From Flavobacterium channae (GTDB lineage: Bacteria; Bacteroidota; Bacteroidia; Flavobacteriales; Flavobacteriaceae): DNA of 64,000 bases. Below the pieces are notes generated by a model. The model searched no databases. It saw only the letters and a list, made by a program, of their open reading frames with translations, and was not told where the DNA came from. Position numbers and translations under genes: made by a program. Location: assembly GCF_021172165.1 (NCBI RefSeq), contig NZ_CP089096.1, positions 1,488,001 through 1,552,000 on the forward strand. Direction: 5' to 3'. The stretch's first letter is position 1. Each line of letters starts with the position of its first letter. Below, piece after piece: positions 1 to 64,000 of the stretch.

Positions 1-52
1 CGAATTTAAATAATGAAAAAATAGTTTTACTTTGCACCAAATTATAACCCAA

Positions 53-622
53 ATGAAAAATCTTTTATCGCTTTTATTACTACTTACATTAACGGTTAAC
101 GCACAAAAAAAAGATTGTATTTACGATATTGAAGAAAAAACCGATTCAACTTCTTTAAAAGTGCTACCAAATGTATTAATGCACGAAAAGATTTTTGGAA
201 ACACAAATGAATTTTTATTCTTTGGATTAGTAAACAATAATGGTGTACCAATGTTGAGCATACAACAATTGCAAAAAAGTAAAGATTTTATTAAAACCAA
301 TTGTATTGCAAAAAACTCTAAGATTGTTTTACAATTGGCGAATGGTAAAATTTTATCTCTTATTAGTGCTAATGATGAAACTTGTAGCGAATTAATGTAC
401 GATTCTGCAGAACAAAACAACATTCGAATTTTAACTGGTTATTTTTACTTCACAAAAACCAATTATGAAGAACTAAAAAAGAGCGCTGTGAGTTTAATGC
501 GAATTCAATTTGCTGGTGAAACAAAAGACTATGTTTTAAAAAGTGAATTAATTTCGGAAACTTTAAAAGTAAAATCTAATCCTGATAGCTATTTTATGCA
601 GTTTTTGAAGTGCGTTGAGTAA
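53..622 (+). CDS. Hypothetical secreted protein
   Basis: The product is about 189 residues with a clear Sec signal peptide: a Lys start, then a Leu/Thr-rich core ending in VNAQ, the usual flavobacterial cleavage context. The mature part has no motif that I recognise, and no function is assigned. I chose the ATG at 53 because it puts the signal peptide at the N-terminus; an in-frame TTG at 32 would add seven residues. A TTACTTTG sequence at 28-35 resembles the flavobacterial -7 box (TAnnTTTG) with one mismatch. The gene stands alone, with a 290-base gap before the next gene. Confidence 0.75.
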   Translation: MKNLLSLLLLLTLTVNAQKKDCIYDIEEKTDSTSLKVLPNVLMHEKIFGNTNEFLFFGLVNNNGVPMLSIQQLQKSKDFIKTNCIAKNSKIVLQLANGKILSLISANDETCSELMYDSAEQNNIRILTGYFYFTKTNYEELKKSAVSLMRIQFAGETKDYVLKSELISETLKVKSNPDSYFMQFLKCVE

Positions 623-752
623 TAATTATTTTTTTTATTGTTTTTTTAATTATAATGACCCAAGAATTCTTTTAAATATTTGTTAAAAAACTACACACTT
701 ATATAAAAAAAACCTTACTTTTATTTAATAGTTTCACGTTATTTATATATTC

Positions 753-775
753 TTGAATAATAGTTTATTATTCAA
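753..775. repeat. Perfect 10-bp inverted repeat
   Basis: TTGAATAATA and its exact reverse complement are separated by GTT. It lies in the 292-base gap upstream of the large T9SS substrate. No U-tract follows it on the + strand, so it looks less like a terminator than like an operator or a leader hairpin. The rest of the gap shows nothing else except the adjacent repeat at 785-801. Confidence 0.5.
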
Positions 776-784
776 AGTTACTGG

Positions 785-801
785 ATGTCATTTGTTGACA
801 T
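785..801. repeat. 6-bp inverted repeat (ATGTCA/TGACAT)
   Basis: ATGTCA and TGACAT are separated by TTTGT, nine bases after the larger palindrome at 753-775. Two adjacent dyads upstream of one gene suggest a protein-binding or leader-RNA region. Function unknown. Confidence 0.4.
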
Positions 802-914
802 AATTTCCCCTTTGAATTTATATGTTTTCTCTATATTTTTTTTTAATGAATAAGAAATCTACATAAAAATCAAACATTATGACTTTTAAACAAAAAAATA
901 CAAACTATCAAAAA

Positions 915-3593
915 ATGAAAACAATTTTGTTTTTGGTGGCATTTTTTTGTTTCTCTCAAAAAAGTATTGCACAAGAATTTGAATGGGCATATACAATTCC
1001 TGGGCTAACAGTACAAAATAATGAATCTAATTATTCCAGAATAGAAGACATTATCACTAATAGTAATAATGAAATTTACATTATTGGAGTTCAGGATGGC
1101 CCTCATGATTACGGAAACCAAACACAACCTCCAAGTTTATTTACGTCAAATACTTTTATAGTTAAATTAGATGAAAATAAAAATTTAATTTGGGTTAAAT
1201 TTTTTAAAGTAGTTTTACATCATCCATTTTTATTATTAGATAGTAACGAAAATGTAGTGATTGGAGGTGATTTTTTTTCAACAAATATAGACCCGCTTAG
1301 AAATATAAGTTTAGACCCTGATTATCATCCTATTCATAACCCTATTAATATTTACGAAAATTTAGAAATTTTTACTTACTATGGTTTTGTAGTAAAACTA
1401 GATGAACAAGGAAATTATCTAAATAGTAAGATTTATGAAGATATTGTAATAAATGATATGACTATAGATAACAATGATAACATGATTGCAGTTGGAAGTG
1501 TTGTTGACAAATATGAAGTTTTAGGTCCAAGCTATGAATATCTACGTGCTTTTATAACGAAATTAGATCCTAATTTAAATACTATTTGGGATAAAACATA
1601 TAGCAATCCAAATGATAATCATAATGCTTTTTATGCTGTAGGAATTGACAGTCAAAATAATTTGTATTGTTCTGGAACATATCGAAATACTTTTTCTTAT
1701 GGTGGTACTACCCTTACTAATGAAAGTTCTGAGTTTATATGTAAAATGCTTCCAAATGGCAATGAAGATTGGATAATTGAACTGCATGGTAATCCACAAT
1801 ACTATGGTAATTCTACAGCTTATGTTAATAGAGAAATCCAAATAGATACTAGTGACAATATCTATTTTTTTACAAATTACGATCAAACGTATACTTATAA
1901 TTTTACTAATACTGCTATAGGAAATCTACCTCTTTCACCTTACACAATTGAATCTGTTATTTTTAAAATGGATTCAAATGGAAATCACATTTGGAATACT
2001 CCTTTATATGGTGATGAAGATCAAAGTATTATTGATTTTAAAATTAATAATGATGGTGAATTAATAACAATAATTAATTCTAATTTACAGAATCTACATT
2101 ATTCAGATGATTCCATTTTAGAAGCTAACGGTGAAAAATATTTTTTACTTAAAACAAATGAACAAGGTAATCTAATTGATTTTAAAAGATTAAATCCAAG
2201 CTATATAATTTGTATTGAAACAGATACAAACAATAATATTCTTTTTGGAGGATTAACACAAAAAATAACCGATTTTGACCCACATCCTTTTAACGAATAT
2301 ATGCATTATCCTGCTACGTATTTAAATGCGCTTGATAATTTAACAAATGAAAGTGTAGGTTATGCTGTAAAGCTTTCTAATTGCGATAATGAACCTTTAT
2401 TTTTAAACACCTATAACTTTTGTTCCGTTAACAATGTTAATCCAACTATTGGAGACATTGAACCTAATGATTTTAATGTTAACTGGTATAGTTCTGCTAA
2501 TGCAACAACTCCTCTAGATAATGATTTTTCTATCATAGATGGAGCAACCTACTACATGGAAAAAATGTCTGAAAATTCTCCTGTTCTTTTAAGACAGCCT
2601 GTTTTAATGAATATTTTACCTCCTCCTAGCCCTCCTTTAATTGCTTCGGTTCAACCTTGCTATTTTCAAGGAATGAAGTTGTCTGATTTAGATATTCAAG
2701 GCGATAATTTAACATTCTATGATGGTTTTGGAACTATTTTAAATAGTAATTCAATAATTGATTTAAATACAGAATATTATGTTACGCAAAATGTAAACAA
2801 TTGTGAAAGCGCAAGTATTCGTATTAATTTAGGCAACCTTAATCTTATTACTCATAGTCAAGTAGTTTACGTTTGTGATAATGAAATAGATAATGTGGAA
2901 GTTGTAAATCTTTCTAATTATATTCAGCAGTTTACAGCTACTCCTAGCCTTTATTCAATTTCGTACTACAATTCATATAATGATGCTTTTAACAACGTAA
3001 ATCCTATTTTAAATTACACCAACTTTAGTGCTGGAAACGGACAAACAGTTTATGTGCGTTTTTATTCTAACAATTTGGCTTGTTTTGAAGTGGTAGAACT
3101 TACAATAAATCTTGTATTTCCTCCTGAAATATTAGAAATTCAAATTAATGATTTAGTAGCTAATAACTCTATCACAGTTATTCCTTATAATGAAGACTAT
3201 GTTTATTCTTTAAATGGTATTACCTATCAAGCAAGCAATTATTTTGATAATTTATCAGAAGGGGAATATTTTGTTTATGTAAAAGATAAAAACGATACTT
3301 GCCAACCAGTTACTGAAACTACTTTTTTATTGGCTTATCCAAAATTCTTTAGTCCAAATGGCGACGGATATAATGATAAATGGAAAATTAAATTTTCAAA
3401 CTATCAAGAATTATTAAATGTTGAAATTTATGACCGATATGGACAACTGATTACTTTTTTTGAAAAAGATAGTTCAGGTTGGGATGGAACACTAAACGGA
3501 AAAGCTTTACCTGCAACCGACTATTGGTTTAAATTAATTCGTGTAGCAGATAAAAAAACCATTTCTAAAGGGCATTTTACTTTGGTGAGATAA
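915..3593 (+). CDS. Large T9SS type B substrate (gliding-motility-type C-terminal domain)
   Basis: The product is an 892-residue secreted protein. The N-terminus is a Sec signal peptide ending near SIAQ. Residues up to about 490 contain repeated segments of the type IVKLDENKNLIW and FVVKLDEQGN, resembling the bacterial beta-propeller (SBBP-like) repeats of large flavobacterial surface proteins. Ig-like or PKD-like segments follow. The last 90 or so residues hold the hallmark FSPNGDGYNDKW, then an IYDRYGQLI strand, a GWDG turn and a final strand ending in LVR. This is the T9SS type B sorting domain (gliding_CTERM family). The protein should cross the outer membrane by T9SS and be shed or surface-bound; its cargo function is unknown. 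The start at 915 places the signal peptide first; an upstream ATG at 879 adds 12 residues. Confidence 0.85.
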   Translation: MKTILFLVAFFCFSQKSIAQEFEWAYTIPGLTVQNNESNYSRIEDIITNSNNEIYIIGVQDGPHDYGNQTQPPSLFTSNTFIVKLDENKNLIWVKFFKVVLHHPFLLLDSNENVVIGGDFFSTNIDPLRNISLDPDYHPIHNPINIYENLEIFTYYGFVVKLDEQGNYLNSKIYEDIVINDMTIDNNDNMIAVGSVVDKYEVLGPSYEYLRAFITKLDPNLNTIWDKTYSNPNDNHNAFYAVGIDSQNNLYCSGTYRNTFSYGGTTLTNESSEFICKMLPNGNEDWIIELHGNPQYYGNSTAYVNREIQIDTSDNIYFFTNYDQTYTYNFTNTAIGNLPLSPYTIESVIFKMDSNGNHIWNTPLYGDEDQSIIDFKINNDGELITIINSNLQNLHYSDDSILEANGEKYFLLKTNEQGNLIDFKRLNPSYIICIETDTNNNILFGGLTQKITDFDPHPFNEYMHYPATYLNALDNLTNESVGYAVKLSNCDNEPLFLNTYNFCSVNNVNPTIGDIEPNDFNVNWYSSANATTPLDNDFSIIDGATYYMEKMSENSPVLLRQPVLMNILPPPSPPLIASVQPCYFQGMKLSDLDIQGDNLTFYDGFGTILNSNSIIDLNTEYYVTQNVNNCESASIRINLGNLNLITHSQVVYVCDNEIDNVEVVNLSNYIQQFTATPSLYSISYYNSYNDAFNNVNPILNYTNFSAGNGQTVYVRFYSNNLACFEVVELTINLVFPPEILEIQINDLVANNSITVIPYNEDYVYSLNGITYQASNYFDNLSEGEYFVYVKDKNDTCQPVTETTFLLAYPKFFSPNGDGYNDKWKIKFSNYQELLNVEIYDRYGQLITFFEKDSSGWDGTLNGKALPATDYWFKLIRVADKKTISKGHFTLVR

Positions 3594-3597
3594 CATA

Positions 3598-4194
3598 TTA
3601 ATGTTTTGGATCCATATTAAATTCTTTTAAATAACTTGGATTCATCATTAATTTATATTCATTATCATAAAGTATTGTATTGTCTAAACTATTTATGGCT
3701 TTCATTTTTCTCAAATTATTATTAAAATCTATTGTCTCATAATAAATCTTTCCCAAATTATCCTTTTTAATCGATTTGTATTTGATCAGCTTGAATTTTT
3801 TTCCTCTAAGTTGAAATGAATGTTCCTTTTGTTCATTTAGATTATTATGCTTAATTATAAATACATTGTCAATAATTTTTATATCAGAAAAAATTTTCTC
3901 ATTCTGCAGTCCATTAATTCCTTGATAACAATCTGGAGTTATTGCTTTATCAGTTGAAATTGTTAAAAACATGCCTGCATTTGAATTACTAAGGTAAATT
4001 TCAAGCCTATAAGGCTTATAGATATTCAAAGTGTCTTGTTTGACTACAATTGAGTAGAGTACTTTATCTTTATTTAAATGACCTGCTCTCGTTAAAATTA
4101 AATGATTGAAGTTGTTTTTTTGTTGTGCTGATAAATAGTTATATGAAAATATTATTATCAAAATAATTACTTTCAAAATGTTTGAATTTTTCAT
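3598..4194 (-). CDS. Hypothetical secreted protein
   Basis: The product is 198 residues. A hydrophobic signal segment (VIILIIIFSY) ends at LSAQ, so it is probably exported. The mature domain is rich in Lys, Asn and Ile, and I do not recognise a family. The frame stays open upstream to 4353, into the tRNA-Arg gene, but the ATG at 4194 gives a sensible signal peptide and I use it. The gene is convergent with the T9SS substrate, with only four bases between the stop codons. It lies downstream of the tRNA operon on the same strand, behind that operon's terminator. Confidence 0.65.
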   Translation of the reverse strand: MKNSNILKVIILIIIFSYNYLSAQQKNNFNHLILTRAGHLNKDKVLYSIVVKQDTLNIYKPYRLEIYLSNSNAGMFLTISTDKAITPDCYQGINGLQNEKIFSDIKIIDNVFIIKHNNLNEQKEHSFQLRGKKFKLIKYKSIKKDNLGKIYYETIDFNNNLRKMKAINSLDNTILYDNEYKLMMNPSYLKEFNMDPKH

Positions 4195-4287
4195 ATAGTT
4201 TTTGAATTTTATTACTTTAAACTTCTTTATATCCTCAAATATATCTATTTTATTAATACCAAAAAAACTTAGGAAAGTAGTAAAAAC

Positions 4288-4316
4288 AAAAAAGCCTTGC
4301 GTTTGCAAGGCTTTTT
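4288..4316 (-). terminator. Intrinsic terminator of the tRNA operon
   Basis: An 8-bp stem AGCCTTGC/GCAAGGCT with a four-base loop is flanked by A-runs and T-runs. On the minus strand it starts within a few bases of the 3' end of tRNA-Arg and ends in a U-tract. Confidence 0.85.
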
Positions 4317-4317
4317 G

Positions 4318-4391
4318 TGATCGCGCCAGGATTCGAACCTGGGACCTACTCATTAGAAGTGAGTTGCTCTATCCAGCTGAGCTACGCAACC
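4318..4391 (-). tRNA. tRNA-Arg (anticodon TCT)
   Basis: The minus strand folds into a cloverleaf. The acceptor is GGTTGCG paired with CGCGATC (two G-U pairs). The D-arm is GCTC/GAGC, the anticodon stem is ACTCA/TGAGT with loop CTTCTAA, and the T-arm is CCAGG TTCGAAT CCTGG. The anticodon is TCT, reading AGA/AGG. CCA is not encoded: the discriminator A is followed by CAAAAAG and then the terminator. It is the last of three tRNAs in the operon. Confidence 0.95.
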
Positions 4392-4406
4392 TATTATTTT
4401 TTTTCG

Positions 4407-4481
4407 TCGGGGTGGCAGGATTCGAACCTGCGGCCTCCTGCTCCCAAAGCAGGCGCGATAACCGGGCTACGCTACACCCCG
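4407..4481 (-). tRNA. tRNA-Pro (anticodon TGG)
   Basis: Cloverleaf on the minus strand: acceptor CGGGGTG/CACCCCG, anticodon stem CCTGC/GCAGG with loop TTTGGGA, T-arm GCAGG TTCGAAT CCTGC. The C1-G72 start is typical of bacterial tRNA-Pro. The 3' CCA is not encoded. It sits 15 bases from each neighbouring tRNA, so the three are probably processed from one transcript. Confidence 0.95.
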
Positions 4482-4496
4482 AAAAAAACAAAAAAG

Positions 4497-4580
4497 CGGA
4501 GAGACAGGGACTCGAACCCTGGCGACGGTTACCCGTCGACAGATTAGCAATCTGCTCCGTTACCACTCCGGCACCTCTCC
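4497..4580 (-). tRNA. tRNA-Ser (anticodon GCT)
   Basis: Class II tRNA of 84 bases with a long variable arm (CGACGGGTAACCGTCG forms the extra stem). The acceptor is GGAGAGG/TCTCTCC, the anticodon loop is TTGCTAA, and the T-arm is CAGGG TTCGAGT CCCTG. The anticodon GCT reads AGC/AGT. It is the first gene of the operon; CCA is not encoded. Confidence 0.95.
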
Positions 4581-4617
4581 TATTATTGTTGATAAGAACT
4601 TATCTTTTTTGCGGTTG

Positions 4618-4648
4618 CAAATGTATATTTTCATTCTTAATTACACAA
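4618..4648 (-). promoter_or_regulatory. Promoter of the tRNA operon
   Basis: On the minus strand TTG, 20 bases, then TACATTTG matches the Bacteroidetes consensus TTG-N17-23-TAnnTTTG. The predicted transcription start is about 30 bases before tRNA-Ser. A GATAAG-AA-CTTATC palindrome (4591-4604) lies in the transcribed leader. The remaining sequence to 4850 shows nothing that I can name. Confidence 0.7.
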
Positions 4649-4850
4649 CATTTTCTTGAGTTTTTTTCAATATTTTTTTAATTAATTCCAAAAAACACTT
4701 AGTGTCAATACTATAGCTTTTCAATAAAAATGATTCCAAATTATTAAAATCAAATTTAAAAGTAAATTTCAATTACAATATCAACGAGAACGTTATCTTA
4801 ATTCGAATAAAAATAGTAATTTCGCAATTCAAATAAAAAACCTATCTATC

Positions 4851-6029
4851 ATGAACAAAAAAGTAGTTATTGTTTCTGCCGTAAGAACTCCAATTGGAAG
4901 TTTCATGGGAGCTTTATCTAGTGTACCTGCTACTAAGTTAGGTGCTGCTGCCATAAAAGGCGCTTTAAATAAAATAAATTTAGATCCTAAATTAGTTGAC
5001 GAAGTTTTAATGGGTAATGTAGTTCAGGCTGGAAATGGCCAAGCTCCTGCAAGACAAGCAGCATTGTATGCTGGTTTATCAGAAAGTGTAGCTTGTACTA
5101 CTGTAAATAAAGTTTGTGCTAGTGGTATGAAAGCCGTTATGCAAGGTGCTCAAGCTATCATGGCTGGCGATGCAGAAATTGTTGTTGCAGGTGGTATGGA
5201 AAACATGAGTTTAATTCCTCATTATGTACACTTAAGAAATGGTGTGAAATTTGGACCTACTTCAATGGTTGATGGTATGCAAAAAGACGGTTTAACTGAC
5301 GCATACGATAACAATGCTATGGGTGTTTGTGCCGACTTATGTGCCACAGAATATAATATTACAAGAGAAGATCAAGATAATTTCGCAATTCAATCATATG
5401 AGCGTTCAGCAGCTGCATGGAATGCTGGTAAGTTTGACGCAGAAATTGTTCCTGTAGAAGTTCCTCAAAGAAGAGGTGATGCTATTATTGTTTCTAAAGA
5501 CGAAGAATATACTAACGTTAAATTAGTTAAAATTCCATCTTTAGCTCCTGTATTTACAAAAGAAGGAACAGTTACGGCAGCTAATGCTTCTACAATTAAT
5601 GATGGTGCTGCTGCTTTAGTCTTAATGAGCGAAGAGAAAGCTCAATCTTTAGGATTAACACCATTAGCCTATATTAAATCTTATGCAGATGCTGCTCAAG
5701 AACCAAAATGGTTTACAACAGCTCCTGCAAAAGCATTACCAAAAGCTTTAGACAAAGCTGGTTTATCAATTTCTGATATTGAATATTTCGAATTTAACGA
5801 AGCATTTTCTGTTGTTGGATTAGCTAATGCTAAAATCTTAGGATTAGATAACGATAAAGTAAATGTAAATGGCGGTGCTGTATCTTTAGGTCATCCTCTA
5901 GGATGTTCTGGAGCTAGAATTATTGTTACATTAATTAGTGTTTTAAATCAAAACAATGCAAAATTAGGTGCTGCTGCAATTTGTAATGGTGGTGGTGGTG
6001 CTTCTGCAATTGTAATTGAAAGAGCATAA
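4851..6029 (+). CDS. Acetyl-CoA C-acetyltransferase (thiolase)
   Basis: The product is a 392-residue thiolase of the degradative/biosynthetic thiolase II fold, which condenses two acetyl-CoA or cleaves 3-ketoacyl-CoA in the cytoplasm. The catalytic residues fall exactly on the classic numbering: nucleophile Cys89 in NKVCASG, His348 in GHPLGCSGAR, and Cys378 in CNGGGGAS. The length equals that of biosynthetic acetoacetyl-CoA thiolases. The NEAF motif is present as FNEAFSV. No beta-oxidation partner lies next to it, so the preferred chain length cannot be read from context. A TAATTTCG box at 4817-4824 is a plausible -7 element. Confidence 0.9.
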   Translation: MNKKVVIVSAVRTPIGSFMGALSSVPATKLGAAAIKGALNKINLDPKLVDEVLMGNVVQAGNGQAPARQAALYAGLSESVACTTVNKVCASGMKAVMQGAQAIMAGDAEIVVAGGMENMSLIPHYVHLRNGVKFGPTSMVDGMQKDGLTDAYDNNAMGVCADLCATEYNITREDQDNFAIQSYERSAAAWNAGKFDAEIVPVEVPQRRGDAIIVSKDEEYTNVKLVKIPSLAPVFTKEGTVTAANASTINDGAAALVLMSEEKAQSLGLTPLAYIKSYADAAQEPKWFTTAPAKALPKALDKAGLSISDIEYFEFNEAFSVVGLANAKILGLDNDKVNVNGGAVSLGHPLGCSGARIIVTLISVLNQNNAKLGAAAICNGGGGASAIVIERA

Positions 6030-6118
6030 TTTATAATTTTTACTAATGATGAATTTTGAATTTTAACTACATTTGTAATTAAATTCTTAATTCATCATAT
6101 TTTTATTCACAGACCTGC

Positions 6119-6880
6119 ATGTTTGGAATTTGTAATTTAGCCATAGTACCTGTAAGAGCCGAAGCCAGCGACAAAAGTGAACAAGTTTCGCAATTGCTTT
6201 TTGGTGAACACTTTAAAATTATCGAAATGACCTCAAAATGGGCTCAGGTAGAAATTGCATACGATAGTTATGTAGGTTGGATTGACAGCAAACAATTTCA
6301 AGTAATTAGCGAAGAACATTATAATATCTTAAACGATATTCCTATAGTTCTAAATGCTGATTTAGTGGAATATATCACTACTCCTAACAATCAACTTACT
6401 TCAATTACCTTAGGCGCATCATTATCATTTTTAGACAATGAAGAAATAAACAACCAAAAATACCATTTTGAAGGTGTTAAAGTTTGCGGTAAAAAGAATA
6501 AATCTGAATTAGTTAAAACAGCATTTATGTATTTAAATGCACCTTATTTATGGGGCGGAAAAACTCCTTTTGGAATAGATTGTTCGGGTTTTACCCAAAT
6601 GGTTTATAAATTAAATGGTTACAAACTTTTACGAGATGCATCGCAACAAGCGACTCAAGGTGAAGCTTTAAGTTTTATTGAAGAAAGTGAGCCTGGTGAT
6701 TTAGCTTTTTTTGATAACGAAGAAGGCAATATCATCCACGTAGGCATTATGATGGAAAACAACTACATTATTCATGCTTCAGGCAAAGTTAGAATTGACA
6801 GATTAGACCATCTTGGAATTTATAATGCTGAAACCAATCGTCATACACACAAACTGAGAGTAATTAAAAAAATCATATAA
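6119..6880 (+). CDS. C40 family peptidase (SH3 plus NlpC/P60)
   Basis: The product is a 253-residue peptidoglycan endopeptidase of the NlpC/P60 family, which cuts stem peptides in the cell wall. The N-terminal 70 residues form a bacterial SH3 domain (AIVPVRAEASDKSEQ). The C-terminal half holds the catalytic Cys in GIDCSGF, His in IIHVGIM and a second polar residue in IIHASGK. No signal peptide is visible at this start, which is common for flavobacterial members of this family but leaves its export route open. A TACATTTG -7 box lies at 6068-6075. The gene ends in a strong terminator shared with the convergent TPR gene. Confidence 0.88.
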   Translation: MFGICNLAIVPVRAEASDKSEQVSQLLFGEHFKIIEMTSKWAQVEIAYDSYVGWIDSKQFQVISEEHYNILNDIPIVLNADLVEYITTPNNQLTSITLGASLSFLDNEEINNQKYHFEGVKVCGKKNKSELVKTAFMYLNAPYLWGGKTPFGIDCSGFTQMVYKLNGYKLLRDASQQATQGEALSFIEESEPGDLAFFDNEEGNIIHVGIMMENNYIIHASGKVRIDRLDHLGIYNAETNRHTHKLRVIKKII

Positions 6881-6882
6881 AA

Positions 6883-6911
6883 AAATCCCGATTTTTAATC
6901 GGGATTTTTTT
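6883..6911. terminator. Bidirectional intrinsic terminator
   Basis: ATCCCGAT/ATCGGGAT with a five-base TTTTA loop is flanked by A-runs on one side and T-runs on the other. It lies between the convergent C40 peptidase and TPR genes and can serve both. Confidence 0.85.
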
Positions 6912-6916
6912 ATTTA

Positions 6917-8023
6917 TTAATTTATTGTTTTTGCTTTTTCTGGTTGACCAACAATTTCGTATGTTAATTTTAAAATACTTTTAATATTGGCATCAGATGG
7001 GTTTATTGAATAAGCCTTTTCCAAATCAGGTAAAGCTTTTAAAAATATTTCTTTCCTTTTTAATGTTAATTCATCATATTTCTTTTTATCAGATCTAGAA
7101 TTATTTATTTCATTGACCAATTTATCATCTTCCTTTAAAAATGAATAACCTGAATTAAAATAAATTTGAAATTCACCTTGTTTTAATTCTTGGTCATTAG
7201 GAGCTAATTTTCTAGCTTCAGAGTAAGTTGATTTAGCTTTTTCTAGTTCTCCATTTTGAGAATAAACAAGTGCTAAAATTTTTAAAACATCAGCTTTTTT
7301 TGTTATATTTTTTACATCCTTCGGTTTTTCATGAGAACCTAAGCCAATCATTTGTGTTCTATCAGCTTTAGAATTGAATTCCTCTTCGGAACCACTTGCT
7401 TTATTAACTGCATAAAAAGTAACACCATTATTCAAATAATCACTTTTAGCATACTCTTCATATAATTTCTCTGCTAACTTATAATCTTCAGCTTGTATTA
7501 TTAGAATACATGCGTTTTTAAGCGACTTACCCTCTTCTTTTGGGTCAAAAGTGTACAATGAATAAAAAATTGCTGAAGCTTCCTTGTATTTTTTAGTATT
7601 ATTCATACTCATTGCAAGTGCAGATAAAGTCTTTTTGAATTCAGCTTTTTCTTGAATTAACTCATCAGTATAAATCTTTTTACCTGATTTTTTTTCAAAT
7701 TCTAAAGTTTCATCAATTACAGCACCATATTGTTTAATAAAATCTGGGCTATATAAATTCATTTGATCTTGAACTGTTGCTTTGCTTCCTTTTGATGCCA
7801 AAACAACTGTTGGATACATTACTTTATAAAATTTAGCATATACCTTATCTGATTCTTCAGTTGCTAAATTTTGCAATGCATCACTTGCCGTTTTATACGT
7901 TTCTAAATCTTTTTCAGAAATAGTTTCTTTTGCATAAATTTTCTTTAATGTCTTTAACTCATCTTTTTGAGCAAAAGAAGCAACAGATACTAACATCGTT
8001 GCACTTAAAATTAGTTTTTTCAT
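6917..8023 (-). CDS. Secreted TPR-repeat protein
   Basis: The product is 368 residues with a signal peptide (MKKLILSATMLVSVASFAQ). The C-terminal half contains tetratricopeptide-like repeats, for example LALVYSQNGELEKAKSTYSEARKLAP and a later block ending DLEKAYSINPSD. It is probably a periplasmic scaffold protein; no partner is evident. The start at 8023 is chosen for the signal peptide; the frame extends ten residues further upstream. It lies just downstream of gyrA on the same strand but beyond gyrA's terminator. I see no obvious promoter in the 20 bases left, so read-through from gyrA is possible. Confidence 0.75.
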   Translation of the reverse strand: MKKLILSATMLVSVASFAQKDELKTLKKIYAKETISEKDLETYKTASDALQNLATEESDKVYAKFYKVMYPTVVLASKGSKATVQDQMNLYSPDFIKQYGAVIDETLEFEKKSGKKIYTDELIQEKAEFKKTLSALAMSMNNTKKYKEASAIFYSLYTFDPKEEGKSLKNACILIIQAEDYKLAEKLYEEYAKSDYLNNGVTFYAVNKASGSEEEFNSKADRTQMIGLGSHEKPKDVKNITKKADVLKILALVYSQNGELEKAKSTYSEARKLAPNDQELKQGEFQIYFNSGYSFLKEDDKLVNEINNSRSDKKKYDELTLKRKEIFLKALPDLEKAYSINPSDANIKSILKLTYEIVGQPEKAKTIN

Positions 8024-8044
8024 TTTAGTAAACTTGGTTAAACA

Positions 8045-8072
8045 AAAGCCCAAAATAAATTTGGGCCTTTTT
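8045..8072 (-). terminator. gyrA terminator
   Basis: On the minus strand GGCCCAAA pairs with TTTGGGCT across a five-base loop (one G-U pair), followed by TTTGTTT. It begins within five bases of the gyrA stop codon and sits 22 bases before the next gene, so it may act partly as an attenuator for that gene. Confidence 0.7.
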
Positions 8073-8076
8073 ATAA

Positions 8077-10635
8077 TTATTCTTGTGTTTCTTCTTCAGA
8101 AGTTGTATCAATATCTGATTCTGATTCGTTATTAATAACTTCACCATTCTCATCTAATTCAATTTCTTCATCTTCACGAAGTACTTTTGTAACAGCAGCA
8201 ATAGAATCGTTTCCTTTAATATTAATTAAACGAACTCCTTGCGTAGCTCTTCCCATTACTCTTAAATCAGAAACCATCATTCTGATAGTTAATCCAGATT
8301 TATTAATAATCATTAAATCATCTGCATCAGTAACATTGTTAATTGCGATTAAAGAACCTGTTTTTTCAGTAATGTTTAATGTTTTAACTCCTTTACCACC
8401 ACGGTTTGTAATTCTATAAACATCTTCTCCATCATCATCAACAAGTTTTGTACGTTTACCATAACCGTTTTCAGTAACAACTAAGATTTGAGAATCGTTT
8501 ACATGATCTTTATCGATAGAAACCAATCCAATTACTTCATCTTTTTCGTCGGCTAATGTAATTCCTCTTACTCCAGAAGCCGTTCTTCCCATCGGACGTG
8601 TTTTCTCTTCTTCAAAACGAACTAACTTACCTGATTTCACAGCAATTAAAACTTGACTGATTCCAGTAGTTAATTTTGCCCCGATTAATTCATCATCTTC
8701 TTTGATGGTGATGGCATTAATTCCATTTTGACGTGGACGTGAATATTGTTCAAGCGGCGTTTTCTTCACTTGACCTTGTTTCGTAGCCATAATCACATAA
8801 TGACTGTTGATGTAATCTTGGTCTTTCAAGTCTTGAGTACAAATAAACGCTTTTACTTTATCGTCTTGTTCAATGTTAATTAAGTTCTGAATTGCACGGC
8901 CTTTACTTGCTTTTGTTCCTTCTGGAATTTCATAAACGCGCATCCAATAACATTTACCTTTTTGGGTAAAGAACATTAAATATTGGTGATTCGTTGCTAC
9001 AAATAAATGCTCTAAGAAATCTTGATCTCTTGTTCCAGCTGATTTTTGCCCAACTCCTCCTCTATTTTGTGTTTTGTATTCTGATAATGAAGTACGTTTG
9101 ATATAACCCGCATGAGAAATTGTAATAACTACACTTTCATCTGCAATTAAATCTTCTATACTTACGTCACCACCTGAATATTCAATTTGCGAACGACGCT
9201 CATCTCCATATTTATCTCTTACTTCAGCTAATTCATCTTTAATTACCTGCATTCTCATTTCTTTGCTTGCCAATAATTCTTTCAAATAAGCAATCAATTT
9301 CATGATTTCTTCATACTCAGCACGCAATTTATCTTGCTCAAGACCTGTTAATTGTCTTAAACGCATTTCAACAATAGCACGCGCTTGAATTTCTGATAAT
9401 TTGAAACGCTCAATTAATTTTGCTCTAGCTTCATCACCATCTTTAGAAGCTCTAATAATTTTGATTACTTCATCAATATTATCAGATGCAATGATTAAAC
9501 CTTCTAAAATATGTGCTCTCTCTTCTGCTTTTCTTAAATCATATTGTGCTCTACGAACTACAACATCATGACGGTGTTCTACGAAATAATGAATCAAATC
9601 TTTAAGATTCAATAATTGAGGACGACCATTAACCAATGCAATGTTATTTACACTGAAAGAAGATTGTAATTGAGTAAACTTATAAAGTGTATTTAAAACT
9701 ACGTTTGGAACGGCATCACGTTTTAATTCGTAAACAATACGCATACCATTTCTATCCGATTCATCTCGAATGTTCGAAATGCCTTCAATTTTCTTTTCAT
9801 TAACTAAGTCGGCAGTATGTTTAATCATATTTGCCTTATTCACCTGATAAGGAATTTCAGTTACGATGATAGCTTCTCTACCATTTACTTCTTCAAAACC
9901 AACTTTAGCACGCATTACAATACGACCTCTACCAGTTTTGAATGCTTCTCTCACTCCTTCGTAACCATAAATAGTTCCACCAGTAGGGAAATCAGGTGCT
10001 TTGATGTGATTAATTAATTCATCAATTTCAATATCATTATTGTCAATGTAAGCTAAAGTTCCATTAATAACTTCTGTTAAGTTGTGAGGCGCCATGTTGG
10101 TTGCCATACCTACCGCAATACCCGAAGCTCCGTTAATTAATAATGTCGGGATTTTAGTTGGCATAACCGTTGGCTCTTGTAACGTATCGTCAAAGTTTAA
10201 CTGAAAATCCACTGTTTCTTTATCGATATCAGCCAACATTTCTTCAGAAATCTTTTTCATTCTGGCTTCGGTGTAACGCATTGCTGCTGGACTATCACCA
10301 TCGACAGAACCAAAGTTACCTTGACCGTCAACCATTAAGTAACGCAAACTCCATTCTTGAGCCATACGTACCATTGCATCATATACAGAGACATCACCAT
10401 GAGGGTGATATTTACCTAAAACTTCTCCAACAATCCTTGCCGACTTTTTGTGGGCTCTGTTCGAAAGAACTCCTAATTCATACATTCCGTATAAAACTCT
10501 ACGGTGTACAGGCTTTAAACCATCTCTAACATCAGGAAGTGCACGTGACACAATAACAGACATCGAATAATCGATGTAAGCTGATTTCATTTCATCCTCA
10601 ATGTTAATAGGAATTAACTTTTCTCCTTCTGACAT
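8077..10635 (-). CDS. gyrA: DNA gyrase subunit A
   Basis: 852 residues. GyrA cuts and rejoins DNA in the A2B2 gyrase that introduces negative supercoils. The catalytic tyrosine is Y121 in AAMRYTE. The quinolone-determining region reads [14 protein letters not shown]. The winged-helix and tower domains are followed by a coiled coil and a six-blade C-terminal pinwheel; the GyrA box appears as QNRGGVG rather than the Gram-negative QRRGGKG. An acidic tail rich in Glu and Ser closes the protein. The full pinwheel and the box separate it from ParC. Val82 sits where susceptible flavobacteria usually carry Thr and E. coli carries Ser83; Asp86, the second quinolone contact, is intact. The gene is divergent from clpC. 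Confidence 0.95.
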
Positions 10636-10675
10636 AAGTATTTATATTAAAATTATATATTAGTACTAAAACGTG

Positions 10676-10708
10676 CCAATATACGGCTTTTTGAACTTTT
10701 AGCACAAA
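10676..10708 (-). promoter_or_regulatory. Candidate gyrA promoter
   Basis: On the minus strand TTTG, 21 bases, then TATATTGG approximates TTG-N17-23-TAnnTTTG with one mismatch in the -7 box. It lies about 40 bases before the gyrA start. The 256-base gyrA-clpC gap also contains TAAATTTG at 10857-10864 facing clpC, with a TTTG only 12 bases before it. Confidence 0.45.
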
Positions 10709-10891
10709 TTTTAAACCACTTATTTCGAATTTTTATTAACAATTTTGTTTACAAAATTGGTTATAAAATGAAATACAATTTCTTTCATTTTTAATTTTTT
10801 TTTTGTCATTTAGCATGACAGTACTTTTAGAGGCACGGTTTTTGAAAAAACACTAATAAATTTGTAATTTTACAATCATTACTATATTATT

Positions 10892-13444
10892 ATGGACGAT
10901 AATTTTTCACCAAGAGTTAAAGATGTAATTACCTACAGTAAAGAAGAAGCTTTACGTTTAGGTCATGACTTTATTGGTACTGAACATTTAATGCTCGGGA
11001 TACTAAGAGACGGTAATGGTAAAGCAATAAATATTTTAAACAACTTAGGAATAGATTTATCTCATCTAAGAAAAAAAGTTGAAATTCTGAGCCCTGCCAA
11101 CCCTAATGGAATTCAAAATTTAGAAAAACAAAATTTACATCTTACTAGACAAGCCGAAAGAGCTTTGAAAACCACATTTTTAGAAGCTAAATTATTCAAT
11201 AATTCTGAGATTAGCACAGCACATCTTTTGTTGTGTATTTTAAGAAATGAAAATGACCCTACAACAAAATTATTGAATAAAATCAAAATAGATTACGAAA
11301 CCGTTAAAGAGCAATATACAGCCATGATGACAAACGAAGACGATTATTTAGAAAATTTACCGAAAGCAGAATCGTTCAACGATGATAACGGAAATGATGA
11401 AGGTATGAAAGACAGTGGCTTTAGTAACACTCCTCCTTCTGGAAGCAAAACAAACAAAAAGTCTAAAACTCCTGTTTTAGATAACTTTGGTCGTGACTTA
11501 ACTGAAATGGCTGAAGAAGGGAAACTTGATCCAGTTGTGGGTCGAGAAAAAGAAATAGAAAGAGTTTCTCAAATTTTAAGTAGAAGAAAGAAAAACAATC
11601 CGCTTTTAATTGGAGAACCAGGAGTTGGAAAATCAGCAATTGCTGAAGGATTAGCATTGCGAATCATTAAGAAAAAAGTATCTCGAAACTTATTCAATAA
11701 ACGTGTAGTTACACTTGATTTAGCAAGTTTAGTTGCTGGTACAAAATATCGCGGTCAATTCGAAGAGCGAATGAAAGCTGTAATGAATGAATTAGAGAAA
11801 AACGATGATATTATCTTATTCATTGATGAAATCCACACTATTGTTGGTGCTGGTGGCGCTACTGGTTCGCTTGATGCTTCAAACATGTTTAAACCTGCTT
11901 TAGCTAGAGGTGAAATTCAATGTGTTGGTGCAACTACTTTAGATGAATACCGTCAATATATTGAAAAAGATGGCGCATTAGAAAGACGTTTTCAAAAAGT
12001 AATTGTAGAACCAACATCTGTTGAAGAAACAATTACCATTTTAAATAACATTAAACCTAAATACGAAGATCATCACAATGTTATTTACACACCAGAAGCT
12101 ATTGAAGCGTGTGTTAAATTAACAAATAGATATATGACAGACCGTTTTCTTCCAGACAAAGCTATTGATGCTTTAGACGAAGCTGGCTCACGTGTTCATA
12201 TCATCAATATCGATGTTCCAAAACAAATCTTGGAATTAGAGAAAAAATTAGAAGAAGTTCGTGAATTAAAAAACACCGTTGTTAAAAAACAAAAATATGA
12301 GGAAGCAGCTAAACTTCGTGACGATGAAAAACGAATCGAAAAAGATTTAGCAATTGCTCAAGAACAATGGGAAGAAGATTCTAAAAACAACAAAGTAACG
12401 GTAACTGAAGACAACGTTGCAGATGTCGTTTCTATGATGACAGGAATCCCAGTAAATCGTATTGCTCAGACTGAAAGTAATAAATTAGCTCACTTACCTG
12501 AACTAATTAAAGGTAAGGTAATTGGACAAGACGAAGCAGTTCAAAAAATCGCAAAATCAATTCAAAGAAATCGTGCTGGATTAAAAGATCCAAACAAGCC
12601 AATTGGTTCGTTTATTTTCTTAGGACAAACTGGTGTTGGAAAAACACAATTAGCAAAAGTTATAGCTAAAGAATTGTTCGATTCTGAAGATGCCTTAGTA
12701 CGTATCGATATGAGTGAATACATGGAGAAATTTGCGATTTCTAGATTAGTTGGAGCGCCTCCAGGATACGTTGGCTATGAAGAAGGCGGTCAATTAACTG
12801 AAAAAGTTCGTAGAAAACCATATTGTGTAGTACTTTTAGATGAAATTGAAAAAGCACACCCAGATGTATTCAACATGATGCTTCAAGTTTTAGACGATGG
12901 TCATTTAACAGATAGTTTAGGTCGTAAAATCGATTTTAGAAATACAATTATCATCATGACATCAAACGTTGGTGCTCGTCAATTAAAAGACTTTGGTACT
13001 GGTGTTGGATTTGGAACTGCTTCAAAACAAGCACAAACCGAAGAACATTCAAAAGGAATTATCGAAAATGCCTTGAAAAAAGCATTCGCTCCAGAATTCT
13101 TGAATCGTATTGATGATGTAATTGTTTTCAATGCGTTAGAAAAACATGATATTGATAAAATTATTGATATCGAAATGGATAAATTGTATTTAAGAGTTAA
13201 AGATTTAGGCTATACGCTTGTTCTTTCTGAAAAAGCAAAAGATTTCATTGCTGATAAAGGTTTCGATAAGCAATTTGGAGCCCGTCCTTTAAAAAGAGCT
13301 ATTCAAAAATATGTGGAAGATGCTCTTGCTGAGGAAATCATCACACATAAAATTCATGAAGGCGACCAAATTTTCATGGATTTAGATGAAAATAGTCAAG
13401 AACTCAAAATAGAAATCAAAAAATTAGAAGAACCAAGCTCATAG
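10892..13444 (+). CDS. clpC: ATP-dependent Clp protease ATPase subunit ClpC
   Basis: 850 residues, a Hsp100 unfoldase that feeds proteins to ClpP. It has an N-terminal double Clp-N repeat (residues 1-150), an acidic linker, a first AAA module with Walker A GEPGVGKS at about 241 and Walker B LFIDEIHT, a middle segment with a UVR motif (KKQKYEEAAKLRD near 470), and a second AAA module with Walker A GQTGVGKT near 578 and LLDEIEKAHPD. The UVR motif and the length identify ClpC rather than ClpA or ClpB. The stop codon lies inside the terminator hairpin. There is no ctsR or mcsB neighbour, as expected outside Firmicutes. Confidence 0.95.
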   Translation: MDDNFSPRVKDVITYSKEEALRLGHDFIGTEHLMLGILRDGNGKAINILNNLGIDLSHLRKKVEILSPANPNGIQNLEKQNLHLTRQAERALKTTFLEAKLFNNSEISTAHLLLCILRNENDPTTKLLNKIKIDYETVKEQYTAMMTNEDDYLENLPKAESFNDDNGNDEGMKDSGFSNTPPSGSKTNKKSKTPVLDNFGRDLTEMAEEGKLDPVVGREKEIERVSQILSRRKKNNPLLIGEPGVGKSAIAEGLALRIIKKKVSRNLFNKRVVTLDLASLVAGTKYRGQFEERMKAVMNELEKNDDIILFIDEIHTIVGAGGATGSLDASNMFKPALARGEIQCVGATTLDEYRQYIEKDGALERRFQKVIVEPTSVEETITILNNIKPKYEDHHNVIYTPEAIEACVKLTNRYMTDRFLPDKAIDALDEAGSRVHIINIDVPKQILELEKKLEEVRELKNTVVKKQKYEEAAKLRDDEKRIEKDLAIAQEQWEEDSKNNKVTVTEDNVADVVSMMTGIPVNRIAQTESNKLAHLPELIKGKVIGQDEAVQKIAKSIQRNRAGLKDPNKPIGSFIFLGQTGVGKTQLAKVIAKELFDSEDALVRIDMSEYMEKFAISRLVGAPPGYVGYEEGGQLTEKVRRKPYCVVLLDEIEKAHPDVFNMMLQVLDDGHLTDSLGRKIDFRNTIIIMTSNVGARQLKDFGTGVGFGTASKQAQTEEHSKGIIENALKKAFAPEFLNRIDDVIVFNALEKHDIDKIIDIEMDKLYLRVKDLGYTLVLSEKAKDFIADKGFDKQFGARPLKRAIQKYVEDALAEEIITHKIHEGDQIFMDLDENSQELKIEIKKLEEPSS

Positions 13445-13456
13445 CTTGGTTTTTTA
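13431..13456 (+). terminator. clpC terminator overlapping its stop codon
   Basis: AACCAAGCT and AGCTTGGTT form a 9-bp stem with a CAT loop, followed by a T-run. The clpC TAG stop straddles the loop and the 3' arm, so the last codons form the 5' arm of the hairpin. Confidence 0.85.
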
Positions 13457-13524
13457 TTTTTATGTAATTTTAAAATTATATTAAAAAAAATACTACATTA
13501 GATTCTTAATTTATTTCAAAAAAG

Positions 13525-14892
13525 ATGTTAGACAAAGTTATTGTAGGTAGTGAAGAATGGTGTTCCTTCCCTACTTTAGGAATTCCAACAATTAAAGCTC
13601 GTGTTGATTCGGGTGCTAAAACTTCTGCACTTCATGCAATCAATATCGTTACATTTGAAAAAGACAGTGAAAATTGGGTTAAATTTGACATCAACCCAAT
13701 TCAAAATAATGCTAAAGCAGTAATTCATTGTGAAGCTCCTTTAGTAGACAAACGCGTTGTTAAGAGCTCGAGTGGCTATAGAGAACAACGTTATGTTATT
13801 AAAACAAAACTCGAAATTGGTGGAAAAACTTGGGAAATCGAAGTTACACTTACCAACCGTGACTCAATGGGATTCCGTATGTTACTTGGTCGTGAAGCAA
13901 TGTCAGGACGAGTTTTAGTTGACCCAGAACAACGCTATCTTTTAGGACAACCAACTACTGAAAAACTTAAAGAGTATTACTACGCTTCAAATGAATCTAA
14001 AAAAGGATTAAAAATAGGCTTATTAGCAAGTAATCCTGAATTATATAGCAACAAACGAATTTTAGAAGCCGGAGAATTAAGAGGCCATGAAATGCACTTC
14101 TTAAATTTGAAGTATTGCTACATGAAATTAGATGCAACAAAACCTGAAATTCATTATCGTGGAGGAAAAGTATTAAATGATTTTGATGCGGTAATACCTA
14201 GAATTCGCCCAAGCATGACCTATTACGGTTGTGCGTTAACGAGACAGTTTGAAGCATTAAAAGTATTTGCTTTAAACAATTCTGCTGCTATAAGTCAATC
14301 AAGAGATAAATTATTTTCTTTACAATTACTATTAAATAACGGAGTTGATATTCCTACAACAGGATTTGCTAATTCACCATTAGATACAGACGACTTAATT
14401 AAGATGGTTGGTGGTTCCCCATTAATTGTAAAATTATTAGAAGGAACACAAGGAAAAGGAGTTGTTTTAGCCGAAACTAAGAAAGCTGCTGAATCCGTTA
14501 TCAATGCCTTTAAGAGCTTAAATGCAAATATTTTAGTTCAAGAATTTATTAAAGAAGCAAACGGTAAAGACTTGAGGTTGTTTGTGGTAGATGGTAAAGT
14601 TGTTGCGGCAATGCAAAGAGAAGCAGCACCCGGAGAATTTAGAGCAAACATTCATATGGGAGGAACTGCATCTGTAGTAAAAATTACTTCAGAAGAAAAG
14701 AAAATTGCCATTAAAGCAGCCAAAGCTATGAACTTAAAAGTTGCGGGTGTTGATATTATTCGTTCGTCAAAAGGGCCTTTATTGTTAGAGGTAAATTCAT
14801 CTCCAGGACTTGAAGGAATTGAAGGCGCAACACAAAAAGACATTGCAGGAGAAATGATCAAAGCAATTGAGAAAAACTTTAAATGGAAATAG
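13525..14892 (+). CDS. Retropepsin-like/RimK ATP-grasp fusion protein
   Basis: 455 residues in two parts. Residues 1 to about 150 match the family known as ATP-dependent zinc protease (PF05618), whose fold is retropepsin-like: the aspartate signature [13 protein letters not shown] near 27 and LLGREAM near 119. Residues from about 160 to the end are a RimK-type ATP-grasp ligase, with [24 protein letters not shown] and [12 protein letters not shown]. RimK adds glutamates to ribosomal protein S6 or forms related amide bonds. In gammaproteobacteria a PF05618 protein (RimB) is encoded beside rimK; here the two are fused. The gene is followed at short distance by two membrane-protein genes on the same strand. 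The substrate is not deducible. Confidence 0.85.
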
Positions 14893-14895
14893 TTT

Positions 14896-15075
14896 ATGAA
14901 AAAGCAATTTAAAATACCATTGGTTTTATTTCTTTTTGGAATGGCAATCACAACTATTGGCGCACTCTTCAAAATAATGCATTGGCCAGGTGCTAGTTTA
15001 TTGTTAATTGTTGGAATGCTAACAGAAGCCGCTGCTATACTTGCTTTAATCGTGACTATTTTAAAGAAACAATAA
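14896..15075 (+). CDS. Small GldL-like membrane protein (59 aa)
   Basis: This short gene starts three bases after the previous stop and ends exactly where the next gene begins, so it is in a tight operon. The 59-residue product has two hydrophobic helices. The first ends in the motif ALFKIMHWPGASLLL, and a KIMHWPG sequence of this kind marks the N-terminal membrane region of the gliding-motility/T9SS motor protein GldL. It is far too short to be GldL itself and has no cytoplasmic domain. Its role is unknown. The start ATG is the only plausible one. Confidence 0.7.
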   Translation: MKKQFKIPLVLFLFGMAITTIGALFKIMHWPGASLLLIVGMLTEAAAILALIVTILKKQ

Positions 15076-15591
15076 ATGAATCAATATGTTGACATCATCG
15101 TAAGAAGTGTTGCAGTTTACTTTTTTATGCTAATTGCTTTACGCATTTTTGGTAAAAAAGAACTTTCTCAACTAAATACTGCTGATGTCATCTTAATTTT
15201 ATTGATTAGTAATTCAGTCCAAAATGCAATGGTAGGTTCGAACACTACATTGTATGGAGGGATAATTGCAGCTTTTTCGCTTTTCTTAATCAATTTTATT
15301 TTTAAGAAAGTGATGCTGAAATCTAAATTAATTAAAGAATTAGTTCAAGACAAACCCGAAATTTTAATACACAACGGAAAGATTGAATTTAAAACCCTTG
15401 CTCGATTAAGAATTACATCAGAAGAACTTGAAGAAGCCATGCGTGAACACGGAATTGAATATTATAAAGATGTAAAATTAGCCATGTTTGAAATCGATGG
15501 TAATATCAGTATTATTTCAGGAAATGAAAACTTAAAACAAACTCACCATAAGAGAAAAGTTCATAAAACATTAGGAGAATTAAATAATTAA
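15076..15591 (+). CDS. YetF-like (DUF421) membrane protein
   Basis: 171 residues. Three membrane helices occupy residues 8-75, followed by the conserved cytoplasmic DUF421 domain with the signatures RIFGKKELSQL, DKPEILIHNGKI and LRITSEELEEAMREHGI. The family (YetF, YcaP, YrbG) is uncharacterised at the biochemical level. The start codon directly follows the stop of the small GldL-like gene, indicating translational coupling, and the three genes from 13525 probably form one operon ending in the terminator at 15611. Confidence 0.85.
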   Translation: MNQYVDIIVRSVAVYFFMLIALRIFGKKELSQLNTADVILILLISNSVQNAMVGSNTTLYGGIIAAFSLFLINFIFKKVMLKSKLIKELVQDKPEILIHNGKIEFKTLARLRITSEELEEAMREHGIEYYKDVKLAMFEIDGNISIISGNENLKQTHHKRKVHKTLGELNN

Positions 15592-15610
15592 AAAAGTTTT
15601 ATTCATATAA

Positions 15611-15640
15611 AAAAAGCTCAAGTAAATCTTGAGCTTTTTA
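15611..15640. terminator. Bidirectional intrinsic terminator
   Basis: AAAAGCTCAAG/CTTGAGCTTTT with a five-base TAAAT loop, U-rich on both sides, lies between the YetF-like gene and the convergent hutH. Confidence 0.85.
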
Positions 15641-15658
15641 ATTTTATAATACTTTGTC

Positions 15659-17161
15659 TTAATCTTCCATTTCTATTTGAAAACTATTCAAAAACGAAAC
15701 TGATTTTTCTATATCATAATGTAAAATTCTATCTTCTGATACAAACGGAACTTCCTCGCGATACGATTTCACAAAACTTTCAATAAACTCGCTTGATTTC
15801 AATGGTCTTCTGAATTCTAATGCTTGTGAACCGTTTAATAATTCGATTGCTAAAATACGTTCTACATTTTCAACAATACGTAATGTTTTTGTAGCTGCAT
15901 TTGCTCCCATACTCACGTGATCTTCTTGACCATTTGATGAAACAATACTGTCGATACTTGCTGGCGTAGCCAATTGTTTATTTTGGCTTGCAATACTTGC
16001 CGCTGTATATTGTGGAATCATGAAACCTGAATTCAATCCTGGATCATTAACTAAGAAAGCAGGTAAATTACGTAATCCAGAAATTAACTGATACGTTCTT
16101 CTTTCAGAAATACTTCCTAATTCTGATAAAGCCATTCCTAAGAAATCCAAAGCTAAAGCTAATGGTTGTCCGTGGAAATTTCCACCAGAAATAATCATAT
16201 CTTCTCCAACAAAAATATTGGGGTTATCAGTAACCGAATTAATTTCAGTACGGAATACTTTCTTCACATAATCAATCGTATCTTTTGAAGCACCATGCAC
16301 TTGAGGGATACATCTAAATGAATACGGATCTTGCACATGAACTTTAGGTTGTGCAATGATTTCGCTATCTTCTAACAAATCGCGCATTCTTTCCGCAGTT
16401 TGTACTTGACCTTTATGTGGGCGAACTAAGTGAATTAAATCAGTAAATGGTTCTAATCTACCATCAAATCCTTCTAATGAAACAGCACTAATTACATCTG
16501 CTAAATACGAAATTTTCTCTGCTTTAATCAAACAGTAAACACCGTAAGCACTCATGAATTGCGTTCCATTCAATAAAGCCAAACCTTCTTTTGATTGTAA
16601 AACGATAGGTTGCCAACCAAATTTCTCTAATACTTTAGAAGCTGGTTGTCTGAAACCATCTACATAAACTTCACCTTCTCCTAATAATGGTAATGATAAA
16701 TGCGCTAAAGGAGCTAAATCTCCAGATGCACCAAGAGAACCTTGTGTGTAAATTACTGGAAAAACATCATTGTTATAAAAGTCAATCAAACGTTGCACTG
16801 TTACTAACTGAACACCCGAATGTCCGTAGCTTAACGATTGAATTTTAAGCAACAACATGATTTTTACAATTTCAGAAGGTACTTCCTCTCCTGTTCCACA
16901 TGCATGCGATTTTACTAAGTTTTCTTGTAACTTAGACAAATTCTCATTTGAAATTTTTACATTACATAACGATCCAAAACCAGTGTTAATTCCATAAATA
17001 GGTGTAGAATTGGATTGCATTTTATCGTCTAAATACTTTCTACATTTTTCAATGTTTACAATAGCTTCTTCTGATAATGCCAATTGTTTTCCTTGAAAAA
17101 CAATGTCATTAATCATATCAATTGACAATAAATCTGAACTTATATAATGTGTAGTTTCCAT
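15659..17161 (-). CDS. hutH: Histidine ammonia-lyase
   Basis: 500 residues; converts L-histidine to urocanate and ammonia, the first step of histidine degradation. The MIO cofactor precursor Ala145-Ser146-Gly147 is visible in GSLGASGDLAPLAHL, and Tyr56 in YGINTGFG is the catalytic tyrosine. The QDPYSFRCIPQVHG segment and the NPNIF segment match HutH rather than phenylalanine ammonia-lyase or tyrosine aminomutase. The gene stands alone; hutI and a formimidoylglutamase gene lie 27-32 kb away in this window and hutU is absent from it. Confidence 0.93.
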   Translation of the reverse strand: METTHYISSDLLSIDMINDIVFQGKQLALSEEAIVNIEKCRKYLDDKMQSNSTPIYGINTGFGSLCNVKISNENLSKLQENLVKSHACGTGEEVPSEIVKIMLLLKIQSLSYGHSGVQLVTVQRLIDFYNNDVFPVIYTQGSLGASGDLAPLAHLSLPLLGEGEVYVDGFRQPASKVLEKFGWQPIVLQSKEGLALLNGTQFMSAYGVYCLIKAEKISYLADVISAVSLEGFDGRLEPFTDLIHLVRPHKGQVQTAERMRDLLEDSEIIAQPKVHVQDPYSFRCIPQVHGASKDTIDYVKKVFRTEINSVTDNPNIFVGEDMIISGGNFHGQPLALALDFLGMALSELGSISERRTYQLISGLRNLPAFLVNDPGLNSGFMIPQYTAASIASQNKQLATPASIDSIVSSNGQEDHVSMGANAATKTLRIVENVERILAIELLNGSQALEFRRPLKSSEFIESFVKSYREEVPFVSEDRILHYDIEKSVSFLNSFQIEMED

Positions 17162-17351
17162 ACTTTTATTTTAAAAGCCAAAATTCTACAAACATTCGTG
17201 AAAAAGCAAATTAAACTCAAACAAAAATTATCAATAAAATAAAATTTAACAGATAAATATTATAATTTATTGAATTATCGTATTAGCAAGATTAAAAATT
17301 TAATAAAATCATAAAAAGAGTACAAAATTTTTAAATGTTTTATCGTTTACT

Positions 17352-17359
17352 TAAATTTG
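17352..17359 (+). promoter_or_regulatory. Candidate -7 box of the thr operon
   Basis: TAAATTTG matches TAnnTTTG exactly. No good -33 TTG is present at the usual distance. The G is only five bases before the leader-peptide ATG, so the transcript would have little or no 5' untranslated region. Confidence 0.4.
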
Positions 17360-17364
17360 TATCA

Positions 17365-17481
17365 ATGATTAAAAGTCAGTCGAAATATTTATTAAATTCT
17401 AATCCACAGATCATTTCTTCTTGTGGCATTTCGACTATTGTAACGACTACAGTTACAACTACTACCCCATTTGGGGTTTAA
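17365..17481 (+). CDS. Threonine-rich leader peptide of the thr operon
   Basis: A 38-codon reading frame lies alone in the 393-base gap between hutH and thrA. Its C-terminal half reads STIVTTTVTTTTPFGV: eight Thr codons of all four kinds (ACT, ACG, ACA, ACC), with Ile and Val among them. This matches the logic of the E. coli thr leader, where Thr and Ile codons sense charged tRNA and control transcription attenuation of thrABC. The peptide ends 73 bases before thrA. It has no resemblance to a functional protein. The name is by analogy; no homologue search was possible. Confidence 0.75.
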   Translation: MIKSQSKYLLNSNPQIISSCGISTIVTTTVTTTTPFGV

Positions 17482-17486
17482 TTCTT
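17404..17486 (+). promoter_or_regulatory. Candidate thr attenuator hairpins
   Basis: Three consecutive stems can be drawn in and after the leader. CCACA (17404-17408) pairs with TGTGG (17422-17426). TTGTAAC (17438-17444) pairs with GTTACAA (17452-17458) across the Thr codons. ACCCC (17464-17468) pairs with GGGGT (17473-17477) and is followed by TTAATTCTT, a weak terminator-like tail. I could not draw a convincing competing antiterminator by eye, so the switch mechanism is not established. Confidence 0.45.
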
Positions 17487-17554
17487 ACATATAATACTAT
17501 AACTGTATTGCTATTATTTAGCAAGAAAAATTCTTTTAATCTATATATTCCATT

Positions 17555-18640
17555 ATGTTAGTACTCAAATTTGGCGGTACATCAGTAGCCAATGCTCAAA
17601 ATATAAAAAAAGTCGCTGATATTGTTCAGCAAAAAAAAGACAATCAAAAAATAATTGTTGTAGTATCTGCCTGTAGCGGTGTAACCGACCAACTAGTTCA
17701 GTTGACACACTTGGTTTCTGAAAAAAATAAAGAATACAAAACCAAGTTCTCAAACTTAAAAGAACAACACGAAACAGTTATTCAAGAACTTGACTTGATA
17801 CAGGATGAAAAACTTCAAAAAACTATTCATAAGCATTTCAAACATTTAGAAACATTGTTAGAAGGCTGCTATCTTTTGGGCGATGTACAACCTAAAATTC
17901 ACGACGCTATAATTGGTTATGGCGAATTATTGTCTTCTACTATAATTTCTAGTTTTTTTGCTCAAAAATTTGATAGTGAGAATCCATTTGTTGATAGTCG
18001 TTCTTTAATTGTAACCGATGAAAATTTTGGTAATGCCTATGTTTTTTATCCCGAAACCTATCAACATATTGAAGATTATTTCAAAAAAACAGAGAAATCA
18101 CTATTTGTTTTACCCGGATTTATCGCTAGTTCTCGAAATGGCAGCACCACTACTTTAGGTCGCGGAGGTTCTGATTATAAAGCTGCCATCTTAGCTAATG
18201 GTGTTTCTGCTGATTCTCTAGAAATTTGGACAGATGTCAGCGGAATGTATGTGGCCAATCCTAAAATTGTGAAACAAGCGCAACCTATCGCTTCTATTTC
18301 ATACCAAGAAGCGATGGAATTATCTCATTTTGGTGCCAAAGTTTTGTATCCGCCAACAATCCAACCGGCGCTTAAAAAACAAATCCCAATTTGGATCAAA
18401 AATACCTTTGCTCCTAACGAACATGGTACTTTGATTTCCAATCAAAATACAACACCACAACAATCGGTAAAAGGAATTAGTAATATTGATAAAATCGCTT
18501 TACTAACGCTTAAAGCGGCGGAATGGTTGGTGTTTCCGGTATTGCTAAAAAGCTTTTCGAAACCTTATCGTTGCACAACATCAATGTTATTTTCATCACT
18601 CAGGCGTCATCCGAACATTCTATTTGTATCGGAATATTAG
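17555..18640 (+). CDS. thrA: Aspartokinase part of ThrA (5' portion of a frameshifted gene)
   Basis: This is the N-terminal, aspartate kinase part of bifunctional ThrA, which phosphorylates aspartate in the first step of threonine synthesis. It starts with MLVLKFGGTSVANAQN (kinase motif KFGGTSV), then GRGGSDYKAA and the regulatory ACT region. The frame follows the family until GISNIDKIALLTLK near residue 320. It then runs into a sequence without homology-like character (AAEWLVFPVLL) and stops about 40 codons later. The ACT continuation (GMVGVSGIAKKLFE) is in the -1 frame. Restoring one A in the AAA run at 18512-18514 rejoins the two halves without a gap. It may be a sequencing error, a real lesion, or two separate polypeptides. 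Confidence 0.85.
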   Translation: MLVLKFGGTSVANAQNIKKVADIVQQKKDNQKIIVVVSACSGVTDQLVQLTHLVSEKNKEYKTKFSNLKEQHETVIQELDLIQDEKLQKTIHKHFKHLETLLEGCYLLGDVQPKIHDAIIGYGELLSSTIISSFFAQKFDSENPFVDSRSLIVTDENFGNAYVFYPETYQHIEDYFKKTEKSLFVLPGFIASSRNGSTTTLGRGGSDYKAAILANGVSADSLEIWTDVSGMYVANPKIVKQAQPIASISYQEAMELSHFGAKVLYPPTIQPALKKQIPIWIKNTFAPNEHGTLISNQNTTPQQSVKGISNIDKIALLTLKAAEWLVFPVLLKSFSKPYRCTTSMLFSSLRRHPNILFVSEY

Positions 18641-20001
18641 AAAATCAGGCTGAAAAAGCCAAAAAATATATCGACGAAGTGTTTCACAAGGAAATTACTC
18701 ACGGTCAATTGAATGCGTGTCAATTAGAAAAAGATTTGAGTATCATTGCACTTGTGGGTGACCAAATGAAAAATCATCAAGGATTGAGCGGAAAAATGTT
18801 CAGTACTTTAGGTCGAAATAATGTTAATGTTCGCGCCATTGCACAAGGAGCTTCCGAACGTAATATTTCGGCTGTAATCAATTCAAAAGATGTGATAAAA
18901 GCATTAAATGCATTGCATGAAGTTTTCTTTGAAACCGTAACCAAACAATTAAATTTATTTGTGGTTGGAACGGGAAATGTTGGAAGTAAATTCATTGAAC
19001 AAATTTCAAACCAACAAGAATTTTTGAAACAAAACCTAAATATTTCGGTTCGTATTTTGGGATTATCCAACAGCCGAAAAATGCATTTTGATAAAGAAGG
19101 AATCGACTTAAAAAACTGGAAAGAAACTTTAGAAAACGGTAAAAAAGCATCGTTAGCCGAATTCACTTCCAAGGTCAAAGAAATCAACGTGCGTAATAGT
19201 ATTTTCGTTGACAATACTGCTGACGCCGATGTTTCGACTTGGTACAATACTTGTCTAAAAAATAGTATTGCAGTAGTCACTTGTAATAAAATTGCTTGTT
19301 CGTCTCCGCTAGAAAATTATAGAGAACTGAAAGATTTGGTACGACAATACAAAGTTCCGTTTTTATTTGAAACGAATGTTGGAGCCGGTTTACCAATTAT
19401 TGATACCCTAAAAAATTGCATTGCCAGTGGCGACAGAATTCATAAAATTCAAGCGGTTTTATCAGGAAGTTTGAACTTTATCTTCAATAATTTCAACAGA
19501 TATGACACTTATATTGACATAGTAAAACAAGCTCAAATTGAAGGTTATACAGAACCTGATCCTAAGATTGATTTAAGTGGTGTTGATGTTATGCGTAAGC
19601 TTTTAATTCTTATTAGAGAAAGTGGTTATGCTTACGAAATGAGTGATATTGCTAACGAAAGTTTTTTACCCAAAGAATGTTTGGATACGACTTCAGTGCC
19701 CGACTTTTTAACGAGTTTAGAAACTCATAAAGCACATTTTAACGAGTTATTGAAAGAAGCACAAACTAAAGAATGTCGCTTAAAATATGTAGCCCAATTT
19801 GACAATGGAAAAGCATCTGTTGGTTTACAATTCATCGCTAAAGACCATCCGTTTTATCATTTAGACGGAAAAGACAATATTGTATTATTCTACACCGATC
19901 GTTACAAAGAACAACCTTTACTCATTAAAGGTGCTGGTGCTGGTGCTGACGTAACAGCTTCGGGAATTTTTGCAGATGTAATACGTGTAGGAAACTTTTA
20001 A
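18523..20001 (+). CDS. thrA: Homoserine dehydrogenase part of ThrA (3' portion of a frameshifted gene)
   Basis: This 492-residue frame carries the remaining ACT-domain segments (ITQASSEHSICIG and VRAIAQGASERNISAVI) followed by the homoserine dehydrogenase domain: the NAD(P)-binding GTGNVGS near residue 150, FVDNTAD, TCNKIA, ETNVGAGLPII, and the catalytic segment GSLNFIFNNF with EPDPKIDLSGVDVMRKLLIL. It overlaps the upstream frame by 118 bases in the -1 frame. The ATG at 18523 directly follows the point where homology resumes and is preceded by GGCGGA, so independent initiation cannot be excluded. It is followed at 10 bases by thrB. Confidence 0.85.
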   Translation: MVGVSGIAKKLFETLSLHNINVIFITQASSEHSICIGILENQAEKAKKYIDEVFHKEITHGQLNACQLEKDLSIIALVGDQMKNHQGLSGKMFSTLGRNNVNVRAIAQGASERNISAVINSKDVIKALNALHEVFFETVTKQLNLFVVGTGNVGSKFIEQISNQQEFLKQNLNISVRILGLSNSRKMHFDKEGIDLKNWKETLENGKKASLAEFTSKVKEINVRNSIFVDNTADADVSTWYNTCLKNSIAVVTCNKIACSSPLENYRELKDLVRQYKVPFLFETNVGAGLPIIDTLKNCIASGDRIHKIQAVLSGSLNFIFNNFNRYDTYIDIVKQAQIEGYTEPDPKIDLSGVDVMRKLLILIRESGYAYEMSDIANESFLPKECLDTTSVPDFLTSLETHKAHFNELLKEAQTKECRLKYVAQFDNGKASVGLQFIAKDHPFYHLDGKDNIVLFYTDRYKEQPLLIKGAGAGADVTASGIFADVIRVGNF

Positions 20002-20011
20002 AAAATTGATT

Positions 20012-20932
20012 ATGAACGAAATAAAAATATTTTGCCCAGCAACAGTTGCTAATCTTTCTTGTGGTTTCGATATCATCGGACTGTGTTTAGAAGGCATTGG
20101 CGACGAAATGATTTTCCGTAAAAAAGAAGCACCAGGAATTACCATTACTCAAATTACCGGCGCTGATTTACCTTATGAAACTTCAAAAAATGTGTCTGGA
20201 GTTGCCGCTCAAGCTTTAGTCGATCATTTACAACTCGATTATGGTTTTGAAATTGAAATTCACAAAAAAATTAAAGTCGGAAGTGGTATTGGAAGTAGCG
20301 CAGCAAGTGCTGCTGGAGCCGTTTATGGCATTAACGTTTTAGCCGGTAATCCGTTGACTAAAAAAGAATTGGTTCTTTTTAGCATGATTGGTGAAGCCAT
20401 TGCCAGTGGCTCTTTACATGCCGATAACGTTGCTCCTGCTCTTTTAGGTGGATTTTCCTTAATTAGAGGTTACGAACCTTTAGATTTAATCAATATTGAA
20501 AGCCCGAGTGAATTGCATGTTGTGGTTATTCATCCACATATTGAAGTCAAAACTTCAGAAGCCAGAGCCGTTTTACCGAAAGAGGTTCCGTTGAAAAGTG
20601 CCATTATGCAATGGGGAAATGTGGCCGGATTAGTAGCAGGTTTGTACACCGAAGATTATGACTTAATTGGTCGTTCTGTGGTTGATGTTATCGTAGAACC
20701 GGCTCGTAAAAATTTGATTCCTCATTTTGAAGAATTGAAGCAAAGTGCTTTAGAAAACGGCGCTTTGAACTCTGGAATTTCGGGTTCAGGACCTTCAATT
20801 TTTGCTTTATGCAAAGGAATTCAAATAGCTGAAAAAGTGAAAGATAAATTCAATGAATTAGGAAAAGAATTTTACACTTCTTTTGATGTTCATTGTTCTA
20901 AAGTAAACAACACTGGTGTAGTAATTATATAA
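20012..20932 (+). CDS. thrB: Homoserine kinase
   Basis: 306 residues; phosphorylates homoserine, the fourth step from aspartate to threonine. GHMP-kinase motifs are visible: the N-terminal CPATVANLSCGFD, the ATP-binding glycine-rich loop KVGSGIGSSAASA near 89-100, and the C-terminal GSGPSIFAL. The ATG at 20012 is used; an in-frame ATT six bases upstream is not needed. It is the third gene of the leader-thrA-thrB-thrC operon, with a 10-base gap to thrA and a 15-base gap to thrC. Confidence 0.95.
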   Translation: MNEIKIFCPATVANLSCGFDIIGLCLEGIGDEMIFRKKEAPGITITQITGADLPYETSKNVSGVAAQALVDHLQLDYGFEIEIHKKIKVGSGIGSSAASAAGAVYGINVLAGNPLTKKELVLFSMIGEAIASGSLHADNVAPALLGGFSLIRGYEPLDLINIESPSELHVVVIHPHIEVKTSEARAVLPKEVPLKSAIMQWGNVAGLVAGLYTEDYDLIGRSVVDVIVEPARKNLIPHFEELKQSALENGALNSGISGSGPSIFALCKGIQIAEKVKDKFNELGKEFYTSFDVHCSKVNNTGVVII

Positions 20933-20947
20933 TTAGTAAAATTAAAA

Positions 20948-22240
20948 ATGAAATATTTCAGTACCAATAATCACAATATAAAAGTTCGTTTTAAAGACGC
21001 TGTAATTCATGGATTAGCGCCCGATAAAGGTTTGTATTTTCCAGAAGAAATTCCGCAGTTACCACAAAGTTTTTTTAATAATATCGAAAATCTTTCGGAT
21101 ACCGAAATCGCTTATACCGTTTTACAACCTTTCATTGGCGACGAAATTCCGGAATATGCTTTAAAAGAAATCATCAACGAAACCTTGACTTTCGATTTTC
21201 CGGTAGTCAAAATAACGGAAGATTTGTATTCATTAGAACTTTTCCACGGACCAACATTAGCTTTTAAAGACGTTGGCGCAAGATTCATGTCGCGTTGTTT
21301 GGGTTACTTTAACAGAAATTCTAATGAAAATGTGACTGTTTTAGTTGCAACTTCCGGCGATACCGGTGGTGCGGTTGCTAATGGCTTTTTAGGCGTGAAA
21401 GGCGTAAAAGTAGTGATCCTCTACCCTTCTAAACGTGTAAGTGATATTCAGGAAAAACAATTAACTACTTTGGGAGGAAACATTTTTGCTTTGGAAGTAA
21501 CCGATACTTTCGACACTTGCCAAGCTATGGTTAAAAAAGCTTTTTTGGATAGTTCATTGCAAAAATACAATCTAACTTCAGCTAATTCTATCAATGTGGC
21601 GCGTTGGTTACCTCAAATGATTTACTATTTTGTAGCTTATAAAAAACTGAAAAAGCTTCAGCAAAAAGTAGTTATTTCATGTCCAAGTGGAAATTTCGGA
21701 AACATTTGTGCCGGTTTATTGGCTTACAAAATGGGATTACCAATCGAACAATTTATCGCAGCTACCAATGCTAATAATACGGTTCCACGCTTTTTAGAAA
21801 CCGAAGAATATTTACCGTCGCAAACGGTTGCCACATTATCAAACGCTATGGATGTGAGTAATCCGAGTAATTTTGTGCGAATTTTAGAATTATTCCATCA
21901 AAATGTTCCGGAATTGAAATCGGTGTTTTCGTCGTATTCGTATAATGATTTACAAACTAAAAAAGCAATCCAAGAACTATATTCTAAATACGATTACGTT
22001 GCCGATCCGCATGGAGCTGTTGGTTATTTAGGAACACAAAAAGCAACGATTCCAAATAGTGTAAAAGTATTTTTAGAAACGGCACATCCTATCAAATTTA
22101 AAGACGCTGTAGAACAAGTTATTGACAAAGAATTACCATTACCTGATGACATTTCAGCTATTATTGAAAAAGAGAAAAAATCGATTGTAATTGAGAATTA
22201 CGAAGAACTAAAGGAAAGTCTGGCTTTAATTTACAGATAA
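20948..22240 (+). CDS. thrC: Threonine synthase
   Basis: 430 residues; a PLP enzyme that converts O-phosphohomoserine to threonine. The PLP lysine is Lys107 in GPTLAFKDVGARF. The phosphate-binding loop TSGDTGGAVANGF follows, then SANSINVARWLPQ, the hallmark of the bacterial ThrC subfamily, and the C-terminal DPHGAVGYLG. It completes the threonine operon. No intrinsic terminator with a clear stem is visible directly after the stop codon. Confidence 0.95.
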   Translation: MKYFSTNNHNIKVRFKDAVIHGLAPDKGLYFPEEIPQLPQSFFNNIENLSDTEIAYTVLQPFIGDEIPEYALKEIINETLTFDFPVVKITEDLYSLELFHGPTLAFKDVGARFMSRCLGYFNRNSNENVTVLVATSGDTGGAVANGFLGVKGVKVVILYPSKRVSDIQEKQLTTLGGNIFALEVTDTFDTCQAMVKKAFLDSSLQKYNLTSANSINVARWLPQMIYYFVAYKKLKKLQQKVVISCPSGNFGNICAGLLAYKMGLPIEQFIAATNANNTVPRFLETEEYLPSQTVATLSNAMDVSNPSNFVRILELFHQNVPELKSVFSSYSYNDLQTKKAIQELYSKYDYVADPHGAVGYLGTQKATIPNSVKVFLETAHPIKFKDAVEQVIDKELPLPDDISAIIEKEKKSIVIENYEELKESLALIYR

Positions 22241-22278
22241 TGCAATGGAAGTGCTTAAAAATTTTATATTTTTTAAAC

Positions 22279-22309
22279 TTGTACACCTTGTTTAAAAAGA
22301 ATAAATTAG
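22279..22309 (+). promoter_or_regulatory. Candidate gcvT promoter
   Basis: TTG at 22279-22281, a 20-base spacer, then TAAATTAG (22302-22309), one mismatch from TAnnTTTG. It is 27 bases before the gcvT start. The same TAAATTAG variant recurs before the DoxX-like gene at 37455. Confidence 0.45.
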
Positions 22310-22336
22310 CGCATTCAAAAAATACAACATCAAATC

Positions 22337-23419
22337 ATGAAAAATACAGCGTTAACGCACATTCACGAAAGTTTAGGAGCTAAAATGGTTCCGTTTGCTG
22401 GATACAATATGCCAGTTCAATATGAAGGAGTAAATGTAGAACACGAAACCGTTAGAAATGGCGTGGGTGTTTTTGATGTTTCTCACATGGGAGAATTTTT
22501 CTTAAAAGGAGAAAATGCGTTGGCTTTAATTCAGAAAGTAACTTCAAATGACGCTTCTAAATTAGTTGATGGAAAAGCGCAATATTCTTGTTTACCAAAT
22601 AACGAAGGCGGAATTGTTGACGATTTAATCGTTTATAAAGTTGCCGATAATCACTATATGTTGGTGGTAAATGCTTCTAACATTGAAAAAGATTGGAATT
22701 GGATTGCTGAGCACAATGATTTAGGGGTAGACATGCAAAACCTTTCTGATGACTATTCGTTATTAGCGATTCAAGGACCAAAAGCAGCAGAAGCGATGCA
22801 ATCTTTAACTTCTATCGATTTAACAAATATGGGATATTACACATTCCAAATTGGTGATTTCGCAGGAAAAAGCGATGTGATTGTTTCGGCTACAGGTTAT
22901 ACAGGTTCGGGAGGATTTGAAGTATATTTTAAAAATGAAGATGCAGAATACATTTGGAACAAAGTTTTTGAAGCGGGTGCTGCTTTCGGAATCAAGCCAA
23001 TTGGATTAGCTGCGCGTGATACGTTACGTTTAGAAATGGGATTCTGTTTATACGGAAACGACATCAACGATACGACTTCGCCATTAGAAGCAGGTTTAGG
23101 ATGGATTACCAAATTTGATAAAGAATTCACAAATTCAGAAAACTTGAAAAAACAAAAAGAAGCAGGTGTTTCTCGTAAATTAGTTGGTTTCGAAATGGTA
23201 GAAAGAGGAATTCCTCGTCACGATTACGAAATTGCTGATGCAAACGGAAATGTAGTTGGAATCGTAACTTCTGGAACGCAATCTCCTTCAATGGGAATTG
23301 CAATTGGAATGGGATATGTTCCAACAGCATTATCAACACCAGATTCTGAAATTTACATTAGAATTAGAAATAAAGATATTAAAGCGAAAGTGGTTAAAAT
23401 GCCGTTTTACAAAAAGTAA
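22337..23419 (+). CDS. gcvT: Aminomethyltransferase (glycine cleavage T protein)
   Basis: 360 residues. GcvT transfers the aminomethyl carbon of glycine to tetrahydrofolate in the glycine cleavage complex. Family signatures seen: [24 protein letters not shown], the folate-binding [28 protein letters not shown], and the C-terminal [14 protein letters not shown]. Length is normal. The other glycine cleavage genes are not adjacent. The 255 bases after it are low-complexity and AT-rich, with recurring AAATTGAAATTG-like words but no gene. Confidence 0.95.
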
Positions 23420-23674
23420 TCAAGAACAAGGGCAAGTTCAAAATTCAAGTACAAATTTGAAAATTGAAATTGACCTTGAATTTTTAAACATATAAGTCAT
23501 ATAAGTTTTCAAGTTGAATTAGATTGCGAATACAAGTTCATAAAAGATTTTTTTGATTTCTGGAATTTTTTTAATCTGTGTTCCAAAAATTTAAAAATTA
23601 AACTTGATTTTTTACATTTGCACTGAAATTTTGAATATTGAACAACGAATTAAGAATATTGAAATTATATAGAA

Positions 23675-24394
23675 ATGGGAAGAGCGTTTGAATTTAGAAA
23701 AGCCCGTAAAATGAAACGTTGGTCAGCAATGGCTAAAACGTTTACAAGAATTGGAAAAGATATCGTAATTGCCGTTAAAGAAGGCGGTCCAAATCCTGAA
23801 ACTAATGCACGTTTAAGAGCGGTTATCCAAAATGCGAAAGCAGCGAATATGCCGAAGGAAAACGTTGAGCGTGCCATTAAAAAAGCATCAGATAAAGATA
23901 CGGCTAACTATAAAGAAGTGTTGTTTGAAGGCTATGCACCTCACGGAATTGCTATTTTGATTGAAACGGCTACGGATAACAACAACAGAACGGTTGCTAA
24001 CATTAGAAGTTACTTCAACAAATGCAATGGAACAATGGGAACACAAGGTTCGGTTGAATTTATGTTTGATCATACGTGTAATTTTAGAATTCCAGCAGAA
24101 GGACAAGATGTGGAAGAATTAGAATTAGAAATGATTGATTTTGGTGTAGAAGAAATCTTTGCAGATGAAGACGGCATTTTAATGTATGCTCCTTTTGAAA
24201 GCTTTGGTGCTATCCAAAAAGAATTGGAAGCTCGTGGATTAGAAATCTTATCTTCTGGATTTGAAAGAATACCACAAGTAACCAAAGAATTAACACCTGA
24301 ACAAGTAGCAGATGTTGAAAAGCTATTAGAAAAAATTGAAGAAGACGATGACGTTATGAACGTATATCATACGATGCAAGAAAGCGCTGAGTAA
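23675..24394 (+). CDS. YebC/PmpR family protein
   Basis: 239 residues of the YebC family, described as DNA-binding transcription regulators and more recently as translation factors that relieve stalling. Signatures: MGRAFEFRKARKMKRW at the N-terminus, KEGGPNPETNARLRA, NMPKENVERAIKKA, FEGYAPHGIAI, and GTQGSVEFMFDH. Domains I to III are all present and the length is as expected. A TACATTTG -7 box (23613-23620) lies about 55 bases upstream. A strong terminator follows. Confidence 0.9.
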   Translation: MGRAFEFRKARKMKRWSAMAKTFTRIGKDIVIAVKEGGPNPETNARLRAVIQNAKAANMPKENVERAIKKASDKDTANYKEVLFEGYAPHGIAILIETATDNNNRTVANIRSYFNKCNGTMGTQGSVEFMFDHTCNFRIPAEGQDVEELELEMIDFGVEEIFADEDGILMYAPFESFGAIQKELEARGLEILSSGFERIPQVTKELTPEQVADVEKLLEKIEEDDDVMNVYHTMQESAE

Positions 24395-24416
24395 TTCTTT
24401 TTCTATATTATATACG

Positions 24417-24448
24417 AAATCCTCGCAAGAAATTGTGAGGATTTTTTT
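24417..24448 (+). terminator. Intrinsic terminator after yebC
   Basis: AAATCCTCGCAA pairs with TTGTGAGGATTT across a GAAA tetraloop (one G-U pair), followed by a T-run. Confidence 0.88.
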
Positions 24449-24497
24449 ATATATTAGCTTAATGTTTTTTTTTAAATTCTAAAAAATTGTAAACCGT

Positions 24498-24860
24498 ATG
24501 AAAAAAAATATACTTTTAATATTATTTTTATTGATTCCTTTTATATCGCATTCACAACAGGAAGAATATGAAGAGATTAAAATAAAAATTATTATAGACA
24601 AAGGACCTTTGCCTGGAGCGAATATTTATATAGAAAACTTAGAAAAAAATGATTCATTTACTACAGATTTTGAAGGCGAAGCTATCATAAAGATTCCTAA
24701 AGACAAAGATCTTATAAGATTGAGTTTTATGGGACCTATTGTCAGATTTAAAATCTTAAGACCAACAGATTATATTGTTGTTGATTTGGACTCAAAAAAA
24801 GTTTGGTATTACTTCAATGGAAAAAAAATTAAAAAGAAGAAAATTAAATTTACCAAATAA
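24498..24860 (+). CDS. Small secreted carboxypeptidase-regulatory-like protein
   Basis: 120 residues. It has a signal peptide (NILLILFLLIPFISHSQ) followed by a single beta-sandwich-like segment. The pattern GPLPGANIYIENLEKND, then TDFEGEAIIKIP, resembles the CarboxypepD_reg/CNA-B fold used at the N-terminus of TonB-dependent receptors, here without a barrel. The C-terminus is very lysine-rich (KKIKKKKIKFTK). Function unknown. It lies in a small island of accessory-looking genes before the REP-like repeats. Confidence 0.65.
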   Translation: MKKNILLILFLLIPFISHSQQEEYEEIKIKIIIDKGPLPGANIYIENLEKNDSFTTDFEGEAIIKIPKDKDLIRLSFMGPIVRFKILRPTDYIVVDLDSKKVWYYFNGKKIKKKKIKFTK

Positions 24861-24868
24861 AGCTCAAT

Positions 24869-24900
24869 CCGATAGTGTGGAATTGCATTCCATTTCCGCA
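24869..24900. repeat. REP-like palindromic repeat, copy 1
   Basis: The unit CCGATAGtGtGGAATTGCATTCC contains the palindrome GGAAT-TGC-ATTCC and recurs in the same orientation at 25443-25474. The copy lies nine bases after one gene and 27 bases before the next. The pattern (short imperfect palindrome, intergenic, dispersed) is that of bacterial REP elements. Confidence 0.6.
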
Positions 24901-24926
24901 AAACAAATCATCAAATTAATTATTAT

Positions 24927-25340
24927 ATGAATTCAAAAAATAATAGAATAATTAAATTAATTTCCAATTTTCTATTAGGATTAGCAATAATTGGATTCCT
25001 GATTTTGTGGTTGAAATATGGTGGGAGAAGTGTTTACAAATCAAAATCAAATGATATAAGCTCTATATATCCTTTATTAGCTGGAGTTTCTTTAATTCTT
25101 CCATATTTATTTTATGTCATACTTTATAAACGAAAACTAAAGCATATTGGAAAAATAAAAAAAATCAGAAATGAGAATGAATCTGAAATTTTTATCTTAA
25201 ATAAATCGAAAAAAACTGTAATAATTAATCATATTTCAGAACTTGAAGACAATCAATGGCATATTTTTAAAATAAAAAAAATGAATCACTCATTTTTAAT
25301 AACGAAATTATTTTTAAAATTGATGAAAAAGACAATTTAG
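24927..25340 (+). CDS. Hypothetical membrane protein, probably frameshifted
   Basis: 137 residues as read. There are two hydrophobic helices (near residues 12-30 and 47-66) and then a basic cytoplasmic segment. Homology was not recognised. After codon 118 the frame reads a short basic tail and stops at 25340, but the -1 frame opens at the same place and runs on for about 60 codons with normal amino-acid composition. The switch point is an eight-A run (25274-25281), read as A_AAA_AAA. The complete protein would therefore be about 174 residues. The gene sits between the two REP-like copies, and its extended frame ends within the second. Confidence 0.6.
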   Translation: MNSKNNRIIKLISNFLLGLAIIGFLILWLKYGGRSVYKSKSNDISSIYPLLAGVSLILPYLFYVILYKRKLKHIGKIKKIRNENESEIFILNKSKKTVIINHISELEDNQWHIFKIKKMNHSFLITKLFLKLMKKTI

Positions 25341-25450
25341 AGATTGAAGATTCAAATAATCAAATTATTGGATTAGCTAAAGAACATTTTAAAAAATTTG
25401 ATATTCCTTCTTATGTAAATTGGGCTTTTATTATTGCTAAAACCCGATAG
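25271..25450 (+). other. -1-frame continuation of the membrane-protein gene
   Basis: This stretch is open in the -1 frame relative to the gene starting at 24927 and encodes a mixed hydrophilic sequence (NESLIFNNEIIFKIDEKDN and onward) ending VNWAFIIAKTR-stop. The TAG stop is part of the CCCGATAG of REP-like copy 2. It has the codon texture of a real C-terminus. No start codon of its own is required if the two frames are joined at the poly-A run. Confidence 0.55.
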
Positions 25451-25474
25451 CGCGGAATTGCATTCCGTGCCCAC
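25443..25474. repeat. REP-like palindromic repeat, copy 2
   Basis: CCCGATAGCGCGGAATTGCATTCC, then GTGCCCAC. It shares 20 of the first 22 core bases with the copy at 24869 and has the same GGAAT-TGC-ATTCC palindrome. It overlaps the probable stop codon of the preceding gene and is followed immediately by a terminator. Confidence 0.6.
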
Positions 25475-25480
25475 AAAACA

Positions 25481-25513
25481 AAAAAATCCCAATCTTTCGA
25501 TTGGGATTTTTTT
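25481..25513. terminator. Bidirectional intrinsic terminator
   Basis: AAAAATCCCAATC/GATTGGGATTTTT with a TTTC loop, A-run before and T-run after. It lies 16 bases from the convergent cysteine-synthase-like gene. Confidence 0.88.
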
Positions 25514-25528
25514 ATATCTAAAATCAAA

Positions 25529-26569
25529 TTACTTGATAATTTCAATTTTTAAAGCTTCTTCTTGGTTAACCGAATCAAAGAAACCTTGCTCGTTCATCCA
25601 ATCATTGCTAAATACTTTACTCATGTATCTTGAACCGTGGTCTGGGAAGATGATTACTACATTACTATTAGCATCAAATTCGCCTTCTTCAGCGTATAGT
25701 TTCACCGCTTGGAAAGCAGCTCCAGAAGTATATCCTACGAATAACCCTTCTCTTTTTGCTAATTCTCTTGCTGTGTGCGCGCTGTCTTCGTCAGAAACTT
25801 TGATAAACTTATCAATCACATCAAAATCAGTAGCTGTTGGAATTAAGTTTTTACCTAAACCTTCTATACGGTATGGATAAATTTCAGCGTTATCAAATTC
25901 TTTTGTTTCGTGATATTTTTTCAAAACCGAACCAAAAGCGTCAACTCCTAAAACTTTAATATTTGGGTTTTTCTCTTTTAAGAAACGAGCCGTTCCCGAA
26001 ATAGTTCCTCCAGTTCCACTACAAGCAACAAGGTGTGTAATTTTACCTCCAGTTTGTTCCCAAATTTCTGGACCTGTACTTCTATAATGGGCATCGATAT
26101 TTAAATCATTGAAATATTGATTAATATAAACCGAACCTTTCGTTTCTTCGTGTAAACGTTTTGCAACATTGTAGTAAGAACGCTCATCATCAGCAGAAAC
26201 GTGCGCAGGGCAAACATAAACCTTTGCTCCCATTGATCTCAACATATCGATTTTATCTTTTGATGATTTAGAACTCACCGCTAAAATACAATCGTACCCT
26301 TTGATGATACTTACCATTGCTAAACTAAAACCTGTATTTCCTGAAGTCGTCTCAATAATCGTGTCACCAGGTTTAAGGATACCTCGTTTTTCAGCTTCTT
26401 CAATAATGTATAATGCGATGCGGTCTTTTGTAGAATGTCCTGGATTGAAGGCTTCAACTTTAGCATAGAAATTACCTGTTAAATCAGCTGAAACTTTACT
26501 CAGTTTGATTAATGGTGTATTTCCAATTAATTCCAACACACTATTATAGGCTTTTATTTCTTCTTTCAT
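25529..26569 (-). CDS. PLP-dependent cysteine synthase / cystathionine beta-synthase family enzyme
   Basis: 346 residues, fold type II PLP enzyme. The PLP lysine is Lys48 in [12 protein letters not shown], the phosphate loop is [12 protein letters not shown] (near 73-84), and [16 protein letters not shown] binds the cofactor phosphate. [10 protein letters not shown] closes the active site. The NPGHSTKDR variant, in place of NPGGSVKDR, together with the extended C-terminus makes the choice between cysteine synthase and cystathionine beta-synthase uncertain. No CBS regulatory pair is present. It is a single-gene unit between a shared terminator and a 138-base AT-rich gap in which I see nothing specific. 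Confidence 0.88.
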
Positions 26570-26707
26570 ATGAAGATACAGTTTGTTTTAATGTTTCCAA
26601 AATACTATGCATTACTAGCATTTGTAGTATTTTATACTTATTTAATGTCTCTAAATTGCCATATTTGACACTTCTAAAACCTTGCAAATTTAACAAAAAA
26701 AGTTTAA

Positions 26708-28843
26708 CTACTTCTTAATTTTTTCTAAATCTAACAAAAAGGCAAATTCTTTTGCTAATTCTTTCAATGCTTCGAATCGTCCAGACGCACCACCATGTCC
26801 TGCATCCATGTTGGTATCTAAATACAACTGATTGTCATTTGTTTTCATAACGCGCAATTTTGCTACCCATTTTGCTGGTTCCCAATACTGCACTTGTGAA
26901 TCGTGAAGCCCTGTAGAGACATACATATTAGGATAAGCTTGCGCTTTCACTTGATCATAAGGCGAATATGACAACATATAATCATAATATTTTTTCTCAT
27001 TAGGATTTCCCCATTCGTCATATTCTCCAGTTGTTAAAGGAATCGTATCGTCTAACATTGTTGTAACCACATCCACAAAAGGAACTTGAGCTATTACTCC
27101 GTTGTATAATTCTGGATTCATGTTTACAATTGCTCCCATCAATAAACCTCCTGCCGAACCACCTTCCGCATATAAATGGGCAGCCGAAGTATATTTCTCT
27201 GCAATCACAAACTTGGAACAATCGATAAAATCAGAAAACGTGTTGATTTTCTTTAAAAGTTTTCCGTTTTCATACCATTCTCTTCCTAAGTCCTCACCTC
27301 CTCTAATGTGCGCAATTGCATAGATAAATCCTCTATCTAATAAACTCAAACGAGTAGATGAAAAATAAGGGTCCATCGTAGCTCCATAAGAACCGTAAGC
27401 ATATAACAATAACGGATTTTTACCATCTTTTTCAATTCCTTTTCTATATACCATTGAAATAGGAACTTTTGTTCCGTCAGTTGCGGTTGCCCAAACTCGT
27501 TCTTCGATGTAGTTGTTCTTGTCGAATTTTCCACCCAAGATTTCTTGTTCTTTCAATACTTTTTTCTCCTGAGTTCTCATATTGAAATCAATTACAGAAG
27601 AAGGTGTTGCCATAGATTGGTAGGCATAACGTAGTATTTCAGTATCAAAATCTACGTTAGTAGTAGTGTAAGCCGTATACGTTTCAATATTAAAAGGCAA
27701 GTAATACTCCCCTTTTCCACTCCATGGCATAATTCTGATTTTATTCAAACCATTTGAACGCTCTTCCACTACCAAATAATCTTTGAAAATTTCGATTCCT
27801 TCTAATAAAACATCACTTCTGTGTGCAATTAAATCTTTCCAGTTTTCAGCAGAAGTTGCTGTTTCTGGTGTTTTCATTAATTTAAAGTTGGTTGCTTTGT
27901 CTTTATTAGTTACGATATAGAAACTATCACCATAATGTGAAATCGAATATTCTAATCCACGCGTTCTTTTTTGGAAAACTTTAAATTCGCCATTTGGATT
28001 TTTAGCATCTAAAATTTGGTATTCAGAAGTCAACGTACTCGATGAACCAATAACTAAGTATTTTTTTGATTTTTCTTTGTAAACAAACGTATTAAAAGTA
28101 TCGTCTTTTTCATGAAAAACCATAACATCTGTTGAAGCCTCTGCTCCTAAAGTATGCTTATAAATTTTATCAGAGCGTAAAGTTTGAGCATCTTTACGAG
28201 TATAAAATAAGGTTTTGTTATCGCCAGCCCAAGTAGAACCTCCCGTTGTGTTTTCTAACTTTACCGGAAGAATTTCACCTGTTTCTAAGTTTTTAATTTG
28301 AATGGTATATTGTCTGCGCGAAACCAAATCCACACCAAAAGCTACCCATTTGTTATCTTCACTTACATTTAATCCAGATAAATTAAAATACGCATGTCCT
28401 TTTGCCATTTCATTACAATCAAACAAGATTTCTTCTTTGGCATCTAAACTTCCTTTTTTACGAGAATAAATTGGGTAATCTTTCCCTTTTTCAAAACGAG
28501 TGATGTAGTAATATCCGTTATACAAATAGGGAACCGAACTATCATCTTCTTTGATTCTTCCTTTCATTTCCAAAAACAATTCCTCTTGTAATTGTTTGGT
28601 ATGAGCAGTTGATTTTTGGTAATATTCGTTTTCTTTGTTTAGGTAATCAATAACTTCTGGGTTTTCCCTTTCATTTAACCAGTAGTAGTTATCAATTCTT
28701 TTATCACCGTGCTTTTCTAATGTTTTTGGAACAATTTTAGCAACTGGTGGCTGTATTTTATCAGACATTTTTTTTGTTTTATTTTGACTGTGAACTGGAG
28801 CAAAAATAACACAACCCAAAAGGAAATACGTGATTTTTTTCAT
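26708..28843 (-). CDS. Oligopeptidase B-like S9 family peptidase
   Basis: 711 residues of the prolyl oligopeptidase family, which cleaves short peptides, after basic residues in the oligopeptidase B branch. An N-terminal signal peptide (YFLLGCVIFAPVHSQ) indicates export or a lipid anchor at Cys11; the propeller spans about 70-430. The alpha/beta-hydrolase part contains YAYGSYG, HIRGGEDLGREWYENGKLL (typical of oligopeptidase B) and the nucleophile Ser563 in EGGSAGG, with the C-terminal His in DAGHGGASGR. A second Met at residue 26 (MSDKIQPPVAK) could give a cytoplasmic form without the signal peptide. Confidence 0.9.
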   Translation of the reverse strand: MKKITYFLLGCVIFAPVHSQNKTKKMSDKIQPPVAKIVPKTLEKHGDKRIDNYYWLNERENPEVIDYLNKENEYYQKSTAHTKQLQEELFLEMKGRIKEDDSSVPYLYNGYYYITRFEKGKDYPIYSRKKGSLDAKEEILFDCNEMAKGHAYFNLSGLNVSEDNKWVAFGVDLVSRRQYTIQIKNLETGEILPVKLENTTGGSTWAGDNKTLFYTRKDAQTLRSDKIYKHTLGAEASTDVMVFHEKDDTFNTFVYKEKSKKYLVIGSSSTLTSEYQILDAKNPNGEFKVFQKRTRGLEYSISHYGDSFYIVTNKDKATNFKLMKTPETATSAENWKDLIAHRSDVLLEGIEIFKDYLVVEERSNGLNKIRIMPWSGKGEYYLPFNIETYTAYTTTNVDFDTEILRYAYQSMATPSSVIDFNMRTQEKKVLKEQEILGGKFDKNNYIEERVWATATDGTKVPISMVYRKGIEKDGKNPLLLYAYGSYGATMDPYFSSTRLSLLDRGFIYAIAHIRGGEDLGREWYENGKLLKKINTFSDFIDCSKFVIAEKYTSAAHLYAEGGSAGGLLMGAIVNMNPELYNGVIAQVPFVDVVTTMLDDTIPLTTGEYDEWGNPNEKKYYDYMLSYSPYDQVKAQAYPNMYVSTGLHDSQVQYWEPAKWVAKLRVMKTNDNQLYLDTNMDAGHGGASGRFEALKELAKEFAFLLDLEKIKK

Positions 28844-28877
28844 GAAGTTTTACAATAATTATTAACCGCTAATTTAC

Positions 28878-28885
28878 TATTTTTG
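28878..28885 (+). promoter_or_regulatory. Candidate ybaB -7 box
   Basis: TATTTTTG matches TAnnTTTG, 22 bases before the ybaB ATG. No clear -33 TTG lies upstream. Confidence 0.4.
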
Positions 28886-28907
28886 CTGAAATAAAAAAAT
28901 TAAAATT

Positions 28908-29231
28908 ATGTTTGGAGATATTATGGGTATGATGGGTAAATTAAAAGAAACCCAACAAAAAGTTGAAGAAACAAAAAAGCGTTTGGACCATGTTTTAATC
29001 GATGAAAAAAGCGCTGATGGCTTGCTAGAAGTAACACTTACGGCTAACAGAAAAATCAAAAACATTACCTTAAATGATGATTTACTTCAAGACAAAGAAA
29101 TGCTTGAAGATTACTTAGTTAATGTTTTAAACAAAGCGATTGAAAAAGCAACAAATGTTCATGAAACGGAATTAGCTGCAGTTGCCAAAGAAGGCATGCC
29201 AAACATCCCTGGAATGGATATGTTTAAATAA
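28908..29231 (+). CDS. YbaB/EbfC family nucleoid-associated protein
   Basis: 107 residues. YbaB/EbfC proteins are small dimeric DNA-binding proteins of the nucleoid. It begins [21 protein letters not shown], followed by the conserved [17 protein letters not shown] strands and the helix [15 protein letters not shown]. Its 3' end overlaps the convergent permease gene by eight bases. recR and dnaX, its usual partners in Gram-negatives, are not adjacent. Confidence 0.92.
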
Positions 29232-29997
29232 TTCCCATTCCTAAAGCTATTGCTACTAAAAGCAATAATATAGCAACAAAAACTTGGAGAAATTTTAGGG
29301 TAACTTTCTTTAAAAGTTGGTTACCCAAATACGCTCCTGAAATAGCACAAATTGTGGCCGAGATCAGTAAACCTTTATTTTCGTACAACGTATAACTTGA
29401 AATTTTAGAGGCATAAACACTCAATCGTGTAAAATCGATAAACATTGAAACTACAATTCCTGTAGCAATAAAACTTTCTTTGGATAAACCGGCTTTAATC
29501 AAAAAAGCACTTCGCAAAGCCCCTTGATGTCCGGAAAGTCCACCAAAAAATCCGCTTAAAATTCCGCCTAAAGGCAATTTATCTTTTCCGAATTCTATTT
29601 TACTCAAAAAAGGAATCAAATCTAATAATGCAAAAATTACTAGTAAAATTGCAATGATGAATTTAACTGGAAAAACTTCTAATTGTTTTCCAAAAAGTGA
29701 ATAACTGAATAATGGTTGTAAATCTGAAATTTGTAATAACATCCAAGAACCTAGCATTGCTGCAAATATTGCGGGAATTCCAAAGCGTAATAAAACGTCT
29801 TTATTAGCATGTTTTCCAACTAAGAAAAACTTAAAGATATTGTTTGCAAAATGTACCAATCCACACAAACCTATCGCAATATCAACTGGAAAGAAAATCA
29901 TAAAAATCGGCGTTAACAAGGTTCCTAAACCAAATCCAGAGAAAAAGGTTAGAATCGCTGTTAAAAAAGCAACAATTGATATGATTATGATTTCCAT
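29224..29997 (-). CDS. TauE/SafE family anion permease
   Basis: 257 residues with about seven or eight membrane helices and two related halves, the architecture of the TauE/SafE (DUF81) family thought to export sulfite, sulfoacetate or related anions. The signature [21 protein letters not shown] lies in the first half and [21 protein letters not shown] in the second. It ends two bases before the threonine aldolase stop on the same strand (gene order aldolase then permease), so both are probably cotranscribed. The substrate is unknown. Confidence 0.85.
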
Positions 29998-29999
29998 TA

Positions 30000-31025
30000 C
30001 TAAAAAGTCAATTTAGAAAAAACTTCCATTACATATTCGTGCATAACTTCTTTGTAATCTAAATGTGTTACAATTCTTAGCTTTCCATGTCCCATTGAAC
30101 TAATTGCAATTCCTTTTTGTTTTAGCTTCTCAACAAATACTTTTTCATCTACAAAAGATTGCAATCCAAAAATTAAAATATTAGTTTCAACTGGTTCTAC
30201 GTTGGCAACCCAAGGCATTTTTTCTAATAAACTACCTAATTCTTTCGCTCTTCTGTGATCAATTTCTAATCGACTGATATTATTTTGTAAAGCAAATAAA
30301 CCTGATGCTGCTAAATATCCAGATTGACGCATATTACCACCAAAAATCTTTCTAATGCGTAAAGCTCGGTGCATATCTGCTTTGCTTCCCAACAAAACAG
30401 AACCTACTGGTGCTCCCAATCCTTTTGATAAACAAACCGAAATAGTGTCAAACAACTCTCCAAACTGTTTTGGATGTTGTTTTTTTGCCACCAAAGCATT
30501 CCACAAACGTGCTCCATCCAGGTGATATTTTAAATTATTCTCGATACAAACTTGCTTAATTTCTTGCAAAGGTTGTAAGTCGTAACAAGCTCCTCCTCCT
30601 TTATTAGTCGTATTTTCAATACTTACCAATGAAGTTAAAGGTGCATGATAAAAATCAGGGTCATTAATAGCGTTTTTAACTAAATCAGCAGTAATCATAC
30701 CTCTGTTTCCATCCACTAAACAACATGAAACACCGCTATTAAAAGAAGCTCCTCCTCCTTCATAATGATAAATGTGTGAATATTTATCGCAAATAACTTG
30801 CTCACCAGGTTGTGTATGCAACTTTATAGCCGTTTGGTTTGCCATAGTTCCACTCGGAAAAAACAAGGCAGCTTCCATACCAAACAAATCTGCTAAGGTT
30901 TCCTCTAACTCATTAACTGTTGGGTCTTGTTTATAAACATCATCCCCCACTTTAGCATTAAACATAACGTTTAGCATTTCTACTGAAGGCTTGGTAACGG
31001 TATCACTTACTAAATTTATTTCCAT
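30000..31025 (-). CDS. ltaE: Low-specificity L-threonine aldolase
   Basis: 341 residues, fold type I PLP enzyme that splits threonine (and allo-threonine) to glycine and acetaldehyde. Signatures: the N-terminal SDTVTKPSVEM, the cofactor segment FFPSGTMANQ, HLDGARLWNA, and the PLP lysine Lys201 in VCLSKGLGAPVGS. Length is normal. It is divergent from prfB and followed without a gap by the TauE-type permease. Metabolically it connects the threonine operon in this window to glycine and so to GcvT. Confidence 0.9.
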   Translation of the reverse strand: MEINLVSDTVTKPSVEMLNVMFNAKVGDDVYKQDPTVNELEETLADLFGMEAALFFPSGTMANQTAIKLHTQPGEQVICDKYSHIYHYEGGGASFNSGVSCCLVDGNRGMITADLVKNAINDPDFYHAPLTSLVSIENTTNKGGGACYDLQPLQEIKQVCIENNLKYHLDGARLWNALVAKKQHPKQFGELFDTISVCLSKGLGAPVGSVLLGSKADMHRALRIRKIFGGNMRQSGYLAASGLFALQNNISRLEIDHRRAKELGSLLEKMPWVANVEPVETNILIFGLQSFVDEKVFVEKLKQKGIAISSMGHGKLRIVTHLDYKEVMHEYVMEVFSKLTF

Positions 31026-31043
31026 AGAATAAAAAAGAATAGC

Positions 31044-31051
31044 TATTTTTG
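31044..31051 (+). promoter_or_regulatory. Candidate prfB -7 box
   Basis: TATTTTTG matches TAnnTTTG, 21 bases before the prfB ATG; no convincing -33 element. Confidence 0.35.
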
Positions 31052-31072
31052 TTGTGTAAAACTACAATATTT

Positions 31073-32168
31073 ATGATAAATACAGAACAAGTCAGAGATA
31101 TTATTGATCGCCTTGGTGCGTTAAGGAGGTATCTTTGACATCGATGCCAAAACAATCGAAATAACTAACGAAGAAGAAAAAACCTTCGCTCCTGACTTTT
31201 GGAACAACGCCAAAGAAGCCGAAATTATTATCCGAAACCTTAGATCTAAAAAGAAATGGGTAGAAGATTATAATAAAGGAATTGAACTTTCTGAAGAACT
31301 TCAAATTATGATGGATTTCTTTAAAGAAGGTGATGTTACCGAAGAAGAAGTTGAAGAACAATATCAAAAAACTTTACATCACATTGAAGATTTAGAGTTT
31401 AGAAACATGCTTTCCGATGAAGGAGACAGCATGAGTGCCGTATTACAAATTACTGCCGGTGCTGGTGGAACCGAAAGTTGTGATTGGGCTTCCATGCTAA
31501 TGCGAATGTATTTAATGTGGGGCGAAAAGCAAGGCTACAAAATCAAAGAATTAAACTTTCAAGAAGGTGATGTTGCCGGAATTAAAACCGTAACATTAGA
31601 AATTGAAGGTGAATTTGCTTTTGGTTATTTAAAAGGAGAAAACGGTGTTCATCGTTTAGTTAGAATCTCTCCTTTTGATAGTAATGCAAAAAGACACACT
31701 TCATTTGCTTCTGTTTATGTTTATCCTTTGGTTGATGATTCTATTGAGGTAGAAATCAATCCAGCTGATATCGAAATCATTACTTCTCGTTCAAGTGGTG
31801 CTGGTGGTCAAAACGTAAACAAAGTTGAAACCAAAGTGCAATTGTTTCACAAACCTACAGGAATACAAATTCAATGTTCGGAAACACGTTCGCAACAAGA
31901 TAACCGTCAGCGAGCAATGCAAATGTTAAAATCGCAATTATATGAAATTGAGCTTAACAAACGTTTGGAACAACGAGCAGACATTGAGGCTGGAAAAATG
32001 AAGATTGAATGGGGTTCGCAAATTCGTAATTATGTAATGCATCCATATAAATTAGTAAAAGATGTTCGTTCCGGATACGAATCTAGTGATGTGGAAGGTA
32101 TTATGAATGGTGAAATAGATAATTTCTTGAAAGCCTATTTGATGATGATGGGTCAAAAAGAAGAATAG
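31073..32168 (+). CDS. prfB: Peptide chain release factor 2 (programmed +1 frameshift)
   Basis: RF2 is 364 residues when joined across the frameshift: codons 1-21 (31073-31135), then 31137-32168. It recognises UGA and UAA and triggers peptide release. The zero frame reads [21 protein letters not shown] and meets TGA at 31136. A +1 shift at CTT-T continues with [24 protein letters not shown]2 hallmarks follow: the SPF stop-recognition tripeptide ([14 protein letters not shown]) and the catalytic GGQ at 244-246 ([16 protein letters not shown]). The gene therefore starts well before the first in-frame ATG of the long frame at 31308. Confidence 0.95.
31124..31138 (+). promoter_or_regulatory. prfB recoding site
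   Basis: AGGAGG TAT CTT TGA C: an internal Shine-Dalgarno-like sequence, then the slippery CTT_T and the in-frame UGA recognised by RF2 itself. The eight bases AAGGAGGT are a perfect complement of the canonical anti-SD ACCTCCTT. This is the classic autoregulatory site. Confidence 0.95.
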
Positions 32169-32242
32169 TTTACAATCTTAATGAAATTTTAAAAGATTAG
32201 TAAACGATTAGAAAAAATATATATTCGTTAAAAAAACCGACT

Positions 32243-32282
32243 AAATCCATTCAAAAATTATATTTTTCGAATGGATTTTGTA
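32243..32282 (+). terminator. Probable prfB terminator
   Basis: AAATCCATTC pairs with GAATGGATTT, and the inner AAAAAT/ATTTTT extends the stem (one bulged C). It is followed by TTGTATTTTA. It lies 75 bases after prfB and about 30 bases before the carboxylase gene. Confidence 0.6.
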
Positions 32283-32312
32283 TTTTAGCCAGCCAAATAA
32301 CCAACAAATACT

Positions 32313-33941
32313 ATGGACTTAAATTTTAATAAAAACGAAGATCATAACAAACTTTTACTTTCTGATTTAAAAAATCGATTTGCCCAAGTTAAATTAGGTG
32401 GTGGACCAAAAAGAATCGAAAAATTACATGCTGAAGGAAAAATGACAGCACGTGAACGTATCGATTATCTTTTAGATGAAAAAGCAAAAAGCATTGAGAT
32501 AGGAGCTTTTGTTGGTGATGGCATGTATAAAGAACATGGTGGCTGTCCATCTGGTGGTGTTGTGGTTAAAATTGGATTTATTTCTGGTAAACAATGTATA
32601 GTTGTTGCTAATGATGCCACTGTAAAGGCTGGCGCATGGTTTCCTATCACAGGTAAGAAAAACTTACGTGCTCAAGAAATCGCAATGGAAAACCGATTAC
32701 CTATAATCTACTTAGTTGATTCGGCAGGTGTTTATTTGCCGATGCAAGATGAAATCTTCCCTGATAAAGAACATTTTGGTCGCATCTTTAGAAATAATGC
32801 TATCATGAGTAGCATGGGTATTACCCAAATTGCTGCGGTTATGGGAAGTTGTGTAGCTGGTGGTGCTTACTTACCTATCATGAGCGATGAAGCTATGATT
32901 GTTGATAAAACAGGAAGTATTTTCTTAGCCGGAAGTTACTTAGTAAAAGCAGCTATTGGAGAAACAATTGATAACGAAACACTTGGTGGAGCAACAACAC
33001 ATTGCGAAATTTCGGGTGTTACCGATTATAAAGCAAAAGACGATAAAGATGCTTTAGATAGAATTAAAAGTATTGTCGGCAAAATTGGTGATTTTGACAA
33101 AGCAGGTTACAATCGCGTTAAGGCAGAAAAACCAGCATTGGATCCAAAAGATATTTATGGAATTTTACCAAAATCGCGTGCAGATCAATATGATATGTAT
33201 GAAATTATCAAACGTCTAGTAGATAACTCAGAATTTGATGAATATAAAGGTGATTACGGTAAAACGTTAATTACTGCTTATGCAAGAATCGATGGTTGGG
33301 CTGTAGGAATTGTAGCTAACCAAAGAAAAATTGTAAAAAATGCTAAAGGAGAAATGCAATTTGGTGGAGCAATTTATTCGGATTCAGCTGATAAAGCAAC
33401 TCGTTTTATTGCCAATTGTAACCAAAAGAAAATTCCTTTAGTTTTTGTTCAGGATGTAACCGGATTTATGGTTGGTTCAAAATCTGAACATGGCGGAATT
33501 ATAAAAGATGGTGCCAAAATGGTTAATGCCATGGCTAATTCTGTTGTTCCTAAATTCACGGTAATTGTTGGAAATTCATATGGAGCTGGAAATTATGCAA
33601 TGTGCGGAAAAGCTTATGATCCTAGATTAATATTTGCTTGGCCAAGTGCCGAATTAGCCGTTATGGGTGGAACGCAAGCAGCTAAAGTTTTAGCACAAAT
33701 TGAAGCTTCATCATTAAAAGCAAAAGGTGAAGTTATTGATGAAGTGAAAGAAAAAGAATTGTTCGATAAAATTAAAGCGCGTTACGACGAACAAGTTTCG
33801 CCTTACTACGCAGCTTCTCGTTTATGGACAGACGCTATCGTAGATCCTTTAGAAACTAGAAATTGGATTTCTATGGGAATTGAAGCAGCCAACCACGCTC
33901 CTATTGAAAAACAATTCAATTTAGGCGTTATTCAAGTTTAA
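32313..33941 (+). CDS. Acyl-CoA carboxylase, carboxyltransferase (beta) subunit
   Basis: 542 residues. This subunit moves the carboxyl group from biotin to an acyl-CoA (propionyl-CoA, methylcrotonyl-CoA or similar). The N-terminal half has GGGPKRIEKLHAEGKMTARERIDYLLD, DSAGVYLPMQDE and the oxyanion-hole segment GSCVAGGAYLP; the C-terminal half has DVTGFMVGSKSEHGG and NSYGAGNYAMCG. The QDE and AGNYAMCG patterns and the final APIEKQFNLGVIQV lean towards the methylcrotonyl-CoA type. No biotin carboxylase or biotin carrier gene is adjacent, so the acyl substrate stays open. Confidence 0.88.
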   Translation: MDLNFNKNEDHNKLLLSDLKNRFAQVKLGGGPKRIEKLHAEGKMTARERIDYLLDEKAKSIEIGAFVGDGMYKEHGGCPSGGVVVKIGFISGKQCIVVANDATVKAGAWFPITGKKNLRAQEIAMENRLPIIYLVDSAGVYLPMQDEIFPDKEHFGRIFRNNAIMSSMGITQIAAVMGSCVAGGAYLPIMSDEAMIVDKTGSIFLAGSYLVKAAIGETIDNETLGGATTHCEISGVTDYKAKDDKDALDRIKSIVGKIGDFDKAGYNRVKAEKPALDPKDIYGILPKSRADQYDMYEIIKRLVDNSEFDEYKGDYGKTLITAYARIDGWAVGIVANQRKIVKNAKGEMQFGGAIYSDSADKATRFIANCNQKKIPLVFVQDVTGFMVGSKSEHGGIIKDGAKMVNAMANSVVPKFTVIVGNSYGAGNYAMCGKAYDPRLIFAWPSAELAVMGGTQAAKVLAQIEASSLKAKGEVIDEVKEKELFDKIKARYDEQVSPYYAASRLWTDAIVDPLETRNWISMGIEAANHAPIEKQFNLGVIQV

Positions 33942-33961
33942 CTATTTAAGAAACATATTTT

Positions 33962-34003
33962 AAATGTCATTTCTAAAATTCAAATAGAAATGACATTTTT
34001 TTT
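33962..34003 (+). terminator. Intrinsic terminator after the carboxylase gene
   Basis: AAATGTCATTTCTA pairs with TAGAAATGACATTT (14 bp, perfect) around a nine-base loop, followed by a T-run. Confidence 0.85.
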
Positions 34004-34018
34004 CGCATTATTGTAATG

Positions 34019-34026
34019 TATCTTTG
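34019..34026 (+). promoter_or_regulatory. Candidate -7 box of the RluA-like gene
   Basis: TATCTTTG matches TAnnTTTG and ends only four bases before the chosen ATG at 34031. It overlaps the alternative start at 34016, which argues for the later start. Confidence 0.4.
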
Positions 34027-34030
34027 TGAC

Positions 34031-35698
34031 ATGTTAAAAACGCTTTTTCAATCTTTCAAAACCAATATTTCAGGTATTTCGCTACCAGAAAAATTTACCT
34101 TTCCTTTTTATTACGAACCGCATGAATTAAGTAAAATTGCTGCAAAAGAATTGCAAAATCACTTAACATCTCAAACCGATTTTGAGCATAACTTTGGTTT
34201 GCAAGAAGGTCAGCAAGGTTTAATAATTGGAAAAATGTTTGGTGTTTTAGTTTGTCAAGACCAAGAAGGAAACCTAGGCTATTTATGGGCGTTTTCTGGA
34301 AAATTAGCTGGTGTGAATCATCTTCCCTATTTTGTGCCAACAATCTTTGATATGTTACACGAAGATGGTTTTTTCAGAAAAGAAGAAGAAGTTTTAAATG
34401 CAATTAATCGTCAAATCGAGATTTTAGAAAATTCAACCGAACTTCAAATCAAAAAAAATCAATTCGAATCCACAAAAAAAGAAGCCACTACAGATTTACA
34501 AAATCAAAAAGATAAAATCAAACGCTTAAAAATTGAGCGTGATGAAAAACGTAATTCATTCGATAATTTACCTTCATCTGAAATAGAACAATTAAAATTG
34601 GAACTTTCGGAAGAGAGCAAAAAAGAAAGCATTTTACTAAAAAAAATGACGAAATATTGGAATTTTCACATTGAAAATGCTCAAAAAGAAGTCAATATAC
34701 TTTTAGAAGAAATCAACCAATTAAAAGAGGAACGCCGATTAAAATCGGGAGCTTTACAACAAAAACTCTTTGCAGAATATTCCTTTTTAAATCAATTTGG
34801 TGAACGCAAAAGTATTGGCGAAATTTTTAATGATAATCCGCCTGCAGGTGCTGGAGAATGTGCAGCTCCAAAGTTATTGCATTATGCATTTGAACATCAA
34901 CTAAAACCTATTGCAATGGCTGAATTTTGGTGGGGACAATCGCCAAAATCGGAAATTCGCAAACACAAACAATTTTATCCTGCTTGTAAAAGTAAATGCG
35001 AACCTATCTTGTTATCGCATATGTTGAAAGGTTTGGACATGGAAGCCAATCCATTTCAAGAAAATCCAGCAGAAGGAAAAGAAATTGAAATTGTTTACGA
35101 AGATGACATTTTACTGGTAGTTAACAAACCTGAAGAATTTCTTTCGGTTCCTGGAAAAATGATTTCAGATTCGGTTTACCAAAGAATAAAAGAATTGTAT
35201 CCAAATGCAACTGGTCCTTTAATTGTACATCGTTTAGACATGTCAACTTCAGGATTAATCTTAATTGCAAAAAACGAAGAAACGTATGTAAAACTGCAAA
35301 GTCAATTTATAAAACGTACTATAAAAAAACGTTATGTTGCGTTACTTGATGGAGTTCTAAAAGAAAAAGAGGGAATAATTGACTTACCACTTCGTGTGGA
35401 TTTAGATGATAGACCACGACAGTTGGTTTGCTACGAAAATGGAAAACCTGCTCAAACCAAATGGGAAGTTATTGAAGTAAAAAACAATCAAACATTGGTT
35501 TACTTCTACCCGATTACAGGAAGAACACATCAATTACGCGTTCATGCTTCTCACGAATTGGGTTTAAAAACACCTATTGTTGGTGATGATTTGTACGGAA
35601 CAAAAGCAAATCGTTTGCATTTACACGCAGAACAACTCATGTTTACACATCCAGAAACTAAAGAAGAACTCACAATAAAAGTGGAAGCTAATTTTTAA
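34031..35698 (+). CDS. RluA family pseudouridine synthase with long N-terminal extension
   Basis: 555 residues. The C-terminal third is an RluA-type pseudouridine synthase that isomerises uridines in rRNA or tRNA: YEDDILLVVNKPEEFLSVPG, the catalytic HRLDMSTSG with Asp403, KRYVALLDG, and the GRTHQLRVHA motif. The first 340 or so residues are an extension: a folded segment (1-120), a charged coiled coil (about 130-245), and a Cys-containing segment PPAGAGECAAPKLLHYA with FYPACKSKCEPIL. Typical RluA enzymes are about 300 residues, so this is nearly twice the length. The GAGECAAPKLL segment is known from long RluA proteins of several phyla. The target uridine is unknown. Confidence 0.88.
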   Translation: MLKTLFQSFKTNISGISLPEKFTFPFYYEPHELSKIAAKELQNHLTSQTDFEHNFGLQEGQQGLIIGKMFGVLVCQDQEGNLGYLWAFSGKLAGVNHLPYFVPTIFDMLHEDGFFRKEEEVLNAINRQIEILENSTELQIKKNQFESTKKEATTDLQNQKDKIKRLKIERDEKRNSFDNLPSSEIEQLKLELSEESKKESILLKKMTKYWNFHIENAQKEVNILLEEINQLKEERRLKSGALQQKLFAEYSFLNQFGERKSIGEIFNDNPPAGAGECAAPKLLHYAFEHQLKPIAMAEFWWGQSPKSEIRKHKQFYPACKSKCEPILLSHMLKGLDMEANPFQENPAEGKEIEIVYEDDILLVVNKPEEFLSVPGKMISDSVYQRIKELYPNATGPLIVHRLDMSTSGLILIAKNEETYVKLQSQFIKRTIKKRYVALLDGVLKEKEGIIDLPLRVDLDDRPRQLVCYENGKPAQTKWEVIEVKNNQTLVYFYPITGRTHQLRVHASHELGLKTPIVGDDLYGTKANRLHLHAEQLMFTHPETKEELTIKVEANF

Positions 35699-35727
35699 AA
35701 ATTCTTATTTAATGTAACTTTTTTTAG

Positions 35728-35751
35728 AATCTAAACTCTTATATTTAGATT
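35728..35751. repeat. 8-bp inverted repeat between the RluA-like and M1 genes
   Basis: AATCTAAA and TTTAGATT around an eight-base loop, with a third TTTTAGA just before it. It could end transcription of the upstream gene (short TTT tail) or be an operator for the peptidase gene that starts 15 bases later. Confidence 0.35.
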
Positions 35752-35766
35752 TTGAAAATAAGCCTC

Positions 35767-37386
35767 ATGAAAAACAGTTTTTTAGTTGTCCTTACTCTGA
35801 TTGGAATCCAACAAATTAATGCTCAATTTACTCGTCGTGATTCGCTTCAAGGTGGTTTACGAGTTGAAAGAACATCATACGATGTAAAACGTTATAATTT
35901 AAACATAACAATAAACCCAGAACAAAAAAGTATTAAAGGATTTAATGAAATTTCATTTGAAATTCTTGCTCCAATTCAAAAAATTCAATTGGATTTGTTT
36001 GAAAATATGAAAGTAGATTCAATTGTTTGGAACAAGAAAAAATTGAATTATACTCGTGATAACGATGCTGTATTCATTGATTTTCCTGAAAAATTGACTT
36101 TAAAATCAAATCATAAATTAAAATTTTATTATTCTGGTAATCCTACAATTGCAAAAAATGCACCTTGGGATGGTGGATTTGTTTTTTCAAAAGATAGTGC
36201 TGGAAAAGATTTTATTGCAGTGGCTGTTCAAGGTACTGGAGCAAGTTTATGGTATCCTGTAAAAGATTCACAAAGTGACGAACCAGATAATGGTGCTTCA
36301 ATTAAAGTAGCTGTTCCGAACGGATTAATGAATGTTTCTAACGGACGATTTTTAGGTTCTCAAGATTTAAAAAATGGTTATACACGTTGGGATTGGGAAG
36401 TTAAAAATCCTATTAACAATTATACGATTACGGTAAATATTGCTGACTATGTTCATATTCAAGATAAAATGCCTGATTTAGATTTGGATTATTATGTTTT
36501 GAGAGAAAACGAAGCTAAAGCGCGTGAACATTTTGCAGAAGTAAAGCCGATGATGGAATGTTTTCAATCGAAGTTTGGAAGATATCCTTTTTGGGAAGAT
36601 GGTTACAAATTAGTTGAAACTCCTTATTTAGGAATGGAACATCAAAGTGCTGTAGCTTATGGTAATAAGTACAAAAAAGGATACAGGGGATTTGACCTTT
36701 CTGGAACTGGTGTAGGAATGTTTTTCGATTATATCACAATTCATGAAACAGGTCATGAATGGTTTGGAAATAGCATAACAAGTATGGATATTGCTGACAT
36801 GTGGATTCATGAAGGCTTTACAACGTATTCAGAAACAGTTTTTATTGAATGTATAAAAGGTTATGATGATGCCATGAAATACATCAACGGTCAATCTAGA
36901 AATGTTAGAAACGATCGTCCTATTATTGGACAATATGGTGTAAATAATGAAGGTTCTGGAGATATGTATTACAAAGGTTCATTACTTTTAAACACATTAC
37001 GACACATTATTGCTGATGATGAAAAATGGTGGCAAATCATCTACGACTACTCTGAAACTTTCAAGAAGAAAATTATTACATCAGATACTGTCATAGATTA
37101 TTTTAACAAAGAAAGTGGCTTAAATTTAACACCTATTTTCAGACAGTATTTATACACCAATCAAGTACCTTATTTTATGTACAAAATTAAAGGTGATAAT
37201 TTATATTATTCTTGGGATAACGTTAATGAAGATTTCAATATGCCTATAGACATTGAGTTTGATGGCGAAAAGATAAGATTACAACCAACAGTAAAAGAGC
37301 AAAAAATCAAACTAAAAAAGCTGGATAAAAAGAATTTTAAAGTTTTTAGCAACCAGTTTTTTGTTAAAATTAAAGAAGGTAATTAA
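35767..37386 (+). CDS. M1 family metallopeptidase
   Basis: 539 residues, secreted zinc aminopeptidase-like enzyme. A signal peptide (SFLVVLTLIGIQQINAQ) precedes an N-terminal beta-sandwich. The zinc site is complete: HETGHEW with His326, Glu327 and His330, and the third ligand Glu349 in IHEGFTTYSE, at the standard HEXXH-X18-E spacing. The substrate motif GMEHQSAVAYG stands for the usual GAMEN, which may alter exopeptidase specificity. I chose the ATG at 35767; a TTG at 35752 would add five residues. The C-terminal helical domain is short relative to PepN, as in other flavobacterial M1 enzymes. Confidence 0.9.
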   Translation: MKNSFLVVLTLIGIQQINAQFTRRDSLQGGLRVERTSYDVKRYNLNITINPEQKSIKGFNEISFEILAPIQKIQLDLFENMKVDSIVWNKKKLNYTRDNDAVFIDFPEKLTLKSNHKLKFYYSGNPTIAKNAPWDGGFVFSKDSAGKDFIAVAVQGTGASLWYPVKDSQSDEPDNGASIKVAVPNGLMNVSNGRFLGSQDLKNGYTRWDWEVKNPINNYTITVNIADYVHIQDKMPDLDLDYYVLRENEAKAREHFAEVKPMMECFQSKFGRYPFWEDGYKLVETPYLGMEHQSAVAYGNKYKKGYRGFDLSGTGVGMFFDYITIHETGHEWFGNSITSMDIADMWIHEGFTTYSETVFIECIKGYDDAMKYINGQSRNVRNDRPIIGQYGVNNEGSGDMYYKGSLLLNTLRHIIADDEKWWQIIYDYSETFKKKIITSDTVIDYFNKESGLNLTPIFRQYLYTNQVPYFMYKIKGDNLYYSWDNVNEDFNMPIDIEFDGEKIRLQPTVKEQKIKLKKLDKKNFKVFSNQFFVKIKEGN

Positions 37387-37398
37387 CCTTCTTTTTTT
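37372..37398 (+). terminator. Terminator overlapping the M1 peptidase stop codon
   Basis: AAAGAAGGT/ACCTTCTTT around AATTA, with a T-run following. The TAA stop lies at the loop and the start of the 3' arm, as in clpC. Confidence 0.85.
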
Positions 37399-37432
37399 TA
37401 TTAATTTTAGGTTTTAATTAACTTGGATTTTA

Positions 37433-37462
37433 ACCATAACATGTTAATTTTTAGTAAATTAG
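37433..37462 (+). promoter_or_regulatory. Candidate promoter of the DoxX-like gene
   Basis: TTG, 19 bases, then TAAATTAG (one mismatch from TAnnTTTG), 27 bases before the start codon. Confidence 0.45.
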
Positions 37463-37489
37463 CATCGTATAATTTAAATCCGTTTATTT

Positions 37490-37912
37490 ATGGCTACAAT
37501 TAGAGAACTGAATAAATGGGCTAATGCAAATACATGCCTTACCATTGATGTTTTAAGAATTGTTTTAGGTGCTTTTTTGTTCTTTAAAGGAGTTTCTTTT
37601 ATAGTAGATAAAAAATATCTTCATGAAATTCTTAATTCTGTTGGAAGTTTTGGTAGTGAAATGGTCGTCATTCACTACGTTGCAATGGCACATATGGCGG
37701 GAGGAGTAATGATAATCATTGGCTTCTTAACCAGATGGTCTATTTGGGTACAGCTACCCATATTATTAGGAGCTTTTTTGATAAACTTTGTTGGGGTTTT
37801 CAATCCTACAGATTTTATTCAATCGTTACTAGCGTTTGCTGCTAGTGTTTTCTTTATCTTTTTTGGAAGCGGAAAACATTCAGCAGATTACTATTTAAAA
37901 ATGGAAGAATAA
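37490..37912 (+). CDS. DoxX-like membrane protein
   Basis: 140 residues with four membrane helices in the DoxX arrangement: LRIVLGAFLFFKGVSFIVD, VIHYVAMAHMAGGVMIIIGFLTRW, VQLPILLGAFLINFVGVFNP and LLAFAASVFFIFFGSGKHSAD. DoxX-family proteins are integral membrane subunits of unclear function, some linked to redox or thiosulfate metabolism. The assignment rests on the helix pattern and the GxxxxFxKGxxF and GFxTR-like motifs, not on a proven function. It is a single-gene unit. Confidence 0.75.
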   Translation: MATIRELNKWANANTCLTIDVLRIVLGAFLFFKGVSFIVDKKYLHEILNSVGSFGSEMVVIHYVAMAHMAGGVMIIIGFLTRWSIWVQLPILLGAFLINFVGVFNPTDFIQSLLAFAASVFFIFFGSGKHSADYYLKMEE

Positions 37913-38007
37913 ACTACTCTAAGGTTGTACAATTACACAATAAGCTAATATAATACCCGCTTTAATCTTCATAATCCATTCAATAAGGTACTATATTAAT
38001 TTGTTAA

Positions 38008-39063
38008 TTATACAACCTTTATTTTTTCTAATGTTTTATTTCGATTAATCTTTTTAGTATCCGTTTCAACAAACTCTGAAACAAATACAACTTCTTTAGG
38101 CTTTTCAAACTTTTCTAAAGAATTAAATATTTCCAAATCAATCTCTTTTGATTCACCTTCTATTACTAATACTACTTTAGTTCCTAAAACTGCATCTGGA
38201 AAACCAGTAATAAAAAATCGATTTGAAATTCTTGAAGCTAACTTGGTTTCAATTTGTTCCGGAAATAATTTTATGCCACCACTATTTATCACATTGTCAT
38301 AACGTCCGAGCCATTTGAATTGCTTTTCATTTAAAATCGCTACAATATCATTTGTTATCACTTTTTCATCTGAAATACTTGGTGCCTCTATAACCAAACA
38401 ATTTCTATCATCATTTGAAATACTAACGTGCTCTAATATATTAAAATACTCCTCACCTATTTTTTTTGCAGCAATATGCGTTATGGTTTCGGTCATTCCA
38501 TACGTTTCATAAATTTCAGAATTAACTTCTTTAAGTTTCGAAGCCAAATCATCTGAAACTTTAGCACCACCAATGATTATTTTTTTAAATTGATTTAATT
38601 TTTCTAAGCTGTTTTCAGCTTGTAAAGGCACAATTGCACCAAAATCATATGTTTGATGCGCAAACAAACTATCTAAATGAGAAGTCGGTTCAATGATATC
38701 CAATTCTAAACCAATTATCATTGCTCGTACAATCATCATTTTTCCAGCAATATAACGTGGAGGTAAACACAGTAAAGCTTTATCCTGAGGATGTAAATTG
38801 AAAAAATTACCTGTTGCTATTGCCGAATGCACCATGGCTTGCTTTTTTATGGCAATTCGTTTTGGAACTCCTGTTGTTCCAGAAGTGGTTACAGTAATTA
38901 TTTCTTTATCATCTAACCAATCCAACAAAAAAACACCTAAATCTTTTTCATGCTCTTTTCCTTCTTTGATTGAAGTGTAAGCCAATTGAAAAAGAGCTTC
39001 TTTATCAAAGTGAAAACCGTTAATTTTAAATCGATTGTGAACGTTTTTATAATGAGGAATCAT
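38008..39063 (-). CDS. menE: O-succinylbenzoate-CoA ligase-like AMP-binding enzyme
   Basis: 351 residues of the acyl-adenylate-forming superfamily. The P-loop-like motif VTTSGTTGVPKRIAIKK, the acetyl-adenylate motif YETYGMTETITHIA, the hinge WLGRYDNVINSGGIKLFP and the C-terminal catalytic KINRNKTLEKI are all seen. The compact length, with a shortened N-terminal domain, is typical of Bacteroidetes MenE, which activates o-succinylbenzoate for menaquinone synthesis. No other men genes are in the window, so the assignment rests on architecture. Its start overlaps the end of the CPBP protease gene by 17 bases, so the two are translationally coupled. Confidence 0.8.
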   Translation of the reverse strand: MIPHYKNVHNRFKINGFHFDKEALFQLAYTSIKEGKEHEKDLGVFLLDWLDDKEIITVTTSGTTGVPKRIAIKKQAMVHSAIATGNFFNLHPQDKALLCLPPRYIAGKMMIVRAMIIGLELDIIEPTSHLDSLFAHQTYDFGAIVPLQAENSLEKLNQFKKIIIGGAKVSDDLASKLKEVNSEIYETYGMTETITHIAAKKIGEEYFNILEHVSISNDDRNCLVIEAPSISDEKVITNDIVAILNEKQFKWLGRYDNVINSGGIKLFPEQIETKLASRISNRFFITGFPDAVLGTKVVLVIEGESKEIDLEIFNSLEKFEKPKEVVFVSEFVETDTKKINRNKTLEKIKVV

Positions 39064-39973
39064 TGTTGTTTTTTTCTAATTCATTAATTACTGTTAATTT
39101 CCCAAATAGTTTTTCTTTCCAATTTGTCCATTTGTAAACTTTAGAAAAAATTAAAAGAATTAGAGGAAAAATAACAAATACTGGTGTTAAAACATCAAAA
39201 CCAGCAGAAGGTTCTGACATGTCTTTTAAAACTGAGTTTGTTTGAAAAGCAGTCCAATCAGCAGTTACAAGTAATGCACCAACTAAGTTATTTGCAGCAT
39301 GAAACCCAAGAGCCAATTCTAATCCTTCATCCATTAATGTCATAATTCCTAAGAAAAAACCAGTTCCAATGTAATATATCATAATAATGTAACCTATTTT
39401 CCCAACTTCAGGATTTGCAATATGCATTAATCCAAACAAAACCGAAGTTACAAGTAAAGGAACAAATCTATTATTAGTAGCTAGTCCTAATCCTTGCATC
39501 ATGTGAGCTCTAAAAAGATATTCTTCAAAACTGGTTTGCATCGGAATTAAAATTATCGCCAGAATTAAGAAAATAAAAAATCTTTCAGGTTTAAAATTCC
39601 AAACAAAATTTTCTGGTTGGGTATAATAAAGTGCTAAAATCATTAAGGAAGTTATACTTCCCCATAGAAAAAAAGAGAAAAAAATGCGTTTCCAATCAAT
39701 CTTTAATCTAGAAGTAGTTAAACTAGTTATTGAAACTCCTTGAATAAACTTTGACCAAAAAAGAACGATTAATAAACCAAAAGCCAATGGACCAACTAAC
39801 ATTACAAAAGTTAAATTTACACCTAACATTTTAATAGTCTGCTGAATAACTTCATTTGTATCTACTCCATCAGATAAAACAAAATTGGAAGCCATCAATA
39901 AAATAAACCCCAATGGAATCGGCAAGTAAGAGAATAAATTAATTCTTTTCGATTTTAATTGCTCTATGTACAT
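39047..39973 (-). CDS. CPBP family intramembrane metalloprotease
   Basis: 308 residues with about eight membrane helices. The CPBP (CAAX protease and bacteriocin-processing, Abi) motifs are present: EEYLFR with Glu150, Glu151 and Arg155, FGLMHIAN, and FHAANNLVG. These residues place the active site in the membrane. The start at 39973 (MYIEQLKSKR) is preferred to the long upstream extension, which would run across the divergent ArsC-like gene. The overlap with menE suggests a two-gene operon. The substrate is unknown; CPBP proteins often act in protein maturation or bacteriocin immunity. Confidence 0.85.
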   Translation of the reverse strand: MYIEQLKSKRINLFSYLPIPLGFILLMASNFVLSDGVDTNEVIQQTIKMLGVNLTFVMLVGPLAFGLLIVLFWSKFIQGVSITSLTTSRLKIDWKRIFFSFFLWGSITSLMILALYYTQPENFVWNFKPERFFIFLILAIILIPMQTSFEEYLFRAHMMQGLGLATNNRFVPLLVTSVLFGLMHIANPEVGKIGYIIMIYYIGTGFFLGIMTLMDEGLELALGFHAANNLVGALLVTADWTAFQTNSVLKDMSEPSAGFDVLTPVFVIFPLILLIFSKVYKWTNWKEKLFGKLTVINELEKNNNDSSL

Positions 39974-40039
39974 GTTTTTTAAAGTTCTTAAGTTTGCTAC
40001 TAAAGTACTATTTTTTATTCCTTTGTAAAAAATAAAAAT

Positions 40040-40381
40040 ATGATAACTATTTACCATAATCCGAGATGTACAAAATCTAGAGAAGGTTTGTGCGAAATTG
40101 AACTATTAAATCGTCCATTTGAAATTAGAAAATATCTTGATGAACCTTTTACAAAAGAGGAGTTAATAGATGTTATCAAAAAATTAAACATTAAACCAAT
40201 TGAGCTTGTTCGTACAAAAGAAAGTATTTGGGTTGAAAAATATAAAGGGAAAGAACTTAGTGATGCTCAAATTATTGAAGCAATGCTCGAAAATCCTAAA
40301 TTAATAGAGCGTCCTATAATTGTAAATGGTGATAAAGCTGTTATTGCAAGACCAAAAGAAAAGATTAACGAAGTCATTTAA
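40040..40381 (+). CDS. ArsC/Spx family thioredoxin-fold protein
   Basis: 113 residues with the ArsC signature HNPRCTKSREGL (catalytic Cys at about residue 10) and the later RTKESIWVEKY and RPIIVNGDKAVIARP. The latter keeps the pattern RPI(V/I)-x6-A-x-I-x-RP seen in glutaredoxin-linked arsenate reductases. It could reduce arsenate or have another thiol-redox role. No arsR, arsB or arsM is nearby. Its 5' region overlaps only the untranslated upstream region of the divergent CPBP gene. Confidence 0.8.
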   Translation: MITIYHNPRCTKSREGLCEIELLNRPFEIRKYLDEPFTKEELIDVIKKLNIKPIELVRTKESIWVEKYKGKELSDAQIIEAMLENPKLIERPIIVNGDKAVIARPKEKINEVI

Positions 40382-40423
40382 TACTTTAACAAAGATTTAG
40401 CATTTAACGGCTAAACCAAAAGT

Positions 40424-40431
40424 TACTTTTG
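40424..40431 (+). promoter_or_regulatory. Candidate -7 box of the outer-membrane receptor gene
   Basis: TACTTTTG matches TAnnTTTG, 25 bases before the ATG. A TTTAGC/GCTAAA dyad (40397-40416) lies just upstream of it. Confidence 0.4.
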
Positions 40432-40456
40432 CAGTCTTATTTGCAAAAAAACATTT

Positions 40457-42976
40457 ATGACCAAGAAAATTTTTATTGTTGCACTAACTTTATTTCTAAG
40501 TTTAACAGCATTTGCACAAAGACCAGAAGGAAAAAAAATTACTATTTCTGGGAAAGTAATTGAAAAAGGAACCGATCTTCCTTTAGAATATGCCACTATT
40601 GTATTCGAAAACGCTATTACAAAACAACTTTCTGGAGGAATTACTGATGAAAACGGTAACTTCAAATTTGAAATAACAGCTGGTAATTATAATGCTCGTG
40701 CTGAATTTATTTCTTTTAAGAATGTTGTAATTCCTCAAAAAGAATTTAACGCCGATGTAAATTTAGGTACAATTCAAATGGAGGCTGATGTTGCGCAATT
40801 AAATGAAATTGAAGTAATTGCAGAAAAATCAACAGTAGAAATTAAACTTGATAAAAGAGTTTACAATGTAGGTAAAGATATGATGGTTAAAGGTGGAACA
40901 GTCAGTGATGTTCTTGACAATGTACCATCTGTAACTGTTGATGCTGAAGGAACAGTTGCCCTTAGAGGAAATGAAAGTGTAAAAATTTTAATTGACGGAA
41001 AACCATCTGGTTTAGCCGGAATCAATATTGCTGATGCTTTAAAATTATTACCAGCTGATGCAGTTGATAAAGTTGAAGTTATTACTAATCCATCTGCTCG
41101 TTATGATGCTGAAGGTGGTGGTGGTATTATCAATATTATTTTAAGAAAAGGAAAGGCAAATGGAGTTAATGGTTCTGTAATGGTTAATGCTGGTGATCCT
41201 GAAACTTACGGCGGTAGCATTAATTTGAACAAAAAAAGCGACAGATATAACTTATTTTCAAATATTGGCTATAACTACAGAAACAATCCTGGTAATTCGA
41301 TGACTGATTCTGAATACTTTAATGCCGATGGTACTACAAGTAGATTTATCAAAGAAAGAAGAACAAATGATAGATTAAGTAAAGGTTTTAATGCAAATTT
41401 TGGAATCGATTTAAATTTATCTAATTCATTAACTTGGACAAATGCATTAACATTTAGAGAAAATAACGGAGAAAATCCTGATAATGTTTTCTTTTACAAT
41501 TATGATGCTTCAAACAATCCTACTTCAATAAGAAATCGTTTTAATGATCAAAGAAGTGATGATTTTAGCATTGAATATTCTACAAACTTTACTAAGAAGT
41601 TTAAAAAAGACGATCATAAATTAACTGTTGATGTGGCAGTATCTCAAAATAGAGAAAATGAATTTGCAACAATTACAGATCAAGTTTTAGGAGACCCTTC
41701 TTCTTTAGATCCTCAAGGAACATCAAATAAAAATAGTCAACAAAGAAATTTATTACAAACTGACTACGTTTTACCAATTGGAAAAAATGGACGATTTGAA
41801 GCTGGTTATAGAGGAAGTTTTACAAACAATTTAACGGATTTTGTTGTTACACCAGATTCTGATTTTTCTAATAAATTAGAATATATAGAAAATGTAAATG
41901 CATTATACACACAATATGGTTCAAAATTTAATAAGTTTTCTTACTTTGTAGGATTACGATTTGAAGATAGTCATATCGAAGTAAATTCATTATCATTAAA
42001 CGATTATAACACAAAAAAATACAACAACTTATTCCCTTCTGCAACAATTAATTATGAGTTTTCTGAAAGCAGTTCATTAAGTTTAAGTTATAGTAAAAGA
42101 ATTAACCGTCCTAGAGGCCGTTTCTTAAATCCTGTATCATCATTATCAAGTAACATTAATATCTTTCAAGGTAATCCAGATTTGAATCCTTCAAAAACAG
42201 ATGCAATTGATTTAGGTTATTTAAAAAGATGGAATAAATTAACGTTCAATACTTCTGCTTATATCAATATTACTAATGATTCATTCCAATTCATCAGAAA
42301 AGAATCTGGTTCATTTGTTACAACAGTAGTTGATGGAGAAGATATTGTAGACCCAGTTACAGGTGATGTTACACCTGTTGGTGGAGAAGATATTAGAGTC
42401 CCTGTAATTTTAAGTACTCCTATTAACTTAGCCAAAGAATATAGAGCAGGTTTAGAGTTCAATTTAAACTATACACCTTACAAATGGTGGAGACTTAATG
42501 GAAACTTTAATGCTTATAGAGTAGAAACTCAAGGTGACTACAGTTATGTGAATTTTCAAGGAAATACTATTGAACAAAATTTTGATAATGTTGCATTTAC
42601 ATGGTTTACAAGAATTTCGTCTAAAATAACTTTACCATACAAAATTGATTGGCAAACAAATGCTACATACAACGCTCCTCAAACAAATGCACAAGGACGT
42701 TCATTAGGAGTAGCATCAGTTAATTTAGCTTTCAGTAGAGATATTTTAAAAGACAAAGGGTCAATTTCATTAAATGTTAGTGACTTATTTAACTCAAGAA
42801 AAAGAATTTCTGAAACCAATATCACAAACGTAGTTAGCTCTTACAGCGAAATGCAATGGAGACAAAGACAAGTTATGTTAACTTTCACATATCGTTTTAA
42901 CAAACAGAAAAACGAAAAAGATAGACAGCCTAGAAGAGATGATAATGGTGATGGCGATTTTATGGGTAGACCATAA
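40457..42976 (+). CDS. Outer-membrane beta-barrel protein, TonB-dependent-receptor-like
   Basis: 839 residues. A signal peptide (FIVALTLFLSLTAFAQ) is followed by a CarboxypepD_reg-like domain (ITISGKVIEKGTDLPLEYATIVFENA), then a plug domain (LDKRVYNVGKDMMVKGGTVSDVLDNVPSV, LRGNESVKILIDGKPSG, and NPSARYDAEGGGGIINIILRK), and a long beta-barrel with many aromatic-ending strands. The barrel corresponds to the outer-membrane barrel family 3 found in Bacteroidetes. It probably imports or senses a ligand; no SusD partner or TonB box can be assigned. The tail is Arg/Asp-rich (KDRQPRRDDNGDGDFMGRP). Confidence 0.88.
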   Translation: MTKKIFIVALTLFLSLTAFAQRPEGKKITISGKVIEKGTDLPLEYATIVFENAITKQLSGGITDENGNFKFEITAGNYNARAEFISFKNVVIPQKEFNADVNLGTIQMEADVAQLNEIEVIAEKSTVEIKLDKRVYNVGKDMMVKGGTVSDVLDNVPSVTVDAEGTVALRGNESVKILIDGKPSGLAGINIADALKLLPADAVDKVEVITNPSARYDAEGGGGIINIILRKGKANGVNGSVMVNAGDPETYGGSINLNKKSDRYNLFSNIGYNYRNNPGNSMTDSEYFNADGTTSRFIKERRTNDRLSKGFNANFGIDLNLSNSLTWTNALTFRENNGENPDNVFFYNYDASNNPTSIRNRFNDQRSDDFSIEYSTNFTKKFKKDDHKLTVDVAVSQNRENEFATITDQVLGDPSSLDPQGTSNKNSQQRNLLQTDYVLPIGKNGRFEAGYRGSFTNNLTDFVVTPDSDFSNKLEYIENVNALYTQYGSKFNKFSYFVGLRFEDSHIEVNSLSLNDYNTKKYNNLFPSATINYEFSESSSLSLSYSKRINRPRGRFLNPVSSLSSNINIFQGNPDLNPSKTDAIDLGYLKRWNKLTFNTSAYINITNDSFQFIRKESGSFVTTVVDGEDIVDPVTGDVTPVGGEDIRVPVILSTPINLAKEYRAGLEFNLNYTPYKWWRLNGNFNAYRVETQGDYSYVNFQGNTIEQNFDNVAFTWFTRISSKITLPYKIDWQTNATYNAPQTNAQGRSLGVASVNLAFSRDILKDKGSISLNVSDLFNSRKRISETNITNVVSSYSEMQWRQRQVMLTFTYRFNKQKNEKDRQPRRDDNGDGDFMGRP

Positions 42977-43000
42977 TATTAAAATCAAAATAGACCACAA

Positions 43001-43029
43001 AAAAAGTCCCGATATAATCGGGACTTTTT
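43001..43029. terminator. Bidirectional intrinsic terminator
   Basis: AAAAAGTCCCGAT pairs with ATCGGGACTTTTT around an ATA loop. It separates the receptor gene from the convergent small membrane gene. Confidence 0.88.
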
Positions 43030-43050
43030 ATTTTTAAAAATTAAAAGAAA

Positions 43051-43221
43051 TTATCCTTCTAATTCAGCTTGTCTTTTAGCTCTTTTCTCTTTAATCAATT
43101 CCATAATAGCTCCGCCCAACCAATAGTGAACAAATCCTACTAAGAATATCATCAACCAAAAACCAATAGTTAATATGGTTAAGAAAAGTAAAAAACCTAG
43201 GTACTGTTGAAATTCAAACAT
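43051..43221 (-). CDS. Small hypothetical membrane protein (56 aa)
   Basis: A short frame on the minus strand encodes MFEFQQYLGFLLFLTILTIG and onward: a hydrophobic N-terminal half with one or two helices, the segment VHYWLGGAIMELIKEK, and a basic/acidic tail RAKRQAELEG. The composition (a clean hydrophobic block, then charged residues) and the start and stop placement against a strong terminator support a real gene. Function unknown. It lies 81 bases downstream of corA on the same strand. Confidence 0.65.
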   Translation of the reverse strand: MFEFQQYLGFLLFLTILTIGFWLMIFLVGFVHYWLGGAIMELIKEKRAKRQAELEG

Positions 43222-43302
43222 AATATTTTCCGGAATTTATGAATTCACGTCAAAGATAATAGTAATATTTATTTTTGCCAATATAATATTGATTAATTTT
43301 AG

Positions 43303-44382
43303 CTAAAACCACTTTTTAATTTTAAAATAAACAAACATTATAGCTACAATTGTGAGCATTATTCCCCAAATTAAAAAATAGCCATACTCCCACTCTAACT
43401 CGGGAAAATGCTTAAAGTTTTGACCATAAACACCAACTATAAAAGTTAATGGTAAAAAAAACATAGAAACAACCGTTAGTGTTTTCATTACTTGGTTCAT
43501 TTTATGATTCTGAGCTGAGAAAAAATAATTTGAAGCACTATCGAGTGTAATTAAATCAGAATCAATTTGTTCTAAAAGTTCTAAACATTTTTGATGTAAT
43601 CTAGAAAAGAAAGTAAAATTTTCTGGTTGAATGTCATTGAAAACATTATCATCTTTAATACTCTTAATCGAATACAACGAATCGCGAAGCGGAATTATAG
43701 AACGCTTTAAAAAGTTAAAATTATCTCGATGTTTTTCAATTAATTCTAAAACTTCAGGATTGGTATTTGTTTTGGTCAAATTAATCAATTCATCTATTTT
43801 ATCTTCTTCACTTTCAATTGTTATATAAAAATTTTCGATAATAGCGTCTAACAATAAATACAATAAATAATCGGCTTTTTTAGATCTAACAACACCCGAG
43901 TTTGTTCTCAAACGTTCTCGAATATGCGTAAAGAAATCACTTCGCTTTTCCTGAAATGAAATCAACACATTATTCTTTAATAAAAAGCTAATTTGCTCAA
44001 CACTAATATTATTTGAAGATTTTTGTGGTAATAACGACTTTACGTTAAAGAATAATATGTCATGATATTCTTCTACTCTTGTTCGTTTAGTCGTATTTAA
44101 GATATCTCCTATAATGAAATGATCAGCATCAAACTTTGCACCTACTTTTTCAATAAATGCATGATTGTTTAACCCATGAATATTTATCCAATTTACTTTT
44201 GAAACTTCAATATTAGAATCTATATCTTCAGGTTGCAATTGTTGACATTCGGTAACATCTTCTGAATCATATACAAAAAGCTGCATTTCTGTTGGAGATT
44301 GTTTATGAATCCCAGTATATTCTAAAGTACTAGCCTGAACTTTTCTTCCTTTTTTATATTTTATTTTTCTCAAAACAAACAA
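43303..44382 (-). CDS. corA: CorA family divalent-cation channel
   Basis: 359 residues. CorA is a pentameric Mg2+ (Co2+) channel in the inner membrane, with a long cytoplasmic funnel and two C-terminal helices. The order here fits: a charged alpha/beta funnel, coiled-coil segments (EEDKIDELINLTK), MKTLTVVSMFFLPLTFIVGVYG, then the periplasmic loop and a final helix ending KIKKWF. The hallmark YGMN signature reads YGQN (G320-Q321-N322), the codon being CAA. The rest of the loop (FKHFPELEWEYGYF) is normal. Whether this variant transports Mg2+ is uncertain. Confidence 0.85.
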   Translation of the reverse strand: MFVLRKIKYKKGRKVQASTLEYTGIHKQSPTEMQLFVYDSEDVTECQQLQPEDIDSNIEVSKVNWINIHGLNNHAFIEKVGAKFDADHFIIGDILNTTKRTRVEEYHDILFFNVKSLLPQKSSNNISVEQISFLLKNNVLISFQEKRSDFFTHIRERLRTNSGVVRSKKADYLLYLLLDAIIENFYITIESEEDKIDELINLTKTNTNPEVLELIEKHRDNFNFLKRSIIPLRDSLYSIKSIKDDNVFNDIQPENFTFFSRLHQKCLELLEQIDSDLITLDSASNYFFSAQNHKMNQVMKTLTVVSMFFLPLTFIVGVYGQNFKHFPELEWEYGYFLIWGIMLTIVAIMFVYFKIKKWF

Positions 44383-44446
44383 ATTTTATATAAAGATAGG
44401 AGTTTTTAAAAATGAGAAGTATTTTTACTGAAAATTTATTTTTTTG

Positions 44447-45682
44447 ATGAAAACACTATTTATCAACATAAAAGAACTGTTACAAATTAGAGAAACTGGA
44501 GTTGAAAAAATTTCTGGTTCCGACATGGCAATTTTACCAAAAATTGAAAACGCTTACCTTTTAATAGAAAATTCTATCATTACCGATTTTGGTTCAATGG
44601 AAAATTGTCCAGACAAATCGGATATGAATGTTATTAATGCTTCAGGTCAAGTTATTTTACCAACATGGGTTGATAGTCACACACACATAGTATATGCAGG
44701 CAATAGAATTCAAGAATTTGTTGATAGAATTAACGGTTTGTCCTATGAAGAAATTGCAAATCGTGGTGGTGGAATTTTAAATTCGGCTAAAAAATTAAAC
44801 GAAACTTCTGAAGATGAAATTTATGAGCAATCAAAATTACGTTTGGAAGAAGTTATGCTACAAGGAACGGGAGCAGTTGAAATAAAATCAGGTTACGGAT
44901 TAACGGTTGAAGGCGAATTGAAAATGTTACGCGTTATCAAACGCTTAAAAGAAAATTATCCTATAGCAATAAAAGCAACTTTTTTAGGAGCACACGCATT
45001 TCCTACAGAATATAAAGAAAATCATGCTGCTTATATTGATGTAATCATTAACGAAATGCTTCCAAAGATTGCTAATGAAAATTTGGCTGATTATATTGAT
45101 GCTTTCTTAGAAACTGGTTATTTTTCTGTAGAAGAAACCATTAAAATTATGGAAGCGGGTAAAAAATATGGTTTAGAACCAAAAATTCATGTAAACCAAT
45201 TTACTGCTATTGATGGAATTAAAGCTTGTGTTGAAAATGGTGCTTTATCGGTAGATCATTTAGAAATTGTAACGGATGAAGATATTGCTGTTTTAAAAGA
45301 CAGTAAAACCATGCCAGTAGCATTACCAAGTTGTTCTTATTTTATTAGTATTCCTTATACGCCAGCTCGTAAAATGATGAATGCTGGTTTGCCATTAGCT
45401 TTGGCTACCGATTACAATCCGGGTACCACTCCCTCAGGAAATATGAATTTCGTAGTAGCAACGGCTTGTATAAAAATGAAAATGACTCCTGAAGAAGCTA
45501 TCAATGCAGGAACTATAAACGGTGCTTATGCAATGGGAATTTCAGAAACTCACGGAAGTATTACAAAAGGTAAAAAAGCCAATATTATCATTACAAAACC
45601 TTTAACTAGTTTTTACCAATTACCTTATGCTTTTGGAACAAACTTAATTGATAAAGTAATGATTGAAGGTCAATTTATTTAA
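44447..45682 (+). CDS. hutI: Imidazolonepropionase
   Basis: 411 residues, amidohydrolase superfamily; opens the imidazolone ring in the third step of histidine degradation. Metal ligands His78 and His80 lie in DSHTHIVYAG. The family segments NRIQEFVDRINGLSYEEIANRGGGI, EIKSGYGLT, FLGAHAFP, KIHVNQFT, ALATDYNPG and ITKGKKANIII are all found. The ATG at 44447 is chosen over a TTG three bases earlier. It is followed at 11 bases by crcB, probably in one transcript. Confidence 0.93.
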   Translation: MKTLFINIKELLQIRETGVEKISGSDMAILPKIENAYLLIENSIITDFGSMENCPDKSDMNVINASGQVILPTWVDSHTHIVYAGNRIQEFVDRINGLSYEEIANRGGGILNSAKKLNETSEDEIYEQSKLRLEEVMLQGTGAVEIKSGYGLTVEGELKMLRVIKRLKENYPIAIKATFLGAHAFPTEYKENHAAYIDVIINEMLPKIANENLADYIDAFLETGYFSVEETIKIMEAGKKYGLEPKIHVNQFTAIDGIKACVENGALSVDHLEIVTDEDIAVLKDSKTMPVALPSCSYFISIPYTPARKMMNAGLPLALATDYNPGTTPSGNMNFVVATACIKMKMTPEEAINAGTINGAYAMGISETHGSITKGKKANIIITKPLTSFYQLPYAFGTNLIDKVMIEGQFI

Positions 45683-45693
45683 AATTCATTACC

Positions 45694-46071
45694 ATGATAA
45701 AAACGATATTACTTGTTGGATTAGGTGGCGCTTTTGGAAGTGTTTTTAGATATTTAACTCATTGGTTAACTACTAAATATTTTCAAAGTTCATTTCCATT
45801 AAGTACGTTTCTTGTAAATGTAATTGGAAGTTTACTAATTGGATTGTTCATTGGTTATATTGGGAAATATTTTCCTGAGAATCATCCTTTAAAGTTTTTA
45901 CTCATTATAGGCTTTTGCGGTGGTTTTACAACATTTTCTAGTTTTGCTTTAGAAAACTATAATTTACTTCAAAACAACCAACAAATTACAGCTTACTTTT
46001 ATATGGCTGGTTCCATAATTTTAACCATAAGCGCTGTAGGATTTGGGAATTATTTAGCTAAATATATATAA
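45694..46071 (+). CDS. crcB: Fluoride efflux channel CrcB/Fluc
   Basis: 125 residues, four membrane helices, a dual-topology dimeric F- channel. The signatures GGAFGSVFRYLTHWL, STFLVNVIGSLLIGLF and GFCGGFTTFSSFALE (phenylalanine box and Na+ site region) are all present. It sits 11 bases after hutI and before a terminator. I see no crcB riboswitch in the short gap, so any fluoride control would have to act upstream of hutI. Confidence 0.93.
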   Translation: MIKTILLVGLGGAFGSVFRYLTHWLTTKYFQSSFPLSTFLVNVIGSLLIGLFIGYIGKYFPENHPLKFLLIIGFCGGFTTFSSFALENYNLLQNNQQITAYFYMAGSIILTISAVGFGNYLAKYI

Positions 46072-46072
46072 T

Positions 46073-46104
46073 AAAAAAGTCCAATGTAAACATTGGACTT
46101 TTTT
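46073..46104. terminator. Bidirectional intrinsic terminator
   Basis: AAAAAAGTCCAATG pairs with CATTGGACTTTTTT around TAAA. Shared by crcB and the convergent coiled-coil gene. Confidence 0.9.
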
Positions 46105-46122
46105 TATAAATTACAGTTTGTA

Positions 46123-47001
46123 TTATCTTAAATCAAAACTAGTTTTAGAAACTAATTCAGCATTTTTATCAAATACATTTACAAAGTAAGTTCCTTTTGC
46201 AAAATCTTTTCCAGGAACATCTTCATTAACTTGAACTGTTTTGTTTTCATATTTAACAGTAGAAATAAAGCTATATGTTAATGTTTTATCTCCAGCAGGA
46301 ATTGTTTTCTTTTCGCCTAAAATATTGTTTTTACTATCAATAATTTGAACGTAGTATTCTCTTGCACCAGTTTTAGCAATTTGATTTTCAGCAATTAAGA
46401 AACTAACTTTTAAAACATCAGCTCTACTAGCTTTGTCTGTTTCAATTTGTTTTCCTGAACTTCTTTGTTTTACAGCTAATACTTTTAAATTTAAAACAGC
46501 TAATTTAGATCCTTTTTCAACTGTTTTAGTTAAACTTTCATTTTGAACTAATAAAGTATCATTGAATTTTTTAGCATCAGATAAAACAACATTTGTACTA
46601 TCTAAACTAGAAGTTAAAGCAACATTTTGCTCTTTTAAAATTTTGTTCTCTGCAACTAAATTATCCATTTCTCTTTTTAAACGGAAATATTCGTTTTTGT
46701 ACTTAGCCATTGCTGCTGCATCACCTTTAGATTTTTCTACTTGCTCTAATAAGGCAACCATTTTAGCTTGTTCAGCTTGTAATTCATCTTTTAATGCAGT
46801 GTTATCTGAAATCATAGCATCATACTCAGCAATTTTAGTTTTTAACTCCTCTGCTAATGTATTCTTTTCAGTAGTTAAGGTTGTAACTGTTTCTTTGTTA
46901 TCAGAATTCAGTTTAAAAATGTAACCTAAGCTCCCTAAAAAAAGTAAGGCTAATACTACTACTGCGGCTTTTAATCCAGAATTGTTCGATTTGTTTTCCA
47001 T
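46123..47001 (-). CDS. Membrane-anchored coiled-coil protein
   Basis: 292 residues. An N-terminal membrane helix (LKAAVVVLALLFLGSLGYIF) anchors a long coiled coil (about residues 35-165: repeated Leu/Glu/Lys/Asn heptads). A C-terminal beta-rich domain follows (about 170-292) that includes VLKVSFLIAENQIAKTGAREYYVQI and GTYFVNVFDKNAELV. The layout is that of a periplasmic protein tethered to the inner membrane. I do not recognise a named family. The start at 47001 (MENKSNNS) is preferred over one nine residues upstream. It is divergent from the formimidoylglutamase gene. Confidence 0.7.
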   Translation of the reverse strand: MENKSNNSGLKAAVVVLALLFLGSLGYIFKLNSDNKETVTTLTTEKNTLAEELKTKIAEYDAMISDNTALKDELQAEQAKMVALLEQVEKSKGDAAAMAKYKNEYFRLKREMDNLVAENKILKEQNVALTSSLDSTNVVLSDAKKFNDTLLVQNESLTKTVEKGSKLAVLNLKVLAVKQRSSGKQIETDKASRADVLKVSFLIAENQIAKTGAREYYVQIIDSKNNILGEKKTIPAGDKTLTYSFISTVKYENKTVQVNEDVPGKDFAKGTYFVNVFDKNAELVSKTSFDLR

Positions 47002-47083
47002 TTTTTGGTATATGTTAAGTTTTCTCAAAAATACAATTTTTAAAGTATTTTCTAAATTTTAAACGTAATTTATTTTAAAATAG

Positions 47084-47091
47084 TACTTTTG
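47084..47091 (+). promoter_or_regulatory. Candidate -7 box of the formimidoylglutamase gene
   Basis: TACTTTTG matches TAnnTTTG, 20 bases before the chosen ATG. Its position makes the upstream TTG start at 47094 unlikely. Confidence 0.4.
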
Positions 47092-47111
47092 GGTTGCATT
47101 TATTTACCCCT

Positions 47112-48143
47112 ATGGAGAATATCATACTTTTAAGCCAAAATGAATTAGCCAAGATTACCAACCACAGAAGTGGTGAAATAAAATTTGGAGAAAAAATAGT
47201 TACTATCCCTAAAGATGCTGATGCTATTGATTTTATTTCAAGCAGCGAAGCACAATTTGTATTATTAGGAATTCCTGAAGATATTGGTGTTAAAGCAAAC
47301 TTAGGAAGAGTTGGTGCTGCATCAGCTTATGAAAGTGCCCTTAAAAGTATCGCCAACATTCAACATAATAAATTTTGTAAAGGAAGCAATTTAATTGTCT
47401 TAGGAAAATTAGATGTTTCAGCACAATTAGAAAAAGCACAATCTTTAGATGCTAACAATAAAGAGCATCGAAAAGAACTTTACGAACTAGTAGAACAATT
47501 GGATGTTGAAGTTTCACATGTTATTCATCAAATTTGCAATGCCGGTAAAATTCCTATAATTATTGGTGGCGGACACAATAATGCTTATGGTAATATAAAA
47601 GGATTGGCTTTAGCCAAAGGAAAACCAGTGAATGCCATTAATTTTGATGCACATACCGATTTTAGAATTTTAGAAGGAAGACATTCTGGTAATGGTTTTA
47701 GCTATGCTTTTGAAGATGGTTTTCTAAAAAAATACTTCGTATTCGGGCTTCATGAAAATTTTGTTTCTAAAAGTGTATTCAATACTTTAAAAGAATTAAC
47801 ATCAAGAGTAAAATATGTAACTTATGAAGAAATTGATGTTAAACGTGAGAAAAACTTCGAAACTGAGTTAGAAAATTCGTCGAACTTTATTAAAAATGAA
47901 CCTTTTGGAATAGAATTAGATTTAGATGCAATTCCAAATATTCCTTCAAGTGCAATGACTTTAAGCGGTTTTAGTGTTGATAGAGCTAGACAATTTGTTT
48001 ACTATTTTGGAAAACAACAAAATGCTTCTTATTTACACATCTGTGAAGGAGCTCCTGAATTGGATACTTCTAATAACAATCATTTAACGGGTAAATTGAT
48101 TGCTTCATTAGTTACCGATTTTATGAAGGCTAAAGTAGGATAA
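47112..48143 (+). CDS. hutG: Formimidoylglutamase (arginase/ureohydrolase family)
   Basis: 343 residues. The manganese-binding motifs of the ureohydrolase family are clear: GGGHNNAYGN, NFDAHTDFR and ELDLDAIPNIPSS. The divergent first motif (GGGHNNAYG) and the C-terminal layout are those of the HutG-like formimidoylglutamases seen in flavobacteria rather than of arginase. It would hydrolyse N-formimidoyl-glutamate to glutamate and formamide, the last step of histidine degradation, fitting HutH and HutI elsewhere in the window. It lies 1.4 kb from hutI. Activity on agmatine or a related guanidine cannot be excluded. Confidence 0.82.
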   Translation: MENIILLSQNELAKITNHRSGEIKFGEKIVTIPKDADAIDFISSSEAQFVLLGIPEDIGVKANLGRVGAASAYESALKSIANIQHNKFCKGSNLIVLGKLDVSAQLEKAQSLDANNKEHRKELYELVEQLDVEVSHVIHQICNAGKIPIIIGGGHNNAYGNIKGLALAKGKPVNAINFDAHTDFRILEGRHSGNGFSYAFEDGFLKKYFVFGLHENFVSKSVFNTLKELTSRVKYVTYEEIDVKREKNFETELENSSNFIKNEPFGIELDLDAIPNIPSSAMTLSGFSVDRARQFVYYFGKQQNASYLHICEGAPELDTSNNNHLTGKLIASLVTDFMKAKVG

Positions 48144-48166
48144 TCTTAACTTCATTAAAATAACAC

Positions 48167-48174
48167 TATCTTTG
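48167..48174 (+). promoter_or_regulatory. Candidate -7 box of the DEAD-box helicase gene
   Basis: TATCTTTG matches TAnnTTTG. Transcription would start just before the leader hairpin at 48179. Confidence 0.45.
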
Positions 48175-48178
48175 TACG

Positions 48179-48200
48179 CTCATCAAACTTTTTTGATGAG
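48179..48200 (+). promoter_or_regulatory. Leader hairpin of the helicase gene
   Basis: CTCATCAAA pairs with TTTGATGAG (9 bp, perfect) around a CTTT loop, 14 bases before the ATG. No U-tract follows, so it is more likely a 5' leader structure than a terminator. Confidence 0.45.
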
Positions 48201-48214
48201 AAAATTATTTATAT

Positions 48215-49468
48215 ATGACATTCAACGAATTAAAATTATTTAACAATATACAACAAGCTTTGGAGGAAGAAGGCTACACAAACCCTACTCCAATTCAAGA
48301 GCAAGCCATTCCTGAAATATTAGCAGGCCAAGATTTAGTTGCTTGTGCCCAAACTGGAACTGGAAAAACGGGTGCTTTCGCCATTCCAATTCTAAATTTA
48401 ATTCATCGAATTGTAGGTTCGGCAAAGAAAACAAAACATATCCGAACTTTAGTGGTTACGCCAACGAGAGAATTAGCCATTCAAATTGACGAAAGTTTCA
48501 AAACTTACGGAAAATATACTAATGTGAAATCGTTAGTGATTTTTGGAGGTGTAAACCAAGTACCACAAGTAAATGAACTAAAAATGGGTGTTGATGTTTT
48601 AATCGCAACTCCAGGACGTTTTTTAGATTTACACAAACAAGGTTTTATCGATTTGAATCATATGCATCATTTGGTTTTAGACGAAGCCGATCAAATGTTA
48701 GACATGGGATTTATTAATGATGTTAAGAAAATCATCAAATTAACTCCAGAAAACCGCCAAACATTGTTATTTTCAGCAACGATGCCTTTAGCAATTAGAG
48801 AATTAGCCGATACTTTTTTAACAAGACCAAAATACATTTCAGTGACACCTATTTCTAGTACGGCTGAAAATGTATCGCAAAAAGTATATTTCGTAAACAA
48901 AGACGAGAAACGTTTGCTTTTAAAACAGTTAATTATTCAAGAAAGTTTGAGTAATGCTTTAGTGTTTACTAGAACCAAACACGGCGCTGACAACATTGTA
49001 AAAGTGTTGAAAAAAGCACATATAAAAGCAGAAGCTATTCACGGAGACAAATCGCAAAATGCACGTCAGCGTGTTTTAGAACAGTTCAAAAATAAAGAAA
49101 TTGATATTTTAGTTGCTACTGATATTGCGGCAAGAGGAATTGATATTGAACAACTTCCGTTTGTGATTAACTTTGATATTCCAAATATTTCAGAAACCTA
49201 TGTACACCGAATTGGTCGTACTGGTCGTGCTGGAAATTCTGGTTTAGCGATTTCATTTTGTGGAAAAGATGAAAAAGCATATTGGCAGGATATTGAAAAG
49301 TTGATCCGAATGAAAGTGAAAGTAGTAACCGATCATCCATATGAATGGAAAGACGAGGTAAAAAATCCAGATGCAAAACCTGATTTAAGAAATAAAAATA
49401 AGATGAATCCAAATTCAAAATCAAGAAAATCGGATGCTTCTAAGAAAAACAAAAAACGTTGGTACTAA
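48215..49468 (+). CDS. DEAD-box ATP-dependent RNA helicase (RhlE-type)
   Basis: 417 residues. All helicase motifs are visible: Q-motif NPTPIQEQAIP, Walker A AQTGTGKTGAF (near 46), PTRELAIQ, GGVNQVPQ, TPGRFLDL, DEAD as VLDEADQMLDMGF, SAT as FSATMP, IVATDIAARGIDIEQLP and HRIGRTGRAG. The C-terminal tail is short and basic, ending KSRKSDASKKNKKRWY, as in RhlE-like enzymes of flavobacteria. It unwinds RNA duplexes in ribosome assembly or RNA decay, often at low temperature. The preceding hairpin could serve as a control element. Confidence 0.92.
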   Translation: MTFNELKLFNNIQQALEEEGYTNPTPIQEQAIPEILAGQDLVACAQTGTGKTGAFAIPILNLIHRIVGSAKKTKHIRTLVVTPTRELAIQIDESFKTYGKYTNVKSLVIFGGVNQVPQVNELKMGVDVLIATPGRFLDLHKQGFIDLNHMHHLVLDEADQMLDMGFINDVKKIIKLTPENRQTLLFSATMPLAIRELADTFLTRPKYISVTPISSTAENVSQKVYFVNKDEKRLLLKQLIIQESLSNALVFTRTKHGADNIVKVLKKAHIKAEAIHGDKSQNARQRVLEQFKNKEIDILVATDIAARGIDIEQLPFVINFDIPNISETYVHRIGRTGRAGNSGLAISFCGKDEKAYWQDIEKLIRMKVKVVTDHPYEWKDEVKNPDAKPDLRNKNKMNPNSKSRKSDASKKNKKRWY

Positions 49469-49482
49469 GCCAACGTTTTTTT
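49452..49482. terminator. Bidirectional terminator overlapping the helicase stop codon
   Basis: AAAAACGTTGG/CCAACGTTTTT with loop TACTAAG, which contains the TAA stop. The basic C-terminal codons (Lys-Lys-Arg-Trp) form the 5' arm. It lies at the end of the convergent kinase gene. Confidence 0.85.
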
Positions 49483-51679
49483 ATTTATCTACCAATCGCT
49501 TAATCGTTTCAAAAAGTTTATGACTTTCAAACGGTTTCACAATTACTTCATCTATTTGAGCATCGATGATTTTTTCTTCTATATCTTGCTTATCAAAAGC
49601 AGTTACGGCAATAATTGGAGTTTGAATTCCTTTTTGTCTGATTAATTTAGAAGTTTCAAATCCATTTATAATCGGCATATTTATATCCATTAGAATGGCA
49701 TCAAAATGGGTTTTACTGATTAATTCTAAAGCAGCATATCCATCATCTACAATATTGCATTTAAAATGATTGTTTTCTAGAAGTTTTTTAGTAACTACTT
49801 GATTTATTTTATTATCCTCAACCACTAAGATTTTATATTCTTTTCTTGCGGAAAGATCTACATCTAAATTATCAATTATAGATTTTGCTCTAGAAACATC
49901 CGAATCTAATGGTAATGTAAAAGTTATAGTTGTTCCTTTACCTTCTTCGCTCTCTAATTGAATGGTTCCGTTGAACAATTCAACTAATTTTTTAACAATG
50001 GTTAAACCTAAACCTGTTCCTTGATAATCATCTTCTTTACGATAAACTTGAACAAATTTCTCAAAAACTTTATTTTGATCTTCTTTAGCAATTCCTATTC
50101 CGTTATCAATTACCTGAAACTTCAAATAACATTTTGTTCCGATTTTTTCTATCAAATCAGCTTTGACAACTACTCTTCCATTTTCAGTAAATTTGAGTGA
50201 ATTACTCATCAAATTAATAAAAATTTGAGACAATCGTATTTTATCTCCGACTAAAACTTCTGGAATTGAATTATCAACATCAATAAAAATTTGATTATTA
50301 TTCTTAACGGCTAAAAAGTATAGTGAATCTTTGATAACCATTAATTCATCTTGAATATTGAAAACCGCATCTTCAAGAACCACTTGGTTTTCTTCAATTT
50401 TATAAACCTTTAAAATATCATTTACTAGTGACAATAAATACTTAGCAGAAAATTTTAAGGATTTTAAATGTGGACTGTTTTTTAATTCTTTGTGTTCGTC
50501 TAAGATTATATCTGTAATTCCAACCACTCCATAAAGTGGTGTTCTCAATTCGTGACTGATAGTAGAAATGAATTGGGTTTTCAATTGAGAAGCTTCTTCT
50601 GCTTTTTCTTTAGCTATTAACAATTCGTTATTTGTTCTTTTTAACTCTTCGTTAATTTTTGCTTTGAATTTATTGTTGCGAATTAATGATAAGAGCAACA
50701 ATAACAAAATGAAGAAGATAATTGCTAAAAGAATTACGAAAACGCGATTTGCTTGTAATTTTTCTGCTTGAATTTCTTTTTCTTTCTCAATTTGGTCAAT
50801 TTTACGATTGATTTCGTCATGCTCAATTTGCATTCCACCAACTTTAACTTCATTCAATCGCTCTTCATTATAAATCTCATCTTGTAATTGATCATGTTTT
50901 AAGAGATAAAAATGAGCTTTTTCAAAGTTCTTTATTTTGAAATAGAAATTTGAAATATCATGATAAACATCACTTGCATTAGATTTGATTAGCTCAATAT
51001 CGTTTTGCTCACAAAATTGAACTGCTTTTAAATAATATTCTTCCGCTTTTTTATTATTATTAATACTATTGTAGTACAATCCAAAGTTTGAATTCAAGGA
51101 GATTTTCGATTCGATATCGCCATTTTTATCCACATAATCTTTAACCTCATTGAAATATTGAATTCCATTACTAAAATCCTCAACGGCAAAATAAGCGCTA
51201 CCAATATTCAATTTTGAAAACATAATTTCGTATTCATCATTGTGTTGAATCGAATATTTTAAGCCTTCTTTGTAATGTTTAATTCCTTTATGAAAATCAA
51301 TTTTTCGATAACAATAAACGTTTCCTAAATTATTGTTTAGCCAACCTTTAACAGTGTCATTATTTACTTTATTGGCTAAAACCAAACCTTTAGTATAATA
51401 TTCAATTGCTTTTTGATAATCTGAGAATTCTTCAAAGTTTAATCCAATGAGATTATAAGCCTTCGATGCGATTAAGTCATCGTTATTTTTTGTAGCAATA
51501 ATTAAGGCTTTTTGAGCAAAATCGAGAGATTTTTTTGTTTCGAGTTTAAGAAAACTTTGCCCCGCTTTTTTTAATAACTCTTTCGCTTCTTTATTCGTTG
51601 AATTAGTAGTCTGTGCTTTAATTATTACAGAACTAATACAGAGTAAAATAACAAATAAAAAACGTTTTGAAGTTATCAT
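49481..51679 (-). CDS. Hybrid sensor histidine kinase with TPR sensor domain
   Basis: 732 residues. After a signal peptide, residues 30-290 hold six or so TPR repeats in the periplasm (AYNLIGLNFEEFSDYQKAIEYYTKGL and similar). A membrane helix near 310-330 and a short coiled coil follow. The kinase core then shows the H-box ISTISHELRTPLYG with His376, the N-box LMSNSLKFTENG, and G-boxes DNGIGIAKEDQ and GTGLGLTIVKKL. A C-terminal receiver domain (EYKILVVEDNKINQ) carries the phospho-acceptor Asp665 in LMDINMP. No separate regulator or output gene is adjacent, so the phosphorelay partner is unknown. Confidence 0.92.
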   Translation of the reverse strand: MITSKRFLFVILLCISSVIIKAQTTNSTNKEAKELLKKAGQSFLKLETKKSLDFAQKALIIATKNNDDLIASKAYNLIGLNFEEFSDYQKAIEYYTKGLVLANKVNNDTVKGWLNNNLGNVYCYRKIDFHKGIKHYKEGLKYSIQHNDEYEIMFSKLNIGSAYFAVEDFSNGIQYFNEVKDYVDKNGDIESKISLNSNFGLYYNSINNNKKAEEYYLKAVQFCEQNDIELIKSNASDVYHDISNFYFKIKNFEKAHFYLLKHDQLQDEIYNEERLNEVKVGGMQIEHDEINRKIDQIEKEKEIQAEKLQANRVFVILLAIIFFILLLLLLSLIRNNKFKAKINEELKRTNNELLIAKEKAEEASQLKTQFISTISHELRTPLYGVVGITDIILDEHKELKNSPHLKSLKFSAKYLLSLVNDILKVYKIEENQVVLEDAVFNIQDELMVIKDSLYFLAVKNNNQIFIDVDNSIPEVLVGDKIRLSQIFINLMSNSLKFTENGRVVVKADLIEKIGTKCYLKFQVIDNGIGIAKEDQNKVFEKFVQVYRKEDDYQGTGLGLTIVKKLVELFNGTIQLESEEGKGTTITFTLPLDSDVSRAKSIIDNLDVDLSARKEYKILVVEDNKINQVVTKKLLENNHFKCNIVDDGYAALELISKTHFDAILMDINMPIINGFETSKLIRQKGIQTPIIAVTAFDKQDIEEKIIDAQIDEVIVKPFESHKLFETIKRLVDK

Positions 51680-51721
51680 GTAACCGTTTTAAAATAATTT
51701 TATTTATAAAACACTAAAGTA

Positions 51722-51753
51722 AAAAAAAATCCTGACTAAATCAGGATTTTTTA
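51722..51753 (-). terminator. ettA terminator
   Basis: On the minus strand AAAATCCTGA/TCAGGATTTT around a five-base loop, ending in a long U-run. It lies between ettA and the kinase gene on the same strand. Confidence 0.85.
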
Positions 51754-51761
51754 ACAAATGT

Positions 51762-53453
51762 TTATCTAGTAAGTTTTTTGTACTTGATTCGTGTTGGAAC
51801 CACATCTTTTCCTAAACGTTTTTTCTTATTTTCTTCGTATTCAGAGAAACTTCCTTCAAAGAAATATACTTGAGAATCACCTTCAAAAGCCAAGATATGA
51901 GTACAAACTCTATCTAAAAACCATCTATCGTGCGAAATAATAACCGCACAACCTGCAAAGTTTTCCAAACCTTCTTCTAAAGCACGTAAAGTATTAACAT
52001 CTAAGTCATTCGTAGGCTCATCTAATAACAATACGTTTCCTTCTTCTTTTAAAGTCATGGCTAAGTGAAGTCTATTACGTTCTCCACCTGATAAAGTAGC
52101 TACTTTTTTGTTTTGATCGCTTCCGCCAAAGTTAAAACGAGATAAATACGCTCTTGAATTTACTTGTCTTCCGCCCATCATGATTAATTCTTGACCATCG
52201 CAGAAGTTTTCCCAAATTGATTTGTTTACATCAATATTTGCATGAGATTGGTCAACATAAGCGATTTTAACAGTATCACCAATTGTGAATGAACCTGAAT
52301 CTGGAGTTTCTTCTCCCATAATCATTCGGAAAATGGTTGATTTACCAGCACCGTTTGGACCAATAATTCCAACAATTCCCGCTTGAGGCAATACAAAATT
52401 CAAATCATCATATAATAATTTATCACCAAAAGCTTTTGCAACTCCTTTAGCTTCAATAACATTAGTTCCTAAACGAGGCCCATTTGGAATGTAGATTTCT
52501 AATTTTTCATCTAACTCTTTTTGGTCTTCGTTTAATAATTTATCGTAGTTCTGTAAACGAGCCTTTTGTTTTGTTTGACGCCCTTTTGCACCTTGACGAA
52601 CCCAATCCAACTCACGTTCTAATGTTTTTCTACGTTTTGAAGCTACTTTTTCTTCTTGCTCCATACGTTTTGATTTTTGATCTAACCAAGAAGAATAGTT
52701 TCCTTTCCATGGAATACCTTCTCCTCTATCCAATTCTAAAATCCAACCAGCAACATTATCTAAGAAATAACGGTCGTGCGTTACTGCGATAACAGTTCCA
52801 GAATATTGTTGTAAGTGTTGTTCTAACCAAAGTACAGACTCAGCATCTAAGTGGTTAGTAGGCTCATCTAATAATAAGACATCAGGTTGTTGTAATAATA
52901 AACGACATAACGCAACACGACGTTTTTCTCCCCCTGATAAAACTGAAATTGGTGTATCTGCTTCTGGCGTACGTAAAGCATCCATAGCAATTTCTAATTT
53001 GGTATCAATTTCCCAAGCACCACAAGCATCAATTCTATCTTGTAATTCTGCCTGACGATCCATAAGCTTTTGCATTTTATCTGCATCTTCATAAACTTCT
53101 GGCAAACCAAAATCGTCATTAATTTTATTGAATTCTTCTAATAAAGAGAAAATCTCCGCAGCACCTTCGCGAACTACTTCTATTACTGTTTTAGATTCGT
53201 CTAATTGTGGCTCTTGTTCTAAGTAACCAACAGTGTATCCTGGAGCAAAAACTACATCTCCTTGATAGTTTTTATCTACACCTGCAATAATTTTTAATAA
53301 TGATGATTTACCAGCACCATTTAAACCCAAAATACCAATTTTAGCTCCATAAAAGAAACTTAAATAAATATCTTTTAATACAGTTTTATTTGAACTAGAG
53401 TAAGTTTTAGTTACTCTAGACATCGAAAATATGACTTTCTTATCGTCTGACAT
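51762..53453 (-). CDS. ettA: Energy-dependent translational throttle protein EttA
   Basis: 563 residues, an ABC-F protein with two ATPase domains that binds the ribosomal E-site and regulates the first elongation step according to ATP level. Walker A GLNGAGKSS and GPNGAGKST, signature motifs LSGGEKRRVAL and LSGGERNRLHL, and Walker B LLLDEPTNHLD and LLLDEPTNDLD are all present. The P-site tRNA interaction segment between the domains contains KRMEQEEKVASKRRKTLERELDW. Length and the arm region match EttA rather than Uup or antibiotic-resistance ABC-F members. It has no transmembrane domain. Confidence 0.94.
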   Translation of the reverse strand: MSDDKKVIFSMSRVTKTYSSSNKTVLKDIYLSFFYGAKIGILGLNGAGKSSLLKIIAGVDKNYQGDVVFAPGYTVGYLEQEPQLDESKTVIEVVREGAAEIFSLLEEFNKINDDFGLPEVYEDADKMQKLMDRQAELQDRIDACGAWEIDTKLEIAMDALRTPEADTPISVLSGGEKRRVALCRLLLQQPDVLLLDEPTNHLDAESVLWLEQHLQQYSGTVIAVTHDRYFLDNVAGWILELDRGEGIPWKGNYSSWLDQKSKRMEQEEKVASKRRKTLERELDWVRQGAKGRQTKQKARLQNYDKLLNEDQKELDEKLEIYIPNGPRLGTNVIEAKGVAKAFGDKLLYDDLNFVLPQAGIVGIIGPNGAGKSTIFRMIMGEETPDSGSFTIGDTVKIAYVDQSHANIDVNKSIWENFCDGQELIMMGGRQVNSRAYLSRFNFGGSDQNKKVATLSGGERNRLHLAMTLKEEGNVLLLDEPTNDLDVNTLRALEEGLENFAGCAVIISHDRWFLDRVCTHILAFEGDSQVYFFEGSFSEYEENKKKRLGKDVVPTRIKYKKLTR

Positions 53454-53503
53454 GATATATGTTTTGTTTGATTTTTGTTTAAAATTTTAAATATGTTGTT
53501 TTT

Positions 53504-53686
53504 TTATACTCTACCTTTTAAAGCATTAAAAACCCAAGCAATGGCAAAGAAACCAACACCAACTGCTGCAAATCCCCATCCGGCAACATCTGCATAACGG
53601 TAAATTCCTAAACCTATTAAAAGTAACCCCATTAAAATCATAATGAAAGTAGCCCAAGCCAATATTGTATTTTTATTCATTCCCAT
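53504..53686 (-). CDS. Small two-helix membrane protein
   Basis: 60 residues with two hydrophobic helices (AWATFIMILMGLLLIGLGIY and WGFAAVGVGFFAIAWVFNAL). It resembles a small membrane protein family that I recall from flavobacterial genomes (named after CAL67264), but I cannot check this. A second ATG two codons later (MNKNT) is equally possible as the start. A TACCTTCG box at 53730-53737 on the minus strand could be its -7 element. It lies between holA and ettA. Function unknown. Confidence 0.7.
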   Translation of the reverse strand: MGMNKNTILAWATFIMILMGLLLIGLGIYRYADVAGWGFAAVGVGFFAIAWVFNALKGRV

Positions 53687-53765
53687 AATCTAAGTATTTT
53701 TAACTAAAGTTTTGTAAAATTTAGGACTGCGAAGGTACAAATTTTAAAACTTTTTATGCTTCGTA

Positions 53766-54770
53766 TTAATTAAAAATCTTTATCAACATTTCCTTTAATA
53801 AATCATGCTGTGAAATTGAAGCTGCACCAACTCCTTTACTTTTCAAATCAATTTCTCTTAAACTTGCTACTATTGCACTTACTTTTTTCATTGGGTAATT
53901 TCTAAAAGCAACTTCATAATCCTTAATAAAATAAGGACTTACTTTTAAAACTTTAGCAGCGTTAAACTGTGATTTATCTTTTAAACCATGATATTGAAGC
54001 AATTGAGAAAAGAATCCAAATACTAATCCTGTAGTAATTACTAACGGATTGTCTTTTGGATTTTGCGAAAAATGGTCAATAATTTTATACGCTTTCAATT
54101 GGTCTTTTTCACCAATAGCTTTTCGTAATTCGAAATTATTATAATCTTTGCTAAAACCAATATTCTCTTCTATGTCTTTTGGAGTATAAGTGTGGCCTTT
54201 TGGTAAAATAATTTTAAGTTTATCCAACTCATTACTTATTTTAGACAAATCGGTTCCTAAAAATTCAACTAAAATAGCAGCAGCTTTTGGTTCAATATTA
54301 TAACCTTGACCAGATAAAACACGTTTAATCCAATCGCCAACCTGATTTTCATATAATTTTTTACTCTCAAAAACTACACCTGTTTTTTCAAGAATTTTGG
54401 TTACTTTTTTACGCTTATCTAAAGTCTTGTATTTGTATGCAAAAACCAAAACGGTTGTAGGTTGTGGATTATCTGCATAAGCTTCTAACTTTTCAATATG
54501 ACGAGATAACTCCTGTGCTTCTCTAACAACCACTACTTGACGGTCTGCCATCATTGGAAAACGTTTAGCATTTCCTACAACATCTTCGATAGTAACATCT
54601 CTACCATACAAAATAGTCTGATTAAAATCGCGCTCATGTTCTTGTAAAACATTTTCCTCAATAAATTCTGTTAACTTATCAATATAATAAGGCTCATCAC
54701 CCATAAAAAAGTAAATGGGTTTAATATTTCCGGCTTTTATATCTTTTGTAATTTGAATTACTTCGTCCAT
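53766..54770 (-). CDS. holA: DNA polymerase III subunit delta
   Basis: 334 residues, the clamp-loader delta subunit that opens the sliding clamp. Diagnostic segments: the N-terminal IKPIYFFMGDEPYYIDKL (HolA P-loop-like region), FPMMADRQVVVVREAQEL, and LSKISNELDKLKIILPKG; the C-terminal domain has helices typical of delta. It is divergent from the HsdR_N-domain gene, with a 63-base intergenic region, an arrangement I believe is common in Bacteroidetes. Confidence 0.92.
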   Translation of the reverse strand: MDEVIQITKDIKAGNIKPIYFFMGDEPYYIDKLTEFIEENVLQEHERDFNQTILYGRDVTIEDVVGNAKRFPMMADRQVVVVREAQELSRHIEKLEAYADNPQPTTVLVFAYKYKTLDKRKKVTKILEKTGVVFESKKLYENQVGDWIKRVLSGQGYNIEPKAAAILVEFLGTDLSKISNELDKLKIILPKGHTYTPKDIEENIGFSKDYNNFELRKAIGEKDQLKAYKIIDHFSQNPKDNPLVITTGLVFGFFSQLLQYHGLKDKSQFNAAKVLKVSPYFIKDYEVAFRNYPMKKVSAIVASLREIDLKSKGVGAASISQHDLLKEMLIKIFN

Positions 54771-54799
54771 TCTTTTAAGTATTCAGAGTTCAGTGGTAG

Positions 54800-54829
54800 T
54801 TGACAGTTAGCTTAAAATAACTATTTTTG
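54800..54829 (+). promoter_or_regulatory. Strong flavobacterial promoter
   Basis: TTG, a 19-base spacer, then TATTTTTG: both boxes match the consensus. The -7 G is only four bases before the ATG of the following gene, so the mRNA could be leaderless. Confidence 0.65.
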
Positions 54830-54833
54830 CCTC

Positions 54834-55280
54834 ATGCAAAATTTGAATTTTCCAAACTATTTCTTTCGGTTCAAAAATAGTGAAAATAAAGTGTCTATTT
54901 TTGATGAAATCAGAAAAAAATTTATTCTTCTTACTCCAGAAGAATGGGTGCGTCAGCATGTAGTTCAGTTTTTGTTACAAGATAAAAAATATCCAAAATC
55001 GTATATAAACGTTGAGAAATTAATTAAGATTAACGATTTAAGCAAACGATATGATGTTGTTGTTTTTCAACCTAATGGAGAGATATTTTTATTAATCGAA
55101 TGTAAAGCTCCAGAAGTTCCAATATCCCAACAAACATTTGACCAAATTGCGCGTTATAATTTAGTTTTGAAAGCTAAATATTTAATGGTTACTAACGGAC
55201 TAAATCATTATTTTTGCCAAATGGATTTTGAAAACGAAAAATATGTTTTCTTGAAAGAACTTCCTGAATATTCAATTTAA
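54834..55280 (+). CDS. HsdR_N-domain (type I restriction-like) nuclease protein
   Basis: 148 residues corresponding to the N-terminal nuclease domain of type I restriction HsdR subunits, without helicase or other domains. The PD-(D/E)xK core is intact: EEWVRQHVVQFLLQDKKYP, the acidic strand SKRYDVVVFQP, and LLIECKAPEVPISQ with the E-x-K pair; QIARYNLVLKAKYLMVTNG follows. No hsdM or hsdS is nearby, so it is not part of a type I system. It may act in housekeeping DNA metabolism, given its place beside holA. It is three bases from the next gene. Confidence 0.85.
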   Translation: MQNLNFPNYFFRFKNSENKVSIFDEIRKKFILLTPEEWVRQHVVQFLLQDKKYPKSYINVEKLIKINDLSKRYDVVVFQPNGEIFLLIECKAPEVPISQQTFDQIARYNLVLKAKYLMVTNGLNHYFCQMDFENEKYVFLKELPEYSI

Positions 55281-55282
55281 TA

Positions 55283-55672
55283 ATGGAAAAACGCGATTTA
55301 ATACAAGCCGAAATTGAAAAATTAGGATTCTTTTTACAACGATTATTAGCCATTTTTTTAAAAGGAAATTCGGCAGGTAATTCAGTTGAAACATATGATT
55401 TAGTTACGAATGAATTTAAGAATGAATTGGATTTTGATTTACCTTTATTTGTTTCTCTCTCAAATGTTGAAATGAAAAAATATCTTTCAAATTTTAAATT
55501 TAACGAACAAAACTTGGAAAAATTAGCTGATTTGTTAGCTGAAATGAATTCTTCTAAAGCCTATTTAATAAGATCTTTTGAATTACTGAATTTGGCAGAT
55601 GAACTTTCAAACTCCTTTTCATTTGAAAGAAATAGCAAAAAAATAAAAATTCAACAATTACTTAATCAATAA
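55283..55672 (+). CDS. Hypothetical helical protein
   Basis: 129 residues, no signal peptide or membrane helix, predominantly helical with many Leu, Glu and Lys. Segments such as DLIQAEIEKLGFFLQRLLAIF and LEKLADLLAEMNSSKAYLIRSFELL look like packed amphipathic helices. I do not recognise a family. It lies three bases after the HsdR_N gene and five bases before the glycosyltransferase gene, so it is part of the same operon and may partner the nuclease-domain protein. Confidence 0.65.
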   Translation: MEKRDLIQAEIEKLGFFLQRLLAIFLKGNSAGNSVETYDLVTNEFKNELDFDLPLFVSLSNVEMKKYLSNFKFNEQNLEKLADLLAEMNSSKAYLIRSFELLNLADELSNSFSFERNSKKIKIQQLLNQ

Positions 55673-55676
55673 TCAC

Positions 55677-56672
55677 TTGAAAAAAATAGCAGTAGTCATA
55701 TTAAATTGGAATGGTGCAAAATTGTTAGAACAATTTTTACCTTCGGTAGTTGCATTTTCAGATGAAGCCAATATTTATGTAGCCGATAATGCTTCAACTG
55801 ATAGTTCAATTGAAGTCATTAAAACTCAATTTCCTTCAGTTAAGATAATTCAAAATACCGATAATTTTGGATTTGCAAAAGGATATAATGAAGCTTTAAA
55901 ATATGTCGAAGAAGAACATTATGCTTTAGTAAATTCAGATATTGAAGTTACTGAAAATTGGCTTACTCCTATTTTAAATATATTTGAAAACGAACCTGAA
56001 ACTGCAATTATTCAACCAAAATTACTGGATTTTAAAAAGAAAAACCATTTTGAATATGCTGGAGGAGCCGGTGGATTTATTGATAAGTTTGGTTATCCAT
56101 TTTGTAGAGGTCGTATTTTTGATACCATTGAAGAAGACAAACATCAGTATGATGATGAAATCGAAATCTTTTGGGCTACTGGAGCATGTTTTTTTATTAG
56201 AAAAGATGTTTACCATCAATTAAAAGGTTTTGATGATGATTTCTTTGCGCATCAAGAAGAAATTGATTTGTGCTGGAGAGCTTTCAATAAAGGATTTAAA
56301 ATAAAATACACACCAAAGTCTGTGGTTTATCATGTTGGTGGTGCTACTTTAAACGAAGGAAATCCAAGAAAAACCTTTTTGAATTTTAGAAATTCATTAT
56401 TAATGTTGACTAAAAATCTTCCAAAGAATCAATTGTTTTCTATTATTTTTATTCGATTGTGTTTGGACGGATTAGCGGGAATTCAGTTTGTTTTGAAAGG
56501 AAAATTCAAACATTGTTTTGCTATTATTAAAGCTCATTTTGCTTTTTACAAGCTTGCTAATCAATATTATAAAAAACGAGAAACTATTCAGAAGCCAAAT
56601 TATTTTAAATCAAAAAGTATCGTTTACAGTTACTTTGCCAAGAATGGCAAGGTCTTTGCAGATATTTTTTAA
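55677..56672 (+). CDS. Family 2 glycosyltransferase
   Basis: 331 residues with the GT-A fold. Motifs: VVILNWNGAKLLEQFLPSV, the nucleotide-binding VADNASTDSSIEVIK, the metal-binding NSDIE, and GFDDDFFAHQEEIDLCWRAF, where the acidic ED/EEID segment carries the general base. These are features of rhamnosyltransferase-like GT2 enzymes. The start is TTG at 55677; no ATG exists upstream in frame, and the homologous N-terminus begins at this point. It closes the three-gene operon. It adds a sugar to a surface polysaccharide or glycan; the acceptor is unknown. Confidence 0.88.
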   Translation: MKKIAVVILNWNGAKLLEQFLPSVVAFSDEANIYVADNASTDSSIEVIKTQFPSVKIIQNTDNFGFAKGYNEALKYVEEEHYALVNSDIEVTENWLTPILNIFENEPETAIIQPKLLDFKKKNHFEYAGGAGGFIDKFGYPFCRGRIFDTIEEDKHQYDDEIEIFWATGACFFIRKDVYHQLKGFDDDFFAHQEEIDLCWRAFNKGFKIKYTPKSVVYHVGGATLNEGNPRKTFLNFRNSLLMLTKNLPKNQLFSIIFIRLCLDGLAGIQFVLKGKFKHCFAIIKAHFAFYKLANQYYKKRETIQKPNYFKSKSIVYSYFAKNGKVFADIF

Positions 56673-56741
56673 CAATAGTTTAGGTTTAAAAAAGCTATTT
56701 TTTAACAATTTCCATTTAATTTTGTAAAAAAAAAGTAACGT

Positions 56742-57578
56742 ATGAGAAGAGTAATGTTATTCGCCACAGTAGCTGCTATTTCATTAAGTTCATGTGTTTC
56801 AAAAAAGAAATACACCGAATTAGAAGCTAAAAACAAAGAAATTCAAGATTTATTAAACACTGCAACAGTAAAATTAAATACCTGTTTGACTGAAAGAGAA
56901 GCTTTGGCTCAACAAGTTGACTTCCTTAAGAAAAACAATACCGATTTAATTAACAATGTTGGTAATTTAACAACATTAACAACTAAAGGTGCTGAGAATC
57001 TTGAAAAATCTTTAGAAAGTTTAAAAGAAAAAGATTTAAAAATATCTCGTTTACAAGACGCTTTAACTAAAAAAGACAGTGTTACTTTAGCATTAGTTAC
57101 AAGTTTAAAACGTGAAGTTGGAATCGACGATCCAGATATCAATATTAATATTGAAAAAGGAGTTGTAATGATTTCAATTGCTGATAATTTATTATTCAAA
57201 TCAGGAAGTTACGAAGTTAGTGACAAAGCAAAAGGAGTTTTAGCTAAAGTAGCTAAAGTAATCAACAGTAAACCAGATTTTGAATGTATGGTAGAAGGTC
57301 ACACAGATAATGTGCCAATTAAAAATGCTGTTTTATTAGACAACTGGGATTTATCGGTTAAAAGAGCGACTTCAATTGTTAGAGTTTTACAAAAAGACTT
57401 AGGAGTTAGTCCAAAACAATTAATTCCTGCTGGTAGAAGTTCTTATGTTCCTTTAGTGGATAACGATTCTCCAGCAAACAGAGCAAAAAACAGAAGAACT
57501 CGTATTATTATTATGCCTAAAATTGACCAATTCTACGATATGTTAGAAAAGGAAATGAAAAATTTAGAAGGAAAATAA
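56742..57578 (+). CDS. OmpA-like lipoprotein
   Basis: 278 residues. The signal peptide ends in SLSSC (lipobox Cys18), so it is an outer-membrane lipoprotein. A coiled coil (about 30-120, with many Leu, Lys and Glu) follows and then a C-terminal OmpA/MotB domain that binds peptidoglycan: VEGHTDNVPI, LSVKRATSIVRVL and NRRTRIIIMP. The layout resembles cell-envelope tethering proteins of the Pal/OmpA group. It stands alone between the glycosyltransferase operon and a terminator. Confidence 0.9.
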   Translation: MRRVMLFATVAAISLSSCVSKKKYTELEAKNKEIQDLLNTATVKLNTCLTEREALAQQVDFLKKNNTDLINNVGNLTTLTTKGAENLEKSLESLKEKDLKISRLQDALTKKDSVTLALVTSLKREVGIDDPDININIEKGVVMISIADNLLFKSGSYEVSDKAKGVLAKVAKVINSKPDFECMVEGHTDNVPIKNAVLLDNWDLSVKRATSIVRVLQKDLGVSPKQLIPAGRSSYVPLVDNDSPANRAKNRRTRIIIMPKIDQFYDMLEKEMKNLEGK

Positions 57579-57608
57579 ATTTTCAAAAAATATAATAATA
57601 TAAATATC

Positions 57609-57643
57609 AAAACACTTACTAAAGTTTAGTAAGTGTTTTTTTT
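57609..57643 (+). terminator. Terminator after the OmpA-like gene
   Basis: AAAACACTTACTA pairs with TAGTAAGTGTTTT across a five-base loop, followed by a run of T's. The sequence from 57644 to 57790 is AT-rich with no further signal that I can name. Confidence 0.9.
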
Positions 57644-57793
57644 ATTCATTTGCTACGTGTTTAATTTTATACAAATTCATCACAAATGTAAATTTCGAAC
57701 ACATAAAATTAAAAAATAATCATTTTTTTTTATATTAATAAATAAAAAAACCAACCTTTTAACCTTTTTAATTGTTTTATAACGATAAAACCA

Positions 57794-57823
57794 TTCGTAA
57801 ACTAATTATTTTCATTAGATTTG
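57794..57823 (+). promoter_or_regulatory. Candidate promoter of the secreted two-gene cassette
   Basis: TTCG, 18 bases, then TAGATTTG, matching TAnnTTTG; 25 bases before the ATG. Confidence 0.5.
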
Positions 57824-57848
57824 AGAGAACTTAAAAAAATATAAAATT

Positions 57849-58337
57849 ATGAAATGTAAAAAATTAATGTTTTATTTTTTGAGTGTTTATTTTATTGGTA
57901 TAACCTTTATTGTAGCACAAAATTCGGTTAATGCTTCGGGAGGAAATCTTTCGGGAGCTAATGGATCAGTTTCTTATTCAGTTGGTCAAATGGTTTACAC
58001 GACAAACTCAGGAACTAATGGATCTAATGCACAAGGTGTTCAACAACCTTATGAAATCTCCGAAGTATTATCTTCGATAGATTATTCAGAGTTAATTAGT
58101 GATTTGAAAATTTATCCAAATCCTTCCACTGATCATATTACAATAAACTTTATCAACTTAAATAATTTAAATCTTAGTCTTAAAATTATTGATATTAATG
58201 GGAAAGTTATAAAAAAAGAAGATTACTTACAAAACGAAACTACTATTGATGTTTCAAGCTATTCTTCAAATATCTATTTTCTCAATATAATGAATAAAGA
58301 CAAATTAATCAAATCTTTTAAATTAATAAAAAAATAA
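57849..58337 (+). CDS. Small T9SS type A sorting-domain protein
   Basis: 162 residues. A signal segment precedes a short Gly/Ser-rich repeat region (SVNASGGNLSGANGSVSYSVGQMVYTTNSG) and a T9SS type A C-terminal domain: LKIYPNPSTDHITINF, LKIIDINGKVI, and the final LIKSFKLIKK. Very little cargo is left between signal and sorting domain. It should be secreted by T9SS. It is separated by four bases from the next gene, so the two are cotranscribed. Confidence 0.88.
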   Translation: MKCKKLMFYFLSVYFIGITFIVAQNSVNASGGNLSGANGSVSYSVGQMVYTTNSGTNGSNAQGVQQPYEISEVLSSIDYSELISDLKIYPNPSTDHITINFINLNNLNLSLKIIDINGKVIKKEDYLQNETTIDVSSYSSNIYFLNIMNKDKLIKSFKLIKK

Positions 58338-58341
58338 AATT

Positions 58342-59679
58342 ATGAAAAAATTATATACTCTTTTTGCATTCATATGCATTACCTATACAGCACAAGCTCA
58401 AACTCCAGAAATGATGAGTTATCAAGCAATAATTAGAGATGGTTCAGACGCGTTAATCATATCATCACCTGTGGGAATACAAGTGAGCATATTACAAGGC
58501 TCTTCAACAGGAACAGCAGTTTATGTTGAAACTCATTCAACAAGTACAAATGCAAATGGTTTAATAAGTATAGAAGTTGGAAATGGAAGTGTTGTATCTG
58601 GAAGTTTTTCTACAATCGATTGGTCAACTGGTTCGTATTTTATTTCGACTGATGTTGATCCTGCTGGTGGGACAAATTATACAATTAGTGGTTCAAGTCA
58701 ACTATTGAGTGTTCCTTATGCATTATTTGCAAAAACTTCTGCTGGGGTTAATGGTCCACAATGGTCTACAAACGGCACAAATATTAATAATTCCAATACT
58801 GGAAGTGTAATAGTAGGTCCAAATGTTACTAATTCAAATTTAAATTTTGTAGTAACTAACAATACTAGTCCTAAAGCTGGTATAGGTAATCTTGGTGGTT
58901 TTAACAATGTAAATTCGGGAGAATTACTTTTTGTTGAAGATATTAATTATGCAGCAGGTGAATGTGGAATTAAATTTCAACATAATGGGGCTTTAAATAA
59001 TTTATATTTAATTGGTGCTTGTTCAACTCCTGATACTCTTGCTAGATTCAATAGAAGTGGCTTTTCAAATTTAAGACAATTAAGACTTGGGCTTAATTAC
59101 AATACTAATGCCTTAAATACTTTAAGTGTTGATGGAAATTCTGATTTTACAGGAAATGTAACAATTACTGGAGATTTAAATATAACGGGGAATATTGCTA
59201 AAGGAGGAGGAACTTTTAAGATTGATCATCCATTAGATCCAAAAAACAAATATTTAATTCACAGTTTTGTTGAATCACCTGAAATGTTGAATATATATTC
59301 TGGTAATGTTACAACAGATGAAAATGGTTATGCAACAGTTTTATTACCAAACTATTTTGAAGCCGCTAATAAAGATTTTAGATATCAATTAACTACCATT
59401 GGTACATTTGCTCAAGCTATAATTAGAGAAAAAATTTCAGACAATAAATTTATTATCCAAACAAATTCACCTAATGTAGAAGTGAGTTGGCAAATAACTG
59501 CTGTAAGAGCAGATAAATATGCTAATGAAAACAGAATTATCCCAGAGAAAGAAAAAGAATACAAAGGAACTTACTTACATCCAGAATTATATGGTCAAAG
59601 TAAAGAAAAATCTGAAAATTATGCTAAAAATAAATTAATTAGCTATCCAGATACTAATTCTAATGTTGATGGACAATAA
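58342..59679 (+). CDS. Large secreted beta-rich protein partnered with the T9SS protein
   Basis: 445 residues. A signal peptide (LYTLFAFICITYTAQAQ) is followed by repeated beta segments. MMSYQAIIRDGSDALIISSP, SPVGIQVSILQGS and SSQLLSVPYALFAKTS belong to a large family of Bacteroidetes surface proteins; the middle is Gly/Asn-rich, and IDGNSDFTGNVTITGDLNITGNI resembles a short fibre-like repeat. The last 150 residues are polar. No T9SS sorting domain is seen. Function unknown; the gene pair looks like a secreted surface-structure cassette. Confidence 0.78.
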   Translation: MKKLYTLFAFICITYTAQAQTPEMMSYQAIIRDGSDALIISSPVGIQVSILQGSSTGTAVYVETHSTSTNANGLISIEVGNGSVVSGSFSTIDWSTGSYFISTDVDPAGGTNYTISGSSQLLSVPYALFAKTSAGVNGPQWSTNGTNINNSNTGSVIVGPNVTNSNLNFVVTNNTSPKAGIGNLGGFNNVNSGELLFVEDINYAAGECGIKFQHNGALNNLYLIGACSTPDTLARFNRSGFSNLRQLRLGLNYNTNALNTLSVDGNSDFTGNVTITGDLNITGNIAKGGGTFKIDHPLDPKNKYLIHSFVESPEMLNIYSGNVTTDENGYATVLLPNYFEAANKDFRYQLTTIGTFAQAIIREKISDNKFIIQTNSPNVEVSWQITAVRADKYANENRIIPEKEKEYKGTYLHPELYGQSKEKSENYAKNKLISYPDTNSNVDGQ

Positions 59680-59701
59680 TATCTAAATAAACTATTTTTT
59701 G

Positions 59702-59736
59702 AAAGGACAATTTAATATTAAATTGTCCTTTTTTTT
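59702..59736. terminator. Bidirectional intrinsic terminator
   Basis: AAAGGACAATTTAA pairs with TTAAATTGTCCTTT and is followed by a T-run. It lies between the secreted cassette and the convergent Sua5 gene. Confidence 0.85.
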
Positions 59737-60355
59737 ACAATATATCTAAACTTCCCTTACCCTCACGAACAACTTCTGGCTCATAACCTGTTAAATCTAT
59801 AATGGTGGAAGCTACATTGTCTCCGTAACCGCCATCGATAACCAAATCGACTTTATTTTGCCATTTTTCGAAGATTAATTCTGGATCGGTAGAATATTCA
59901 ATAACCTCATCTTCATCACGAATTGACGTTGAAACAATAGGATTTCCTAACATTTCCACAATCTGAAGCGCAATATTGTTATGAGGAACACGTATTCCAA
60001 CAGTTTTCTTTTTTCTGAATTCTTTTGGCAAATCATTATTTCCTGGCAAAATAAAAGTGTAAGGACCAGGTAAAGCACGTTTTAGTATTTTGAAAGTAGA
60101 AGTATCAATTTGCTTTACATAATCAGATAAATTACTCAAACTCGAACAAACAAAAGAAAAATTCGCTTTTTCCAATTTAATGCCTTTGATTTTAGCTAAT
60201 TTTTCAAGCGCACGAGAATTCGTTATATCACAACCCAATCCATAAACCGTATCAGTTGGATAAATGACTAATCCACCATCTTTTAATACATCTACTACTT
60301 TTTTAATAGCTGCTTCACTTGGCTTATCTTCGTATATTCTTATGAATTCTGACAT
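59735..60355 (-). CDS. L-threonylcarbamoyladenylate synthase (Sua5/YrdC family)
   Basis: 206 residues. It makes threonylcarbamoyl-AMP from threonine, bicarbonate and ATP for the t6A37 modification of ANN-decoding tRNAs. Signatures: GGLVIYPTDTVYGLGCDITN, KANFSFVCSSLSNLSDYVK, LPGPYTFILPG and RVPHNNIALQIVEMLGNPIVSTS. The length fits the short TsaC/YrdC form without the Sua5 extra domain. No tsaB, tsaD or tsaE gene is adjacent. Confidence 0.92.
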   Translation of the reverse strand: MSEFIRIYEDKPSEAAIKKVVDVLKDGGLVIYPTDTVYGLGCDITNSRALEKLAKIKGIKLEKANFSFVCSSLSNLSDYVKQIDTSTFKILKRALPGPYTFILPGNNDLPKEFRKKKTVGIRVPHNNIALQIVEMLGNPIVSTSIRDEDEVIEYSTDPELIFEKWQNKVDLVIDGGYGDNVASTIIDLTGYEPEVVREGKGSLDIL

Positions 60356-60372
60356 GATTTATATGTTTTTTT

Positions 60373-60424
60373 CGTCAGCTCGAGTGATTTTTCGAAATAA
60401 AATGGAGAAAAATTGTATCGAGAG
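60373..60424. repeat. Terminal inverted repeat of the GIY-YIG unit, left copy
   Basis: The + strand reads CGTCAGCTCGAGTG at the outer end and TGTATCGAGAG at the inner end, 10 bases beyond the nuclease stop codon. Its reverse complement recurs at 60724-60776. The ends are the best-conserved parts; the middle is A-rich and variable. Confidence 0.65.
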
Positions 60425-60434
60425 CAAATTAATC

Positions 60435-60722
60435 TTAAAACTTCTTTTTTGCTAAATTAGGTAACTTTTCAAACTCTTGATTAATTAGAGCTTCCTTTTT
60501 TAGACGTGACCATTTCTTAATCTTTTTTTCTGTTTCAATTGCGATATTAATATCTGTAAATTCACAATAGTAAACCAATTCAATTGGTCGCCTATTTGCT
60601 GTATAACATTCAGGATAAAAACCTATTTCATGCTGAAAAATCCTTTGAGTCAAATTACTTGTTACTCCAGTATAATAAGAATCGTCGGAACATTTTAATA
60701 TGTAAACATATGATTGCTTCAT
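60435..60722 (-). CDS. Small GIY-YIG nuclease
   Basis: 95 residues, a stand-alone GIY-YIG endonuclease domain of the YhbQ/UPF0213 type. The signature appears as YVYILKCSDDSYYTGVTSNL (GIY as YVY, YIG as YTG). The conserved Arg is in LTQRIFQHE and the metal-binding Glu is in ETEKKIKKWSR. Its start codon is preceded immediately by the right inverted repeat, which must therefore supply its 5' leader. It may cut DNA or act in repair; the flanking repeats suggest that it belongs to a dispersed family. Confidence 0.88.
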   Translation of the reverse strand: MKQSYVYILKCSDDSYYTGVTSNLTQRIFQHEIGFYPECYTANRRPIELVYYCEFTDINIAIETEKKIKKWSRLKKEALINQEFEKLPNLAKKKF

Positions 60723-60723
60723 A

Positions 60724-60776
60724 CCTCTCGATACATTTTTATTCCGTTTCTCTTCATAAAAACACTCGAAGTGACG
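60724..60776. repeat. Terminal inverted repeat of the GIY-YIG unit, right copy
   Basis: Read on the minus strand it is CGTCACTTCGAGTG at the outer end and TGTATCGAGAGG at the inner end, matching the left copy at 12 of the first 14 bases and all 11 inner bases. Confidence 0.65.
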
Positions 60777-60779
60777 GAT

Positions 60780-63125
60780 TTACCCAATTACTTCCAACTT
60801 TGCAAATCGCAACAACAATTTTTTCAATCCACCCACATCAAAGCGAATTTCAGCTTTTTTATCAGCTCCTACTCCTTCTATGTTTACGATTTGACCTTTT
60901 CCAAAACGTTCGTGCATTACGATATTTCCAACCGTTAAATTGGCATCAACCGAATTAGATCCTCCTGAATTACTAGAAACAGGTTTTAAACGTCTAATAT
61001 TAGCTGTAGGACTTGGTTGGTCTTGTGTTAAATATTTTGGCGGTGTTCCAGCAGTTGGCTTTGATAAACGCAATTTTGATTTATCAATATCACCAAAAAC
61101 ATCAATATCCATAACTGGTTTGTATCGATAAACTGAATCAACAGGATTCAAATATTCCAAATACTGATCGTTAATTTCTTCTATAAAACGAGAAGGTTCA
61201 CTATCTACTAGTTTACCCCAACGATAACGCGATTGCGCATAAGTCAAATACGCTTGATGTTCGGCACGTGTTAGTGCAACATAAAACAAACGACGCTCTT
61301 CTTCTAATTCGCTACGCGTGTTCAAACTCATAGCACTCGGAAACAAATCTTCTTCTAAACCAACAATAAACACATGTGGAAACTCTAATCCTTTCGCCAA
61401 GTGAATTGTCATTAGCGCTACTCTATCATCATCACCAGTATCTTTATCTAAATCGGTAGCTAAAGCAACGTCTTCTAAAAACTCTGCTAAAGCACCTCTT
61501 GCACCATCAATTTCCTTTTGCCCTTCTGTAAAATCTTTAATACCGTTTAATAATTCTTCGATATTTTCAATTTTAGCTATTCCTTCTGGAGTTCCATCTT
61601 TCTTAAGTTCTTGAACCAAACCTGTTTTCTTAGTAACATGATCCGTTAAGAAAAATGCATCTTGATTTTCATTAACAACCTGAAAGCTTTTAATCATAGT
61701 AACAAAGTCATGAATTTTAGTCTTTGTTCCTGAATTCAGTTTCAAATCAATTTTATCGATGTGCTCCATTACTTCAAAAATAGAACGCTTGTAATGATTT
61801 GCAGCAACCGTTAATTTCTCAACTGTTGTATCTCCAATTCCTCTAGCAGGATAATTAATTACACGTACTAAAGCTTCTTCATCTTTAGGATTAATAACCA
61901 ATCGCAAATACGCTAAAACATCTTTAATCTCTTTACGCTGATAAAATGACAATCCACCATAAATACGATATGGAATATCGCGTTTACGCAAGGCATCTTC
62001 CATAGCACGCGATTGCGCATTCGTACGATACAAAATAGCAAATTGTCCGTTGAGCATTTGGTTTTGCATTTTTTGCTCAAAAATGGTTGCTGCTACAAAA
62101 CGACCTTCTTCACTATCTGTTAAACTTCGATGGACTTTTATTTTCGGACCATCATCATTCGAAGTCCAAACAATTTTATCAAGTTTTGTTTTATTCTTAT
62201 CTATTACATTATTTGCCGCTTCTACAATATTTTTAGAAGAACGATAATTTTGTTCCAAACGATACAATTGTACGTTTTCGTAATCTTTTTGGAAATTTAA
62301 AATATTATTGATGTTGGCACCACGGAAAGCATAAATACTTTGTGCATCATCTCCTACTACACAAATATTTTGGAATCTATCTGATAAAGCCCTTACAATT
62401 AGGTATTGCGAATGATTCGTATCTTGATACTCATCTACTAAAATGTATCGGAATCTGTCTTGATATTTGGCTAAAACATCTGGAAAAAGATTCAAAAGCT
62501 CGTTAGTTTTTAACAACAAATCATCAAAATCCATAGCTCCCGATTTAAAGCAACGCTCTACATATTGCTGATAAATCTCACCCATTCGAGGCTTTTTGCT
62601 CATGGCATCGGCTTCTTGCAATTCAGGATTATTAAAATAAGCTTTTACAGTGATTAATGAGTTTTTATAAGATGATATTCTACCCAAAATCTGTTTTGGC
62701 TTGTAGATATCTTTATCCAATTGCATTTCTTTTATAATAGCGCCAATCAATCGAACAGAATCCTGAGTATCATAAATGGTAAAATTTGAAGGGTAACCCA
62801 ATTTATCCGCTTCATTTCTTAAGATTTTAGCAAAAACTGAGTGGAAAGTTCCCATCCAAAGGTTTTTAGCTTCGTTGTTCCCTACAATGTCTGCAATACG
62901 TTTTTTCATTTCACGTGCTGCTTTATTAGTAAAGGTTAAAGCTAAAATATTAAATGCGTCTACACCCTGACTCATTAAATTAGCTATACGAACTGTTAAT
63001 ACACGGGTTTTACCAGATCCTGCTCCTGCAATTACAATCATAGGTCCGTCTTTTTGCAAAACCGGAGCTTGTTGTGCTTCATTCAATTGGCTTATATATC
63101 GCTGCATTTTATCCATAAGGTGCAT
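60780..63125 (-). CDS. UvrD/PcrA-family DNA helicase
   Basis: 781 residues, a superfamily 1A 3'-5' helicase of repair and replication restart. Motifs: Q-motif LNEAQQAPV, Walker A IAGAGSGKTRVL (33-42), Walker B LVDEYQDTNHSQY, motif III VGDDAQSIYAFRGA, motif IV YRLEQNYRSS, motif V VALMTIHLAKGLEFPHVFI, motif VI FYVALTRAEHQAYL. The Ser-rich tail followed by a C-terminal Tudor-like domain (VGNIVMHERFGKGQIVNIEG) is the PcrA/UvrD type. The start at 63125 could also be the ATG at 63116 (MDKMQRY). Confidence 0.93.
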   Translation of the reverse strand: MHLMDKMQRYISQLNEAQQAPVLQKDGPMIVIAGAGSGKTRVLTVRIANLMSQGVDAFNILALTFTNKAAREMKKRIADIVGNNEAKNLWMGTFHSVFAKILRNEADKLGYPSNFTIYDTQDSVRLIGAIIKEMQLDKDIYKPKQILGRISSYKNSLITVKAYFNNPELQEADAMSKKPRMGEIYQQYVERCFKSGAMDFDDLLLKTNELLNLFPDVLAKYQDRFRYILVDEYQDTNHSQYLIVRALSDRFQNICVVGDDAQSIYAFRGANINNILNFQKDYENVQLYRLEQNYRSSKNIVEAANNVIDKNKTKLDKIVWTSNDDGPKIKVHRSLTDSEEGRFVAATIFEQKMQNQMLNGQFAILYRTNAQSRAMEDALRKRDIPYRIYGGLSFYQRKEIKDVLAYLRLVINPKDEEALVRVINYPARGIGDTTVEKLTVAANHYKRSIFEVMEHIDKIDLKLNSGTKTKIHDFVTMIKSFQVVNENQDAFFLTDHVTKKTGLVQELKKDGTPEGIAKIENIEELLNGIKDFTEGQKEIDGARGALAEFLEDVALATDLDKDTGDDDRVALMTIHLAKGLEFPHVFIVGLEEDLFPSAMSLNTRSELEEERRLFYVALTRAEHQAYLTYAQSRYRWGKLVDSEPSRFIEEINDQYLEYLNPVDSVYRYKPVMDIDVFGDIDKSKLRLSKPTAGTPPKYLTQDQPSPTANIRRLKPVSSNSGGSNSVDANLTVGNIVMHERFGKGQIVNIEGVGADKKAEIRFDVGGLKKLLLRFAKLEVIG

Positions 63126-63143
63126 TTCTTTTTATCTAATTTA

Positions 63144-63174
63144 CAAAAATACATTTTGAAATGGGTTAATACAA
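63144..63174 (-). promoter_or_regulatory. Promoter of the UvrD/PcrA helicase gene
   Basis: On the minus strand TTTTG, 20 bases, then TATTTTTG: an excellent match to TTG-N19/20-TAnnTTTG. The start codon follows about 18 bases later. Confidence 0.7.
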
Positions 63175-63222
63175 AAGAAGTTATCAACTCTTTTTAAGAT
63201 AATACCAACAAAAGAAAATCTA

Positions 63223-63253
63223 TTTGAATTTTAATAATTTTAATCTTAATTTG
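63223..63253 (+). promoter_or_regulatory. Candidate promoter of the downstream membrane-protein gene
   Basis: TTTG, 19 bases, then TTAATTTG (one mismatch from TAnnTTTG), 24 bases before the ATG. Confidence 0.5.
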
Positions 63254-63277
63254 CGTAAAAATTAAACCAATTGAACT

Positions 63278-63802
63278 ATGCCAATCGAAGATAAATTACT
63301 TGAAATTGCTGCTTATACGTTACCTGCAATTGTTACTGGTGGAGTAGCATTTGTAATGATGCAAAAATTTTACAGAAACGAAGAGAATAAGCGTAAATTT
63401 GAATTGTTAAGAGAAAATCAAAAGCAAGCATTACCAATACGTTTACAAGCGTATGAGCGTATGGTTTTATTTTTAGAGCGAATTAACCCTGCGCAACTCT
63501 TGTTACGTGTAGCACCAATTAGTCAATCAAAAGATGATTACGCTACCTTGTTAGTTCATCACATTCAAACAGAATATGAGCACAATTTAACACAACAAAT
63601 ATATTTAACTTCAGAAACTTGGGACATTGTGTTGAAAGCTAAAAATAGTACGGTACAAATTATTCGTAAAAATGCAGCTCGAGAAGACATTACAAATGCT
63701 GATAAATTAAGAGAAGCCATAATGATAGAAATGACTGAAAATGAAGCTCCAAGTACAATTGGAATTAGCTATCTGAAAGAAGAATTGAAAAGAGTTTTTT
63801 AA
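63278..63802 (+). CDS. Conserved membrane-anchored hypothetical protein
   Basis: 174 residues. One N-terminal membrane helix (AAYTLPAIVTGGVAFVMMQKFY) is followed by a cytoplasmic helical region containing PIRLQAYERMVLFLERINP, HIQTEYEHNLTQQIYL and a long charged segment. I recall proteins of this pattern as uncharacterised in Bacteroidetes (perhaps the DUF7935 family), but this is memory, not a search. The gene is divergent from the helicase and ends in a terminator. Confidence 0.75.
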   Translation: MPIEDKLLEIAAYTLPAIVTGGVAFVMMQKFYRNEENKRKFELLRENQKQALPIRLQAYERMVLFLERINPAQLLLRVAPISQSKDDYATLLVHHIQTEYEHNLTQQIYLTSETWDIVLKAKNSTVQIIRKNAAREDITNADKLREAIMIEMTENEAPSTIGISYLKEELKRVF

Positions 63803-63806
63803 ATAC

Positions 63807-63837
63807 AAATCCCGAGTTGAAGCTCAGGATTTTTTTT
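63807..63837 (+). terminator. Intrinsic terminator near the window end
   Basis: AAATCC-C-GAG pairs with CTC-A-GGATTT around TTGAAG with one mismatch, followed by a T-run. It may serve the convergent partial gene as well. Confidence 0.7.
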
Positions 63838-64000
63838 ATTTTTCGTTTAAGAACTTCCAATACAACTCTTTCATGGTTTCATCTGAAGTCGATGCTAATT
63901 TTTCAACTAGTGTTCTGTATTGTGGTTTTTTGAGTAATAAGCGAACATTATCTCTTCCAAACTTAGTGAACTGCCATTTGTGATGCACTGTTGCTTTAAA
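63836..64000 (-). CDS. C-terminal part of an unidentified gene (runs off the window)
   Basis: 54 residues plus a TAA stop are open on the minus strand up to the window edge. They read KATVHHKWQFTKFGRDNV and end MKELYWKFLNEK. There are no stops, and charged and aromatic residues are well spread, so it is probably the end of a real gene. I do not recognise the family. The start lies beyond the window. Confidence 0.65.
   Translation of the reverse strand, partial: FKATVHHKWQFTKFGRDNVRLLLKKPQYRTLVEKLASTSDETMKELYWKFLNEK

Follow-up and report, generated by a model that had tools for sequence, protein, structure and literature searches.

A conserved Thr-rich leader peptide and a hairpin at its stop codon upstream of thrABC in Flavobacterium and other Bacteroidota

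The thr locus and its leader frame

In the window, i.e. the whole stretch of 64,000 nucleotides that was analysed, a short open reading frame is located in the gap that separates hutH (15659-17161, minus strand) from thrA, which begins at 17555. The frame (17365-17481, plus strand) has 38 codons, terminates with TAA at 17479-17481, and encodes the peptide MIKSQSKYLLNSNPQIISSCGISTIVTTTVTTTTPFGV, with the C-terminal end STIVTTTVTTTTPFGV. Eight Thr codons of four types (ACT, ACG, ACA and ACC) fall within the last 16. The thrA, thrB and thrC genes follow 3' of the leader on the same strand. A sequence-only reading had described the 38-codon frame, its Thr-rich end and its position between hutH and thrA, all of which were confirmed by the frame, the codon reading and a check of the gene identities. 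Its start coordinate was also correct, but the end given, 17486, lies 5 nt past the stop codon. The signals and genes of the locus are:

17352-17359, plus strand: likely -7 promoter box TAAATTTG, TAnnTTTG type (sequence reading)
17365-17481, plus strand: Thr leader peptide of 38 codons, Thr being 8 of its last 16 residues (frame, and conservation in relatives)
17555-20001, plus strand: thrA, bifunctional aspartokinase/homoserine dehydrogenase I, two overlapping frames (17555-18640 and 18523-20001)
20006-20932, plus strand: thrB, homoserine kinase
20948-22240, plus strand: thrC, threonine synthase

The leader and thrABC are presumably carried on one transcript. The leader ATG begins 5 nt past the -7 box, and the thr mRNA may therefore be nearly leaderless. 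In a 160-nt search span, for which no chance rate was computed, TAnnTTTG was found upstream of 92/92 leaders of the Flavobacterium set and 71/74 others (both defined below). A consensus of this type has been reported for sigma-A of F. psychrophilum (PMC9723704). The open reading frame list gives a longer version of the leader (48 aa), whose start at 17335 precedes the likely -7 box.

In the window, thrA is split near 18520 into overlapping frames of 361 and 492 aa; in most relatives it is a single frame of about 815-880 aa. The split is either a sequencing error or a recent lesion, the two being indistinguishable.

Predicted hairpins in the leader RNA

The 195 nt from 17360 to 17554 fold at -42.8 kcal/mol, compared with a mean of -22.8 for shuffled sequences (z -6.0, with 0/200 shuffles as good). 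The hairpin-rich character noted in the sequence-only reading was thus borne out, but the number was not, since four local hairpins (H0, a 7-bp stem, H1 and H3, each folded alone) were found in place of three stackable ones. The structural features, with the candidate stall codons and the motif S3, are:

17378-17436, plus strand: H0, AGTCGAAAT/ATTTCGACT with inner CCACA/TGTGG, within the leader frame (-14 kcal/mol, z -4.3)
17438-17458, plus strand: 7-bp stem TTGTAAC/GTTACAA over the Thr codons (-6 kcal/mol, z -3.5)
17443-17466, plus strand: candidate stall codons ACG ACT ACA GTT ACA ACT ACT ACC (Thr/Ile enrichment, codons -6 to 0 relative to H1)
17464-17477, plus strand: H1, ACCCC-ATTT-GGGGT, overlapping the codons Thr-Pro-Phe-Gly (-8 kcal/mol, z only -1.6)
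17488-17497, plus strand: S3 motif CATATAATAC, 10 nt past H1 (Flavobacterium majority form, CATATAATCC)
17508-17524, plus strand: H3, TTGCTA-TTATT-TAGCAA, with no U tract after it (-5.6 kcal/mol, z -2.8)

The leader stop codon starts 2 nt past H1, and the window S3 is without the final CC of the majority form. The nearest relative (L083, thrA 84% identical) has the same leader layout, and its H0 inner stem reads CCGCA/TGCGG, a compensatory difference. For leaders of the Flavobacterium set, the region 50-90 nt before S3 proved structured (mean z -2.4; 61/92), and elsewhere more weakly so (-1.0 and -0.4). The 7-bp stem over the Thr codons, pointed out earlier, is present in the window and in L083, but it is not a conserved part: in the consensus fold computed from 62 aligned leaders, H1 alone was retained. 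The pattern that selected these 62 included H1 and CATA, which makes the invariance of both in this alignment a matter of construction.

In leaders of the Flavobacterium set, a second Thr pair and the following GTTGC (codons about -19 to -11) form, by eye, a covarying hairpin with the variants CAACTC/GAGTTG, CAACC/GGTTG and CAGC/GCTG. It lies in a structured region, and the main Thr run is a possible alternative partner of its 3' arm.

Conservation of the leader

Relatives were sought with the N-terminal part of thrA (best 80 of 554 loci, most labelled Flavobacterium or Flavobacteriaceae), and thrA loci were added from further genomes of the genus (30 loci) and of the family. Of the 119 other family genomes with a thrA match, 89 yielded an upstream region, and this wider-family sample holds about one genome per genus. 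The Flavobacterium set comprises L001-L111, some of which are labelled otherwise or vaguely (e.g. L002, L009 and L075), while L144, counted in the wider-family set, is a Flavobacterium. A fixed rule was applied, which demands that the frame end at the hairpin and have at least four Thr or Ile among the seven codons preceding its Thr codon.

Leaders satisfying this rule were found in 92/96 distinct thrA upstream regions of the Flavobacterium set and in 63/89 wider-family regions, counts that are drawn from related sequences and hence not independent. The reverse strands of the same 185 regions gave none, and neither did the his and ilv control loci (218 kb, both strands counted). The four misses in the Flavobacterium set are L004, L074, L075 and L093, of which L074 and L093 have the hairpin and fail the rule on detail. 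Among the 26 wider-family misses, several still have the hairpin (e.g. L145, L151, L157 and L198), and in some the leader is plainly absent (e.g. L200, L209 and L218). In all, the thr leader is present in more than 60 genera. Because it is conserved in relatives in this way, the Thr-rich frame is well supported, on comparative grounds, as a genuine and widely conserved Thr leader peptide of the thr operon, as had been proposed.

The sequence-only reading had also named, as a sign in its favour, Thr codons kept among relatives in an otherwise variable sequence, and this was found: Thr/Ile is retained before H1, synonymous Thr codons vary, and the N-terminal half of the peptide drifts. A non-regulatory origin of the Thr run, as a low-complexity product of repeat slippage, deserves hardly any credence. 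The run is locally repetitive, as slippage would have it, but the mixed synonymous codons, the spread over more than 60 genera, the absence of control hits and a changed but still paired hairpin in another family (see below) speak against it.

A sequence model of H1, S3 and H3, built partly from the same genomes in which it was searched, gave hits with E < 1e-4 in 15/40 genomes, one site each and always beside thrA. These are 15 of the 18 genomes having a thrA hit with E < 1e-75, the other three being G001, G016 and G020. Nine weaker loci among the matches listed were read and appeared to be chance-like rather than leaders. The idea of an attenuator element common to other operons was rejected, strong hits lying only beside thrA, and the element seems to belong to thrA and not to attenuators generally. 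Rfam covariance models, including Thr_leader, gave no match at E <= 10 in 17162-17620.

Codons and hairpin under selection

For codon analysis, 166 distinct leaders were aligned on H1 (92 of the Flavobacterium set and 74 others). They had been picked by the H1 pattern, the most Thr/Ile-rich being taken where there were several candidates. In the 92, Thr occupied codons -5 to 0 in 66-100% of leaders (97% at -1 and 93% at -2), and in the 74, Thr and Ile together occupied codons -6 to 0 in 54-100% (89% at -1 and 76% at -5); in both groups, codon 0 is Thr by selection. The Thr/Ile peak thus covers the seven codons ending at H1, earlier codons being variable except at -16 to -18 in Flavobacterium, where Thr codons cluster again. 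All four Thr codons are used across the conserved leaders. Past the last Thr the peptide varies (TPLG*, TLWGC*, TPFGV*, TP*, TL*), in part because the hairpin loop differs in length, while the RNA hairpin persists. The retention of Thr and Ile before H1 together with the drifting tail suggests that selection acts on the amino acid before H1 and on the RNA at H1.

The conserved anatomy, which differs from that of the earlier reading, consists of H1 (ACCCC/GGGGU, located at the last codons and the stop), the unpaired S3 and a third hairpin. A shuffle control for the stem was uninformative (0.64-0.96) and was replaced by a set defined through leader content. Of 80 loci examined outside the family, 30 qualified by leader content alone (at least five Thr/Ile of nine, in the last 16 residues), and 19 of these 30 have a stem of at least 5 bp over the stop codon, compared with 3.6 expected from shuffles. 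In four more (L270, L278, L290 and L294) H1 ends just before the stop; the remaining seven (L267, L276, L284, L286, L287, L320 and L322) are without such a hairpin.

In 24 distant leaders hand-picked by eye the third pair of H1 is CG in 8, GC in 12, GU in 3 and AU in 1. In family f29 the loop of H1 contains the stop and the stem is ACGGG/CCCGU, with several pairs altered in both members; the pairs of H1 covary in one other family. In family f47 (L317, L318 and L323) the stem is CAACCC/GGGUUG. The f29 thr leaders that end in TG* and carry the swapped hairpin ACGGG-(stop)-CCCGU are L273, L275, L280, L292, L299, L301, L306, L307 and L310-L313. L314, which also belongs to f29, has a canonical-looking terminator in place of the swapped hairpin.

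The S3 motif and H3

Downstream of H1, the motif S3 reads CATATAATCC in most Flavobacterium and is TATATATTCGTCCG-like elsewhere. It was counted by its core, [CTG]ATA[TC], at 4-13 nt past H1, the fuller form CATATnnYCC being a reading by eye. The core was present in 91/92 leaders of the Flavobacterium set, 60/74 others and 20/24 distant ones, compared with 31.9, 13.6 and 4.9 expected. The distance from H1 was 8-12 nt in the Flavobacterium set (9-11 nt in 89/91 with the motif), 4-11 nt in other genera (most often 7 nt, 25/60; 9-11 nt in 25/60) and 4-12 nt in distant leaders (9-11 nt in 14/20). Overall, 128/171 leaders with the motif have it at 9-11 nt.

S3 itself is unstructured. Pairing tests of S3 with the downstream RNA, the leader and the Thr codons gave no partner clearly better than shuffles, and the competing antiterminator that the sequence-only reading had proposed to look for did not appear. 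Complementarity of S3 to the thrA start region was slightly above shuffles in other genera only (mean z -0.35). A second hairpin on S3, pairing YCC with a downstream GG, was seen by eye in many leaders and rejected, as it did not exceed shuffles (mean z +0.17, +0.13 and -0.37). The H3 region is on average structured beyond shuffles (mean z -1.6, -1.5 and -1.1), and its paired sequences differ between genera.

Scarcity of canonical terminators

Terminators were sought with a strict rule (stem of at least 6 bp, 4 GC, and 6 T of 8), which identified canonical examples in 4/92 thr leaders of the Flavobacterium set and 2/74 others, the window not being among them. In related genomes the same rule detected terminators in 14/14 his leaders and 8/8 ilv leaders; the eight ilv leaders had been selected by eye, 14 of the 16 ilv loci having been scanned, and one of 15 his loci was dropped for having no clear His run. 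Among the six strict thr hits, the terminator is H1 itself with a T-rich tail in L025, L048, L171 and L178, and lies upstream in the leader in L085 and L110. A looser rule gave 18/92 and 4/74 thr leaders, compared with 1.4 and 1.2 expected, indicating that some hairpins come close to terminators, and a still looser consensus scan calls the window H1 terminator-like.

H1 as a U-tract terminator was rejected, since the U tract is seldom kept. The 8 nt at the end of the H1 stem contain on average 4.1, 3.2 and 3.3 T in the Flavobacterium, other and distant leaders, and six T were reached in 1/90, 1/64 and 1/21. Outside the pattern, a full canonical terminator was found in the thrA leaders L201 and L287, and by eye in L314, and because of these, leader attenuation of transcription is likely at thrA elsewhere in the phylum.

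In the window's own genome, a his leader (MFLNQLHHHHTSAQAK) upstream of hisG (L118) is followed by a GC hairpin and a T tract, a classical-looking attenuator.

A proposed ribosome-gated mechanism

These leaders probably act as ribosome-mediated attenuators that sense Thr (and Ile in other genera) through the leader peptide, with H1 gating RNA polymerase. Sensing of Thr by the leader is well supported; the output step is one that we infer. Control would be exerted by charged tRNA-Thr. When it is scarce, the ribosome would wait on the Thr codons and cover the 5' arm of H1, so that H1 could not form and RNA polymerase would continue into thrABC. The position of the stall codons places a waiting ribosome on or beside this arm. 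When Thr is plentiful, the ribosome would run to the stop codon, within H1 or immediately 3' of it, and leave, H1 would form, and the polymerase would be held at S3. In the least certain step, the held polymerase would stop without a canonical U-tract terminator, either by a pause together with Rho or by a sequence-specific stop.

The short distance between H1 and S3 resembles the spacing of hairpin-stabilised pauses. This distance, together with L006, in which the element is kept, suggests an effect on the polymerase rather than on the start of thrA. In L006, a 138-aa ORF (1991-2407), which we take to be GxxExxY-like, lies between the leader and thrA, and thrA starts 700 nt past the leader; the leader and H1-S3 are retained, a layout that speaks against a control point at the start of thrA. 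For L007, a fragment of an ORF of this kind is listed.

The blocking scheme has its difficulties. A ribosome stalled at the early Thr codons of Flavobacterium (-16 to -18) would leave H1 free, which simple blocking does not explain. The earlier reading had invoked the same logic as in E. coli; this holds for the Thr leader peptide but not for a canonical intrinsic terminator, which is absent in 88/92 and 72/74 leaders, so that termination itself is a step we infer. Since S3 has no clear partner in cis, no switch between antiterminator and terminator is visible. The ratio of C to G past H1 gives only a mild resemblance to a rut site, being 2.1 in other genera, and 1.3 in the Flavobacterium set against an upstream background of 1.4. 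In a more specific version, which we put forward tentatively, the thr attenuator would be a terminator-less device of the Bacteroidota's own, in which a stop-codon hairpin and a CATATnnYCC-like motif mostly 7-11 nt further on cause a programmed, ribosome-gated pause or stop of the polymerase with no alternative fold.

Alternative explanations

A Rho-dependent arrangement of the tnaC kind overlaps one branch of the preferred explanation. Here a stalled ribosome would shield the leader end, and after its release Rho would load and stop a polymerase paused near S3. The lack of intrinsic terminators in most thr leaders, a geometry of hairpin and motif that suits a pause, and the excess of C over G past H1 in other genera (with 1.2 upstream) are consistent with this. 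It is nevertheless somewhat unlikely, as the C/G ratio in the Flavobacterium set does not exceed the background and the distance from the leader stop to thrA is only about 60-90 nt in most other-genus genomes (measured to about the fifth codon, with 12 nt subtracted), which is short for Rho loading. The fair constancy of that same distance would suit a post-transcriptional effect, in which mRNA stability or thrA translation, and not transcription, would depend on the stalled ribosome together with H1 and H3. A protein could bind S3 in its single-stranded form, the region of H3 is structured, and the slight complementarity of S3 to the thrA start in other genera points the same way. We consider such an effect unlikely, because the element is kept far upstream of thrA with a whole ORF between them in L006, and the leader lies roughly 145-255 nt from thrA in L186, L172, L193, L229 and L165.

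Quite improbable is a classical attenuator of the E. coli type, with an intrinsic terminator that ends the transcript and an antiterminator between S2 (GGGGU) and S3 that rescues it when the ribosome stalls. With the 5' arm of H1 masked, GGGGU does pair with S3 in the computed ensemble, by about 1.7 of 5 bases on average, and attenuators of the classical form occur at the his and ilv operons of related genomes, as well as at thrA in L201, L287 and L314. The excess under the looser rule, the use of H1 in 4/6 strict hits and the flagging of the window H1 by the loosest scan also favour it. Against it stand the rarity of canonical terminators in thr leaders compared with his leaders and an S2-S3 complementarity no better than shuffles (mean z +0.19). 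In f29, pairing is impossible, the 3' arm CCCGU being unable to pair with a C-rich S3, and the S2:S3 antiterminator was rejected as a general feature.

Relation to known systems

Leader-peptide attenuation is a textbook mechanism, whose textbook examples depend on both an intrinsic terminator and an alternative fold. The E. coli thr attenuator has an intrinsic terminator with a U tract. In Rho attenuation of the tnaC type, the position of the ribosome near the leader stop decides read-through and there is no intrinsic terminator; the thr leader would be similar in ribosome position, but its signal would be codon starvation. In pyrL/pyrBI the ribosome itself prevents a hairpin at the 3' end of the leader frame from forming, as proposed here, whereas the pyrL hairpin is a true terminator and the signal is UTP.

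The leaders described here share with E. coli thrL a peptide with Thr/Ile codons ahead of the same operon. They differ in the lack of a terminator in most relatives, in the position of the hairpin on or directly beside the stop codon, and in the conserved unpaired motif downstream of it. A further likeness is the hairpin predicted upstream of the pause sites in the thrL leader, where a NusA-responsive pause is thought to be hairpin-stabilised, although a change breaking the thrL1 hairpin barely shortened the pause (PMC9291695). The his and ilv leaders of related genomes likewise have short peptides rich in the cognate amino acid ahead of biosynthetic operons, but with a GC hairpin and T tract in every case counted, which thr leaders seldom have.

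In F. psychrophilum, clues to leader-peptide attenuation ahead of amino-acid operons and conserved 5' elements at pheA and hisG have been reported; the words threonine and thrA are absent from the main text of that paper (PMC9723704). Long 5' UTRs with sORFs reminiscent of attenuation-mediating leader peptides were described in B. thetaiotaomicron, where the named example is a hypothetical protein and threonine and thrA are likewise absent from the main text (PMC7366714). The authors of a study on premature terminators wrote that, ermC aside, the leader systems known to them came from Proteobacteria and Actinobacteria only, and they added Firmicutes (PMC2965389). Screens of this type start from terminators and would therefore tend to miss the thr element. 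Among the literature matches listed, no paper on a thr leader in Bacteroidetes was found. A 2010 study by Lopatovskaya et al. reportedly covered attenuation widely and might include one.

The thr leader occurs in most sampled Flavobacteriaceae genera having thrA and in several other Bacteroidota families, and it seems to do without terminator and alternative fold. If confirmed, it would represent a minimal attenuator and provide a candidate sequence signal for programmed pausing or stopping of the polymerase in Bacteroidota.

Other observations in the window and its genome

Three tRNA genes lie in a row on the minus strand at 4318-4580 of the window. A match to PF00920 (ilvD) is absent from the window's complete 2.8 Mb genome and present in 11/13 same-genus genomes searched; branched-chain amino-acid auxotrophy is possible in this genome.
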